37,814 bases of DNA from Clostridiales bacterium (lineage in GTDB: Bacteria > Bacillota > Clostridia > Peptostreptococcales > Anaerovoracaceae): assembly GCA_015058145.1 (NCBI GenBank), contig SVCX01000010.1, positions 1 to 37,814 on the forward strand, given 5' to 3'. The stretch's first letter is position 1; each line of letters starts with the position of its first letter. The notes under the pieces were generated by a model. It had not been told where the DNA came from. It ran no database searches and worked only from the letters and a program-made list of their open reading frames with translations. Shown here in pieces: positions 1 through 37,814 of the stretch. Made by a program: the position numbers and the translations under genes.

Positions 1-32
1 CAAATTCCAATTTGTCGAGAAGGGAAGAAGTT

Positions 33-806
33 ATGAAACAGTATGTAGTAGATGCATTTACAGACGAGGTCTTTCACGGAAATCAGGCGGCTATCTGCGT
101 AATGGAGAAGTGGATACCAGAGCATCTGATGATGAATATCACAAGGGAGAATAATTTCTCAGAGACAGCTTTTGCAGTGAAGGAAGATAATCGGTATCAC
201 CTGCGCTGGTTTACTCCGGGTGGCGAGATTGATCTCTGCGGTCATGCAACTCTGGCCTGTGCATATGTGTTGTTCAGATTCTACATTCCTGATGAAGAAA
301 AAGTAGTCTTCTCGACGCTAAGCGGCGAGCTGACTGTAAGCAGAAATGATGAACTGCTGGAGATGGTATTTCCTGCTTATCAGCTGAAAAAGGTTCCGGT
401 CACAGCTACTATGATCGATGCGATCGGTGCCGTTCCAACAGAAGCTTATATGGGACGGGATTTACTCTGTGTTTTTGATGATGAAGAGACGGTAAGAAAC
501 CTGAAACCCGATATGCAAAAGCTGGAAGGACTGGATGGGTTGCTGCTTCAGGTTACTGCACCTGGAAGGGATACAGATTCCGTTTCCCGAAGCTTTGCTC
601 CGAAGCTAAATGTAACAGAAGACCCTGTCTGCGGATCCGGGCATTGCCACATCGTACCGTATTGGGCAGATAGGCTTGGGAAAAAGACGATTAAAGCATA
701 CCAGGCATCGGAGCGGGGCGGCACTCTGTACTGCAGAATGTCCGGCGACAAAGTTCTTTTGGCAGGTAAGGCCGCTTTGTTTTCAGAATGTGAATTGCAC
801 GTTTAG
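33..806 (+). CDS. PhzF family isomerase/epimerase-like protein
   Basis: The 257-residue product has the PhzF/diaminopimelate-epimerase-like fold signatures: an N-terminal NAAICV segment, the NNFSETAF motif with the Glu that acts as general acid/base in PhzF relatives, the glycine-rich DLCGHATLA motif and a C-terminal DPVCGSGHC motif. Family members are cytosolic isomerases; the substrate of this branch is unknown. I chose the ATG at 33, preceded by AGAAGGGAAGAAG, rather than the in-frame TTG at 12, which has no ribosome binding site and lies at the window edge. Length is normal for the family. Upstream neighbours are outside the window. A hairpin terminator follows about 150 bases downstream. 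Confidence 0.9.
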   Translation: MKQYVVDAFTDEVFHGNQAAICVMEKWIPEHLMMNITRENNFSETAFAVKEDNRYHLRWFTPGGEIDLCGHATLACAYVLFRFYIPDEEKVVFSTLSGELTVSRNDELLEMVFPAYQLKKVPVTATMIDAIGAVPTEAYMGRDLLCVFDDEETVRNLKPDMQKLEGLDGLLLQVTAPGRDTDSVSRSFAPKLNVTEDPVCGSGHCHIVPYWADRLGKKTIKAYQASERGGTLYCRMSGDKVLLAGKAALFSECELHV

Positions 807-954
807 TAGAATTCTGTGAGGAATTCATATAGAGATTCAAGAGGCTGCACAGAATCGACAAAGTGGAGAAAAAAGTGGGGATGAAAATACGGCAAGCCTC
901 TGGAACTATTGACACAACTGCATTCCAGAAATAACACGTCCTTCCCCCGCAACC

Positions 955-998
955 AAGAATATTAAAACGGTAGCAACGCTACCGTTTTTAATATTCTT
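955..998. terminator. Bidirectional rho-independent terminator-like hairpin
   Basis: The core stem CGGTAGC-AAC-GCTACCG (968-984) is flanked by AAAA on the left and TTTTT on the right, and pairing continues outward through AAGAATATT/AATATTCTT with a single bulged T, giving about 20 paired bases. It can end transcription of the PhzF gene on the plus strand and, read in reverse, serve as a backstop for the hybrid kinase on the minus strand. Confidence 0.8.
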
Positions 999-1024
999 AG
1001 ATTACAGACGAGAGGACTTGAGGC

Positions 1025-1056
1025 GGCTCTGTTAAGAATGGGCTCTGTTAAGAATG
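1025..1056. repeat. Two tandem copies of a 16-base unit
   Basis: The unit GGCTCTGTTAAGAATG occurs at 1025-1040 and again, identical, at 1041-1056. The second copy supplies the left arm of the following hairpin, so the repeat probably arose by a local slippage duplication of terminator sequence. Confidence 0.85.
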
Positions 1057-1099
1057 TTGGGGTGGACGATACTCCAAGGATTTCAGAGCCTCTTTATTT
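1041..1099 (+). terminator. Possible terminator hairpin with long loop
   Basis: GGCTCTG (1041-1047) can pair with CAGAGCC (1084-1090), with an inner TTGGGG/CTCCAA helix, followed by TCTTTATTTTTT. It has the shape of a rho-independent terminator on the plus strand, but the loop is long and no gene lies close upstream, so it may be a remnant of an attenuator or a duplicated terminator. Confidence 0.45.
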
Positions 1100-1232
1100 T
1101 TTAAAAAATCATTGTTTCTTTACTGGCTCCTACAGGAGTATCTGCAGATGTTTTATCTGTAGAATACAAGCTGTTCTTGTCGAATAAAAATTGTACATCA
1201 ATATAAGACAGTTTGAACTCTGTCATCCCGAA

Positions 1233-4200
1233 TCATTTTCTGATCAGATTCGCGATCGTTTCAAATAATGATTCCGGTTCGACCGGTTTACTCAGGTGTG
1301 CGTTCAGTCCGGCTTGCATGCTCCTCTGGACGTCTTCGTCAAAGGCATTGGCAGTCAGGGCGATGATTGGAATGGAGGCGGCATCACTGCGGCCGGAAGA
1401 CCGAATCACCCTGGTCGCTTCGAGTCCGTCCATCTCCGGCATGCGAACATCCATCAGGATGACGTCATAGTATCCTTCCGGATGTGACATGAACATGTCG
1501 ACTGCGATCTTTCCGTTTTCGGCAACTTCAACATCCAGTTCCCGCATGCCAAGCACCATGACCATAATTTCAGCATTCACGACCATATCTTCTGCCAGCA
1601 ACACTCTGCGGCCCTTGAGATCAATGTCCTGAGAATCCCGGTTCGCCTGCTTGAGCCTGAAGGCTTCCCTGAACTCATCCATGACAGATGCAGCGAACAA
1701 AGGCTTCGGAACGAAGCTGTCTACGCCTGCTTCGTGTGCTTCTTCGACAATATCATCCCAGTTGTACGAGGTGAGAATGATAATCGCTGAGTCGTGTCCG
1801 ATTATGGAACGTATCTTCCGGGTCGTTTCCACGCCGTCCATTTCAGGCATTTTCCAGTCTACCAGAATGAGATCGTAGGGATCCCTGCGGGCATGGCGGA
1901 CGGTTACCAGATCGACGCCTTCGGCGCCGGAGGCTGCGATATCACATCGTACATTGACTTGCTCCAGAACGATTTTTGCGTGTTCGCACGCGACCGGGTC
2001 ATCGTCGATCACAAGCACGCTGAGATCATGTGGGTGGAATTCTCCTTCTGGTATCACATCATGTTTTCTGCCGGACTCAGAAAGTGTAAGGGTGACAGTG
2101 AATCTGCTGCCGACGCCTTTCTCACTTTCCACTTCTATGTGACCATTCATCAGTTCGACGATGTTCTTGGTGATCGGCATACCAAGCCCGGTGCTGCCGT
2201 ATTTGTTGGTCGCCGAAGAGTCCTCCTGACTAAACGCGTCGAACAGGTGGGGCAGGTAGTCCTGGCTCATGCCGATGCCGCTGTCCTCAATAGTAAACTT
2301 CAGGGTTGCATTTTTGTTGAATCTGGTGATTTCCTCGATCATGAAGGATACCCGGCCGCCAGGTTCTGTGAATTTAACCGCGTTGCTGAGGATGTTGATC
2401 AGAATCTGCCGCAGTTTCATATCGTCACCGATGTAGTAGTCCGCAATGTTGCCTTTCATCCTACAGTCATACTCGAGGCCTCTGTCACGGCACTGGCCGC
2501 TGATCATCGTGTTGATCTGTTCCAGAGTTTTTGAGAAGCAGAATTCTTCATTCTTTATCGTCATCTTGCCCGATTCGATTCGGGACATATCAAGAATGTC
2601 ATTTATGATGTTGAGGAGATGCTTGGCGGAGTCGCCGATCTTCTCAAGGTGTTCACGTGTACTGTCGGCCAGATTCGGATCGTTCAGCGCGATATTGTTG
2701 AGCCCGATGATCGCATTCATCGGTGTGCGGATCTCATGACTCATGTTGGAAAGGAAAGCGGTCTTGGCTCTGCTGGCCTGTTCTGCGTTCGAAAGCGCCT
2801 CTGTCAGCAGTTCGCTCTGCTGCAAAGACCGGCGCGTCTCGGTATCCACATCAGCGAAGCAGGCGCCTACAGCGTGCACCATATGGTCATCCCGGTCTTC
2901 CGGGTGGCGGACGCCGGCGAAGCGAACGGCTTCGTACGACTCCCGTCCGTGTCTGGATACCATGTATGTGTAGGAAATGACACGCTGTTTTTTAAGCCCT
3001 TCTTTGATTGCTTCGGGCTGTATGAATTTCATGAACTCTTCCCGGTACTGGTCCGTAATATATCGGTTTGCATAGGCGGTCACAGATTCGAGGTACTTGA
3101 ATCTGTCCCCGACTTTGAAACCGTCATCGATGTCAGCATGGGACTGGTAACAGATGCCGTCATCTTTGTCAAGCTCCAGATAGTAAACGCTCCAGTAGTC
3201 TGAAGAAAGCGCTGTGATCATCTGGCTCTGCTGGGTCCTGCGCGCCTCTTCCTCCAGGAGCTGTTCCTGGAGTTCGATTCTCTGCTCCAGCGCTTGTTGC
3301 TTGATGCGCGCTTCTGCCTCGGCGGTTTTCATTCTGGTCATTTCGGTAATGTCGACACACATGCCGATGGTGCAGAGCCTGCCGTCTGCATCCCGGAATT
3401 TCATCTTGGTGGTCTGGAAACTACGCGGATTTCCAGCCGCGTCCGGAACATCTTCCACAAAGACGTATGGCTTGTCCATGGAAATCGCCATCTGGTCGTC
3501 TTCGACGAAATGGTCCGCTGTCTCGCAGTCAAAAATCTGATGATCCGTCAGGCCGACAACGCCGTCAGGCGTGTCTTTGTGCGCATATTCGGCGAAGGAC
3601 TGATTACAGGCCAGATAGACACCTGTTTCAGCGTCCTTTGAAAAACTCATGGCCGGCATATTGGTGAGAAGCGATGCGACAGAGCCCATCAGGTCTGCCA
3701 ATTTTGCTGCAGATTCAATCTCTTCGATCAGCCTGCGGTTTTCTTCTTCCGCCTTTTTCCCTTCTTCCAGGGCACGCTGGATCGCCTTTTGCTCCTGTAC
3801 GTCATCGTCTACATCCTTGAATCCGCAGACGACACCCATCCTGCCATTTGGCATGCTTACCTTCGCGAACTCGATGCGGAAATATCGCTCGCTTCCGTCG
3901 TCCATCATGCGCAGATAATTCACATTGAACTGCGGCTTTTCTTCCAGCCGTTTGACGATGTTGTCCATCGTCAGTTCTTCCTGAAGGCGTTCGCGGTCGA
4001 AAGGAGCGACCGTCGTGTTTATGTAGTATTCTTTTGCCTGAGAGTATTTCATTTCGCCGAGGGCGTTTCGGATCTGATCGGCGTGTGGAGAGTCAGCACT
4101 GGTGTCACCCCGGTACAGCGAGAAGGATTCATGCTCCACGTCAGTAATGAGCCACATCGTATGATAGGACTCGCCAAGCGCCTTGATAACAGCATTTCGC

Positions 4201-4634
4201 ACTTCCAGGTCTTTCTCCATCGCCTCACGTTTATCCGTTATGTCGGAGATAAATACATAATAAATGCCGCCGTAGTACTTCGTCTGTGTGTAGTGGCTGT
4301 GGTCATCCACCCATCTGACTTTACCATCCTTACAGATGATACGGTACGTTTCATAGTCGGTGTTATCCTCACCGAGACTTTCCTGTTTCACCATGGAGTC
4401 AGTAACTTGCTCGTAATCATCAGGCAACAGCATCCCCTTAAAGGTGTAACCGGTAAGTGCACGGAATTCCTCTTCGTCTTTACAACCGAAGATATTGAAC
4501 ACCGCCTGATTCGCATACAGGATATCCTCATCTCCATCGGCTCTGTGGATCAGGAAACCACCGGGGATATGCCTGCCGATTTCTTCGACAACGGGTAGTG
4601 TCGACTCGTTCATTTCAAAATGTTCTCCAAACAT
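1233..4634 (-). CDS. Cytosolic hybrid histidine kinase with multiple PAS domains and two receiver domains
   Basis: This 1133-residue protein has no membrane segment. Reading from the N terminus: a PAS domain (about 20-135), a second PAS-like domain (about 145-285), a coiled coil, a third PAS (about 320-435), a coiled coil, a fourth PAS-like region (about 465-600), a HisKA dimerisation helix with SHEIRTP and phospho-acceptor His633, a HATPase domain (N box, DSGIGM, GLGMPI), then two receiver domains with phospho-acceptors Asp926 (VDWKMPEMDG) and Asp1062 (MDVRMPEMDG). It should sense a cytosolic signal and pass phosphate internally. There is no HPt domain or DNA-binding regulator beside it, so its output partner lies elsewhere. 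The start at 4634 is fixed by AGGAGGACAG just upstream. It is transcribed alone and points away from the 5018 gene. Confidence 0.93.
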   Translation of the reverse strand: MFGEHFEMNESTLPVVEEIGRHIPGGFLIHRADGDEDILYANQAVFNIFGCKDEEEFRALTGYTFKGMLLPDDYEQVTDSMVKQESLGEDNTDYETYRIICKDGKVRWVDDHSHYTQTKYYGGIYYVFISDITDKREAMEKDLEVRNAVIKALGESYHTMWLITDVEHESFSLYRGDTSADSPHADQIRNALGEMKYSQAKEYYINTTVAPFDRERLQEELTMDNIVKRLEEKPQFNVNYLRMMDDGSERYFRIEFAKVSMPNGRMGVVCGFKDVDDDVQEQKAIQRALEEGKKAEEENRRLIEEIESAAKLADLMGSVASLLTNMPAMSFSKDAETGVYLACNQSFAEYAHKDTPDGVVGLTDHQIFDCETADHFVEDDQMAISMDKPYVFVEDVPDAAGNPRSFQTTKMKFRDADGRLCTIGMCVDITEMTRMKTAEAEARIKQQALEQRIELQEQLLEEEARRTQQSQMITALSSDYWSVYYLELDKDDGICYQSHADIDDGFKVGDRFKYLESVTAYANRYITDQYREEFMKFIQPEAIKEGLKKQRVISYTYMVSRHGRESYEAVRFAGVRHPEDRDDHMVHAVGACFADVDTETRRSLQQSELLTEALSNAEQASRAKTAFLSNMSHEIRTPMNAIIGLNNIALNDPNLADSTREHLEKIGDSAKHLLNIINDILDMSRIESGKMTIKNEEFCFSKTLEQINTMISGQCRDRGLEYDCRMKGNIADYYIGDDMKLRQILINILSNAVKFTEPGGRVSFMIEEITRFNKNATLKFTIEDSGIGMSQDYLPHLFDAFSQEDSSATNKYGSTGLGMPITKNIVELMNGHIEVESEKGVGSRFTVTLTLSESGRKHDVIPEGEFHPHDLSVLVIDDDPVACEHAKIVLEQVNVRCDIAASGAEGVDLVTVRHARRDPYDLILVDWKMPEMDGVETTRKIRSIIGHDSAIIILTSYNWDDIVEEAHEAGVDSFVPKPLFAASVMDEFREAFRLKQANRDSQDIDLKGRRVLLAEDMVVNAEIMVMVLGMRELDVEVAENGKIAVDMFMSHPEGYYDVILMDVRMPEMDGLEATRVIRSSGRSDAASIPIIALTANAFDEDVQRSMQAGLNAHLSKPVEPESLFETIANLIRK

Positions 4635-4672
4635 CTCTGTCCTCCTGGTATATGGATGAATATTCTGTCACT

Positions 4673-4681
4673 ATTTTAGCA
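4673..4681 (-). promoter_or_regulatory. Extended -10 promoter for the hybrid kinase
   Basis: On the minus strand this reads TGC followed by TAAAAT, about 40 bases before the kinase start codon. No good -35 hexamer is visible. It matches the TGN-TATAAT form seen at many other promoters in the window. Confidence 0.5.
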
Positions 4682-4821
4682 CAATAAAGCAGCAAAAGGG
4701 ACTTTTCTTTATGTTTTCTCAAACGCCAGTCTTGGAAACTCATCCTCCTCATTTTCTTTGAATTGTGTATAATGAAAACTGCTAGAAGTTTTATGTGCAG
4801 AGAAGTGGATTTATGGACTTC

Positions 4822-4879
4822 TAAGGACCATAAAGATGCGATGCGCCTTTGATTCGTTCGATTCCACAGGCGGTCCTTA
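4822..4879 (+). other. Long stem-loop in leader of the 5018 gene
   Basis: An 8-base perfect outer stem (TAAGGACC with GGTCCTTA) encloses 42 bases that contain further pairing (AAAG/CTTT) and a GTTCGATTCC string like a tRNA T loop. It is too short and poorly paired to be a tRNA. It may be a structured 5' leader element of unknown type. Confidence 0.35.
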
Positions 4880-4956
4880 TGTCAATTATTATCTGTTTGG
4901 ACTCCTGCCAATCAAATAAACATTGAAGTGGAAAGTATTAAAGAGGTCTTAAATTT

Positions 4957-4985
4957 CTGACACATCCCAAGGATTGGGATAGAAC
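4957..4985 (+). promoter_or_regulatory. Promoter with a perfect dyad in the spacer, upstream of 5018
   Basis: CTGACA (4957-4962) and TAGAAC (4980-4985) are separated by 17 bases. A perfect 7-base inverted repeat, ATCCCAA-GGA-TTGGGAT (4964-4980), fills the spacer, the usual place for a repressor or MerR-type activator operator. The hexamers are only fair matches, so this is a candidate rather than a firm call. Confidence 0.45.
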
Positions 4986-5017
4986 ACTATGTCTGCAGAG
5001 GTATTAAGGAGGAAATC

Positions 5018-5494
5018 ATGGGAGCTACAATTCAGCAATTCATGGACAAATTCGAAACATTCAAGACTCTTCCGGGTGGGGAACCTTTCACTATTGAGGT
5101 GACAGATCTGGAAGCCACTGCCGTAGCCAGAGAGTATGTGGCAGAGAATAAGGCGCTGATCAGAGCCGGGATGAAACAGGAAACCGGTTTTGAACTTGAT
5201 GTAGACAAACCGTCGATCACATTCAGAGATGACACGGTCTTACTGTCAGTCATGGCTGGCGTGGGATTCTTAAAGACAAAAGCGACGCTGACTGCAGATG
5301 TAAAATGGGACGGCAAGCCGGTCGTGGTCGTTCGCTCCGTAGAGGTTCCGGTCATTTCCGTTTCACCGCAGGAACTGAATGCAATGGTGGAAGAACCTCT
5401 CAGACAGATGATGGAAACAGTTGAGGAATATGCTGAGATTCGTTCTTTCAAAATAACGGATGGCCTTGCAGTTCTGGAGGCTGTCAGAAAATAA
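5018..5494 (+). CDS. Hypothetical protein, possibly LmeA/DUF2993-like
   Basis: The 158-residue product has no signal peptide, membrane segment or cysteine-rich motif. It alternates short beta-strand-like segments with hydrophilic loops (VLLSVMAGV, KATLTADVKW, VVVVRSVEVPVISV), followed by an amphipathic C-terminal helix and a final FKITDGLAVLEA strand. The layout recalls the lipid-binding LmeA/DUF2993 group, but I rate that only a guess. The start is secured by AAGGAGG six bases upstream. A lipoprotein gene follows after 21 bases, so the two are probably co-transcribed. Confidence 0.65.
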   Translation: MGATIQQFMDKFETFKTLPGGEPFTIEVTDLEATAVAREYVAENKALIRAGMKQETGFELDVDKPSITFRDDTVLLSVMAGVGFLKTKATLTADVKWDGKPVVVVRSVEVPVISVSPQELNAMVEEPLRQMMETVEEYAEIRSFKITDGLAVLEAVRK

Positions 5495-5515
5495 GGGTAA
5501 AGGAGGCTGCATACT

Positions 5516-5986
5516 ATGACAAAGAAAGTGATGCTTTTGGTTGCGTTGGTCATTGCTTTTTCGATGACATTGACCGCATGCGGTGATTCAGAAGCTGCAG
5601 CACCGTCAGAAATAAACACAGCAACAGCAACAATGACAGAAGGCGAGATGCCGATAGAGGTAACCGTTGACGTCAGCACGGGCTTGTCGGTCGCATTTGA
5701 TGATGATGGTTTTCTGCTGTTTGATGGGGAATATGATGATTCCACATATCCTCTTGTCACAGCAACGATTCTGACGGATGAAGTCTACGAAAAATACCTT
5801 GCTGACAATAAAGACAGTGACACATTCAGGGAAGATGACGGTTTCTACAAATACACCTCTGACATTGGCGAGGCGTGCTGCCTTTGGAAAATCGGAGATA
5901 AGGTTCCGTTTATGATGTCTTTTGAAAAGAGCGTTGACGGAGACAGGGCTGACGAAATTGTAGGTTGTTTAGAATTTGACTACTAA
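5516..5986 (+). CDS. Putative lipoprotein of unknown function
   Basis: The 156-residue product starts with a short positive N terminus, a hydrophobic stretch and the lipobox LTAC, making Cys22 the likely lipidated residue; an Ala/Ser/Thr-rich linker follows (about 27-45). The mature part is acidic with no domain I can name. It should sit on the outer face of the membrane. AAAGGAGG precedes the ATG. It follows the 5018 gene closely and may share its promoter. Confidence 0.8.
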   Translation: MTKKVMLLVALVIAFSMTLTACGDSEAAAPSEINTATATMTEGEMPIEVTVDVSTGLSVAFDDDGFLLFDGEYDDSTYPLVTATILTDEVYEKYLADNKDSDTFREDDGFYKYTSDIGEACCLWKIGDKVPFMMSFEKSVDGDRADEIVGCLEFDY

Positions 5987-6036
5987 AGAGTCGCTTCCCA
6001 TGACTGTAATCGACCCAACAAAACAGAGACTCTCGG

Positions 6037-6063
6037 AGTAATCCTGGAGCCTTTGATATTACT
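6037..6063 (+). promoter_or_regulatory. Hairpin holding the Shine-Dalgarno in its loop, abutting the start codon
   Basis: AGTAAT (6037-6042) pairs with ATTACT (6058-6063), ending one base before the ATG at 6064. The only SD-like string, CTGGAG (6044-6049), lies in the loop, too far from the start in linear sequence but close if the stem forms. Confidence 0.4.
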
Positions 6064-7083
6064 ATGATGAAAGATTTATTAAAAAATAGACAAATGAGAA
6101 ATCTTTTTCTGTTCCTGGTCGCGGTGAACATATTGGTGATTGGAACCGCAGTATTCATCAGATGGAACACATATGCCTTGTCGCCTGATGGGCAGCACAT
6201 CAATCAGGCTTATGCGGTCAAAGCAGGAACGCAGCTTCTTGGCTACACGCCATCCAGAGAGGAAGCTGAGGAAGCAGTGAAAGATATCATCAACGAATAC
6301 GTTGGCGACATGGTTCTGACAGAAGGCAAAACCAATCTTGACATTCAGTATGAGAGGTTAAAATTCGGTAAACATCTGCAGACTCAAGATGGCCGGGATA
6401 TTGCAGAACAGGTATTGCGAGAACCATCGTGTGAGATCATCATTATCGGTACCGTTCTCGAGACGGAAGTCATCGAAAAAGATACTGTGATGAAAGAGAC
6501 CGATGAACTCATGAAAGGGGAGACAGAAGTCCGGCAGGAAGGTGAGGATGGCAAGCGCAGCATATCATCAGATGTGGTCATAGAAAACGGCGAGGTGACA
6601 TCCAAGAAGATCGTTGAGAAAAAAGTTATCAAAAAAGACAAAGATAAGGTCGTCATGGTTGGCACCAAGTTGGATAACGGGCTGAATGAGGATGGATCCT
6701 ATCGGTTTGTGCACTGCACCGTGGAAGAAGATATTGAAAACTCCGAGGAGTACAAAGCCGTTCAGGGGGCTTTTGCTTATGACGGGCCTGTCCTTTCTCG
6801 GTCCAGAGGTGCCATCAGCGGGCCATCCGGCAAAGAGACGTATTATAATCTGAATATGTCCGGCTGCATCAATATCATGAACAGCCGCGGCTTCCATGAA
6901 CCTTATTGGGTAAGGTCGGACGGAGTCAAAATGTATGGTTACTATGTCATGTGTGCAGCCGGTCTAAGCATCCGGCCGAAGGGGAGCATTGTGGAATCCA
7001 GTAATGGCCTTGCTATCGTCGTGGATACCGGCGGTTTCGCGTCCCGCAATCCCAGACAACTGGACATCGCTGTAACATGGTAA
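6064..7083 (+). CDS. Membrane-anchored G5 and 3D-like domain wall protein
   Basis: The 339-residue product has one N-terminal membrane segment (about 12-33) and a short extracellular stretch. Next comes a G5 domain (about 125-202) with the typical TEVIEKDT opening and the closing KVVMVGTK. The C terminus (about 260-339) resembles the 3D domain, with a VVDTGG segment followed by LDIAVTW carrying the conserved aspartates. YabE/Rpf-type wall-remodelling proteins of Firmicutes share this G5 + 3D layout. It likely acts outside the membrane on peptidoglycan. Two ATGs (6064, 6067) are possible starts; the SD is weak and lies in a hairpin loop. Confidence 0.8.
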   Translation: MMKDLLKNRQMRNLFLFLVAVNILVIGTAVFIRWNTYALSPDGQHINQAYAVKAGTQLLGYTPSREEAEEAVKDIINEYVGDMVLTEGKTNLDIQYERLKFGKHLQTQDGRDIAEQVLREPSCEIIIIGTVLETEVIEKDTVMKETDELMKGETEVRQEGEDGKRSISSDVVIENGEVTSKKIVEKKVIKKDKDKVVMVGTKLDNGLNEDGSYRFVHCTVEEDIENSEEYKAVQGAFAYDGPVLSRSRGAISGPSGKETYYNLNMSGCINIMNSRGFHEPYWVRSDGVKMYGYYVMCAAGLSIRPKGSIVESSNGLAIVVDTGGFASRNPRQLDIAVTW

Positions 7084-7120
7084 ATACCATAAGAATAAGT
7101 GAGAAAGACAGGCGTCAATA

Positions 7121-7129
7121 TGTTACAAT
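7121..7129 (+). promoter_or_regulatory. Extended -10 promoter (TGT-TACAAT)
   Basis: TGT followed by TACAAT places a likely transcription start near 7136, only about 11 bases before the ATG at 7147 but about 26 before the TTG at 7162. This bears on which start codon is used. Confidence 0.5.
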
Positions 7130-7146
7130 AGATACCAACAACAGTA

Positions 7147-7491
7147 ATGGAGATTCGGCTTTTGAGCAAGATAGATATCAGCAAGTACAAAGAAGAGGAC
7201 ATCACTAATATCTCAAAAGAAGAGACGCCGATAGTTAAGGCATTGGACAGACGACAGACAGCAGGCTTTATCAGCGGATTTGTACTGTTTGTGTTGTGTG
7301 GAGTGAATGCTTATTTCTATAATGAAATAGGGCGTGTTCCGGCAACAGTCATTGAGATATTGCTGGCTGCAGCATTGATTTTCTGCATGATACATAGCAT
7401 AAGGATAAGCATCCAGCTCAGCAAAATCAAGAGATGGCAAGTGAACGAATTGTATCGAAGGATACGTGAAAAGGGTGAACAAAACCATTAA
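7147..7491 (+). CDS. Small two-helix membrane protein of unknown function
   Basis: The 114-residue product has a charged N-terminal part (about 1-38), two hydrophobic segments (about 40-60 and 68-90) and a basic C-terminal tail. I recognise no family. The ATG at 7147 has no SD; an in-frame TTG at 7162 has GGAG nine bases upstream and may be the true start, giving 109 residues. The gene overlaps the phosphatase start by 26 bases, implying translational coupling and perhaps a physical partnership. Confidence 0.7.
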   Translation: MEIRLLSKIDISKYKEEDITNISKEETPIVKALDRRQTAGFISGFVLFVLCGVNAYFYNEIGRVPATVIEILLAAALIFCMIHSIRISIQLSKIKRWQVNELYRRIREKGEQNH

Positions 7492-9268
7492 CGACGCTAC
7501 AAATAAATATACTAACAACCTGAGGGCCCTTCGTGAAAATGGGTTTCGAATCAAGAAGTACAGGGCACTGGCGACAAGAACATTTATAATCATACTGATC
7601 ATGTCCTTACTGATAGGGTGTGTTGGCTTTTGGATCGGACATGAACTGTTCCGTACAATTTTCGCGTGGGTAACGAAGGACGATGTCCAAGCGATGACCA
7701 GAGCGGAGAGCAGGATTGTCAGCACGGAAGAAATGTATGATGTTACAGGTCAGATACTATCGATTTATGACAGCATACCTGACGAGGAGAAAGGCAACGG
7801 GAAGGGAGCAGACTATCAAGCTGCCTTTGAAGAGGTCTATGGGGATGACTATGATAATATCAAGTCGGTCATGTACCAGATCAGAAAAGATGACAGCATG
7901 AGGGGATGTTTTATCGCAGCCTTCAGCAAAGAAAAGGACGGCAGGATGATATATCTGATCGATGACGATCCAAACCCTGAGACGTTCTGTCCTCCTGGGA
8001 GCTGGGATACGTACGAACAGAGTCTTATAGACGGCCTTGTAGAAGGTACGCCGCCAAACAGATTGGAAAAAATTCTCGGTCTGACCAAGCCGATACATGC
8101 CGCCTGGAGCGTACGAAGGGGCAGTACGATATGTACAGGTGCGCAAGAACTGTATGAAACGGACAACTATCATGTGATGATCTGTATGGATCAGAATATC
8201 GACCGCATGATTGGCGCCAATTGGACGTTCACACGGTTATTCGCGCTGTTTATGACTGCTGCCGCTGTTGTCATCGCGCTCATAATGATGCATGTATTCA
8301 GGCGCAGGGTAGTCGAACCTATAAACCAGATGGCTGACGCCGCTGCTACGTATAGTGAGAACAAGGGCGAGGGAAGACTGACAGAAAGATACTTCAGCAA
8401 CCTTGATATACATACGGGCGATGAGATTGAAAATCTGTCTCTGACCATGAAGGAAATGGAAAGCGATATCGCCGATTATGTAAGCAATCTGACAGAGATG
8501 ACGGCGGAGAGAGAACGTATCGAAACAGAACTGGATCTGGCCAGACAGCTTCAGTTAGGTTCGCTGCCGGATGAGCTGCACGCTTTCCCTGACCGTACAG
8601 AGTTTTCTCTGTGTACGTCTATCGATGCTGCCAGGGGAATAGGCGGGGATTTTTATGATTACTACATGATTGATGATGATTATCTGGCGCTGACGATGGC
8701 GGATGTTTCTGGAAAAGGAATGCCTGCCGCACTGTTCATGATGAGTTCACAGATTATTCTCAGGGACTTTGTTTTGGCGTCTGATAACGTAAGTCCTGCG
8801 GAAACGCTTGCCGCGGCAAACAATCGCATCTGCGACCGCAACCAGATGGAAATGTTCGTAACAGTCTGGCTTGGGATCCTCGAACTGTCAACAGGACACC
8901 TGGTCGCTGCAAATGCCGGACACGAATATCCGGTAATCAGGCGGCATGACGGCGAGTTTGAATTGTATAAGGACAAGCACGGGTTTGTTCTAGGCGGTAT
9001 GCCAGGAATGACATATGAAGAATACGAAATCACATTGGAACCGGGTGACGTAATATTCCAGTACACCGACGGCGTAACGGAAGCGACGAATCCAGACAAT
9101 CAGCTGTTCGGGACGGATAGAATGCTTGACGCGCTGAATACTGATAAAGAGGCTGATCCTGCTCAGTTACTGAACAATGTTTCAAGCAGCATAGACAGCT
9201 TCGTGCGTGAAGCGGAACAATTCGATGATATAACCATGCTGTGCCTGAAGTATCACGGCAAGGCATAG
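7466..9268 (+). CDS. HAMP-SpoIIE (PP2C-type) serine phosphatase, membrane sensor
   Basis: The 600-residue product has membrane segments at about 39-60 and 257-278 with an extracellular sensor domain between them, a HAMP domain (about 278-335), a short coiled coil and a SpoIIE/PP2C phosphatase domain (about 370-598). Metal-binding motifs are IGGDF (Asp395), ADVSGKGMPAA, NAGHEYP, YTDGVTEA and EQFDDITM. Such enzymes usually dephosphorylate STAS anti-anti-sigma proteins in partner switches, but no STAS or RsbW-like gene is in this window. The start is GTG with GAAGGA upstream, inside the preceding gene. It is paralogous to the protein at 16496. Confidence 0.93.
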   Translation: MKRVNKTINDATNKYTNNLRALRENGFRIKKYRALATRTFIIILIMSLLIGCVGFWIGHELFRTIFAWVTKDDVQAMTRAESRIVSTEEMYDVTGQILSIYDSIPDEEKGNGKGADYQAAFEEVYGDDYDNIKSVMYQIRKDDSMRGCFIAAFSKEKDGRMIYLIDDDPNPETFCPPGSWDTYEQSLIDGLVEGTPPNRLEKILGLTKPIHAAWSVRRGSTICTGAQELYETDNYHVMICMDQNIDRMIGANWTFTRLFALFMTAAAVVIALIMMHVFRRRVVEPINQMADAAATYSENKGEGRLTERYFSNLDIHTGDEIENLSLTMKEMESDIADYVSNLTEMTAERERIETELDLARQLQLGSLPDELHAFPDRTEFSLCTSIDAARGIGGDFYDYYMIDDDYLALTMADVSGKGMPAALFMMSSQIILRDFVLASDNVSPAETLAAANNRICDRNQMEMFVTVWLGILELSTGHLVAANAGHEYPVIRRHDGEFELYKDKHGFVLGGMPGMTYEEYEITLEPGDVIFQYTDGVTEATNPDNQLFGTDRMLDALNTDKEADPAQLLNNVSSSIDSFVREAEQFDDITMLCLKYHGKA

Positions 9269-9279
9269 ATTATGATGAT

Positions 9280-9504
9280 ATGAAATTATTCAATAAGAAA
9301 AACAAAGACATTCCGCATATTTCACTGGAACAAAGCGTTCCGGTGCTTAGATGCAGTATCTGCACAGGCGAGCAGGTGCTTTGCAGCAAAGACAGAAAGA
9401 CCGGACAGCTGACGGAACTGATGCTGATCCGGAAGCCATCCGATCTTTTTGACTTTTGTAATGCAAATGGTATCAGCGCAGAAGACGTGCAGAAAATCTA
9501 CTAA
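9280..9504 (+). CDS. Small conserved protein with RCSICTGEQV motif, function unknown
   Basis: The 74-residue product opens with a Lys-rich stretch, then carries RCSICTGEQV (two cysteines in CxxC spacing) and a C-terminal alpha/beta part. From memory, similar short proteins with this motif occur widely in Clostridia and are often mislabelled as aspartate dehydrogenase; the length rules that enzyme out. The ATG at 9280 lies 11 bases after the phosphatase stop, so it is probably the last gene of that operon. A terminator follows at once. Confidence 0.7.
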   Translation: MKLFNKKNKDIPHISLEQSVPVLRCSICTGEQVLCSKDRKTGQLTELMLIRKPSDLFDFCNANGISAEDVQKIY

Positions 9505-9512
9505 GGTATGAA

Positions 9513-9537
9513 GGCCGGATTATCCCGGCTTTTTTTA
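9513..9537 (+). terminator. Rho-independent terminator
   Basis: GCCGG-ATTATC-CCGGC followed by seven T residues, directly after the small Cys protein. Confidence 0.9.
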
Positions 9538-9566
9538 TTGAGAAAAACCATCTGTTGTGATAGGAT
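9538..9566 (+). promoter_or_regulatory. Promoter for brnQ
   Basis: TTGAGA (9538-9543), a 17-base spacer and TAGGAT (9561-9566), with TGA directly before the -10. It begins at the last T of the preceding terminator. Confidence 0.65.
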
Positions 9567-9614
9567 ATTGACTCGTGGGGTGTTTTGGGAGACATCGAAG
9601 GAAAAGGACTGTAT

Positions 9615-10964
9615 ATGAAAAAACATATTGGAGTGTATTTTATTGTGGGACTGGCCCTCTTTTCAATGCTGTTCGGGTCAGGAAATCTTATTTTCCCGCC
9701 GGAGATCGGTATTACCGGAGGAACAGAATGGTTCAAGGGCTATATCGCGTATTTTCTGGCAGACGCCGGCTTGGGCATCTGCAGTGTTTTCGCTATGCTG
9801 AAAGTGGATGGCGATCTGAACCGTCTGACGGGAACCATCGGCCCAAAGGGCTCGATGGTCATCAACACGGTATGCATCATCTGTATCGGGCCGATGCTGG
9901 CGATTCCAAGAAATGCCGCCGTTACGTTCGAGATGGGAATTTCGCCTCTTTTTGGAATCGATCCAACCAGCAGGATTCTTCGGTTGGTGTTTTCAATCAT
10001 ATTCTTTGGAGTTGTACTTCTTCTGACCATAAAGCCTTCCAGAGTTGTCGATATTCTGGGTAAATACCTGACGCCTATTCTGGTTGCTGCTATCGCGATT
10101 CTGATTATTCTGGGCATTGCTTCACCTGCAGCGCAAGCAGGAGCGCCTGTAACAGAGAATCCGATCAAAGACGGTATCTTCAACGGCTATCAGACATTGG
10201 ATTTGATGGCGGGGATTTATTTCTCCATTATCATCATTCAATCCATTCGGAACAGAAATCTGCAGGAAAAGGGAGAAGAGAGGAAGATTACAGCCGGCGC
10301 GGCGCTGATAGCCGGCGCGCTCCTGTGCTTCGTGTACGGGGGAATGGCCTATCTGGGAGCAACTACAGGATCCCAGTGGCTGGATGAGTTTACCGGCGGG
10401 CAGATCAACCAGGCGGGACTGGTGGTAAACATTACCGGCGCCTTGATGGGAAATATGGGCGTTGTTTTTCTGAGTGTAATCGTCTCTTTGGCTTGTCTGA
10501 CTACAGCTGTCGGACTGACTTCTGCGGCAGGGGAGTATTTCAGCAGAATCATTCCATCACGCAGCTACGCCTTTATGGTTGTGCTCATCTGCATTGTTTC
10601 CGCCGTGCTGTGCAATTTCGGTCTGTCTGCAATCATCAGCATTGCAGCGCCGATTCTGATGCTGTTCTATCCGCCGGTGATGTTCCTGACGCTGACATGT
10701 CTGGGACGCAGCATCTTCCGGAAGAAGAAGTTCTACCAGTTTGGTATCTGCATCTGTTTTCTGATCAGTCTTCTTACGGTGCTGACCGATACATTCGGCA
10801 TCACGTCACTCGCGTGGATCCATACGGCGTTGCCGCTGGATGCCTTCGGATTCAACTGGGTGATCCCAACAGCCATCGCAGCGGCGATAGGGCACTTCCT
10901 GCCGGGTCCGAAAATTGAATTGGAAACAGATTACGAGGAATATAGGAATAATCTGCAATTATAG
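9615..10964 (+). CDS. brnQ: Branched-chain amino acid transporter (LIVCS family)
   Basis: The 449-residue product has about 12 hydrophobic segments and the N-terminal signature FGSGNLIFPPEIG typical of BrnQ carriers, which import Leu, Ile and Val with sodium or protons. ATG 9615 is preceded by AAGGAAAAGGA; an in-frame ATG at 9585 would add ten hydrophilic residues and has no clear SD. Length fits the family. It stands alone between a terminator upstream and one downstream. Confidence 0.93.
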   Translation: MKKHIGVYFIVGLALFSMLFGSGNLIFPPEIGITGGTEWFKGYIAYFLADAGLGICSVFAMLKVDGDLNRLTGTIGPKGSMVINTVCIICIGPMLAIPRNAAVTFEMGISPLFGIDPTSRILRLVFSIIFFGVVLLLTIKPSRVVDILGKYLTPILVAAIAILIILGIASPAAQAGAPVTENPIKDGIFNGYQTLDLMAGIYFSIIIIQSIRNRNLQEKGEERKITAGAALIAGALLCFVYGGMAYLGATTGSQWLDEFTGGQINQAGLVVNITGALMGNMGVVFLSVIVSLACLTTAVGLTSAAGEYFSRIIPSRSYAFMVVLICIVSAVLCNFGLSAIISIAAPILMLFYPPVMFLTLTCLGRSIFRKKKFYQFGICICFLISLLTVLTDTFGITSLAWIHTALPLDAFGFNWVIPTAIAAAIGHFLPGPKIELETDYEEYRNNLQL

Positions 10965-10980
10965 ATACGATGGCTAGAGG

Positions 10981-11025
10981 AAGAGCCAGGCAGGTATCGT
11001 GATGATACAAATGCCTGGCTCTTTT
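10981..11025 (+). terminator. Rho-independent terminator after brnQ (module copy A)
   Basis: AAGAGCCAGGCA (10981-10992) pairs with TGCCTGGCTCTT, with an inner GTATC/GATAC helix and loop, then TTTT. Its layout, including the inner GGTATC...GATAC helix, is shared with the terminator at 15886-15930. Confidence 0.92.
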
Positions 11026-11050
11026 GATGTGAGCGCTTTTGTGGTAGAGT
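11022..11050 (+). promoter_or_regulatory. Extended -10 promoter for the HD-VanX-Cls unit (module copy A)
   Basis: TGTGG followed by TAGAGT (11045-11050) and then ATA. The -35 position (TTTTGA, 11022-11027) lies in the T tract of the terminator. The same TGTGGTAGAGTATA string recurs at 15950-15963. Confidence 0.6.
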
Positions 11051-11096
11051 ATAACCATCAGATTTATTCAGTAAAGTGAATATGAGGTACTGAACA

Positions 11097-11753
11097 ATGA
11101 AGTATGAGGATATCACGCAACATCCGGAGATACTGGAATACTATAAAAAAGGCAATGCCATTCTCGACGCATTAGGGTATACAGATCATTCTGTAGCTCA
11201 TACGACACTCGTGGCAAAAAAAGCTGCAGAGTTGCTGCAAGCGCTCGGTCATGGAGAACAGGAGGTAGAACTGGTTAACATCGCCGGGTTCCTGCATGAT
11301 ATCGGGAATGTAATCAACCGCAATCACCATGCGGAATACGGCGCGATTTTAGCGAATGAAATCCTGAAGGATGTGGATATTCCCGTCCATGACCGCGTAC
11401 AGATTGTATCTGCGATTGCCAACCACGACGAATCGACCGGCGTAGCATCCGACCCGATCACTGCGGCTCTGATCATTGCAGATAAAACAGATGTGCGGAG
11501 AAGTCGCGTCAGAGCGAAGGATCCGATTCTCTTCGATGTGCATGATCGTGTCAATTACGCTGTCACCGATAACAGATTAGAATGCGATTCGGAAGAGAAG
11601 ACAATCACGTTGCATTTGAGCATTGATGAGAATATCTGTACGATGTATGAATATTTCGAGATTTTTCTCGCCAGAATGACGATGTGTTCACGTGCAGCCA
11701 GAGTCTTGGACACGAAGTTCTCTTTGCAGGTGAACGGACAGAAAGTATTATGA
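11097..11753 (+). CDS. HD domain metal-dependent phosphohydrolase
   Basis: The 218-residue product has the HD signature: DHSVAH with His31, FLHDIG with His67-Asp68, a NHHAEYG segment (about 76-82), a NHDES motif, and DKTDVRRSRVR. HD enzymes of this type hydrolyse phosphoester bonds of nucleotides or related signals; the substrate here cannot be told. It is cytosolic. TGAGG lies upstream of the ATG. It heads a cluster with a flavoprotein 10 bases downstream. Confidence 0.88.
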   Translation: MKYEDITQHPEILEYYKKGNAILDALGYTDHSVAHTTLVAKKAAELLQALGHGEQEVELVNIAGFLHDIGNVINRNHHAEYGAILANEILKDVDIPVHDRVQIVSAIANHDESTGVASDPITAALIIADKTDVRRSRVRAKDPILFDVHDRVNYAVTDNRLECDSEEKTITLHLSIDENICTMYEYFEIFLARMTMCSRAARVLDTKFSLQVNGQKVL

Positions 11754-11763
11754 GGCTTAAAAA

Positions 11764-12408
11764 ATGGGTAAGAAAATAGTAGTGGTTAACGCTGGCCCCA
11801 GAAAGGGCTGGAACACAGACACTTTGATTACGGAGGCCGCTCGCGGTGCGGAATCTGCCGAGGCGGAGATTGAACGGTTTGATTTGTTCAGACTTGAGAA
11901 ATATACAGGGTGCATTTCCTGTTTCGGATGCAAGAAGGAAAAGTTCAAGGGACGCTGTATATGCAGAGACGGACTCACACCTGTACTGGATGCAATCAGA
12001 CAGTCAGATGGACTGATCATAGGATCTCCGAACTATCTTTCCAATCTGACGGCGTCCTTCCGGGCTTTATACGAGCGTCTTATCTTTCAGAATCTGACCT
12101 ATACCTTGGAAGCTCCTTGCTGCAATGAGCACCCAATTCCGGTGCTGCTGGTCATGACCAGCAACGCGCCTGATACCATGTATATGAATCTTCTTAACGA
12201 GTATCAGCAGACATTGAATACCTTCGTGGGACCGACAAAAGTGCTGGTGAGCGGTGAAACACTGCAACTGAAAGACTACAGCTCTACGGATTGGCCATGG
12301 ACCATGTTTGATCCTGATGCGCGAATCAATCGGCATGACACGGTTTTCCCTGAGGAATGTCGAAAAGCATTTGAAATGGGATTGAATATGGTAGGAGAAG
12401 AAGTATGA
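11764..12408 (+). CDS. NAD(P)H-dependent FMN reductase / iron-sulfur flavoprotein-like
   Basis: The 214-residue product has a flavodoxin-like fold: an N-terminal beta strand and phosphate loop (NAGPRKGWNTDT) binding FMN, a cysteine cluster (Cys50, Cys53, Cys56, Cys65, Cys67) and the GSPNYLSNLTASF loop. The cysteines are arranged as in iron-sulfur flavoproteins (Isf), so a 4Fe-4S cluster is plausible though not proven. It likely passes electrons from NAD(P)H to an unknown acceptor. Its stop overlaps the next start (ATGA). Confidence 0.85.
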   Translation: MGKKIVVVNAGPRKGWNTDTLITEAARGAESAEAEIERFDLFRLEKYTGCISCFGCKKEKFKGRCICRDGLTPVLDAIRQSDGLIIGSPNYLSNLTASFRALYERLIFQNLTYTLEAPCCNEHPIPVLLVMTSNAPDTMYMNLLNEYQQTLNTFVGPTKVLVSGETLQLKDYSSTDWPWTMFDPDARINRHDTVFPEECRKAFEMGLNMVGEEV

Positions 12409-13196
12409 AGAAGATTAATATGAAATTGCTGTCCCTGATGGTTGCAGCAATGCTGTCACTGGGATTTGTGTGTGGATGCGGGGACAAAACATCTGACGAA
12501 GGAAATGACAGCGCGGTTCAGGCGGAAGAGCCGACAACAACGGTATCGGAAGATGGTGTGACGCTGTCGGATGATTCATCGGACTTTGTTTTAGTGACAG
12601 ATGTCGTTCCCGACGCGATTTTTGAAATACGGTATTATTCCACATACAATTTTGTCGGAGACCGTATCGATGGATATGAAGAGCCGCTGGCATTTATGAC
12701 AAAGGAAGCCGCGGATGCCCTGAAAGAAGTCAGCGATGATGTTAAAGAAGATGGCTATCGTCTAAAAATCTACGATGCCTACCGTCCGCAGGAAGCCGTC
12801 ACGAACTTTGTGGAATGGGCAAAGGATGAAGAGGATACCAGAATGAAGGAGTATTTCTATCCGGAGCTGGATAAGGACGTACTCTTCCCACAGGGGTATA
12901 TTGCGGAGCATTCCGGTCACAGCCGCGGCAGTACCGTTGATTTGACTCTCTTTGATATGGAAACGGAGAAAGAAGTTGACATGGGCGGGACCTTCGATTA
13001 CTTCGGAGAACTGAGCCACCCGGATTATACAGATATTACGGAGGAACAGTACAACAACAGGATGATACTGAGAGAAGCCATGACAGAGCACGGGTTTAAG
13101 CCTTTGCCGGAAGAGTGGTGGCACTTCACACTGGAAAACGAACCATATCCTGATACGTATTTTACATTCCCGGTCAACAGTGAAGCGTTGCAGTAA
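12405..13196 (+). CDS. Secreted VanX-type D-alanyl-D-alanine dipeptidase lipoprotein
   Basis: The 263-residue product begins with a signal peptide and VCGC lipobox (Cys25 probable), then a Ser/Thr/Glu linker. The catalytic domain (about 60-255) has the VanX/DdpX marks: YDAYRP with the transition-state Arg, SGHSRGSTVD with zinc ligands His172 and Asp179, and EWWH with Glu237 and ligand His240. The family cleaves D-Ala-D-Ala. Unlike VanX it should act outside the membrane, suggesting wall peptide scavenging rather than vancomycin resistance; no vanH/vanA partner is present. It overlaps the flavoprotein gene by four bases and precedes cardiolipin synthase. Confidence 0.9.
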   Translation: MKKINMKLLSLMVAAMLSLGFVCGCGDKTSDEGNDSAVQAEEPTTTVSEDGVTLSDDSSDFVLVTDVVPDAIFEIRYYSTYNFVGDRIDGYEEPLAFMTKEAADALKEVSDDVKEDGYRLKIYDAYRPQEAVTNFVEWAKDEEDTRMKEYFYPELDKDVLFPQGYIAEHSGHSRGSTVDLTLFDMETEKEVDMGGTFDYFGELSHPDYTDITEEQYNNRMILREAMTEHGFKPLPEEWWHFTLENEPYPDTYFTFPVNSEALQ

Positions 13197-13220
13197 CGGC
13201 AGGCAAAGGAGACAATGGAA

Positions 13221-14801
13221 ATGAACGAACTGGATAGAGGAATTCGTTTGGCAAAGCCGAAACGCAAGGGGATACTCGGACTGATCTTCAGCAGATTCTT
13301 CATTATCGTGCTGCTGATTCTGGTTGAATTGAACGTATTGATACTGCCAATTGTGCTGATGCAGGATTATCTGCATCACATTTACCTTGCTTTAGCAGTT
13401 TTCACGTTGATCATGATGATTTATCTGTTCAACAGCAAGATGGATTCCACGGCGAAACTGACGTGGATGCTGATTATATCTGTGCTGCAGGTTGCCGGCG
13501 CTCTCATGCTCCTGTTTACCCAGACCAATACCGGTCATCGGTTGATCAGGGAGCGTTCTGCGAAGATGATTGCGGATACGAAAGAGACAATCACACAGGA
13601 TCCTCAGACCCTTGCCCAACTGAAGGAGACAGACAGCTATACCGATGACCTGCTGACCTATCTGAACCGCAGCGGATGCTTCCCTGCGTATTCCGAAACG
13701 GAAACGACATATTTCCCTTCCGGCAAAGAGAAGTTTCAGGCGATGCTAACGGAACTATCCAAGGCGCAGGAGTATATCTTCATGGAATACTTCATCATCG
13801 AAGAGGGCTATATGTGGGGCAAGATCCTTGAGATACTTGTTGCAAAAGCAAAGGCGGGCGTGGATGTCCGCGTCATGTACGATGGTATGTGTGAGATTTC
13901 GACCCTACCGTCCAACTACTGCAAACTGCTTGAAGCCGAAGGCATCAAAGCGAAATCCTTTGCGCCGATTCGTCCGTTTATTTCATCTCACTACAACTAC
14001 AGAGACCATCGGAAAATCTGCGTGATTGATGGAAAGGTCGCCTTTAACGGAGGCGTCAATCTGGCCGATGAGTATATCAATGAAATCGAACGCTTCGGTC
14101 ATTGGAAGGATACGGCCGTAATGCTGAAGGGTGACGCTGTGCGAAGCTTCACGTTAATGTTTTTGCAGATGTGGAATGTCGATGAGAAGACACCGGATTT
14201 CAAAGAAGCCACTGCCTTGGATTCAGCGGAACGCAGCGAGCAGATTCATCCGTCCGGCTTCGTCATCCCGTTCTGTGATTGCCCACTGGATGAGGATAAA
14301 GTAGGTGAGGCAGTCTATATGGATATCCTGAACCGGGCAGGGAAATACGTGCACATCATGACACCGTACCTGATCCTGGATGGGGAACTGGAGACGGCGC
14401 TGCAGTACGCAGGGCAGCGGGGCATTGATGTGAAACTGATTCTGCCGGGCATACCGGACAAGAAACTAGCTTATTCGCTGGCTAAAACACACTACGCACG
14501 GCTGCTGAAAGCCGGCGTGAAAATCTATGAATACACGCCGGGGTTTGTTCATGCTAAGGTATGGACCAGCGATGACGAGAAGGGAGTCGTAGGAACCATC
14601 AATCTGGATTACCGGAGTCTGTATCATCACTTCGAGTGCGCAACGTATATGTATCGGACAGATTGCATCTCCGATATCGAACGGGATTTTCAGGAGACAC
14701 TGGCGAAGTGCCGTCCGGTTACAGAAGAGACGATCCGAGGCACAGAGAAGTTCTACAAGATCATGGGGCCTATTGCGAAGCTGATTGCGCCGTTGCTGTA
14801 A
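13221..14801 (+). CDS. cls: Cardiolipin synthase (phospholipase D family)
   Basis: The 526-residue product has two N-terminal membrane segments (about 18-40 and 45-68), then two phospholipase D domains with HKD motifs HRKICVID and HAKVWTSD. It joins phosphatidylglycerol molecules to make cardiolipin at the membrane. Two in-frame ATGs occur at 13215 and 13221; GGAG at 13208-13211 is too close to the first (3 bases) and well placed for the second (9 bases), so I prefer 13221. It ends the HD-flavoprotein-VanX-Cls cluster. Confidence 0.93.
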   Translation: MNELDRGIRLAKPKRKGILGLIFSRFFIIVLLILVELNVLILPIVLMQDYLHHIYLALAVFTLIMMIYLFNSKMDSTAKLTWMLIISVLQVAGALMLLFTQTNTGHRLIRERSAKMIADTKETITQDPQTLAQLKETDSYTDDLLTYLNRSGCFPAYSETETTYFPSGKEKFQAMLTELSKAQEYIFMEYFIIEEGYMWGKILEILVAKAKAGVDVRVMYDGMCEISTLPSNYCKLLEAEGIKAKSFAPIRPFISSHYNYRDHRKICVIDGKVAFNGGVNLADEYINEIERFGHWKDTAVMLKGDAVRSFTLMFLQMWNVDEKTPDFKEATALDSAERSEQIHPSGFVIPFCDCPLDEDKVGEAVYMDILNRAGKYVHIMTPYLILDGELETALQYAGQRGIDVKLILPGIPDKKLAYSLAKTHYARLLKAGVKIYEYTPGFVHAKVWTSDDEKGVVGTINLDYRSLYHHFECATYMYRTDCISDIERDFQETLAKCRPVTEETIRGTEKFYKIMGPIAKLIAPLL

Positions 14802-14808
14802 GCATTCA

Positions 14809-14837
14809 TTGCATTCATCGCTTTAGTGCGGTAAAAT
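14809..14837 (+). promoter_or_regulatory. Promoter for the CGGC protein
   Basis: TTGCAT (14809-14814), 17-base spacer, TAAAAT (14832-14837), about 33 bases before the start codon. Confidence 0.5.
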
Positions 14838-14869
14838 AAATGCAGTTAGTGGAGGAAAGGAGAACAGTT

Positions 14870-15307
14870 ATGGATAAACAAGCAATCAAATATGCAGTTG
14901 TAATTCAGTGCGATCATACGATGAAAAGGTGCTCCGGCTTTGCGTGTTCAGAAGCGTTCTTTGGAAAGAGCGCCGGTTTTTCCGGATATGGCGAAGGGAC
15001 AAAATACATCACGTTCTCTTGCGGAGGCTGCAATGGAGCCGGCGTAGCTGCACGTCTTGAGCATTTTGAAATGAAGCTGCGTAAGCTGACAGATATTCAA
15101 AAGGCAGAGGTCGCGGTACATCTTGCAACCTGTATGGTGACAGACAACCGCCACCACGACAGATGTCCATATGTTGATTACATTAAGGAAATCATCAGGA
15201 AAAACGGTTTCGAGAACATTGTGGAAGGAACCTATCAGAGCCAGGCTTCCCGCAAACTGCGTGAAGAGGGCGTCTATAAGAAATACGACAGCGTCGCCTT
15301 TGACTAG
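14870..15307 (+). CDS. CGGC domain protein
   Basis: The 145-residue product carries the CGGC motif (SCGGCNGAG) and further conserved cysteines (QCDHTMKRCSGFAC near the N terminus, HLATCMV, RCPY), the pattern of the CGGC family of small, probably metal-binding anaerobe proteins of unknown function. The start at 14870 is set by GGAGGAAAGGAG upstream; an in-frame ATG at 14840 lies before that SD and is rejected. It stands as a single gene with its own promoter. Confidence 0.85.
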   Translation: MDKQAIKYAVVIQCDHTMKRCSGFACSEAFFGKSAGFSGYGEGTKYITFSCGGCNGAGVAARLEHFEMKLRKLTDIQKAEVAVHLATCMVTDNRHHDRCPYVDYIKEIIRKNGFENIVEGTYQSQASRKLREEGVYKKYDSVAFD

Positions 15308-15330
15308 TCAGAAATATGCGAAAATGCATA

Positions 15331-15359
15331 GGAAAGGGTTGCCTCGGCCTTGTTTTTTT
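15331..15359 (+). terminator. Weak terminator candidate
   Basis: A short AAGG/CCTT stem with a ten-base loop is followed by a run of seven T residues. The stem is marginal. Confidence 0.35.
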
Positions 15360-15377
15360 CAAATCAGGGAGTATACT
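15350..15377 (+). promoter_or_regulatory. Promoter for the 15419 gene
   Basis: TTGTTT (15350-15355), a 16-base spacer and TATACT (15372-15377). It sits in the T tract of the preceding weak terminator. Confidence 0.5.
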
Positions 15378-15418
15378 TGTTTGGGAATCAAGAAAGAATA
15401 ACAAGGAGGGGACCCAAA

Positions 15419-15850
15419 ATGAAAGAAAAGGCGAAAGAACTTACAAAAGCTTACGAAGAGCTTCATGAGGAAGCGAAGCATTCTCTGAAAGGTCTGGAAA
15501 AGCTGATTGAGAAGAATTCCATGTCTCTGGAAGAAGTCGTGGAGCTGATCGACAATAAAATGGAAGGCGATGAAATTCATCCGGAAATGAAGGCCATCGA
15601 AGAGATGACCAGCGCTGATTTTGCTGCAATGTACAAGAAGATGGCTGAAGACATCAAGACATCTCCGGAGAAGTTTGAAGGACATATCAAGGCCAGCGGC
15701 ATGAGCGCTGAAGAACTGGAACTGCTGTTTACATCCATTCACGGAGTAATCGAGAAGTATCCGGAAGTTTGGGAAGCGAAGGAAAACGCACAGCTGCTTC
15801 ACCCGAAGCATCTGGCAATTCTGGCCAGCGGATTTGGCAAGAAGTATTAA
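15419..15850 (+). CDS. Hypothetical helical cytosolic protein
   Basis: The 143-residue product is nearly all charged amphipathic helix, rich in Glu, Lys and Met, with no cysteine and no membrane segment. I recognise no family. The start at 15419 is preceded by AAGGAGGGG; the longer reading from 15350 runs through the promoter and is not credible. A clear terminator follows. A structural or regulatory role by helix packing is possible but unsupported. Confidence 0.7.
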   Translation: MKEKAKELTKAYEELHEEAKHSLKGLEKLIEKNSMSLEEVVELIDNKMEGDEIHPEMKAIEEMTSADFAAMYKKMAEDIKTSPEKFEGHIKASGMSAEELELLFTSIHGVIEKYPEVWEAKENAQLLHPKHLAILASGFGKKY

Positions 15851-15885
15851 TCTCGAATTCCTAACAGCATTTCATTCAAAAGAAT

Positions 15886-15930
15886 AAAGAGCCGGACTTC
15901 GGTATCTGCTGATACCTGCCCGGCTCTTTT
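15886..15930 (+). terminator. Rho-independent terminator (module copy B)
   Basis: AAAGAGCCGG pairs with CCGGCTCTTT, with an inner GGTATC-TGCT-GATACC helix, then a T tract. It closely resembles the terminator at 10981-11025 in both outer and inner helices. Confidence 0.92.
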
Positions 15931-15931
15931 G

Positions 15932-15960
15932 TTTCATTAATTCGTAAAATGTGGTAGAGT
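15932..15960 (+). promoter_or_regulatory. Extended -10 promoter for the 16007 gene (module copy B)
   Basis: TGTGG directly before TAGAGT (15955-15960), followed by ATA, identical over 14 bases with the promoter at 11041-11054. The -35 position (15932-15937) is poor. Confidence 0.6.
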
Positions 15961-16006
15961 ATACGCATAGTATTCTTCATTTTAGCGAATATAAAAGGAG
16001 AAACCA

Positions 16007-16465
16007 ATGAATAGATTGAAAGAAGGGATCGTTGAGGTAGATGGTGTCGTGCTGACGCCGGAGACCACACTGAAAGATCTTGAGGACATCGGCATTGATA
16101 AAGCCGTGCAGCGTTTCCATGGAAATGCGTTTCTGGAAGTCATCTTCAACCATCCCATTGAAAATGATGGGGTGACGTTCAAAGTTTCGGTCAGAGCCTT
16201 AAAAAACGGCGAACAGATCATCATCCTGCTGGATCCGCAGTTCAACATGCCGATTCAGGATGCAATCAGCGAAAGCCGCGCCAAGCAGGAAGTCTGTGAA
16301 GAGTGGCTGAAGCGGAACATGGATGTTCCGCCGACGATAGATTCGGACAGCGGCATTAACTACGACTTTGACTGGGGTCACATCTTCAGCGCAGCCTCGG
16401 AACATATTCATTTCGGACACACCGAGGGATGCATTCATGTATGGTATGGAGAGTACCCTCGCTAA
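16007..16465 (+). CDS. Hypothetical protein
   Basis: The 152-residue product is soluble, with an N-terminal helical part and a C-terminal half rich in aromatic residues and histidines (YDFDWGHIF, HIHFGHTEGCIHVW). I recognise no family. AAAAGGAG precedes the ATG by seven bases. It sits 30 bases before the second SpoIIE phosphatase and probably shares its transcript, so a role in the same signalling path is possible. Confidence 0.7.
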   Translation: MNRLKEGIVEVDGVVLTPETTLKDLEDIGIDKAVQRFHGNAFLEVIFNHPIENDGVTFKVSVRALKNGEQIIILLDPQFNMPIQDAISESRAKQEVCEEWLKRNMDVPPTIDSDSGINYDFDWGHIFSAASEHIHFGHTEGCIHVWYGEYPR

Positions 16466-16495
16466 TCAGAAGAAAAGAAGGTATTTGGAGACAGT

Positions 16496-18259
16496 ATGAA
16501 ATCAAAGAAAAGAGGACTGATCCTTGAGGTCATTATCCTGTTCGCGTTTGGTACTCTGATGATCGGCATGTTCACCTACTTTACGCAGCAGGTGCTCACG
16601 GATTCCAGCATCAAGGGTCAGACCGAGAGAATGGCGTCCGATACGGCGGATATGACAATTGAGGCGATCAGAGAGTATCCTTCTTACAAGTGGCTCATTA
16701 CGTACTGGAGAGATCACGCGGAGGATATGAATGTTGAATATGACGTAGACTACAAAACCGGGGTGGGGACGAAAGCAAAAGCCGAAGCTCTCAGCAGGGC
16801 ACATCCGGATGTTGCCTTGAAGTATGCGACAACGGAGCAGATTGAATCCTGGTCGGCCGAGGATCAGAAACGATATGCCGAAGTAGCCTATACTTGGCTG
16901 ATCACGAGAATCGACCAGATTAAAAGTTCCAATGAAATCGCATTCCTGTTCTGCATTCTGACGGATTCAACATACAAGAACCAGTTTTTCCTGTTGAGCG
17001 GAGCCAGCCCGGGCGAGGAAAGAGGCACCAAGTTCGGAACAGTCTATACTCTGGGCGTTACGTCTGAAGTATCCGAGAGCCAGGAAAACGGCATGCGGGA
17101 TGCGCACAATCATGAGAGAAAACTTGTCGACGCCGGTAACTACGTTGACTACTACGTTGATGTCGAGCCCATCGGTGATGAAGAACTGATGATTGGCCTG
17201 ACCTATGATGTCACTGCACTCAACAAGGCCATCAGCAGAAGGACCTGGAACGGAACCATCATGGCTATGATTCTGGAACTTCTGCTGGCATGGGTCTGTC
17301 TGGCAATGATCTACCGTGTCGTGCTGCAGCCGCTTAAGACAGTTCAGGAGAACATACGCCTCTACATGAAAAATAAGGATAGCAAAAAAGTCTGCGAGAA
17401 TCTGGCGGAGATTACGTCCACCAACGAAATTGGTCAGCTGTCGAAAGATGTGGGCGATTTGACGATAGAAATAGACGAGCATCTGGAGCGTATTACGAAA
17501 ATCACGGGTGAGCAAGAAAGAATCAAGGCGGAACTGTCTCTTGCTACGAATATTCAGGCAGCGATGCTGCCGACCACTTTCCCGGCGTTTCCTGACCGTC
17601 TGGAATTTGATGTATATGCGACCATGGATCCGGCGAAAGATATCGGCGGTGACTTTTACAACTTTTTCCTGGTTGATGATGATCATCTTTGTTTGCTCAT
17701 TGCGGACGTTTCGGGCAAAGGCATCCCGGCGGCAATGTTCATGATGGCAGTCCAGATTATATTGAGAAACAATGGATCGTCAAGCAAATCTCCTGCGGAG
17801 ATCATGGAAGAAACCAACAACATGATTTGTTCGAACAACAAGGAAGATATGTTCGTAACGATATGGCTTGGCATTCTGGAGTTATCCACGGGCAAGCTTA
17901 CCGCATCGAACGCCGGTCATGAATATCCTGCAATCTGCAGGAAGGACGGGCAGTTTGAACTTCTCAAAGATGAGCACAGCATGATTGTTGGAGGCATTGA
18001 AGGACTGAAGTACAAAGAGTACGACCTGCAGATGGAACCAGGAGACAGGTTATTTGTCTACACGGACGGCGTACCGGAGGCAACAGATGCGGGCAATAAC
18101 ATGTTCGGTACAGACCGTATGATTACTGCATTGAACGAGGCGTCGGAAACGCCGATTGAGGTTCTGCAGAACGTCAGGAAAGCCGTTGATGATTTCACGT
18201 CCGGAGCAGAGCAGTTTGATGACCTGACGATGGTCTGCCTGCAGTATAAAGGAAACTAG
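16496..18259 (+). CDS. HAMP-SpoIIE (PP2C-type) serine phosphatase, membrane sensor (second copy)
   Basis: The 587-residue product has membrane segments at about 8-30 and 255-277 flanking an extracellular sensor, a HAMP domain (about 278-330), a short coiled coil and a SpoIIE phosphatase domain (about 360-585). Motifs are IGGDF (Asp386), ADVSGKGIPAA, NAGHEYP, YTDGVPEA and EQFDDLTM. The catalytic half is closely similar to the 7466 protein, but the sensor halves share little, so the two probably read different signals into related or shared targets. GGAGACAGT precedes the ATG. Confidence 0.93.
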   Translation: MKSKKRGLILEVIILFAFGTLMIGMFTYFTQQVLTDSSIKGQTERMASDTADMTIEAIREYPSYKWLITYWRDHAEDMNVEYDVDYKTGVGTKAKAEALSRAHPDVALKYATTEQIESWSAEDQKRYAEVAYTWLITRIDQIKSSNEIAFLFCILTDSTYKNQFFLLSGASPGEERGTKFGTVYTLGVTSEVSESQENGMRDAHNHERKLVDAGNYVDYYVDVEPIGDEELMIGLTYDVTALNKAISRRTWNGTIMAMILELLLAWVCLAMIYRVVLQPLKTVQENIRLYMKNKDSKKVCENLAEITSTNEIGQLSKDVGDLTIEIDEHLERITKITGEQERIKAELSLATNIQAAMLPTTFPAFPDRLEFDVYATMDPAKDIGGDFYNFFLVDDDHLCLLIADVSGKGIPAAMFMMAVQIILRNNGSSSKSPAEIMEETNNMICSNNKEDMFVTIWLGILELSTGKLTASNAGHEYPAICRKDGQFELLKDEHSMIVGGIEGLKYKEYDLQMEPGDRLFVYTDGVPEATDAGNNMFGTDRMITALNEASETPIEVLQNVRKAVDDFTSGAEQFDDLTMVCLQYKGN

Positions 18260-18273
18260 CGAGGCGGATTACA

Positions 18274-18408
18274 ATGCGTGATGACAACAGATTAAATTAT
18301 GACGAGCGCAGAGAACACAATAAGGCACGGGCGCGCAAGATGGTTCTGGTCATGGGCGTCGCATGTGTTTTGTTCGTACTGGCGATGATCGTCGAAGTAT
18401 ATTTGTAG
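18274..18408 (+). CDS. 44-residue single-pass membrane miniprotein
   Basis: A short reading frame begins at ATG 18274 with AGGCGG upstream and ends at TAG 18408. The product has a strongly charged N-terminal half (DERREHNKARARK) and one membrane helix (about 23-42), giving a cytosolic-N topology. It begins 14 bases after the phosphatase stop, so it is probably translated from the same mRNA and may be an accessory subunit. Confidence rests on spacing, SD and composition only. Confidence 0.65.
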   Translation: MRDDNRLNYDERREHNKARARKMVLVMGVACVLFVLAMIVEVYL

Positions 18409-18415
18409 TAAAAGA

Positions 18416-18853
18416 ATGTCAATCATAGATAAGTACGCGGAATACAAAGTCAACAGGAGCAGTCAGGGAGATATGGTCTTCCGAAGAATCTGGGACCCAA
18501 ATTTCCTGACGCCGGACATCTTCTTTGTAATGGATGAAATCGGGGAAAAGCAGGTCCTGCGGAAGTTTCATACAACTTCCGGCGTGCCGGCATACTGCGG
18601 GACTTACCATGTGATTTTCAAGACGGAGGATATGGACAGATTCTGCCTGATCATGCGCCGCATCAGGAATGAATGGGCTGTGTCGGCGGAGTATGAGAAT
18701 AAGACGGAGTTCGAGGAGAATACTTATATCGTTGCGGAATACTATCCCGGAACCCACAGCAGGATCTATCTGAAGGGGCTCAGCGAACAGGCCTTAGACC
18801 GCGTCATCCGCAAATACGAATGTAAAACCAGAAAAAAATTAACGATGAAATAG
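18416..18853 (+). CDS. Hypothetical protein
   Basis: The 145-residue product is soluble, with mixed alpha/beta character and many aromatic residues (FRRIWDPNFLTPDIFFV, GTYHVIFK, AEYYPGTHSRIYLKG). No family is recognised. The start lies seven bases after the miniprotein stop, with only a weak AGTAAAAG before it, so translation is likely coupled to the upstream gene. It belongs to the phosphatase transcript by position. Confidence 0.65.
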   Translation: MSIIDKYAEYKVNRSSQGDMVFRRIWDPNFLTPDIFFVMDEIGEKQVLRKFHTTSGVPAYCGTYHVIFKTEDMDRFCLIMRRIRNEWAVSAEYENKTEFEENTYIVAEYYPGTHSRIYLKGLSEQALDRVIRKYECKTRKKLTMK

Positions 18854-18874
18854 AGGAGAAAGGACATTACCAAT

Positions 18875-19357
18875 ATGCTTAGATACAGAATTTGCGATCA
18901 GAGAGACTGCAGCGTGTGGGTGGAACTCAACAGAGCCTTTATGAGAGAAGAGGTCAACGACAATGAGTTCTGGAATGAAGCCGATAAACTGACAATCAAT
19001 GAGTTCAGAGAACTCTTTGCGGAAGGAATGGAGGCCAATGAACACGTGAAGTTCCTTTTGTTCGAAGAAGATGAGGAACCGGTCGGTTTCGCGAATCTCA
19101 TGATTTCCTTCAGCGTGTGGTCCCATGGGAAAGTCATGATCATCGATGACTTCTACTTCAGACCGGGCGAAAGAGGTAGAGGCAACGGCAGAGTTGCCAT
19201 GCAGATGATTGAGGAATACGCCAAAGAACAGGGCTGCAGACGCATCCAGCTTCATGCAGAGACAACGAATCCGGACGCCATTGAATTCTACAAGGCAATT
19301 GGATATATGCTGGCTGACATGAAATTCTGCGTCAAGTATCTGGAAAAAGAGGTCTAA
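18875..19357 (+). CDS. GNAT family N-acetyltransferase
   Basis: The 160-residue product has GNAT motif A (RPGERGRGNG) for acetyl-CoA binding followed by an amphipathic helix and the motif B region NPDAIEFYKAIGY. It transfers an acetyl group from acetyl-CoA to an amine; the acceptor is unknown. GAGGAGAAAGG lies upstream of the ATG. A membrane miniprotein follows after three bases. Confidence 0.9.
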   Translation: MLRYRICDQRDCSVWVELNRAFMREEVNDNEFWNEADKLTINEFRELFAEGMEANEHVKFLLFEEDEEPVGFANLMISFSVWSHGKVMIIDDFYFRPGERGRGNGRVAMQMIEEYAKEQGCRRIQLHAETTNPDAIEFYKAIGYMLADMKFCVKYLEKEV

Positions 19358-19360
19358 GTT

Positions 19361-19534
19361 ATGAGAAAGAACTTTCTGCACTGGTTCGCGTTCTGCATCG
19401 CGCTGGGTGTGTTATTCGTTGCGGGACTGATACTGTTTGGACTCATCGAAGTGGAGCACAAAGGGAGAGTTATCCTTTTGGTACTGCTGGCCTTCGCAAT
19501 TATCTATATGAATTTCAGAAACTCAAAAAGTTAG
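19361..19534 (+). CDS. 57-residue two-helix membrane miniprotein
   Basis: The frame from ATG 19361 to TAG 19534 encodes two hydrophobic helices (about 8-27 and 36-52) joined by a short polar turn with EVEHKGR. It starts three bases after the acetyltransferase stop; AAAGAGGT just upstream is the SD. Its stop codon overlaps the stop of the convergent radical SAM gene within four bases (TTAG, 19531-19534). Function unknown. Confidence 0.65.
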   Translation: MRKNFLHWFAFCIALGVLFVAGLILFGLIEVEHKGRVILLVLLAFAIIYMNFRNSKS

Positions 19535-20379
19535 CAGTTCCCCGTATAGACATAGCGCAGTTTCTCCCGCGCGGTTTCCGCGAGACGGTAGATGTGTGAC
19601 ACGTCCGTCGCGCTGCGGTCCGTCATATGGAACTGTGGGAAAAACCTTGAGATGTGAAGCGGAATGGATTCGCCGGCAGGAAGAGCGGCAATCCAACCGG
19701 TCAGCTCACGCATCTCGTCCATACTATCGTTTTCATCGGGAATAATCAGCGTCGTCAGCTCCACATGGCAGCCGGCGGCGGCTTTTTTTATGAAAGAAAG
19801 AACCTGCTCAAGATTTCCGCCGAGCAGATTGGAATAGAAGTGTTCCGAGAACCCTTTTAAATCGATATTCATCGCATCAATGAAAGGCAATAGTTCATCC
19901 AGCACCGCTTCTTCAGCAGTGCCGTTCGTCACTAAGACATTCTTCATCCCTTGCTTATGGATCAGCTTCGCCGTATCGCGCACATATTCGTATCCAATCA
20001 GGGGCTCATTATAGGTGAATGCAACGCCAATATTCCCCCTGTTTCGATATCTGACTGCAATTTCAGTCAGTTCTTCAGGGCTGATATAATCCGCCATTCC
20101 GGCAAATCTCATGGCTTCCTCCGACCAGGAGATGGAATGATTCTGGCAGAAGGGGCAACGCAGATTGCAGCCATAGCTCCCAACAGAGACAATCAAACTG
20201 CCCGGATGAAAACGAGCCAAAGGCTTCTTTTCAATGGGATCTAAGGCGATAGACGTGACGCGCCCATAGTTTCCTGCGATGATTTTGTTGTCTTTGCAGA
20301 TACGTCCGCCGCAGAAGCCGGATTTGCCCTCAGGAATGGAACAATGCCGGAAACAGACGTCGCATACAGCTTTACACAT
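19531..20379 (-). CDS. amrS: AmmeMemoRadiSam system radical SAM enzyme
   Basis: The 282-residue product has an N-terminal cysteine cluster (CDVCFRHCSIPEGKSGFCGG) and the radical SAM signature CNLRCPFC with Cys71, Cys75 and Cys78 binding the 4Fe-4S cluster. The short length and N-terminal cysteines mark the AmrS branch (PflA-like fold), whose partner proteins are Memo and AMMECR1; the reaction is not settled. GAGGTGATC precedes the ATG. The start overlaps the end of the Memo-AMMECR1 gene by eight bases, so the two are made together. Confidence 0.93.
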   Translation of the reverse strand: MCKAVCDVCFRHCSIPEGKSGFCGGRICKDNKIIAGNYGRVTSIALDPIEKKPLARFHPGSLIVSVGSYGCNLRCPFCQNHSISWSEEAMRFAGMADYISPEELTEIAVRYRNRGNIGVAFTYNEPLIGYEYVRDTAKLIHKQGMKNVLVTNGTAEEAVLDELLPFIDAMNIDLKGFSEHFYSNLLGGNLEQVLSFIKKAAAGCHVELTTLIIPDENDSMDEMRELTGWIAALPAGESIPLHISRFFPQFHMTDRSATDVSHIYRLAETAREKLRYVYTGNC

Positions 20380-21775
20380 GTCTGATCACCTCGAATCGCT
20401 GCAGTTTGACAGATTCAAACTTATGTATACCGGCCTTTTGTTTCGCAATTGCAATCTGCTGTTCCACTGTTTCGACGCCTTCCAGGTCAGGAAGCAGTAG
20501 GCCGCGCTTGCCGAGGCTGCTTACGATGACGCCGTACTTCTTAACATCTAATTCCTCCTCAGATTGGATATCCTCCGGTTCTCCCAGCACATCCACGTTA
20601 ATTTCCAGCCACTGGAGTTCCTTCGGGCTGATTGCAGGGAAACGTGGGTCGCTTGTCGACGCGCTAATGGCGTTGTTGATGATTTCCTGGGCTACACAGT
20701 CCGTCGTAGGCCCGATGGTGCCGATGCAGCCGCGCAGGGCACCGTTTTTGTGGATGGAAACAAAAGCCCCGGCGCGTGTATTCAACATTTCCTCCGGTAG
20801 ATTTTCTGGCACAGGGATTCGCTCACGTTTCAGAATATAACTTTCCAGTGACTGCCGCGCCAGCTGAACATAGGCGTCAGACTGTGCACGTCTGTCCGCC
20901 GCCTCTGCCTCCATGCGCTGCAGGTATTGGCCCAGGAAACGGCGGTTTTCATCCGCCCCTTTAGGATAAAAAGTACAGATGCCGTACCCGACGCCGGTCA
21001 CATCCTGATGGGACAGAGCTTTGGCGTCTACAGCTATGCCATCAAAGGCGCCTGCCATAATCACGAAAGAGCGGTGCCCGCATTCAGCTGCGTTCTCGCA
21101 GAAGCTTTCGCTAAAATCAAAGAGCTCGCCAAAGGCACCGCGTCCGCAGACGTCCATGATGCGCGCATCGTATTCCGGACCTTCTTCCGCGTACCCATAC
21201 GGGCCATACTCTTGTAGCTTATGTGATAAGTCACCGCTGGCAACGAAGACCGCCTTGCGGCCGGTATTCTCAACGGCGGAGTGAATAATCTGTCCGAGGC
21301 GGTAGTGATCCGTCAGGGGAAGAGCGGACAAGCCGATTCTGATGAGTTTAAATTCTTTGCTCTTATTATGCCGTTCGTAAGCCTTCTCAATGAACCAGAG
21401 AGGCACCATGACGGCGTGGTCCAGAGTTTTATCGCGTTCGCCGAGGGTTCCCGCAGGGAAATCATTTGCATTTGCTAGGCTGCAGATCTCATCGACGAGT
21501 TCTTTATCATAGGTCACATCAAACTGTTCCTCAGGAGCGCCGAAACCGGCAAAGGATCCGCCGGCGCGGTTTCCCGGTGAGATGTGGAAGTAGTCCGCGT
21601 ACATAACAGAGTGGGGTGTCGTGATAATAATTGTCTCCGGATCCTGACGAATGATATCTTCTGCGACCTGTTCGTAGGCCTTTGTAGTCTCCGTAATCTG
21701 AGATTCACTGCCTCTGCCGATGGCGGGTACGATCATCGGCGGGTGGGGAACCATATATGCTGCTGTAATAGACAT
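20372..21775 (-). CDS. Fused Memo (class III extradiol dioxygenase-like) and AMMECR1 protein
   Basis: The 467-residue product joins a Memo/LigB-type domain (about 1-270) to an AMMECR1 domain (about 290-467). The Memo part shows its metal and active-site histidines in VPHPP (His11), TPHS, LDHAVMVP, GDLSH and ECGHRSF. The AMMECR1 part has the diagnostic LRGCIGT loop. These two are separate genes in many genomes (AmrB and AmrA). The start at 21775 follows AAAGGAGG; a longer reading to 21817 crosses that SD. It precedes and overlaps the radical SAM partner, forming a compact two-gene unit encoding all three system components. Confidence 0.93.
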   Translation of the reverse strand: MSITAAYMVPHPPMIVPAIGRGSESQITETTKAYEQVAEDIIRQDPETIIITTPHSVMYADYFHISPGNRAGGSFAGFGAPEEQFDVTYDKELVDEICSLANANDFPAGTLGERDKTLDHAVMVPLWFIEKAYERHNKSKEFKLIRIGLSALPLTDHYRLGQIIHSAVENTGRKAVFVASGDLSHKLQEYGPYGYAEEGPEYDARIMDVCGRGAFGELFDFSESFCENAAECGHRSFVIMAGAFDGIAVDAKALSHQDVTGVGYGICTFYPKGADENRRFLGQYLQRMEAEAADRRAQSDAYVQLARQSLESYILKRERIPVPENLPEEMLNTRAGAFVSIHKNGALRGCIGTIGPTTDCVAQEIINNAISASTSDPRFPAISPKELQWLEINVDVLGEPEDIQSEEELDVKKYGVIVSSLGKRGLLLPDLEGVETVEQQIAIAKQKAGIHKFESVKLQRFEVIRHV

Positions 21776-21807
21776 GATGATGCCTCCTTTATGCATTTTC
21801 TGTAATG

Positions 21808-21816
21808 ATTGTATCA
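21808..21816 (-). promoter_or_regulatory. Extended -10 promoter for the Memo-AMMECR1 operon
   Basis: On the minus strand it reads TGA followed by TACAAT, 33 bases before the start codon. It lies back to back with the plus-strand promoter at 21839. Confidence 0.55.
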
Positions 21817-21838
21817 TATTTCGGGATAAGGACGAATA

Positions 21839-21847
21839 TGGTATACT
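21839..21847 (+). promoter_or_regulatory. Extended -10 promoter for the YgjV-like gene
   Basis: TGG followed by TATACT; no good -35 hexamer, as usual for this promoter type in the window. Confidence 0.6.
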
Positions 21848-21902
21848 TAAACCGTCGATTTACATAGTGAAAGAGATAAATACAGAAAAAGGGACCCACT
21901 GA

Positions 21903-22481
21903 TTGAGCATGAGCATCCAGACAATTATTATCCAGGGAATCGGGTTTGCAGGACTGGCGTTGTTCGCGCTTTCTTTTCAGATAAAATCGAACAAAGCGCT
22001 TTACCTGGCCCAGACGCTGGGAAACTGTATGTTTGGGATCCAGTTTCTGCTTCTAGGTCAGCTCACCGGCTGTCTGAGCCTGTTTTTGCTCATCATCAGG
22101 AATCTGCTGCTGATGCATTATCAGGAATGTGCCTGGGTCAGATGGAAAGGATGGATTGCGTTGTTCTCCGTCTTCTTCATCGCCATTCTGGTCTTCACAT
22201 GGAACGGTCCAATCAGCATCCTGCCGTATCTGGCGGTGCAGGTCGGAACGATTATGTACTGGACCAACAACGCGCGGAATCTGCGTCTGGCCAATCTGTT
22301 CTGTGCTTCGCCGTGCTGGCTGATTTTTGACATTCTGGTCGGTTCAATCGGCGGAATCCTGAACGAATCGATATTGATGATTTCAATCATTGTTTCCATC
22401 TACAGATACGGATGGAAGAACCTCGGGCAGAATAAGTTTGGAGATGACGAGCAAAAGCAGGAAGCCCTGATGAAAGAATAA
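21903..22481 (+). CDS. YgjV family membrane protein
   Basis: The 192-residue product has six to seven hydrophobic segments and the early FALSFQIKSNKALYLAQTLGN region typical of the YgjV (Imp-YgjV) family, whose role is unknown. A TTG at 21903 sits about eight bases after AAAGGGA, and an ATG at 21909 two codons on is the alternative; spacing favours the TTG. It is followed after 22 bases by the class V aminotransferase-like gene. Confidence 0.83.
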   Translation: MSMSIQTIIIQGIGFAGLALFALSFQIKSNKALYLAQTLGNCMFGIQFLLLGQLTGCLSLFLLIIRNLLLMHYQECAWVRWKGWIALFSVFFIAILVFTWNGPISILPYLAVQVGTIMYWTNNARNLRLANLFCASPCWLIFDILVGSIGGILNESILMISIIVSIYRYGWKNLGQNKFGDDEQKQEALMKE

Positions 22482-22503
22482 AGTTAGTATTGGAGGTTGT
22501 GAA

Positions 22504-23778
22504 ATGGGTAAGGAATTCAAATTTGACGTAGAGGCCATCAGAGCGCAGTTCCCAGCTTGCAAGCTGGAAGTCGCCGGCGCACCAATTGCTTATCTGGACG
22601 GTCCCGGAGGGACGCAGGTTCCCCAGAGAGTGCTCGACCGCATTGTGAAATACATGGTTGAGGAGAACGCAAATGAAGGCGGCAACTTCAAAGCGGGAAG
22701 GCTAGGTGAAATTCTGGAGGACGAAGCACGGGAAGCCGCTGCGGATTTTCTGGGATGCGAGCCGGGAGAGATCGGGTTCAGCAACTCATCGACACAGAAC
22801 AATGTGAACTTTGCCCACGCATTGGCAAGAGGGCTTGAGCCGGGAGCGAAGATTCTGACCAATCAGCTGGAGCATCAGTGCAACTTCGCACCGTGGATTC
22901 ATCTTGGAATGGACGGTTTTAATACCGAAGTTGTGAAGATGGATACGGTGACCCAGCAGATCGACATGGACGACTTCAAGGCGAAACTGACGCCGGATAC
23001 AAAACTCGTTTCACTAAATTGGGCGTCCAATGGACTCGGCACCGTAACCGATGTCAAAAAGCTCATTACAATGGCGCATGAAGTTGGGGCGCTGACAGTG
23101 GTAGACGCCGTACACTATGCAGCGCACTTCCCAATCGACGTAAAAGACATTGATACAGACGTGTTGGTCTGTTCTGCTTACAAATGGTTCGGGCCGCACC
23201 TTGGCGTCATATACATGAAGAAGGACCTGATCGAGGAGTTGGGATTCTACAATGTCATGTGTGAAGACATCGCCACAGGCCCGCGCCGTTTCCACATGGG
23301 AACACCGCAGTACGAACTGCTGACAGGAATGACCGAGGCGGTCAACTTCATCGCTTCTGTTGGCGAGGAATACGCCGACTGTTTCGAAGAAAAACTGGTT
23401 GGCTTGGTAGGCAGAAGGAGAAACGTTGTCGCGGGTATGGAAGCCTTTGATCACTACGAAAGCGGCTTAGCCAAGCAGCTGCGCGAAGGATTGAGGGCCA
23501 TACCTGGCGTTCACGTGTTCGGACCTGCAGAAGGAGAAGCGAGAACACCGACCGTTGTGTTTACGCTGGATGGGTTTACGACAGATGAAGTGTCCCAGAT
23601 GCTGGGCGACAGGGGGATCAATTCATGGCACGGAGATTACTACGCTGTCCAGATCATGAAGGCCATGGGCGTCTATGATAAGGGCGGCATGGTGCGTCTG
23701 GGCCTGGCGCCTTACGTAACCCAAAGCGATATCGATCGTACGTTATACGCAGTGAGACAGCTCGCTGCCGGAGCATAA
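22504..23778 (+). CDS. Cysteine desulfurase-like class V aminotransferase (VC1184-type)
   Basis: The 424-residue product is a fold-type I PLP enzyme: STQNN phosphate loop, VVDAVHYAAH with the ring-stacking aspartate, and SAYKWFGPH with Schiff-base Lys227. In true SufS/CsdA desulfurases a catalytic Cys lies in the C-terminal domain; here the matching stretch is SWHGDYYA (about 374-381) with no Cys. This matches the VC1184 subfamily, annotated as desulfurase-like but with unknown substrate. GGAGG precedes the ATG. One base separates its stop from the next start, so the dehydrogenase is co-translated. Confidence 0.88.
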   Translation: MGKEFKFDVEAIRAQFPACKLEVAGAPIAYLDGPGGTQVPQRVLDRIVKYMVEENANEGGNFKAGRLGEILEDEAREAAADFLGCEPGEIGFSNSSTQNNVNFAHALARGLEPGAKILTNQLEHQCNFAPWIHLGMDGFNTEVVKMDTVTQQIDMDDFKAKLTPDTKLVSLNWASNGLGTVTDVKKLITMAHEVGALTVVDAVHYAAHFPIDVKDIDTDVLVCSAYKWFGPHLGVIYMKKDLIEELGFYNVMCEDIATGPRRFHMGTPQYELLTGMTEAVNFIASVGEEYADCFEEKLVGLVGRRRNVVAGMEAFDHYESGLAKQLREGLRAIPGVHVFGPAEGEARTPTVVFTLDGFTTDEVSQMLGDRGINSWHGDYYAVQIMKAMGVYDKGGMVRLGLAPYVTQSDIDRTLYAVRQLAAGA

Positions 23779-23779
23779 A

Positions 23780-24730
23780 ATGAAGCAGAAGATTGCGGTG
23801 CTCGGCGCGGGCACCATGGGGCACGGAATCGCCGCCAGTTTCGCCATGGGCGGCCATAATATCAATCTGTACGGCAGGAATGAAACTTCCGTACAGAGGG
23901 GAATCGACCAGATCAGAGAGGATCTGGATGTTATGGTGTCTTTGGACTTTATAAGCTGCGAAGAAGAGGAGAAAGCGCTGGCGAACATCAGCCCGTGTAC
24001 AGACCTTCAGAGCGCAGTAAGCGACAGGGATTATGTTATAGAAGTTCTTCCGGAAAATCTGCAGCTGAAATTAGAGTTTTTGCAAAAACTTGATGAGTGG
24101 TGTCCGCCGCATACGATTTTGGCAAGCAATACATCAAGCCTGAAACTTGCAGAGATGTCCAAGGCGCTGTCGCCGGAGAGGGTAAAGCGATTTGTCATCA
24201 ACCACTGGTTCAATCCGGCGCACATTGTTCCGTTGGTTGAACTATCTGATTACGGTAACAATGACCAGGATGTGCTGGATGAGGTCTGCAGGATGCATCT
24301 GGACCTTGGCAAACAACCTGTGTTCGTAAAGAAAGATGTGCCTGGAATGTTGGCAAACAGGCTGCAGCAGGCGGTGCTGAGGGAAGTGTTTTCGCTGGTT
24401 GAGAAGGGCGTTGCGACAGCAGAAGACCTGGATCGCACGATGCAGTACGGACCTGGTTTCAGGTATCCACTGGCGGGTCCAGTAAGAATCGTAGATTACG
24501 GCGGATCAGATGTGTGGTGCGTGGAAGCGGGGAATCTGCTTCCTGATATGGACGATTCCCATGAACCGAATCCTCTGTTCCGCGAGCGGCTTGAAACAGG
24601 TGAACTGGGCCTGAAGACCGGGAAAGGTTTCTATGATTTCCGCGGACAGGATGCGACCGAGATTCGCGCGAAGTTCAATGAAGATATGATACGGCAACTC
24701 AAACTGTCAAAAGAGTTCTTTATGAAATAG
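23780..24730 (+). CDS. 3-hydroxyacyl-CoA dehydrogenase family protein
   Basis: The 316-residue product has the NAD-binding GAGTMGHGIA motif at the N terminus, the SNTSSL substrate loop, the catalytic His region NHWFNPAH and the C-terminal helical domain ending in GLKTGKGFYDF. It oxidises a 3-hydroxyacyl-CoA or a related 3-hydroxy acid with NAD. No other beta-oxidation or butyrate genes are nearby, so a non-standard substrate is possible. The start falls just inside the upstream gene's end with no separate promoter. Confidence 0.92.
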   Translation: MKQKIAVLGAGTMGHGIAASFAMGGHNINLYGRNETSVQRGIDQIREDLDVMVSLDFISCEEEEKALANISPCTDLQSAVSDRDYVIEVLPENLQLKLEFLQKLDEWCPPHTILASNTSSLKLAEMSKALSPERVKRFVINHWFNPAHIVPLVELSDYGNNDQDVLDEVCRMHLDLGKQPVFVKKDVPGMLANRLQQAVLREVFSLVEKGVATAEDLDRTMQYGPGFRYPLAGPVRIVDYGGSDVWCVEAGNLLPDMDDSHEPNPLFRERLETGELGLKTGKGFYDFRGQDATEIRAKFNEDMIRQLKLSKEFFMK

Positions 24731-24767
24731 TAATAGAAGAAGTCCCTTTATGGGACTTCTTCTATTA
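24731..24767. terminator. Bidirectional terminator between convergent genes
   Basis: A perfect 16-base-pair stem (24731-24746 with 24752-24767) with loop TTTAT, with A-rich and T-rich outer ends on both sides. It serves the dehydrogenase on plus and the zinc-ribbon/XpaC gene on minus. Confidence 0.92.
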
Positions 24768-24784
24768 TTGCAGTTGTTTGTCAC

Positions 24785-25531
24785 TTAGACGCCAGAGGCA
24801 GGGAAGTCGGAGTCAGTCAGACCTTCCTGCTTCAGAATATTCTCCAATGCGCTGATATCGGTAGAAATGTCAAGCAGGCCCTCTGTGGAAACCCTGTTGA
24901 ATATGTTTGAAAAGGCTTCGGACATCAATTCCAGAGAATCTTCAAACTGTTTTTTGATACGCTTCTCCTCTCCGTCGAGATTGTTCAGGCCGCAGAGCGT
25001 GTGGTAGTGTTTGATTGCGGAAACTGTCTTCGGGAGATAGTACTCGATGAACTTCTCATAACTTTCCTGGTTCTCCGGCTCCGCTTCGTATTTGCGGAGA
25101 ATCTTATCCGTTAAATCCCGAACTGCAAGGATATTGTCTCTGTGCGTACCCTCGCCGATTCCTTCTAATGACTCGTCGATGCTTTCAAGACTTGCAGTGC
25201 GTACTGCTTCGATACGCTTATATTCCGTCAGAGATCTGCCGCAGTAATAACAGTAATTGACCTCGGATGGGATTTCTTTACCGCAGTATGGGCAGGCAAC
25301 CATTTCACCCATCTCAGACGGGTCATATTTCGGTTCGACAACCTTTTCAGCAGACTTTTTCCCTGTGAAGAGGTCATTCACTCTGTCCATCGTAAGAAGG
25401 TAAATCACTGCCAGAATCAGCAAGACTCCAATCGCCGGGGTCTCCGAGAGGTAGCCGATGCCCATAATCAGAAGCATAATAATGACAAAGGCTCTGGTTT
25501 TACCAAATCTTTTCTTTTCTTGATCTTTCAT
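24785..25531 (-). CDS. Zinc-ribbon membrane protein with XpaC-like C-terminal domain
   Basis: The 248-residue product has two closely spaced N-terminal membrane helices (about 13-30 and 33-49), a zinc ribbon (CPYCG...CYYCG, about 79-98) and a helical C-terminal half with YYLPKTVSAIKHYHTL, the mark of the XpaC/5-bromo-4-chloroindolyl phosphate hydrolysis family. XpaC-like proteins are often found with toxic-anion resistance (TelA) genes, but none is here. It lies 14 bases downstream of another zinc-ribbon membrane gene on the same strand. Confidence 0.82.
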   Translation of the reverse strand: MKDQEKKRFGKTRAFVIIMLLIMGIGYLSETPAIGVLLILAVIYLLTMDRVNDLFTGKKSAEKVVEPKYDPSEMGEMVACPYCGKEIPSEVNYCYYCGRSLTEYKRIEAVRTASLESIDESLEGIGEGTHRDNILAVRDLTDKILRKYEAEPENQESYEKFIEYYLPKTVSAIKHYHTLCGLNNLDGEEKRIKKQFEDSLELMSEAFSNIFNRVSTEGLLDISTDISALENILKQEGLTDSDFPASGV

Positions 25532-25545
25532 ATCCTACTGCCTCG

Positions 25546-26142
25546 TTATTCTGATTCATTCTCCGCCGGTTCAGAGCTCTCCGTCTCTGATGGTTCGGTC
25601 ACTTCTGTTTCGGTCACTTCTTCTGAAACCAGTTCAAAATACGCGCTGTCATAATCGATGACGACGACTTGACCTTCCTTCAGCTTGTATCCGCGGCTGA
25701 GTGAGTAGATGTGATCCAGGGCCAGCGAGTTATAGTCCTTATCATACTTGGCTTTCGCATCATCCATGTTCTGATAGATGTCAACGGACATGTAGCTCTC
25801 ATTATCAGGAGGGTAGATATTGTATCTTCCCACAGGCAGTTCTGAATCTTCTCCAACCACATATTTCCCGGATAACTCTATTCCGGCACGCTCAACCTGA
25901 CCAGCCTCTTTCTCATACTGGTCTATACTGGAGTACGGGTCATTTGACGTGACCAGCCAGCCGATGCCCAGCACGACGCACAATCCGGCCAGGATGAGGG
26001 AGATAATCTTATACCGTTTTGCCTCTGCCTTTGCATTGAGAAGCGCAGCAGGGGTTTTCTTTTTCTTTTCGACTTTTGCTCCGCACTCGCCGCAGAATTC
26101 GGCATTATCAGGCAGAACAGCTCCGCATTTGTTACAAATCAT
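25546..26142 (-). CDS. Zinc-ribbon single-pass membrane protein
   Basis: The 198-residue product begins with a zinc ribbon (Cys3, Cys6, Cys17, Cys20), a Lys-rich stretch, one membrane helix (about 46-63) and an extracellular domain with a GKYVVGEDSELPVGRYNIYP segment, ending in a low-complexity Glu/Ser/Thr tail. The mid-part recalls small extracellular beta domains found in Firmicute membrane proteins; function unknown. GAAAGGAAGAG precedes the ATG at 26142; the longer frame to 26346 runs through the divergent promoters. It is first in a two-gene unit with the XpaC-like protein. Confidence 0.82.
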   Translation of the reverse strand: MICNKCGAVLPDNAEFCGECGAKVEKKKKTPAALLNAKAEAKRYKIISLILAGLCVVLGIGWLVTSNDPYSSIDQYEKEAGQVERAGIELSGKYVVGEDSELPVGRYNIYPPDNESYMSVDIYQNMDDAKAKYDKDYNSLALDHIYSLSRGYKLKEGQVVVIDYDSAYFELVSEEVTETEVTEPSETESSEPAENESE

Positions 26143-26167
26143 AAGTCTCTTCCTTTCTGTAAAATTG

Positions 26168-26176
26168 ATTATATCA
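26168..26176 (-). promoter_or_regulatory. Extended -10 promoter for the zinc-ribbon operon
   Basis: Minus-strand TGA followed by a perfect TATAAT, 26 bases before the start codon. Confidence 0.65.
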
Positions 26177-26222
26177 AATGAGAAAGGGAATCGCCAGTTC
26201 GCTTTTATCCTTCTGAAGATGA

Positions 26223-26231
26223 TGGTATAAT
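26223..26231 (+). promoter_or_regulatory. Extended -10 promoter for the B3/B4 gene
   Basis: TGG followed by a perfect TATAAT, 25 bases before the TTG start; no strong -35. Confidence 0.65.
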
Positions 26232-26256
26232 CAAAGAAAAAACGGAGGATAAAGCC

Positions 26257-26970
26257 TTGAAGAAGTTTATATTGAAGCAGGATTTTCTGGAGATCTTTCC
26301 GGAGGCGCAGATTGGTGTTTTGGTCTGCCGCGGAATCGACAACCATGTGAAAGACGAAAATCGTTATGAGGATTGGCTGCGCGAGTGCGAGAAACTTTCA
26401 TCACAGTACACCGAAAATCCGGAGTTTACATCAAATCCGGTGGTGCGCGGCTGGAGGGACGCATTTTATAAGTTCAAAACCAAGAAGGGAGCCCGCTGCT
26501 CCATCGAGGCGCTGCTGAAGCGGGTGGCAAAAGGTAATCAAATCGGAACCATCATCCCTCTCGTCGACATTTACAACGGCATTTCGCTGAAGTACGGCGT
26601 TCCTATCGGCGGCGAAGACATTGATAAATTCGAGGGAGACATGCGGCTGACCATTGCAGAAGGCGGCGAAGACTTCGTGACCTACGGAAGTGAGGGCAAG
26701 AGTGAACCGCCTTCGGAAGGGGAAGTCATCTATCGGGATGATTTCGGCGCAGTCTGCCGCTGCTGGAACTGGAGAGAAGCTGAGCGCACAATGCTGACAG
26801 AAGATACTGTAAATGCGTTCATGATCATTGAGGCGCATAACACAGAGAGCGCAGTTAACATGGATGCGGCTCTGGAAGAACTGAAATCCATGATTGAAAG
26901 AGAACTGGGCGGGACGGTTACAAAGCATTTGGCGAGCGCTGCGGCACCTGAAGTTGTGATAGAAGAGTAA
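26257..26970 (+). CDS. B3/B4 domain protein
   Basis: The 237-residue product matches the stand-alone B3/B4 domain family, related to the B3/4 editing domain of phenylalanyl-tRNA synthetase beta subunit: NPVVRGWRDAFYKF early, a central SIEALLKRVAKG segment, IIPLVDIYNGISLKYGVPIGGED and a late DDFGAVCRCWNWREAERT region. It may bind or edit a mischarged tRNA or a small amino-acyl compound; not known. The start is TTG with CGGAGGA upstream. It is a single gene. Confidence 0.85.
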   Translation: MKKFILKQDFLEIFPEAQIGVLVCRGIDNHVKDENRYEDWLRECEKLSSQYTENPEFTSNPVVRGWRDAFYKFKTKKGARCSIEALLKRVAKGNQIGTIIPLVDIYNGISLKYGVPIGGEDIDKFEGDMRLTIAEGGEDFVTYGSEGKSEPPSEGEVIYRDDFGAVCRCWNWREAERTMLTEDTVNAFMIIEAHNTESAVNMDAALEELKSMIERELGGTVTKHLASAAAPEVVIEE

Positions 26971-26988
26971 TTGAACCAGCAATAAAAG

Positions 26989-27017
26989 AACCGGCAAGGC
27001 GTAAGGCCTTGCCGGTT
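26989..27017 (-). terminator. Terminator for the DUF937 gene
   Basis: AACCGGCAAGGC (26989-27000) pairs perfectly with GCCTTGCCGGTT (27006-27017). On the minus strand it is followed by CTTTTATT; on plus there is little T tract, so it mainly serves the minus-strand gene. Confidence 0.82.
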
Positions 27018-27046
27018 TGTTGCTTTCGCAGTATTCTGCGCGGCAT

Positions 27047-27613
27047 TTACTTCATCATTGACAGAAGTGCGTTGATAAGCTGCGTGCCGTCATTAGCCGC
27101 AGTTGCTGCAGGAGCCTGCTGCTGCTGAACCGGCGCGCCGCCAAAGAGCGACATGAGGCCGCCGAGGTCGAAACCGCCAGCCGGCTGCTGTTGCTGCTGG
27201 GTGTGTGCGTCCTCTGTGGCAGCGGAAAGACCGCTCATGATGTAAGGGGCAATGGTGCCGAGTACGTTCAAAACATCCGCGGAGTCAACGCCGGATTCTC
27301 TGGAAAGTTCATCAACGACCTGATCCTGATCATCACCGAGGATGTGTCCAACGATCTTCGCGCCGTCTTCTGTGTCGGCATTTTCAATCTGCGATTCAAC
27401 AGAGCCTCTGTTCTGGTGTGCTCCCAGAGCTCCGAAGAGTGAAGAAAGACCTGTCTGTGACTGAGAATTGCTGGTCAAGTACTTCAGGATCAGCGGAAGT
27501 GCGAGAATCAGCAACTTCTGAAGCTGAGGCTTCTGTACACCTGTATTGTTAGAAAGACTGCCCAGCGATGAACTGCTCAGAAGTGAGCCTAAAAGTAATG
27601 CTAGTAAATTCAT
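27047..27613 (-). CDS. DUF937 family protein
   Basis: The product (about 188 residues) has an N-terminal hydrophobic segment, a helical DUF937 core with HILGDDQDQVVDELSRESGV and VLNVLGTIAPYIMSGL, and Gln/Ala-rich low-complexity stretches (QQQQQ at about 140 and VQQQQ at about 163) before a short C-terminal helix. Function is unknown. Two ATGs are possible: the first (27619) lies one base after AGGAG, too close, so the third-codon ATG at 27613 is preferred. The glutamine tracts come from CAG runs. It is a single gene. Confidence 0.83.
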   Translation of the reverse strand: MNLLALLLGSLLSSSSLGSLSNNTGVQKPQLQKLLILALPLILKYLTSNSQSQTGLSSLFGALGAHQNRGSVESQIENADTEDGAKIVGHILGDDQDQVVDELSRESGVDSADVLNVLGTIAPYIMSGLSAATEDAHTQQQQQPAGGFDLGGLMSLFGGAPVQQQQAPAATAANDGTQLINALLSMMK

Positions 27614-27703
27614 ATTCATTCTCCTTATTCATGCGTGAAATAATGGTTCGTTTATTATGTATATATAATACTCCAAAGAAGAGAAAACAAAAAGAAAAAA
27701 ATG

Positions 27704-27712
27704 TGATATAAT
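27704..27712 (+). promoter_or_regulatory. Extended -10 promoter for the 27747 miniprotein
   Basis: TGA followed by a perfect TATAAT, 35 bases before the ATG. Its presence supports the miniprotein being a real gene. Confidence 0.6.
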
Positions 27713-27746
27713 ACAGCACATAAAGAAAAGGAGAGAAGATGATATT

Positions 27747-27899
27747 ATGAGCAGCAAGAAATATGCGAATAACAGCAAGTCACAGCAGAGAGAGTTCAAG
27801 AGCATGCATTCACCGGTAAAAGTCTGGGCGGTGAGAGTCGTGGTCGTTCTTCTTTGCATTGCCGTAGCGGTCACACTGATACCATCAGTATTCTTCTAA
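27747..27899 (+). CDS. 50-residue single-pass membrane miniprotein
   Basis: ATG 27747 to TAA 27899 encodes a hydrophilic, basic N-terminal half (SSKKYANNSKSQQREFKS) and one C-terminal membrane helix (about 29-49). AAAGGAGA lies about 12 bases upstream, an extended -10 at 27704 precedes it and a terminator follows, so it has a full transcription unit of its own. Function unknown. Confidence 0.7.
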   Translation: MSSKKYANNSKSQQREFKSMHSPVKVWAVRVVVVLLCIAVAVTLIPSVFF

Positions 27900-27911
27900 A
27901 GAAAATGCAGC

Positions 27912-27946
27912 AAAAAACGGGCCGGAATAAGCAGGCTTGTTTTTTT
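27912..27946 (+). terminator. Rho-independent terminator after the miniprotein
   Basis: AAAACGGGCC pairs with GGCTTGTTTT (two G-U pairs), loop of ten, and a T tract. Confidence 0.75.
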
Positions 27947-27955
27947 GAAAATAAT

Positions 27956-27982
27956 TTAGCACTCACCTCTTGACAGTGCTAA
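27956..27982 (+). promoter_or_regulatory. CIRCE element (HrcA operator)
   Basis: TTAGCACTC (27956-27964), nine bases, then CAGTGCTAA (27974-27982). This is the CIRCE inverted repeat with one mismatch in the right arm (C for G at 27974). It overlaps the -35 hexamer of the Hsp20 promoter, so HrcA binding would block transcription. Confidence 0.9.
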
Positions 27983-27998
27983 CAAAAGGTGTTATCAT
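27970..27998 (+). promoter_or_regulatory. SigA-type promoter of the Hsp20 gene
   Basis: A perfect TTGACA (27970-27975), a 17-base spacer and TATCAT (27993-27998). The -35 lies within the CIRCE element, and position 27974, the CIRCE mismatch, is the C of TTGACA. Confidence 0.85.
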
Positions 27999-28084
27999 GT
28001 GTCCAGAACAAGGGAACAGAGAGAAACCGTTCTATTGCTCAAGAAAACATATTGACAGCAGAATAAAACAAAGGGGGAAGAAAA

Positions 28085-28540
28085 ATGTTTTATCCAAGTC
28101 TTTTTAACGACAATTTGTTCGATGATTTTATGACAATCGATTTTCCGAGAATTCCATCCATGGGGAATGCGGAGAGAAAACTGTATGGCAAGCAGCAGGC
28201 TGCTATCATGAAGACTGATGTTCGCGAACTGGAAGACCACTATGAAGTTGACATTGATCTGCCTGGCTTCAAGAAGGATGAGATCAAGCTGGAACTGGAG
28301 AAGGGAAACCTGACAGTAAGCACAGCAAGAAACGTCAATGAAGAAGAGAAGAACGAAGAAGGCAAGGTCATTCGTCAGGAACGCTATATGGGAGCAATGC
28401 AGAGAAGCTTCTACGTGGGAGATTTCATCACGGAAGAAGACATCAAAGCCAAGTTTGAAGACGGCGTTCTGAAACTGAACGTTCCTAAGAAGGAAGCGCC
28501 GAAGATACCTGAAAAGAAGAGCATCATGATTGAGGGATAA
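28085..28540 (+). CDS. Hsp20/alpha-crystallin small heat-shock protein
   Basis: The 151-residue product has an N-terminal arm, the alpha-crystallin domain (about 45-135) with VDIDLPGFKKDEI and the closing FEDGVLKLNVPKKE, and a C-terminal tail. It is a cytosolic ATP-independent chaperone that holds unfolding proteins. AAGGGGGAAG precedes the ATG. It is controlled by the CIRCE-overlapped promoter upstream and ended by a strong terminator, so it is a single-gene HrcA regulon member. Confidence 0.95.
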   Translation: MFYPSLFNDNLFDDFMTIDFPRIPSMGNAERKLYGKQQAAIMKTDVRELEDHYEVDIDLPGFKKDEIKLELEKGNLTVSTARNVNEEEKNEEGKVIRQERYMGAMQRSFYVGDFITEEDIKAKFEDGVLKLNVPKKEAPKIPEKKSIMIEG

Positions 28541-28554
28541 CGCTAAATAACGAG

Positions 28555-28582
28555 AAACCCGCCGGCGACGGCGGGTTTTTAT
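28555..28582 (+). terminator. Rho-independent terminator after Hsp20
   Basis: AAACCCGCCG-GCGA-CGGCGGGTTT with a T tract. Confidence 0.95.
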
Positions 28583-28654
28583 TTTGGTCATATTTGACGA
28601 AATGGCTTGATATGTATATTTGCATAATTTTTTATGGGTATCTGCATAATAACA

Positions 28655-28683
28655 TTGTATAACTCTGTGAATTACTGTACACT
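28655..28683 (+). promoter_or_regulatory. Promoter for the nitrilase-APC unit
   Basis: TTGTAT (28655-28660), 17-base spacer, TACACT (28678-28683). Confidence 0.5.
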
Positions 28684-28685
28684 TC

Positions 28686-28713
28686 CATTAGTTAGTATTT
28701 TAACGCACTAATG
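28686..28713 (+). promoter_or_regulatory. Inverted repeat just downstream of the -10, possible operator
   Basis: CATTAGT (28686-28692) and ACTAATG (28707-28713) form a perfect 7-base inverted repeat with a 14-base spacer, covering the expected transcription start and leader. It may be a repressor site. Confidence 0.4.
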
Positions 28714-28730
28714 TTATGGAGGAGGTAGTT

Positions 28731-29624
28731 ATGAAAGACATTATGACTGTTGCGGTCGTCAACTTTAAGGTCGACGCATGCAACAAGGAAGGAAATCTTT
28801 CCAGAATCTGCGGATACGCCGAAGCAGCTGCAAAACGCGGCGCGGATCTGGTCTTGCTTCCGGAACTCTGTCTGTACGGATATGACTACTACGTAGACAC
28901 GAAGATTCCACAGGAAGAGAAGATCAAGACTGCAGAGTTGAAGGATGGCCCTTCCGCACAGGCTGTTGCCGAGATTGCGAAGAAGTACGGTATCTATATT
29001 GTATTCGGTATGGCTGAGAAGAAAGAAGATACTCCGAACGCGACACTGTACAATTCCGCTATCGCAATCGGTCCGGATGGCATTATAGATTCGTATCAGA
29101 AGATTCACCCGTTTGAGACAGAGAGCGTATGGTGTGAAAAGGGCGAAAACCCATTTATGTTCGATACACCTTGGGGTCCGATCGGTATCAGCATCTGTTT
29201 CGATACGTATCAGTTCCCGGAACTGCAGAGACACTACTGCGCGCAGGGATGTCGTCTTGTGCTCAATCCTACAGCCTTCATTGAGGAAGTGCCGTTTGAT
29301 GGAAGCCGTGACGCATTCTGCCAAACTTACGGCAGAACCCTTGAATACGGCGTTATCTGCAACACGATCTACATCGCAACTGCAAATCTGACCGGTATGG
29401 ACACAGAGTGTTACTTCGGCGGCGGAAGCAGCATTATGGGACCAAAGATCACACCGTTCTACGAGACCATGCTGCACTACTATGCAGGCGGTCCTGAAGA
29501 CAATCAGGCCGAACTGCTGATGGCGACGATTGACCTTTCACTGGCCGAAAGACGTCTGTTTGTAGACAAGGAGATTACCGGGGTCCCGGATTACAGACCT
29601 GAAATCTACAAGAAGTTCCTTTAA
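28731..29624 (+). CDS. Carbon-nitrogen hydrolase (nitrilase superfamily amidase)
   Basis: The 297-residue product has the nitrilase triad: Glu45 in LLPELCLYGY, Lys124 in SYQKIHPF and Cys156 in ISICFDTYQFPE. Such enzymes cleave amides, carbamoyl groups or nitriles; the substrate is unknown. ATG 28731 follows GGAGGAGG; an ATG at 28716 lies before that SD and is rejected. An amino acid permease follows after 60 bases with no terminator between, suggesting uptake and hydrolysis of the same amide-type nutrient. Confidence 0.92.
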   Translation: MKDIMTVAVVNFKVDACNKEGNLSRICGYAEAAAKRGADLVLLPELCLYGYDYYVDTKIPQEEKIKTAELKDGPSAQAVAEIAKKYGIYIVFGMAEKKEDTPNATLYNSAIAIGPDGIIDSYQKIHPFETESVWCEKGENPFMFDTPWGPIGISICFDTYQFPELQRHYCAQGCRLVLNPTAFIEEVPFDGSRDAFCQTYGRTLEYGVICNTIYIATANLTGMDTECYFGGGSSIMGPKITPFYETMLHYYAGGPEDNQAELLMATIDLSLAERRLFVDKEITGVPDYRPEIYKKFL

Positions 29625-29684
29625 TGCAAAGACTGTAAAAACGTTATCATCATCGACTTATCACGAAGAGAGGAGAAAGTTTCA

Positions 29685-31013
29685 ATGGAAGACAACACAT
29701 TAAAACGTACCATGAAATTGAGCCACCTGGTCATCTTCGGCGTCGCGTTTCTGACTCCGATGATCGCCTACACCATTTACGGCACAATATCCACAGCATC
29801 CCACGGCGTTGAAACGGGATCTGTTATATTTGCCACGATAGCCATGCTGTTTACGGCGCTGAGCTATGGACATATGGCGAAGGCTTATCCTACAGCAGGA
29901 TCGACCTACACTTACTCACGCAAAGCGATCAACTCAAAGCTCGGCGTGTTGGCGGGCTGGATCGTACTTCTGGGATATGTCTTCTTCCCGATGGCAATCT
30001 GGCTGATCGGCGCACAGTATCTGGGAGACGCTGTTCCGGCAGTTCCATCCTGGTTATGGCTTATTTTATTCATCGTTATCACATCCGGAATCAACATCAT
30101 CGGTGTTGAGGTTGGAACCGTTGTAAACTTCATTCTGGTAGGTATCCAGGTAGCGATAATCATCGCGTTCCTGGCATTCAGCATCAACTATGTTACAGAA
30201 GGAAACGGTCTGGCAACATTGGCGTCATTCGATCCGTTCTTCAATCCGGATATTGACTTTTCGTTCATTGTAGCCGGCGCGGCGGCGTCATGTTACTGCT
30301 TCCTGGGATTTGACGCACTGACTACATTCACCGAAGATGCAATCGACCCGACCAAGAATATTCCGAGATCCATCATTCTGACGCTGATCGTCTGCGGAGC
30401 GATCTTCGTCGTTGTAACTTACTTCACGCATCTGGCACACCCATCATTCGAATATGCGAATCCGGACAGTGCTGCATACGAAATCGCCCGTGAGGTTGCT
30501 CCAGCCATATTCGGTGGCATCTTCCTCATCGGTCTGATTGCAGGTCAGTTCGCAGCAGGTCTTGCTGCACAGGCCTCCGGAGCTCGTCTGCTCTATGCGA
30601 TGGCTCGTGACGGCGTCATGCCTAAAAAGTTGTTCGGCAGACTTCACAAGACCCGCAGAACTCCGGTAAACGCAATCTGCCTGACTGGACTGGTTGCACT
30701 GCTTGCGGTATTTCTCGACGTTACTTCTGCGACAGCGTACATCAGCTTCGGCGGACTGGTGGCGTTCATATTCGTTAACATTGCGGTTATCTTCCAGTAT
30801 TTCATCAAGCAGAAAGAACGCTCAGGAAAGGGTGTGTTTATGTACCTGATCCTGCCGATCATCGGTGCGATTTTCTGCCTGTATCTGCTGATCAGCCTTG
30901 ACAGACTCGCTATCGTGCTTGGCTGCATCTGGATTGTACTGGGAATCATCTATGTGCTGATTCTGACCAAGGGACTGAAAGAAGAACCACCTGAACTGGG
31001 AATCGACGCATAG
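29685..31013 (+). CDS. APC family amino acid permease
   Basis: The 442-residue product has about 12 membrane segments and APC features: an N-terminal HLVIFGVAFLTPMI helix, PTAGSTYTYSRKAI, a CYCFLGFDALTTFTEDAIDPTKNIPRS-like region in the middle and a long C-terminal run of helices. It imports an amino acid, amine or related compound by proton or exchange coupling. AGAGGAGAAAG precedes the ATG. It is the second gene of the nitrilase unit and ends at a strong terminator. Confidence 0.92.
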   Translation: MEDNTLKRTMKLSHLVIFGVAFLTPMIAYTIYGTISTASHGVETGSVIFATIAMLFTALSYGHMAKAYPTAGSTYTYSRKAINSKLGVLAGWIVLLGYVFFPMAIWLIGAQYLGDAVPAVPSWLWLILFIVITSGINIIGVEVGTVVNFILVGIQVAIIIAFLAFSINYVTEGNGLATLASFDPFFNPDIDFSFIVAGAAASCYCFLGFDALTTFTEDAIDPTKNIPRSIILTLIVCGAIFVVVTYFTHLAHPSFEYANPDSAAYEIAREVAPAIFGGIFLIGLIAGQFAAGLAAQASGARLLYAMARDGVMPKKLFGRLHKTRRTPVNAICLTGLVALLAVFLDVTSATAYISFGGLVAFIFVNIAVIFQYFIKQKERSGKGVFMYLILPIIGAIFCLYLLISLDRLAIVLGCIWIVLGIIYVLILTKGLKEEPPELGIDA

Positions 31014-31040
31014 ACTTATACGAAAGAGAATCGAATAAGA

Positions 31041-31082
31041 AAAGAACATGACCGCGCGCCTCTCGGCGTGCGGTTGTTCTTT
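31041..31082 (+). terminator. Rho-independent terminator after the permease
   Basis: ACCGCGCGCC-TCTC-GGCGTGCGGT with outer AAAGAACA/TGTTCTTT pairing. Confidence 0.88.
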
Positions 31083-31105
31083 GACTGGAAGGTCCATTCC
31101 GCGTG

Positions 31106-31114
31106 TGGTATAGT
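31106..31114 (+). promoter_or_regulatory. Extended -10 promoter for the PLP/COG0523 operon
   Basis: TGTGG directly before TATAGT, the same form as at 11042 and 15952. A TTGACT at 31081 is 22 bases away, too far to be an ordinary -35. Confidence 0.6.
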
Positions 31115-31155
31115 TAACCAGTAGATAATAGCAATGGTGAAAGGAGTACCTATTT

Positions 31156-32208
31156 ATGTCAGTTACTATTAATGAAGCAAAAGCCATGTTGGACAAAGCG
31201 CCGCGGGTGTCGCTGGGATTCTTTCCGACGCCGCTGCATCGGCTGAACAGCATATCAGAAGAACTAGGCATAAATCTGTGGATTAAGAGAGACGATTTTA
31301 CAGGCAGCAACCTCTTCGGAGGCAATAAGACACGCAAGCTTGAATTTCTCATCGGAAAGGCGATTGCAGACGGCGCAGAGTGCGTCTTCACCTATGGGGC
31401 CACCCAGTCGAATCACGCGATGCAGACATCCTGGGCAGCTGCAAAGAACGGCCTGAAGCCGATTCTGTATCTGGCAGCAGTCGTCCCGCCAGATCCGGAT
31501 GACTATAAAGCGAATCTGCTCCTGGACGGCATATATGGAGCGGAGATACACGTTGTAGATCTGGAAGAAGGAGAGTCGTTCGCAGACGCGGAACGCAGAT
31601 CCTTTAAGATGGGCAAAGAGCATATCGCCCGACTCGCGGAACAAGGTATCAAAAGCTACGACATCCCAATGGGCGGCGCCAATGAATACGGAACCCTTGG
31701 TTATGTAAATGCAATGGTCGAACTGGCGGAGCAGATGGAGGAAGCAGATCTGCAATTCGATCACATGTATCATTCCACCGGTTCAGGCGGAACCATGGCG
31801 GGACTTGTGGCAGGCAGAAATCTCCTCGGTCTGGACACGCAGATTCATTCGATCACTGCAATGGAGGTCGATGAGAAGTATGCAGCCAGAGCCGCGCGGA
31901 ACGCGAATGGAGCGCTGGAACTGATTGAAGCCGATACAGTTGTTTCGGAGAGTGATTTCATCGTCGATCAGAATCACTATGGCCCAGGTTATGAATGTCC
32001 AAGCGATGAGGCAACGGAGGCGATCAAACTGCTGGCGAGAAAAGAAGGGATACTTGTCGACCCGGTATACTCCGGCAAAGCCTTTGCGGGATTGATCGCA
32101 GATGCGCGCGACGGACAGATTCCTGCGGGCAGCAACGTATTGTTTGTGCACACGGGCGGGTCTACCGTGTTCTTCGCGGAAAAAGAGATTCTCGGCGCCC
32201 TGGTATAG
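31156..32208 (+). CDS. D-cysteine desulfhydrase / ACC deaminase family PLP enzyme
   Basis: The 350-residue product is a fold-type II PLP enzyme of the ACC deaminase/D-cysteine desulfhydrase group: WIKRDDFTG, FGGNKTRKLE with Schiff-base Lys58, YGATQSNHAMQT for substrate carboxylate binding, and STGSGGTMAGL for the PLP phosphate. It probably breaks D-cysteine (or a related D-amino acid) into pyruvate, sulfide and ammonia. AAAGGAGTACC precedes the ATG. It heads an operon with two COG0523 GTPases, 21 bases apart from the next gene. Confidence 0.88.
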   Translation: MSVTINEAKAMLDKAPRVSLGFFPTPLHRLNSISEELGINLWIKRDDFTGSNLFGGNKTRKLEFLIGKAIADGAECVFTYGATQSNHAMQTSWAAAKNGLKPILYLAAVVPPDPDDYKANLLLDGIYGAEIHVVDLEEGESFADAERRSFKMGKEHIARLAEQGIKSYDIPMGGANEYGTLGYVNAMVELAEQMEEADLQFDHMYHSTGSGGTMAGLVAGRNLLGLDTQIHSITAMEVDEKYAARAARNANGALELIEADTVVSESDFIVDQNHYGPGYECPSDEATEAIKLLARKEGILVDPVYSGKAFAGLIADARDGQIPAGSNVLFVHTGGSTVFFAEKEILGALV

Positions 32209-32229
32209 AAGATTGGAGGAGTGACAGCA

Positions 32230-33279
32230 ATGGCAAAAGTGAAAGTTGACATTTTTTCGGGGTTTCTGGGAGCAGGCAAAACCACGCTCATCAGAAAACT
32301 AATCAAGGAAGCATACGACGAAAAACTGGTTCTGATTGAGAATGAATTCGGTGAAATCGGCATTGACGGAGGTTTTCTGAAGGACACAGGCGTTCAGATC
32401 AATGAGATGAATTCAGGATGCATCTGCTGCACATTGGTGGGGGATTTCAAAACCGCGCTCAGGCAGGTCATTGACCAGTATAAGCCGGAGAGAATCCTGA
32501 TCGAACCGTCCGGCGTCGGCAAACTCAGCGATGTCATCATCGCGGTGCAGGATGCCGGTATCGAGGAAATTGAACTCAACGGGTTCACAACTGTTGTTGA
32601 TGCTAAACTCTGTAAGATGTACATGGCAAACTTCGGCGAGTTCTATGAAAACCAGGTGGAACACGCAAGTTCTGTGATTCTCAGCCACACCAAAGGCCTC
32701 AGCGAAGAGAAAATCAAGGAATGTGTGGATATCATCCGTGAGCACAACGATCATGCTTCCATCGTGACCACAGACTGGGATGAACTGACCGGCAGACAGA
32801 TTCTCGATACCATGGAGCAGAAGAAGACTCTCTCCGCGGAACTCGATCGACTGAGAGAAGAGGCCTATGCGGAAGAAGAAGCACACCACCATGAGCATGA
32901 GCACCATCATCATGACCATGAACACGAGCACGAGCACGAGCACGACCATGACCATCATCACCATGAACATGAACATGAGCATGAGCATGGTCATCATCAT
33001 GCTGACGAAATCTTCAGCGACATCGGCGAAGAGACGGCCAACAAATACACGATGAAACAGATTGAGGAAGCCCTTGAAGCGTTGCAGAATGAAGAACAAT
33101 GCGGTCAGATTCTCAGAGCCAAGGGCATCGTAGAGGGCACAGACGGACAGTGGATCCACTTTGACTACGTTCCGGGAGAACCGGAAGTGAGAACCGGAGG
33201 AGCGGAGACGACCGGCATGATCTGCGTCATCGGGGTAGACATCAAAGAAGATACCGTCCGGGAGCTGTTTAACTTATAA
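32230..33279 (+). CDS. COG0523/CobW family GTPase with His-rich metal-binding stretch
   Basis: The 349-residue product has a G3E GTPase core: Walker A GFLGAGKTT (11-19), ENEFGEIGID, the metal-binding GCICC motif (Cys64, Cys66, Cys67) and the EPSG loop. A 39-residue tract of His with Glu/Asp (219-257; 25 His) precedes a CobW C-terminal domain. The family inserts metals, often zinc, into client proteins at the cost of GTP (ZNG1, ZigA, YeiR types). The start is ATG 32230, with GGAGGAG upstream; GTG 32221 overlaps the SD and is rejected. It lies 12 bases before a second, divergent COG0523 gene. Confidence 0.93.
   Translation: MAKVKVDIFSGFLGAGKTTLIRKLIKEAYDEKLVLIENEFGEIGIDGGFLKDTGVQINEMNSGCICCTLVGDFKTALRQVIDQYKPERILIEPSGVGKLSDVIIAVQDAGIEEIELNGFTTVVDAKLCKMYMANFGEFYENQVEHASSVILSHTKGLSEEKIKECVDIIREHNDHASIVTTDWDELTGRQILDTMEQKKTLSAELDRLREEAYAEEEAHHHEHEHHHHDHEHEHEHEHDHDHHHHEHEHEHEHGHHHADEIFSDIGEETANKYTMKQIEEALEALQNEEQCGQILRAKGIVEGTDGQWIHFDYVPGEPEVRTGGAETTGMICVIGVDIKEDTVRELFNL
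32884..33000 (+). repeat. His/Glu/Asp codon microsatellite inside the COG0523 gene
   Basis: Runs of CAT/CAC alternating with GAG, GAA and GAC encode the histidine-rich tract. The near-repetitive DNA is prone to slippage and produces an artefactual Met/Val-rich frame on the other strand. Confidence 0.9.
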
Positions 33280-33291
33280 GGAGTATGGAGC

Positions 33292-34239
33292 ATGATTAGC
33301 AACATCGAGATTCCGGTCTATTTGTTTACAGGTTTTCTGGGATCGGGAAAGACAACATTCATCCAGGATCTCCTGGAAGGTGACGACTTCAATGCAGGTG
33401 AACGGACGCTCCTGCTTTTGTGCGAGGAAGGGGAGGTCGAACTCAAGCCGGATGCTTTTGCAAGTCCAAACGTTTTTATTGAGCGAATCAAGCAGGAGGA
33501 TCTGGAGACGAAACATCTTGCCGGACTGGCTAATAAGCACAAAGCCGAGCGCGTCATCGTTGAGTACAACGGTATGTGGATGCTACAGGATCTCTTCTCT
33601 GCAGCACCGGAAAACTGGGTCGTCTATCAGGAGATGATGTTTGCTGACGCGAGTACATTCATGATGTACAACACCAACATGCGGCAGCTCACCTTCAACA
33701 AGATGCAGACGGCGGAGTTGGTGGTCTTCAACCGGTTCACCGAGGATTACGATCAGATGGAGTACCATAAGCTGGTCCGGGTGGCAAACCGGAGATCACA
33801 GATTTGCTATGAGTATGAGATTGACAACGTGGTCTTTGACGAAATCCCGGACCCGCTTCCATATGATATGGAGGCACCGATCATCACCATCAAGGACGAA
33901 TGGTTCGCTGAGTGGTATCGGGATCTGACTGAGAATCAGGACAATTATGAAGGCAAGAAGATCAAGGTCAAGGGCCTGGTTGCCAGAGACAAGACTCTGC
34001 CGGACGACTATCTCGTTTTCGGAAGACACGTGATGACATGCTGCGTCGAGGACATTCAGTTCGCAGGACTGGCATGTGTCTATTCGAAAGCGACAGATTT
34101 TAAGACAGGCGATTGGGTTGCGGTGGACGCAAAGATTATCAACAGAGAAGAAGAAATTTATGGTGAAGTAGGTCCGGTTCTGGTCTGCAGCAAGATCAGA
34201 AAGTGCGAACCCGCGGATCCGGAAGTTGCGACATTCTGA
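33292..34239 (+). CDS. Degenerate COG0523 GTPase fused to a TIGR03943/COG3689-like C-terminal domain
   Basis: The 315-residue product starts as a G3E GTPase, with Walker A GFLGSGKTT (14-22), but the switch/metal region reads LCEEGEVELK, the CxCC metal motif is absent and the NKxD guanine-specificity motif reads FNRF. The C-terminal part (about 215-315) has FGRHVMTCCVEDIQFAGL with Cys250-Cys251, the mark of the C-terminal domain of TIGR03943/COG3689 proteins that accompany metal-related permeases. It may be a non-canonical GTPase partner of the upstream metallochaperone. AAGGAGTATGG precedes the ATG. Confidence 0.82.
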   Translation: MISNIEIPVYLFTGFLGSGKTTFIQDLLEGDDFNAGERTLLLLCEEGEVELKPDAFASPNVFIERIKQEDLETKHLAGLANKHKAERVIVEYNGMWMLQDLFSAAPENWVVYQEMMFADASTFMMYNTNMRQLTFNKMQTAELVVFNRFTEDYDQMEYHKLVRVANRRSQICYEYEIDNVVFDEIPDPLPYDMEAPIITIKDEWFAEWYRDLTENQDNYEGKKIKVKGLVARDKTLPDDYLVFGRHVMTCCVEDIQFAGLACVYSKATDFKTGDWVAVDAKIINREEEIYGEVGPVLVCSKIRKCEPADPEVATF

Positions 34240-34252
34240 AAGGAGTAACACC

Positions 34253-34543
34253 ATGACGAACTTCTACGTAACATACACCATGCCGACAAAGGCGGACAGA
34301 GATGGGTATCTGAGAGACATTCAGGCGGAAGGAATCGATGAGATTTCCCGCGGCGAGGATGGATGCATCCGATACGACTACTTCTATCCGGTGGGTTCGG
34401 ACAACACCTTATTCCTCTGGGAACAGTGGGAGTCGAGAGAACACCAGAAGGCGCACTGTCAGACAGCGCATTTCGCCCGTCTTGGGGAACTCAAAGAAAA
34501 GTATAGAGCAACAACAGAGATTCAGATAGAGGACAAGGCGTAA
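34253..34543 (+). CDS. Antibiotic biosynthesis monooxygenase (ABM) domain protein
   Basis: The 96-residue product has the dimeric alpha/beta-barrel ABM pattern: an early FYVTYTMP strand, GCIRYDYFYPV, FLWEQWES, HQKAHCQTAHF. Such small proteins act as quinol or heme-type monooxygenases or as sensors; the role here is not clear. AAAGGAG precedes ATG 34253; the frame from 34226 starts inside the upstream gene. Its stop overlaps the next start by one base. Confidence 0.85.
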   Translation: MTNFYVTYTMPTKADRDGYLRDIQAEGIDEISRGEDGCIRYDYFYPVGSDNTLFLWEQWESREHQKAHCQTAHFARLGELKEKYRATTEIQIEDKA

Positions 34544-34761
34544 TGGAAACTTTCGCACAGAAATTCTTGAAAATCTACGACAGAAAAATACTGAGCGGTG
34601 AGATTACGTTCAGTACGTCGGGAATCAACAAGAACAATTTCACAAGGCTCTGCATCGATCCCGAATACGTAATGCCGAAGGAAGAAATCCTCACTGTCTG
34701 CGAGAAAATGCACATGACAGAAGAGGAAAAAGAAGCGCTTCTGTCCTATGTGAAAGAGTAG
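34543..34761 (+). CDS. Hypothetical 72-residue protein
   Basis: The product is soluble, with N- and C-terminal helices (METFAQKFLKIYDRKIL and TEEEKEALLSYVKE) and a central FSTSGINKNNFTRLCID segment. No family is recognised. Its ATG overlaps the ABM stop (TAATG), a clear sign of translational coupling. It is the last gene of the PLP/COG0523 operon. Confidence 0.65.
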   Translation: METFAQKFLKIYDRKILSGEITFSTSGINKNNFTRLCIDPEYVMPKEEILTVCEKMHMTEEEKEALLSYVKE

Positions 34762-34780
34762 ATTCGCCTCGGTTCGACGT

Positions 34781-34809
34781 TTGAAAACGGGCCTTTTTTC
34801 TGCTATAAT
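34781..34809 (+). promoter_or_regulatory. Promoter for carD-murT-gatD
   Basis: TTGAAA (34781-34786), exactly 17 bases, TATAAT (34804-34809), with TGC before the -10. This is one of the best promoters in the window. Confidence 0.82.
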
Positions 34810-34839
34810 AATAGACGGCATAAGAGAAAGAAGGACGAC

Positions 34840-35370
34840 ATGAACGAAGCTCAATTTGAGGCAGGACAATACGTAGTATACGGTACCAATGGGATTTGTA
34901 TCGTGGACAGAATAGAGCGGATGAGTTTCACTGCAGGCGCGCCGGAAGAGACGTATTATGTACTTCGGCAGCACAAGCACAGCGAGACATGTTTTTTCGT
35001 TCCTTTGAAAAATGAGAGTCTTCTCTCCAAGATGAGAGAGCCGATGCGGAGGGAAGATATCGAAGATATACTGATGGGACTTTCTGACGACGATGTTCAG
35101 TGGGTGACCGACAGGCGCGCCAGAGGAGACTATTTCAAGAGCATCCTCAGCGAGGGTGTCAGCGGGCGTCTGCTGAATATGATTCGCTGTATCTATGAGA
35201 AGAAACGTCAGCTGGCAAGACAGGGCAAGAAATTATCCGTTACGGACACGACAACGCTTCGGTCGGCAGAAAAACTGGTCGAAGAGGAGTTCGCATGGGC
35301 CCTCGATATGACCCCGCAGGAAGTACCCGCATTCATCAGAAAGAGGCTTCATATACAGGAGGAAGAATAG
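34840..35370 (+). CDS. CarD family transcriptional regulator
   Basis: The 176-residue product has an N-terminal CarD/TRCF RNA-polymerase-interaction domain (about 1-65: FEAGQYVVYGTNGICIVDRIE, ETYYVLRQH, FFVPLKNE) and a helical C-terminal domain with RRARGDYFKSILSEG and a basic RLLNMIRCIYEKKRQLARQGKKL region. CarD/CdnL binds the polymerase beta subunit and stabilises open promoter complexes. AAGAAGGACGAC precedes the ATG. It is the first gene of an operon with a MurT-GatD pair nine bases downstream. Confidence 0.92.
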   Translation: MNEAQFEAGQYVVYGTNGICIVDRIERMSFTAGAPEETYYVLRQHKHSETCFFVPLKNESLLSKMREPMRREDIEDILMGLSDDDVQWVTDRRARGDYFKSILSEGVSGRLLNMIRCIYEKKRQLARQGKKLSVTDTTTLRSAEKLVEEEFAWALDMTPQEVPAFIRKRLHIQEEE

Positions 35371-35379
35371 ACAGAGCAA

Positions 35380-36729
35380 ATGAGATTCCAATTTGCACTG
35401 ATTGCCGCCAAGCTTGCGGCTTTTGCGATAAATATCGTAGCAAAGGGGAGGGGAACCAATCTTCCCGGCAGGATCGCCTTGAAATTTGATCCGGATTTTA
35501 TCAGTCACATCAAAGGGCTCGATCCGGCCAAGACCATTTTCGTCACAGGGACCAATGGCAAAAGCACCACGACCAATCTGATGGCCCACGTATTCAAGCG
35601 GGCTGGTCTTAAAGTCGCTGTTAATCTGGAAGGCGCCAACCTTATAGGGGGCGTCATCGTTTCGTTACTCAAAAACTGCAGCCTGTCGGGCAGACTCAAT
35701 GCTGACGTCGTGCTTATGGAGACCGACGAAAGATTTTTGCCGATCATCCATAAACAGCTTCCGGCGAAGAACCTGTGCGTGACGAATATTCAGAAGGACC
35801 AGGTTCAGAGAAACGGCGAGCCGGAGATCATCCGCCGCAAGATTCTGTCCGTCATAAATGATGATATGACAGTCTACGTAAACGGCGATGAGCCGAACGC
35901 ACTGAGTTTAGGAGAGAAGGCTGGAAGGTGCGTCACATACGGCGTCGACAGAAACGCCTCGTCATTTGACAAGCAGAAGGATTTCTTCTCGGTCACAGCG
36001 CCTTGTCCGATCTGCCATGAGGCCGTTGTCTACAACTACTACAACATCGACAACATAGGCAGTTTCTCATGCCCGTCCTGCGGGTTTGGAACTGCAGCTA
36101 ATCATTATCAGGCAGAGCAGATTGATTTTGAAGGAAAGACGTTCCGCTCGGGCGGCAAAGTCTATGATTTTAAGTACAGCACGCCTTACTTCCTGTACTG
36201 CTATATCGCGGCGCTGACGGTGGCTTCTGAATTCGGCGTGAAGGAAGAAGATATCAGCAGTGCGTTTGCTGATTTCGCGCTTCAGGGCGGAAGGATGGAG
36301 ACCATCACGATAGGAAGCAAAGAGATTAAGTATCTTCGCATGAAGCAGGAAAATCCGGAGACAGTCCAGTCAGCGCTCAATGTAATTGCTGACGATACGT
36401 CCAATAAGATCTTTCTGTTAGGTCTGGATGAACTGGTCGACTTCGATCCGCATTACACAAATACGTTCTACACGTTCGACTGCGACTTCCGCAGACTCAT
36501 AGAGTCGGGCATCGAACGCTGCATCTGCTTCTCAGGCACAGTGGCGTACGACGCGGGACTGCGGATGCTCTACGACGGGTTCCCGCAGGAGAAGCTGACG
36601 GTGCTGCCGACCAACGATGACAAGACTATCATCGAGGAACTTGAAAAATACGATTGCGATAACGTTTATCTGATCACATGGCTCCACAAATACGAAGCCC
36701 TGGCGGAGTACGTGAAAAGTTTGAAGTAA
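35380..36729 (+). CDS. murT: MurT-type Mur ligase (lipid II isoglutaminyl synthase subunit homologue)
   Basis: The 449-residue product has an N-terminal MurT stretch, P-loop GTNGKST (57-63), the EGANL segment and TNIQKDQVQRNGE, a Cys4 zinc ribbon (Cys209, Cys212, Cys231, Cys234) as in Staphylococcus aureus MurT, and the C-terminal DUF1727-type domain. With GatD, MurT amidates D-isoglutamate of lipid II using ATP. The C-terminal acidic loop (about 350-362, LDELVDFDPHYTN) differs from the DNxAD-type loop I recall in canonical MurT, where an Asp completes the GatD active site. ATP-binding parts look intact. A gatD homologue follows 28 bases on. Confidence 0.85.
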   Translation: MRFQFALIAAKLAAFAINIVAKGRGTNLPGRIALKFDPDFISHIKGLDPAKTIFVTGTNGKSTTTNLMAHVFKRAGLKVAVNLEGANLIGGVIVSLLKNCSLSGRLNADVVLMETDERFLPIIHKQLPAKNLCVTNIQKDQVQRNGEPEIIRRKILSVINDDMTVYVNGDEPNALSLGEKAGRCVTYGVDRNASSFDKQKDFFSVTAPCPICHEAVVYNYYNIDNIGSFSCPSCGFGTAANHYQAEQIDFEGKTFRSGGKVYDFKYSTPYFLYCYIAALTVASEFGVKEEDISSAFADFALQGGRMETITIGSKEIKYLRMKQENPETVQSALNVIADDTSNKIFLLGLDELVDFDPHYTNTFYTFDCDFRRLIESGIERCICFSGTVAYDAGLRMLYDGFPQEKLTVLPTNDDKTIIEELEKYDCDNVYLITWLHKYEALAEYVKSLK

Positions 36730-36757
36730 AACCGTCTGCACGGTGACGGAGAAATAG

Positions 36758-37609
36758 ATGGATAATTTCGATAAACTCAACAGAATAAGAAACAGATTCG
36801 ACCGGAAATCCGAGACGCTGACCAATGCGTCGGAGGTTACCGGGGAGAGCGGATTCAGATGTCTTCATATTCTCTGGCTCTATCCGGATGTGCTGAACAT
36901 CCACGGTGGCAGAGGAGATGTGATGGCACTTCTTCATATGTGCGATCTACTGAACATACCTGTTGAAATCAGACGAAGCGATAATCTCAAGGCGGATGAG
37001 GATTGGAACTGGCCGCACATCGTCTACATGACGGCAGGTGAACTGAAATGCGCAGACAAAGTTTCAGACGCGCTCATTCGCCAGAAAGAGGAAATCCGCA
37101 AATTCATCCGGCGAGGGGGTTTCCTGATCGCTAACGGAAGCAGCGGCGCGGTATTGGGCAAGCGCATCGAATATCTTGATGGCAGAGTCATTGAAGGCAC
37201 AGGATTTCTAGACATGACTTGGAAAGAGCGGGAGTCCGTCTGGGGCGATGACATCTGGGTCAGAACCGAAGATGGACTTGACGTGATCGGAAATCAGATT
37301 CAGGTCGCCGATGTGACGCTGGGAAAAGGACAAAAGCCGTTCGGAAGTGTCATATACGGAAGAGGAAATAACGGTACCGGTGATGAGGGCGCAGTAGATG
37401 GAAGCGTAATCTATACCGGCGTGTTGGGACCGCTTCTCACCAAGAATCCACGGCTCACTGCGGGCATTATTGAGAGCGCTGCAGTCCTCGCGCAAGTGGA
37501 ACTGGAGCATGATCTGAACCCGGCTGACATTGAAATTGAGGACAAGTCCGCCGAGTACATCAAGGCGTTTATGAAGGCAAAAATGGAATCTCAAAAGACG
37601 CCGGAATAA
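36758..37609 (+). CDS. gatD: GatD-like glutamine amidotransferase homologue, apparently lacking catalytic Cys and His
   Basis: The 283-residue product aligns by eye with GatD: HILWLYPDVLNIHGGRGDVMAL, the GRVIEGTGFLDM segment and KPFGSVIYGRGNNG near the C terminus. A 30-residue N-terminal extension is present. In S. aureus GatD the nucleophile Cys94 lies in a CGGYQ-type elbow; here it reads IANGSSGAVLG (Asn126-Gly130), with no Cys. The His189 position (YLHGP type) reads TGVLGPLL, Leu at 223. So the glutaminase dyad seems lost. It could be a structural subunit using free ammonia, or a new activity. GGAGA precedes the ATG. Confidence 0.8.
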   Translation: MDNFDKLNRIRNRFDRKSETLTNASEVTGESGFRCLHILWLYPDVLNIHGGRGDVMALLHMCDLLNIPVEIRRSDNLKADEDWNWPHIVYMTAGELKCADKVSDALIRQKEEIRKFIRRGGFLIANGSSGAVLGKRIEYLDGRVIEGTGFLDMTWKERESVWGDDIWVRTEDGLDVIGNQIQVADVTLGKGQKPFGSVIYGRGNNGTGDEGAVDGSVIYTGVLGPLLTKNPRLTAGIIESAAVLAQVELEHDLNPADIEIEDKSAEYIKAFMKAKMESQKTPE

Positions 37610-37623
37610 GGTTGAAATATTTC

Positions 37624-37652
37624 TTGACATCGATATAGTCAAATGGTAGTAT
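37624..37652 (+). promoter_or_regulatory. tRNA promoter
   Basis: A perfect TTGACA (37624-37629), a 17-base spacer ending in TGG and TAGTAT (37647-37652), about 35 bases before tRNA-Met. Confidence 0.85.
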
Positions 37653-37687
37653 ATTTGTTGCGGCGGCTAAGTCAAGTCTGCCGATAC

Positions 37688-37764
37688 GGCGGTGTAGCTT
37701 AGTTGGCTAGAGCGTCCGGTTCATACCCGGAAGGTCGGTGGTTCGACTCCACTCGCCGCTACCA
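37688..37764 (+). tRNA. tRNA-Met (CAT)
   Basis: A cloverleaf is readable: acceptor GGCGGTG/CGCCGCT, D arm, anticodon stem TCCGG/CCGGA with loop TTCATAC (anticodon CAT), variable loop AGGTC, T arm GGTGG-TTCGACT-CCACT, and encoded CCA. It lacks the G-C triplet typical of initiator anticodon stems, so it is read as elongator Met; tRNA-Ile2 with lysidine cannot be excluded by sequence alone. The first acceptor pair is G-U. Confidence 0.93.
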
Positions 37765-37765
37765 T

Positions 37766-37814
37766 GGGAGTTTAGCTCAGCTGGGAGAGCATCTGCCTTA
37801 CAAGCAGGGGGTCA
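37766..37814 (+). tRNA. tRNA-Val (TAC), cut by window end
   Basis: The start GGGAGTT acceptor strand, D arm GCTC...GAGC and anticodon arm TCTGC-CTTACAA-GCAGG (anticodon TAC) are present; the T arm and 3' end lie outside the window. It begins one base after tRNA-Met, so both are processed from one transcript. Confidence 0.9.

Follow-up and report, generated by a model that had tools for sequence, protein, structure and literature searches.

The MurT–GatD pair is assumed to make D-isoglutamine wherever it is annotated, and the locus described here raises the question of what such a pair does when its GatD has no residues with which to hydrolyse glutamine. The locus belongs to a stretch of 37,814 nucleotides from a Clostridiales bacterium (contig SVCX01000010.1), which is referred to below, in its entirety, as the window.

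A MurT–GatD pair with an altered active site

The last two protein genes of the window are located on the plus strand in the order murT–gatD. The murT-like gene (35380..36729), recognised from its open reading frame, profiles and alignments, encodes 449 amino acids comprising a Mur ligase middle domain, four zinc ribbon cysteines and MurT_C, and it retains GTNGKS, ETDE and the Lys-Asn-Pro residues (as KQENPET). The gatD-like gene (36758..37609), recognised from its open reading frame, profile and structure matches, and alignments, encodes 283 amino acids. Its product scores 63.6 bits against NCBIfam NF045636 (equivalog cut-off 400), 44.7 bits against NF052463 and 28.4 bits against Pfam GATase_3 (cut-off 27), and the MurT homologue scores 157.3 bits against NF045635 (equivalog cut-off 800). 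Both proteins belong to the lipid II isoglutaminyl synthase families, far under the equivalog cut-offs. Solved GatDs matched by the window GatD are 6fqb_E (E = 1.9e-14), 9sq9_C and 6gs2_A, and solved relatives of the pair include 6fqb, 9sq9, 6gs2 and 7q8e.

In the genome of the window, an 80% complete bin, there is one match to MurT_C and one to the window's GatD. The comparison with other gatD copies of this genome, which the original prediction had proposed, came down to this true match and a weak NF045636 match (9.1e-7) in a frame of 529 residues, CobB/CobQ-like judging by its length. A second, canonical MurT–GatD pair was also considered, and none was found in the 80% complete bin.

The original prediction held that this GatD seems to have lost its catalytic Cys and His, and alignment with characterised GatD bears this out, with no Cys–His pair at the active-site positions. 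Cys94 of S. aureus GatD (in ICGGYQ) aligns with Gly127 of the window protein (in IANGSSGAVLG; codon 37136..37138, plus strand), and His189 (in YLHGP) aligns with Leu223 (in GVLGPLL; codon 37424..37426, plus strand), which is also how the elbow stretch and Leu223 had been numbered beforehand. In other words, the G-X-C-X-G nucleophile elbow and the catalytic His of class I glutamine amidotransferases are both missing, and so are the glutamine-capturing Arg128 and the oxyanion Gly60. The partner MurT had been described as changed in the same active-site region, a statement that can now be made precise: Asp349 of S. aureus MurT (in GRDTSW), the third residue of the proposed glutaminase triad, aligns with Asn361 (in YTNTFY; codon 36460..36462, plus strand). 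Chance or a frameshift artefact is ruled out by the open frames and by replacements common to many genomes. As for a relocated nucleophile, an alignment of 14 GatD homologues of the window type contains no invariant or nearly invariant Cys.

The weight of these losses can be estimated from mutants of the characterised enzymes. Passages of PMC5871853 describe the roles of Arg128, Gly60 and the G-X-C-X-G motif, and report that glutamine deamidation is lost in S. aureus GatD C94A, H189A and R128A. Amidation of lipid II from glutamine is lost in GatD C94G and C94S. According to passages of PMC3266927, MurT paired with GatD C94G can still carry out this amidation when free ammonia is supplied at pH 8.5. 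Regarding MurT, S. aureus D349N is inactive or severely reduced (passages of PMC6113224), and the pneumococcal equivalent, D355A, retains reduced activity (passages of PMC6085368). Because the pneumococcal mutant is still partly active, the loss of Asp349 alone would not settle the loss of glutaminase function.

Type B as a conserved form of the pair

The form of the MurT–GatD pair found in the window and its like is referred to as type B. Residues were counted in 119 distinct aligned pairs, which represent top-scoring or chosen loci together with S. aureus and not a random sample; identical MurT rows were counted once, and eight MurT-like rows without a paired GatD were dropped, two of them (L014 and L086:3679) apparently genuine MurTs. 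Cys94, His189, Arg128, Gly60 and MurT Asp349 are each present in 37 of 37 canonical pairs, whereas each is found in 0 of 41 type-B pairs. The position of Cys94 is occupied in type B by Gly (40) or Ser (1), that of His189 by Leu (39), Thr (1) or Val (1), and that of MurT Asp349 by Asn (38) or Val (3). At the same time, GTNGK, E108, D110, E111, K315 and N316 of MurT are each retained in 41 of 41. The recurrence of the same losses in all 41 pairs indicates that the apparent glutaminase loss is a conserved trait of the clade, not a peculiarity of the window's genome.

The changes in MurT are not restricted to Asp349. The DGxDxSW stretch is complete in 37/37 canonical pairs, whereas in type B D346 is kept in 1/41 and G347, S351 and W352 in 0/41; D342, the opening Asp of this loop, is retained as D (39) or E (2). 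New features of the type-B MurT are KQEN[PA][ED]T (39/41) and Yx[NV]xFY (38/41), and the former elbow of GatD reads G[TS][ST] in 36 of the 41. The DNAAD motif, located next to the DGxDxSW stretch, is suggested as a muropeptide contact in passages of PMC6113224. With DGxDxSW replaced and a putative muropeptide-contact motif adjoining it, the change exceeds what the loss of glutaminase activity alone needs.

Compared with the canonical pairs of S. aureus and S. pneumoniae, type B has the same murT–gatD order, the same MurT domains with four ribbon cysteines, a GATase_3-type GatD and the ATP-site residues, as well as GatD G190–P191 (41/41) and N196 (40/41). It differs in lacking the four GatD residues and MurT Asp349, G347, S351 and W352, and in having two residues inserted after Lys315 of MurT (KQENPET). 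The window pair naturally carries both of the substitutions known from the laboratory mutants GatD C94G and MurT D349N. However, each of those mutants differs at one position and no longer has glutamine-dependent activity, whereas type B is also changed at His189, Arg128, Gly60 and the MurT stretch, throughout the clade.

Forms without Cys and His other than type B were found as well, namely C1 (14 pairs), C2 (7), D (14) and two singletons. In all 78 pairs without Cys and His, the Cys position holds Gly (76) or Ser (2), Asp349 is retained in 6, and MurT E108 and K315 are present in 78/78. Judged by the aligned residues, the whole set of three (Cys, His and Asp349) is lost only in type B, C1 and C2. 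In a MurT tree built by a quick method and drawn with its root at the midpoint, the 78 pairs are separated from the canonical pairs and four Cys-only losses by one branch (SH-aLRT 98). A more careful tree of 59 rows places the 13 canonical pairs together (98/96) and type B in one group (100/100). Going by these trees, the set without Cys and His may share one origin.

The MurT–GatD pair of type B is under strong purifying selection, not in decay. Among the window and four close relatives, dS was finite in 13 of 20 comparisons (10/10 for MurT and 3/10 for GatD), and dN/dS is 0.024–0.061 in these; in the other seven, all of GatD, synonymous sites are saturated and pN is 0.11–0.17.

Form D (rows L108–L117, L120–L122, L127 and L128, without L116 and L119) occurs in several clostridial families and has a [HN]ENS motif in MurT, Gly in place of Cys, mostly Ile or Ser in place of His, and Glu or Asp at Asp349. 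Fifteen rows, counting L118, carry the label D, and 14 of these retain Arg128. The row L118 was labelled D by the script, but it reads Gly-His-Asp and groups with the canonical pairs, where it was counted. Together with L124–L126 it is otherwise canonical, with Cys94 alone changed to Gly and with His189 and Asp349 kept, Arg128 being kept in L124–L126. These four pairs are natural candidates for free-ammonia amidases.

Distribution, cell walls and neighbouring genes

The GatD model was run on the window's family (148 genomes), and a window-like MurT profile on samples of the family, order, class and phylum (148, 393, 391 and 346 genomes), which overlap. In the order and class surveys at most four candidates were scored per genome, and in the family survey all candidates in its 15 type-B genomes. 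Type B was found in 15/148 genomes of the family sample, in at least 47/393 of the order sample, all in the window's family, and in at least 15/391 of the class sample, of which 13 lie outside the window's family, in families f64, f85, f81 and f29. The phylum sample gave 2/346 at 1e-100, the window's own genome included. Among the matches listed, type B is set apart by a gap in score, at least 447 against at most 267 bits in the order sample (disregarding the second pieces of hits that are split in G322 and G415) and at least 525 against at most 280 bits in the class sample. A weak match in the order sample (G351, 1.3e-30) was left unclassified. The identification of G937, a type-B genome outside the class, as Erysipelothrix was rejected, since its G+C content of 52% in 19 kb speaks against a genus with about 36%.

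Type B replaces canonical pairs rather than adding to them. With all candidates scored in the type-B genomes of the family sample and at most the best four per genome in the other two samples, both were found in 0/15 type-B genomes of the family sample, 0/47 of the order sample and 1/15 of the class sample, which is as expected if both act on the same carboxyl. Strict mutual exclusion is ruled out by the one exception, G745, which has both. Two genomes of family f85 (G696 and G779) combine a divergent type B with another pair without Cys and His. Among the 25 sampled genomes of the window's genus, type B is present in 13, another MurT in five, and none at 1e-15 in seven, among the matches listed, and this mixture suggests that the trait turns over quickly. 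Two type-B copies per genome were seen in four genomes of the order sample, among the matches listed. Two type-B MurT genes lie near each other in one genome at L073 (G399), and also in G314, G380 and G413; the second GatD of L073 has Ser at the Cys position and Val at the His position.

The occurrence of type B in acetogens makes it possible to relate the pair to cell-wall structure. No MurT other than type B matched at 1e-40 in Acetobacterium woodii (G515), where the best 4 of 12 candidates were scored, and the same applies to Eubacterium limosum ATCC 8486 (G795), with the best 4 of 13; a second pair in either organism is unlikely. A. woodii and E. limosum probably have walls of the B type, bridged by D-Orn or D-Lys. 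The bridge of a group-B wall is attached at the alpha-carboxyl of D-Glu-2, which is also the one activated by canonical MurT. Forming this bond requires that the stem carboxylate be activated, a step that Fem-type transferases are not known to perform. Eubacterium (Eubacteriaceae) is listed with group B2alpha peptidoglycan in a genus-level entry of a review table (PMC11382707). The assignment of G515 is supported by its RnfC, identical over 443 residues to PDB 9eri_C, which comes from the A. woodii Rnf complex (passages of PMC11889175). Among the matches listed from open-licence papers, the available passages describe no natural MurT–GatD pairs without the glutaminase site and name no ligase for group-B bridges.

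The stem peptide does not follow the same line. In 30 genomes aligned of 36 searched, the MurE motif of type-B carriers is mixed. A. woodii and E. limosum have DNPA, two genomes belonging to the genus of the window have DNPR, and EDPR and further motifs occur elsewhere, so that the motif is ruled out as a marker of one wall type and type B appears not to be tied to one stem peptide. The search for murE in the window's own genome (the 80% complete bin) gave no match. DNPR is presumably the DAP-type motif, and the window's organism may contain diaminopimelate. The presence of DNPR in two genomes of its genus suggests that the product of the window pair may be another substitution of D-Glu.

Gene order hints at a further connection. 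Of 60 type-B genomes, five, which represent three genera (G479, G014, G419, G078 and G133), have an Orr-family ornithine-racemase-like gene directly 3' of the type-B gatD, as against 0 of 43 non-type-B genomes with a MurT match, where coordinates were compared by eye. Against NF040742, these genes score 411.5 bits in G479, 338.7 in G014 and 287.5 in G078, all below the cut-off of 480. In G014, murE (287.8 bits, cut-off 257.3), murT, gatD and the racemase gene are contiguous without gaps on one strand. The canonical genome G132 has a racemase gene some 3 kb away on the opposite strand, and at L077 (C1) the distance is about 7 kb. Orr-like racemase genes anywhere in the genome are equally common with type B (58/60) and without it (58/62), which rules out their presence as a marker, so that adjacency alone counts as evidence. 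In Eubacteriaceae, murT–gatD is followed by mnmA (L199, L200 and L205), and glmM lies downstream in L199 and L200 and directly downstream in L204. Most fetched type-B loci, the window's included, sit among housekeeping genes, the neighbours being named by eye.

A possible amino-acid ligase and its alternatives

The alignments confirm, as far as residues can predict activity, that glutaminase function has been lost and ATP-driven ligase motifs have been kept in a branch of the family from gut and acetogenic bacteria. The preferred reading is that the type-B pair would have arisen from lipid II isoglutaminyl synthase and would act as an ATP-dependent ligase. MurT would activate a carboxylate to the acyl phosphate, most likely the alpha-carboxyl of D-Glu-2 of a peptidoglycan precursor, and the attacking amine would be a whole amino acid instead of ammonia from glutamine. 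Within the type-B clade, this amine may most often be a D-diamino acid, for instance D-ornithine or D-lysine, as in group-B2 cross-bridges. GatD, having no glutaminase site, would have been retained as the partner of MurT in order to complete the active site and, probably, to bind the amine that comes in. The substrate, the amine, the product and the role of GatD are in this way what we infer for type B. The proposal that an amino acid, instead of ammonia derived from glutamine, is joined to the D-Glu alpha-carboxyl and that GatD serves as the binding subunit is the most likely of the readings considered, at even odds. The 55 of 60 type-B genomes without racemase adjacency speak against it, as do the mixed MurE motifs, the housekeeping surroundings of most fetched loci and the in vitro activity of S. 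aureus GatD C94G with free ammonia. A narrower version is offered tentatively and may well fail: type-B MurT with its pseudo-GatD could be the missing group-B ligase, coupling D-Orn or D-Lys to the D-Glu-2 alpha-carboxyl with GatD binding the amino acid, and C1, C2 and D could attach other residues there.

The original prediction had left two readings side by side, use of free ammonia or reuse for another ligation. The glutaminase loss on which both were built is strongly supported, and the ligation reading is favoured because of the changed acceptor-side stretch of MurT, the two acetogens in which type B is the only MurT match among the candidates scored and whose family is reported to cross-link its wall via the same carboxyl, and the operon linkage with murE and racemase genes in some members. 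The free-ammonia reading is still live, although we hold it to be unlikely. According to it, the pair would still make D-isoglutamine, drawing on a habitat rich in ammonia, with GatD only holding MurT active; the intact ATP-site motifs fit this, and the exact Cys-to-Gly change in the window GatD is the one with which the S. aureus enzyme amidated lipid II from ammonia. Replacement of DGxDxSW, with G347, S351 and W352 kept in none of the 41 pairs, would nevertheless be unexpected for an unchanged acceptor and product, and the Cys-only losers L124–L126, in which His, Arg128, Asp349 and DGxDxSW are kept, fit such an amidase better. Moreover, should A. woodii and E. limosum have group-B walls, their D-Glu carboxyl is already taken, and still no MurT other than type B was found in them, with four candidates scored in each.

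An acceptor outside peptidoglycan appears rather improbable. The pair would then ligate onto another metabolite or polymer containing glutamate or aspartate, as might be read from the changed acceptor-side stretch of MurT and from the lack of cell-wall neighbours at most fetched type-B loci; murE directly upstream in G014, glmM downstream in three scanned Eubacteriaceae loci (L199, L200 and L204), and the fact that type B replaces canonical pairs instead of joining them all point back to the wall. It is very improbable that the pair is non-catalytic or decaying, with GatD a pseudoenzyme kept for regulation or by inertia. The lost glutaminase residues and the 7 of 25 same-genus genomes without a MurT match at 1e-15, among the matches listed, would agree with decay, but dN/dS of 0.02–0.06 where computable, ATP-site motifs in 41/41 and replacements that are common to the clade and not random all argue against it.

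The amino-acid ligation proposed here has parallels in known systems. MurE and MurF combine ATP-dependent activation of a stem carboxylate with an attacking amino acid, which is the chemistry suggested for type B; they differ in that type-B MurT has a GatD partner and that an amino acid as its amine is only proposed. The MurT family also has no N-terminal UDP-MurNAc-binding domain, unlike MurE and MurF. The group-B cross-bridge (Schleifer–Kandler B1/B2) makes use of the same alpha-carboxyl of D-Glu-2, but it is a wall type and not an enzyme. Carbamoyl phosphate synthetase I, which uses free ammonia, has kept its GATase domain after losing the Cys nucleophile, just as type-B GatD is a GATase domain kept without one.

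Since a large conserved part of the family is without every residue known to be needed for glutamine use, wall chemistry deduced from murT–gatD could be mistaken in many gut Clostridia, and likewise in acetogens such as A. woodii. Should the proposal be true, group-B cross-links would gain a named candidate enzyme, and type-B GatD would exemplify the conversion of a glutaminase into an amino-acid-binding subunit. Passages in the literature also connect D-Glu amidation with host sensing of peptidoglycan.

Surroundings of the pair and related gene clusters

Among the neighbours of the pair in the window, none was recognised as functionally connected to it. Upstream of murT, an open reading frame of 176 amino acids (34840..35370, plus strand), which we take to be CarD-like, had no NCBIfam match at 1e-5; a homologue (cluster c17) sits 5' of murT in four fetched loci of close relatives, and it is described here as a neighbour, with no functional link claimed. 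Behind gatD lies a tRNA-Met gene (37688–37764), followed by the start of another tRNA, as seen by eye. Farther upstream, two CobW-like GTPase genes stand in tandem (32230–33276 and 33292–34236), the former with a very His-rich stretch and the latter with a TIGR03943-like C-terminus that scores just below the cut-off. Two sensor-like proteins (7466–9268 and 16496–18259) have weak SiaA/SpoIIE-type phosphatase matches.

In some other genomes, the housekeeping slot of the type-B pair holds C1 or C2 pairs. These are often arranged in tandem, with an ATP-grasp-like gene (cluster c9) between or beside them, for instance in L083, L093, L094 and L086. Cluster c9, which has a weak TIGR02291 match, is present in 10 of 17 fetched non-canonical loci among L075–L094, and the tandem together with c9 looks like a multi-step peptide-ligation cassette.
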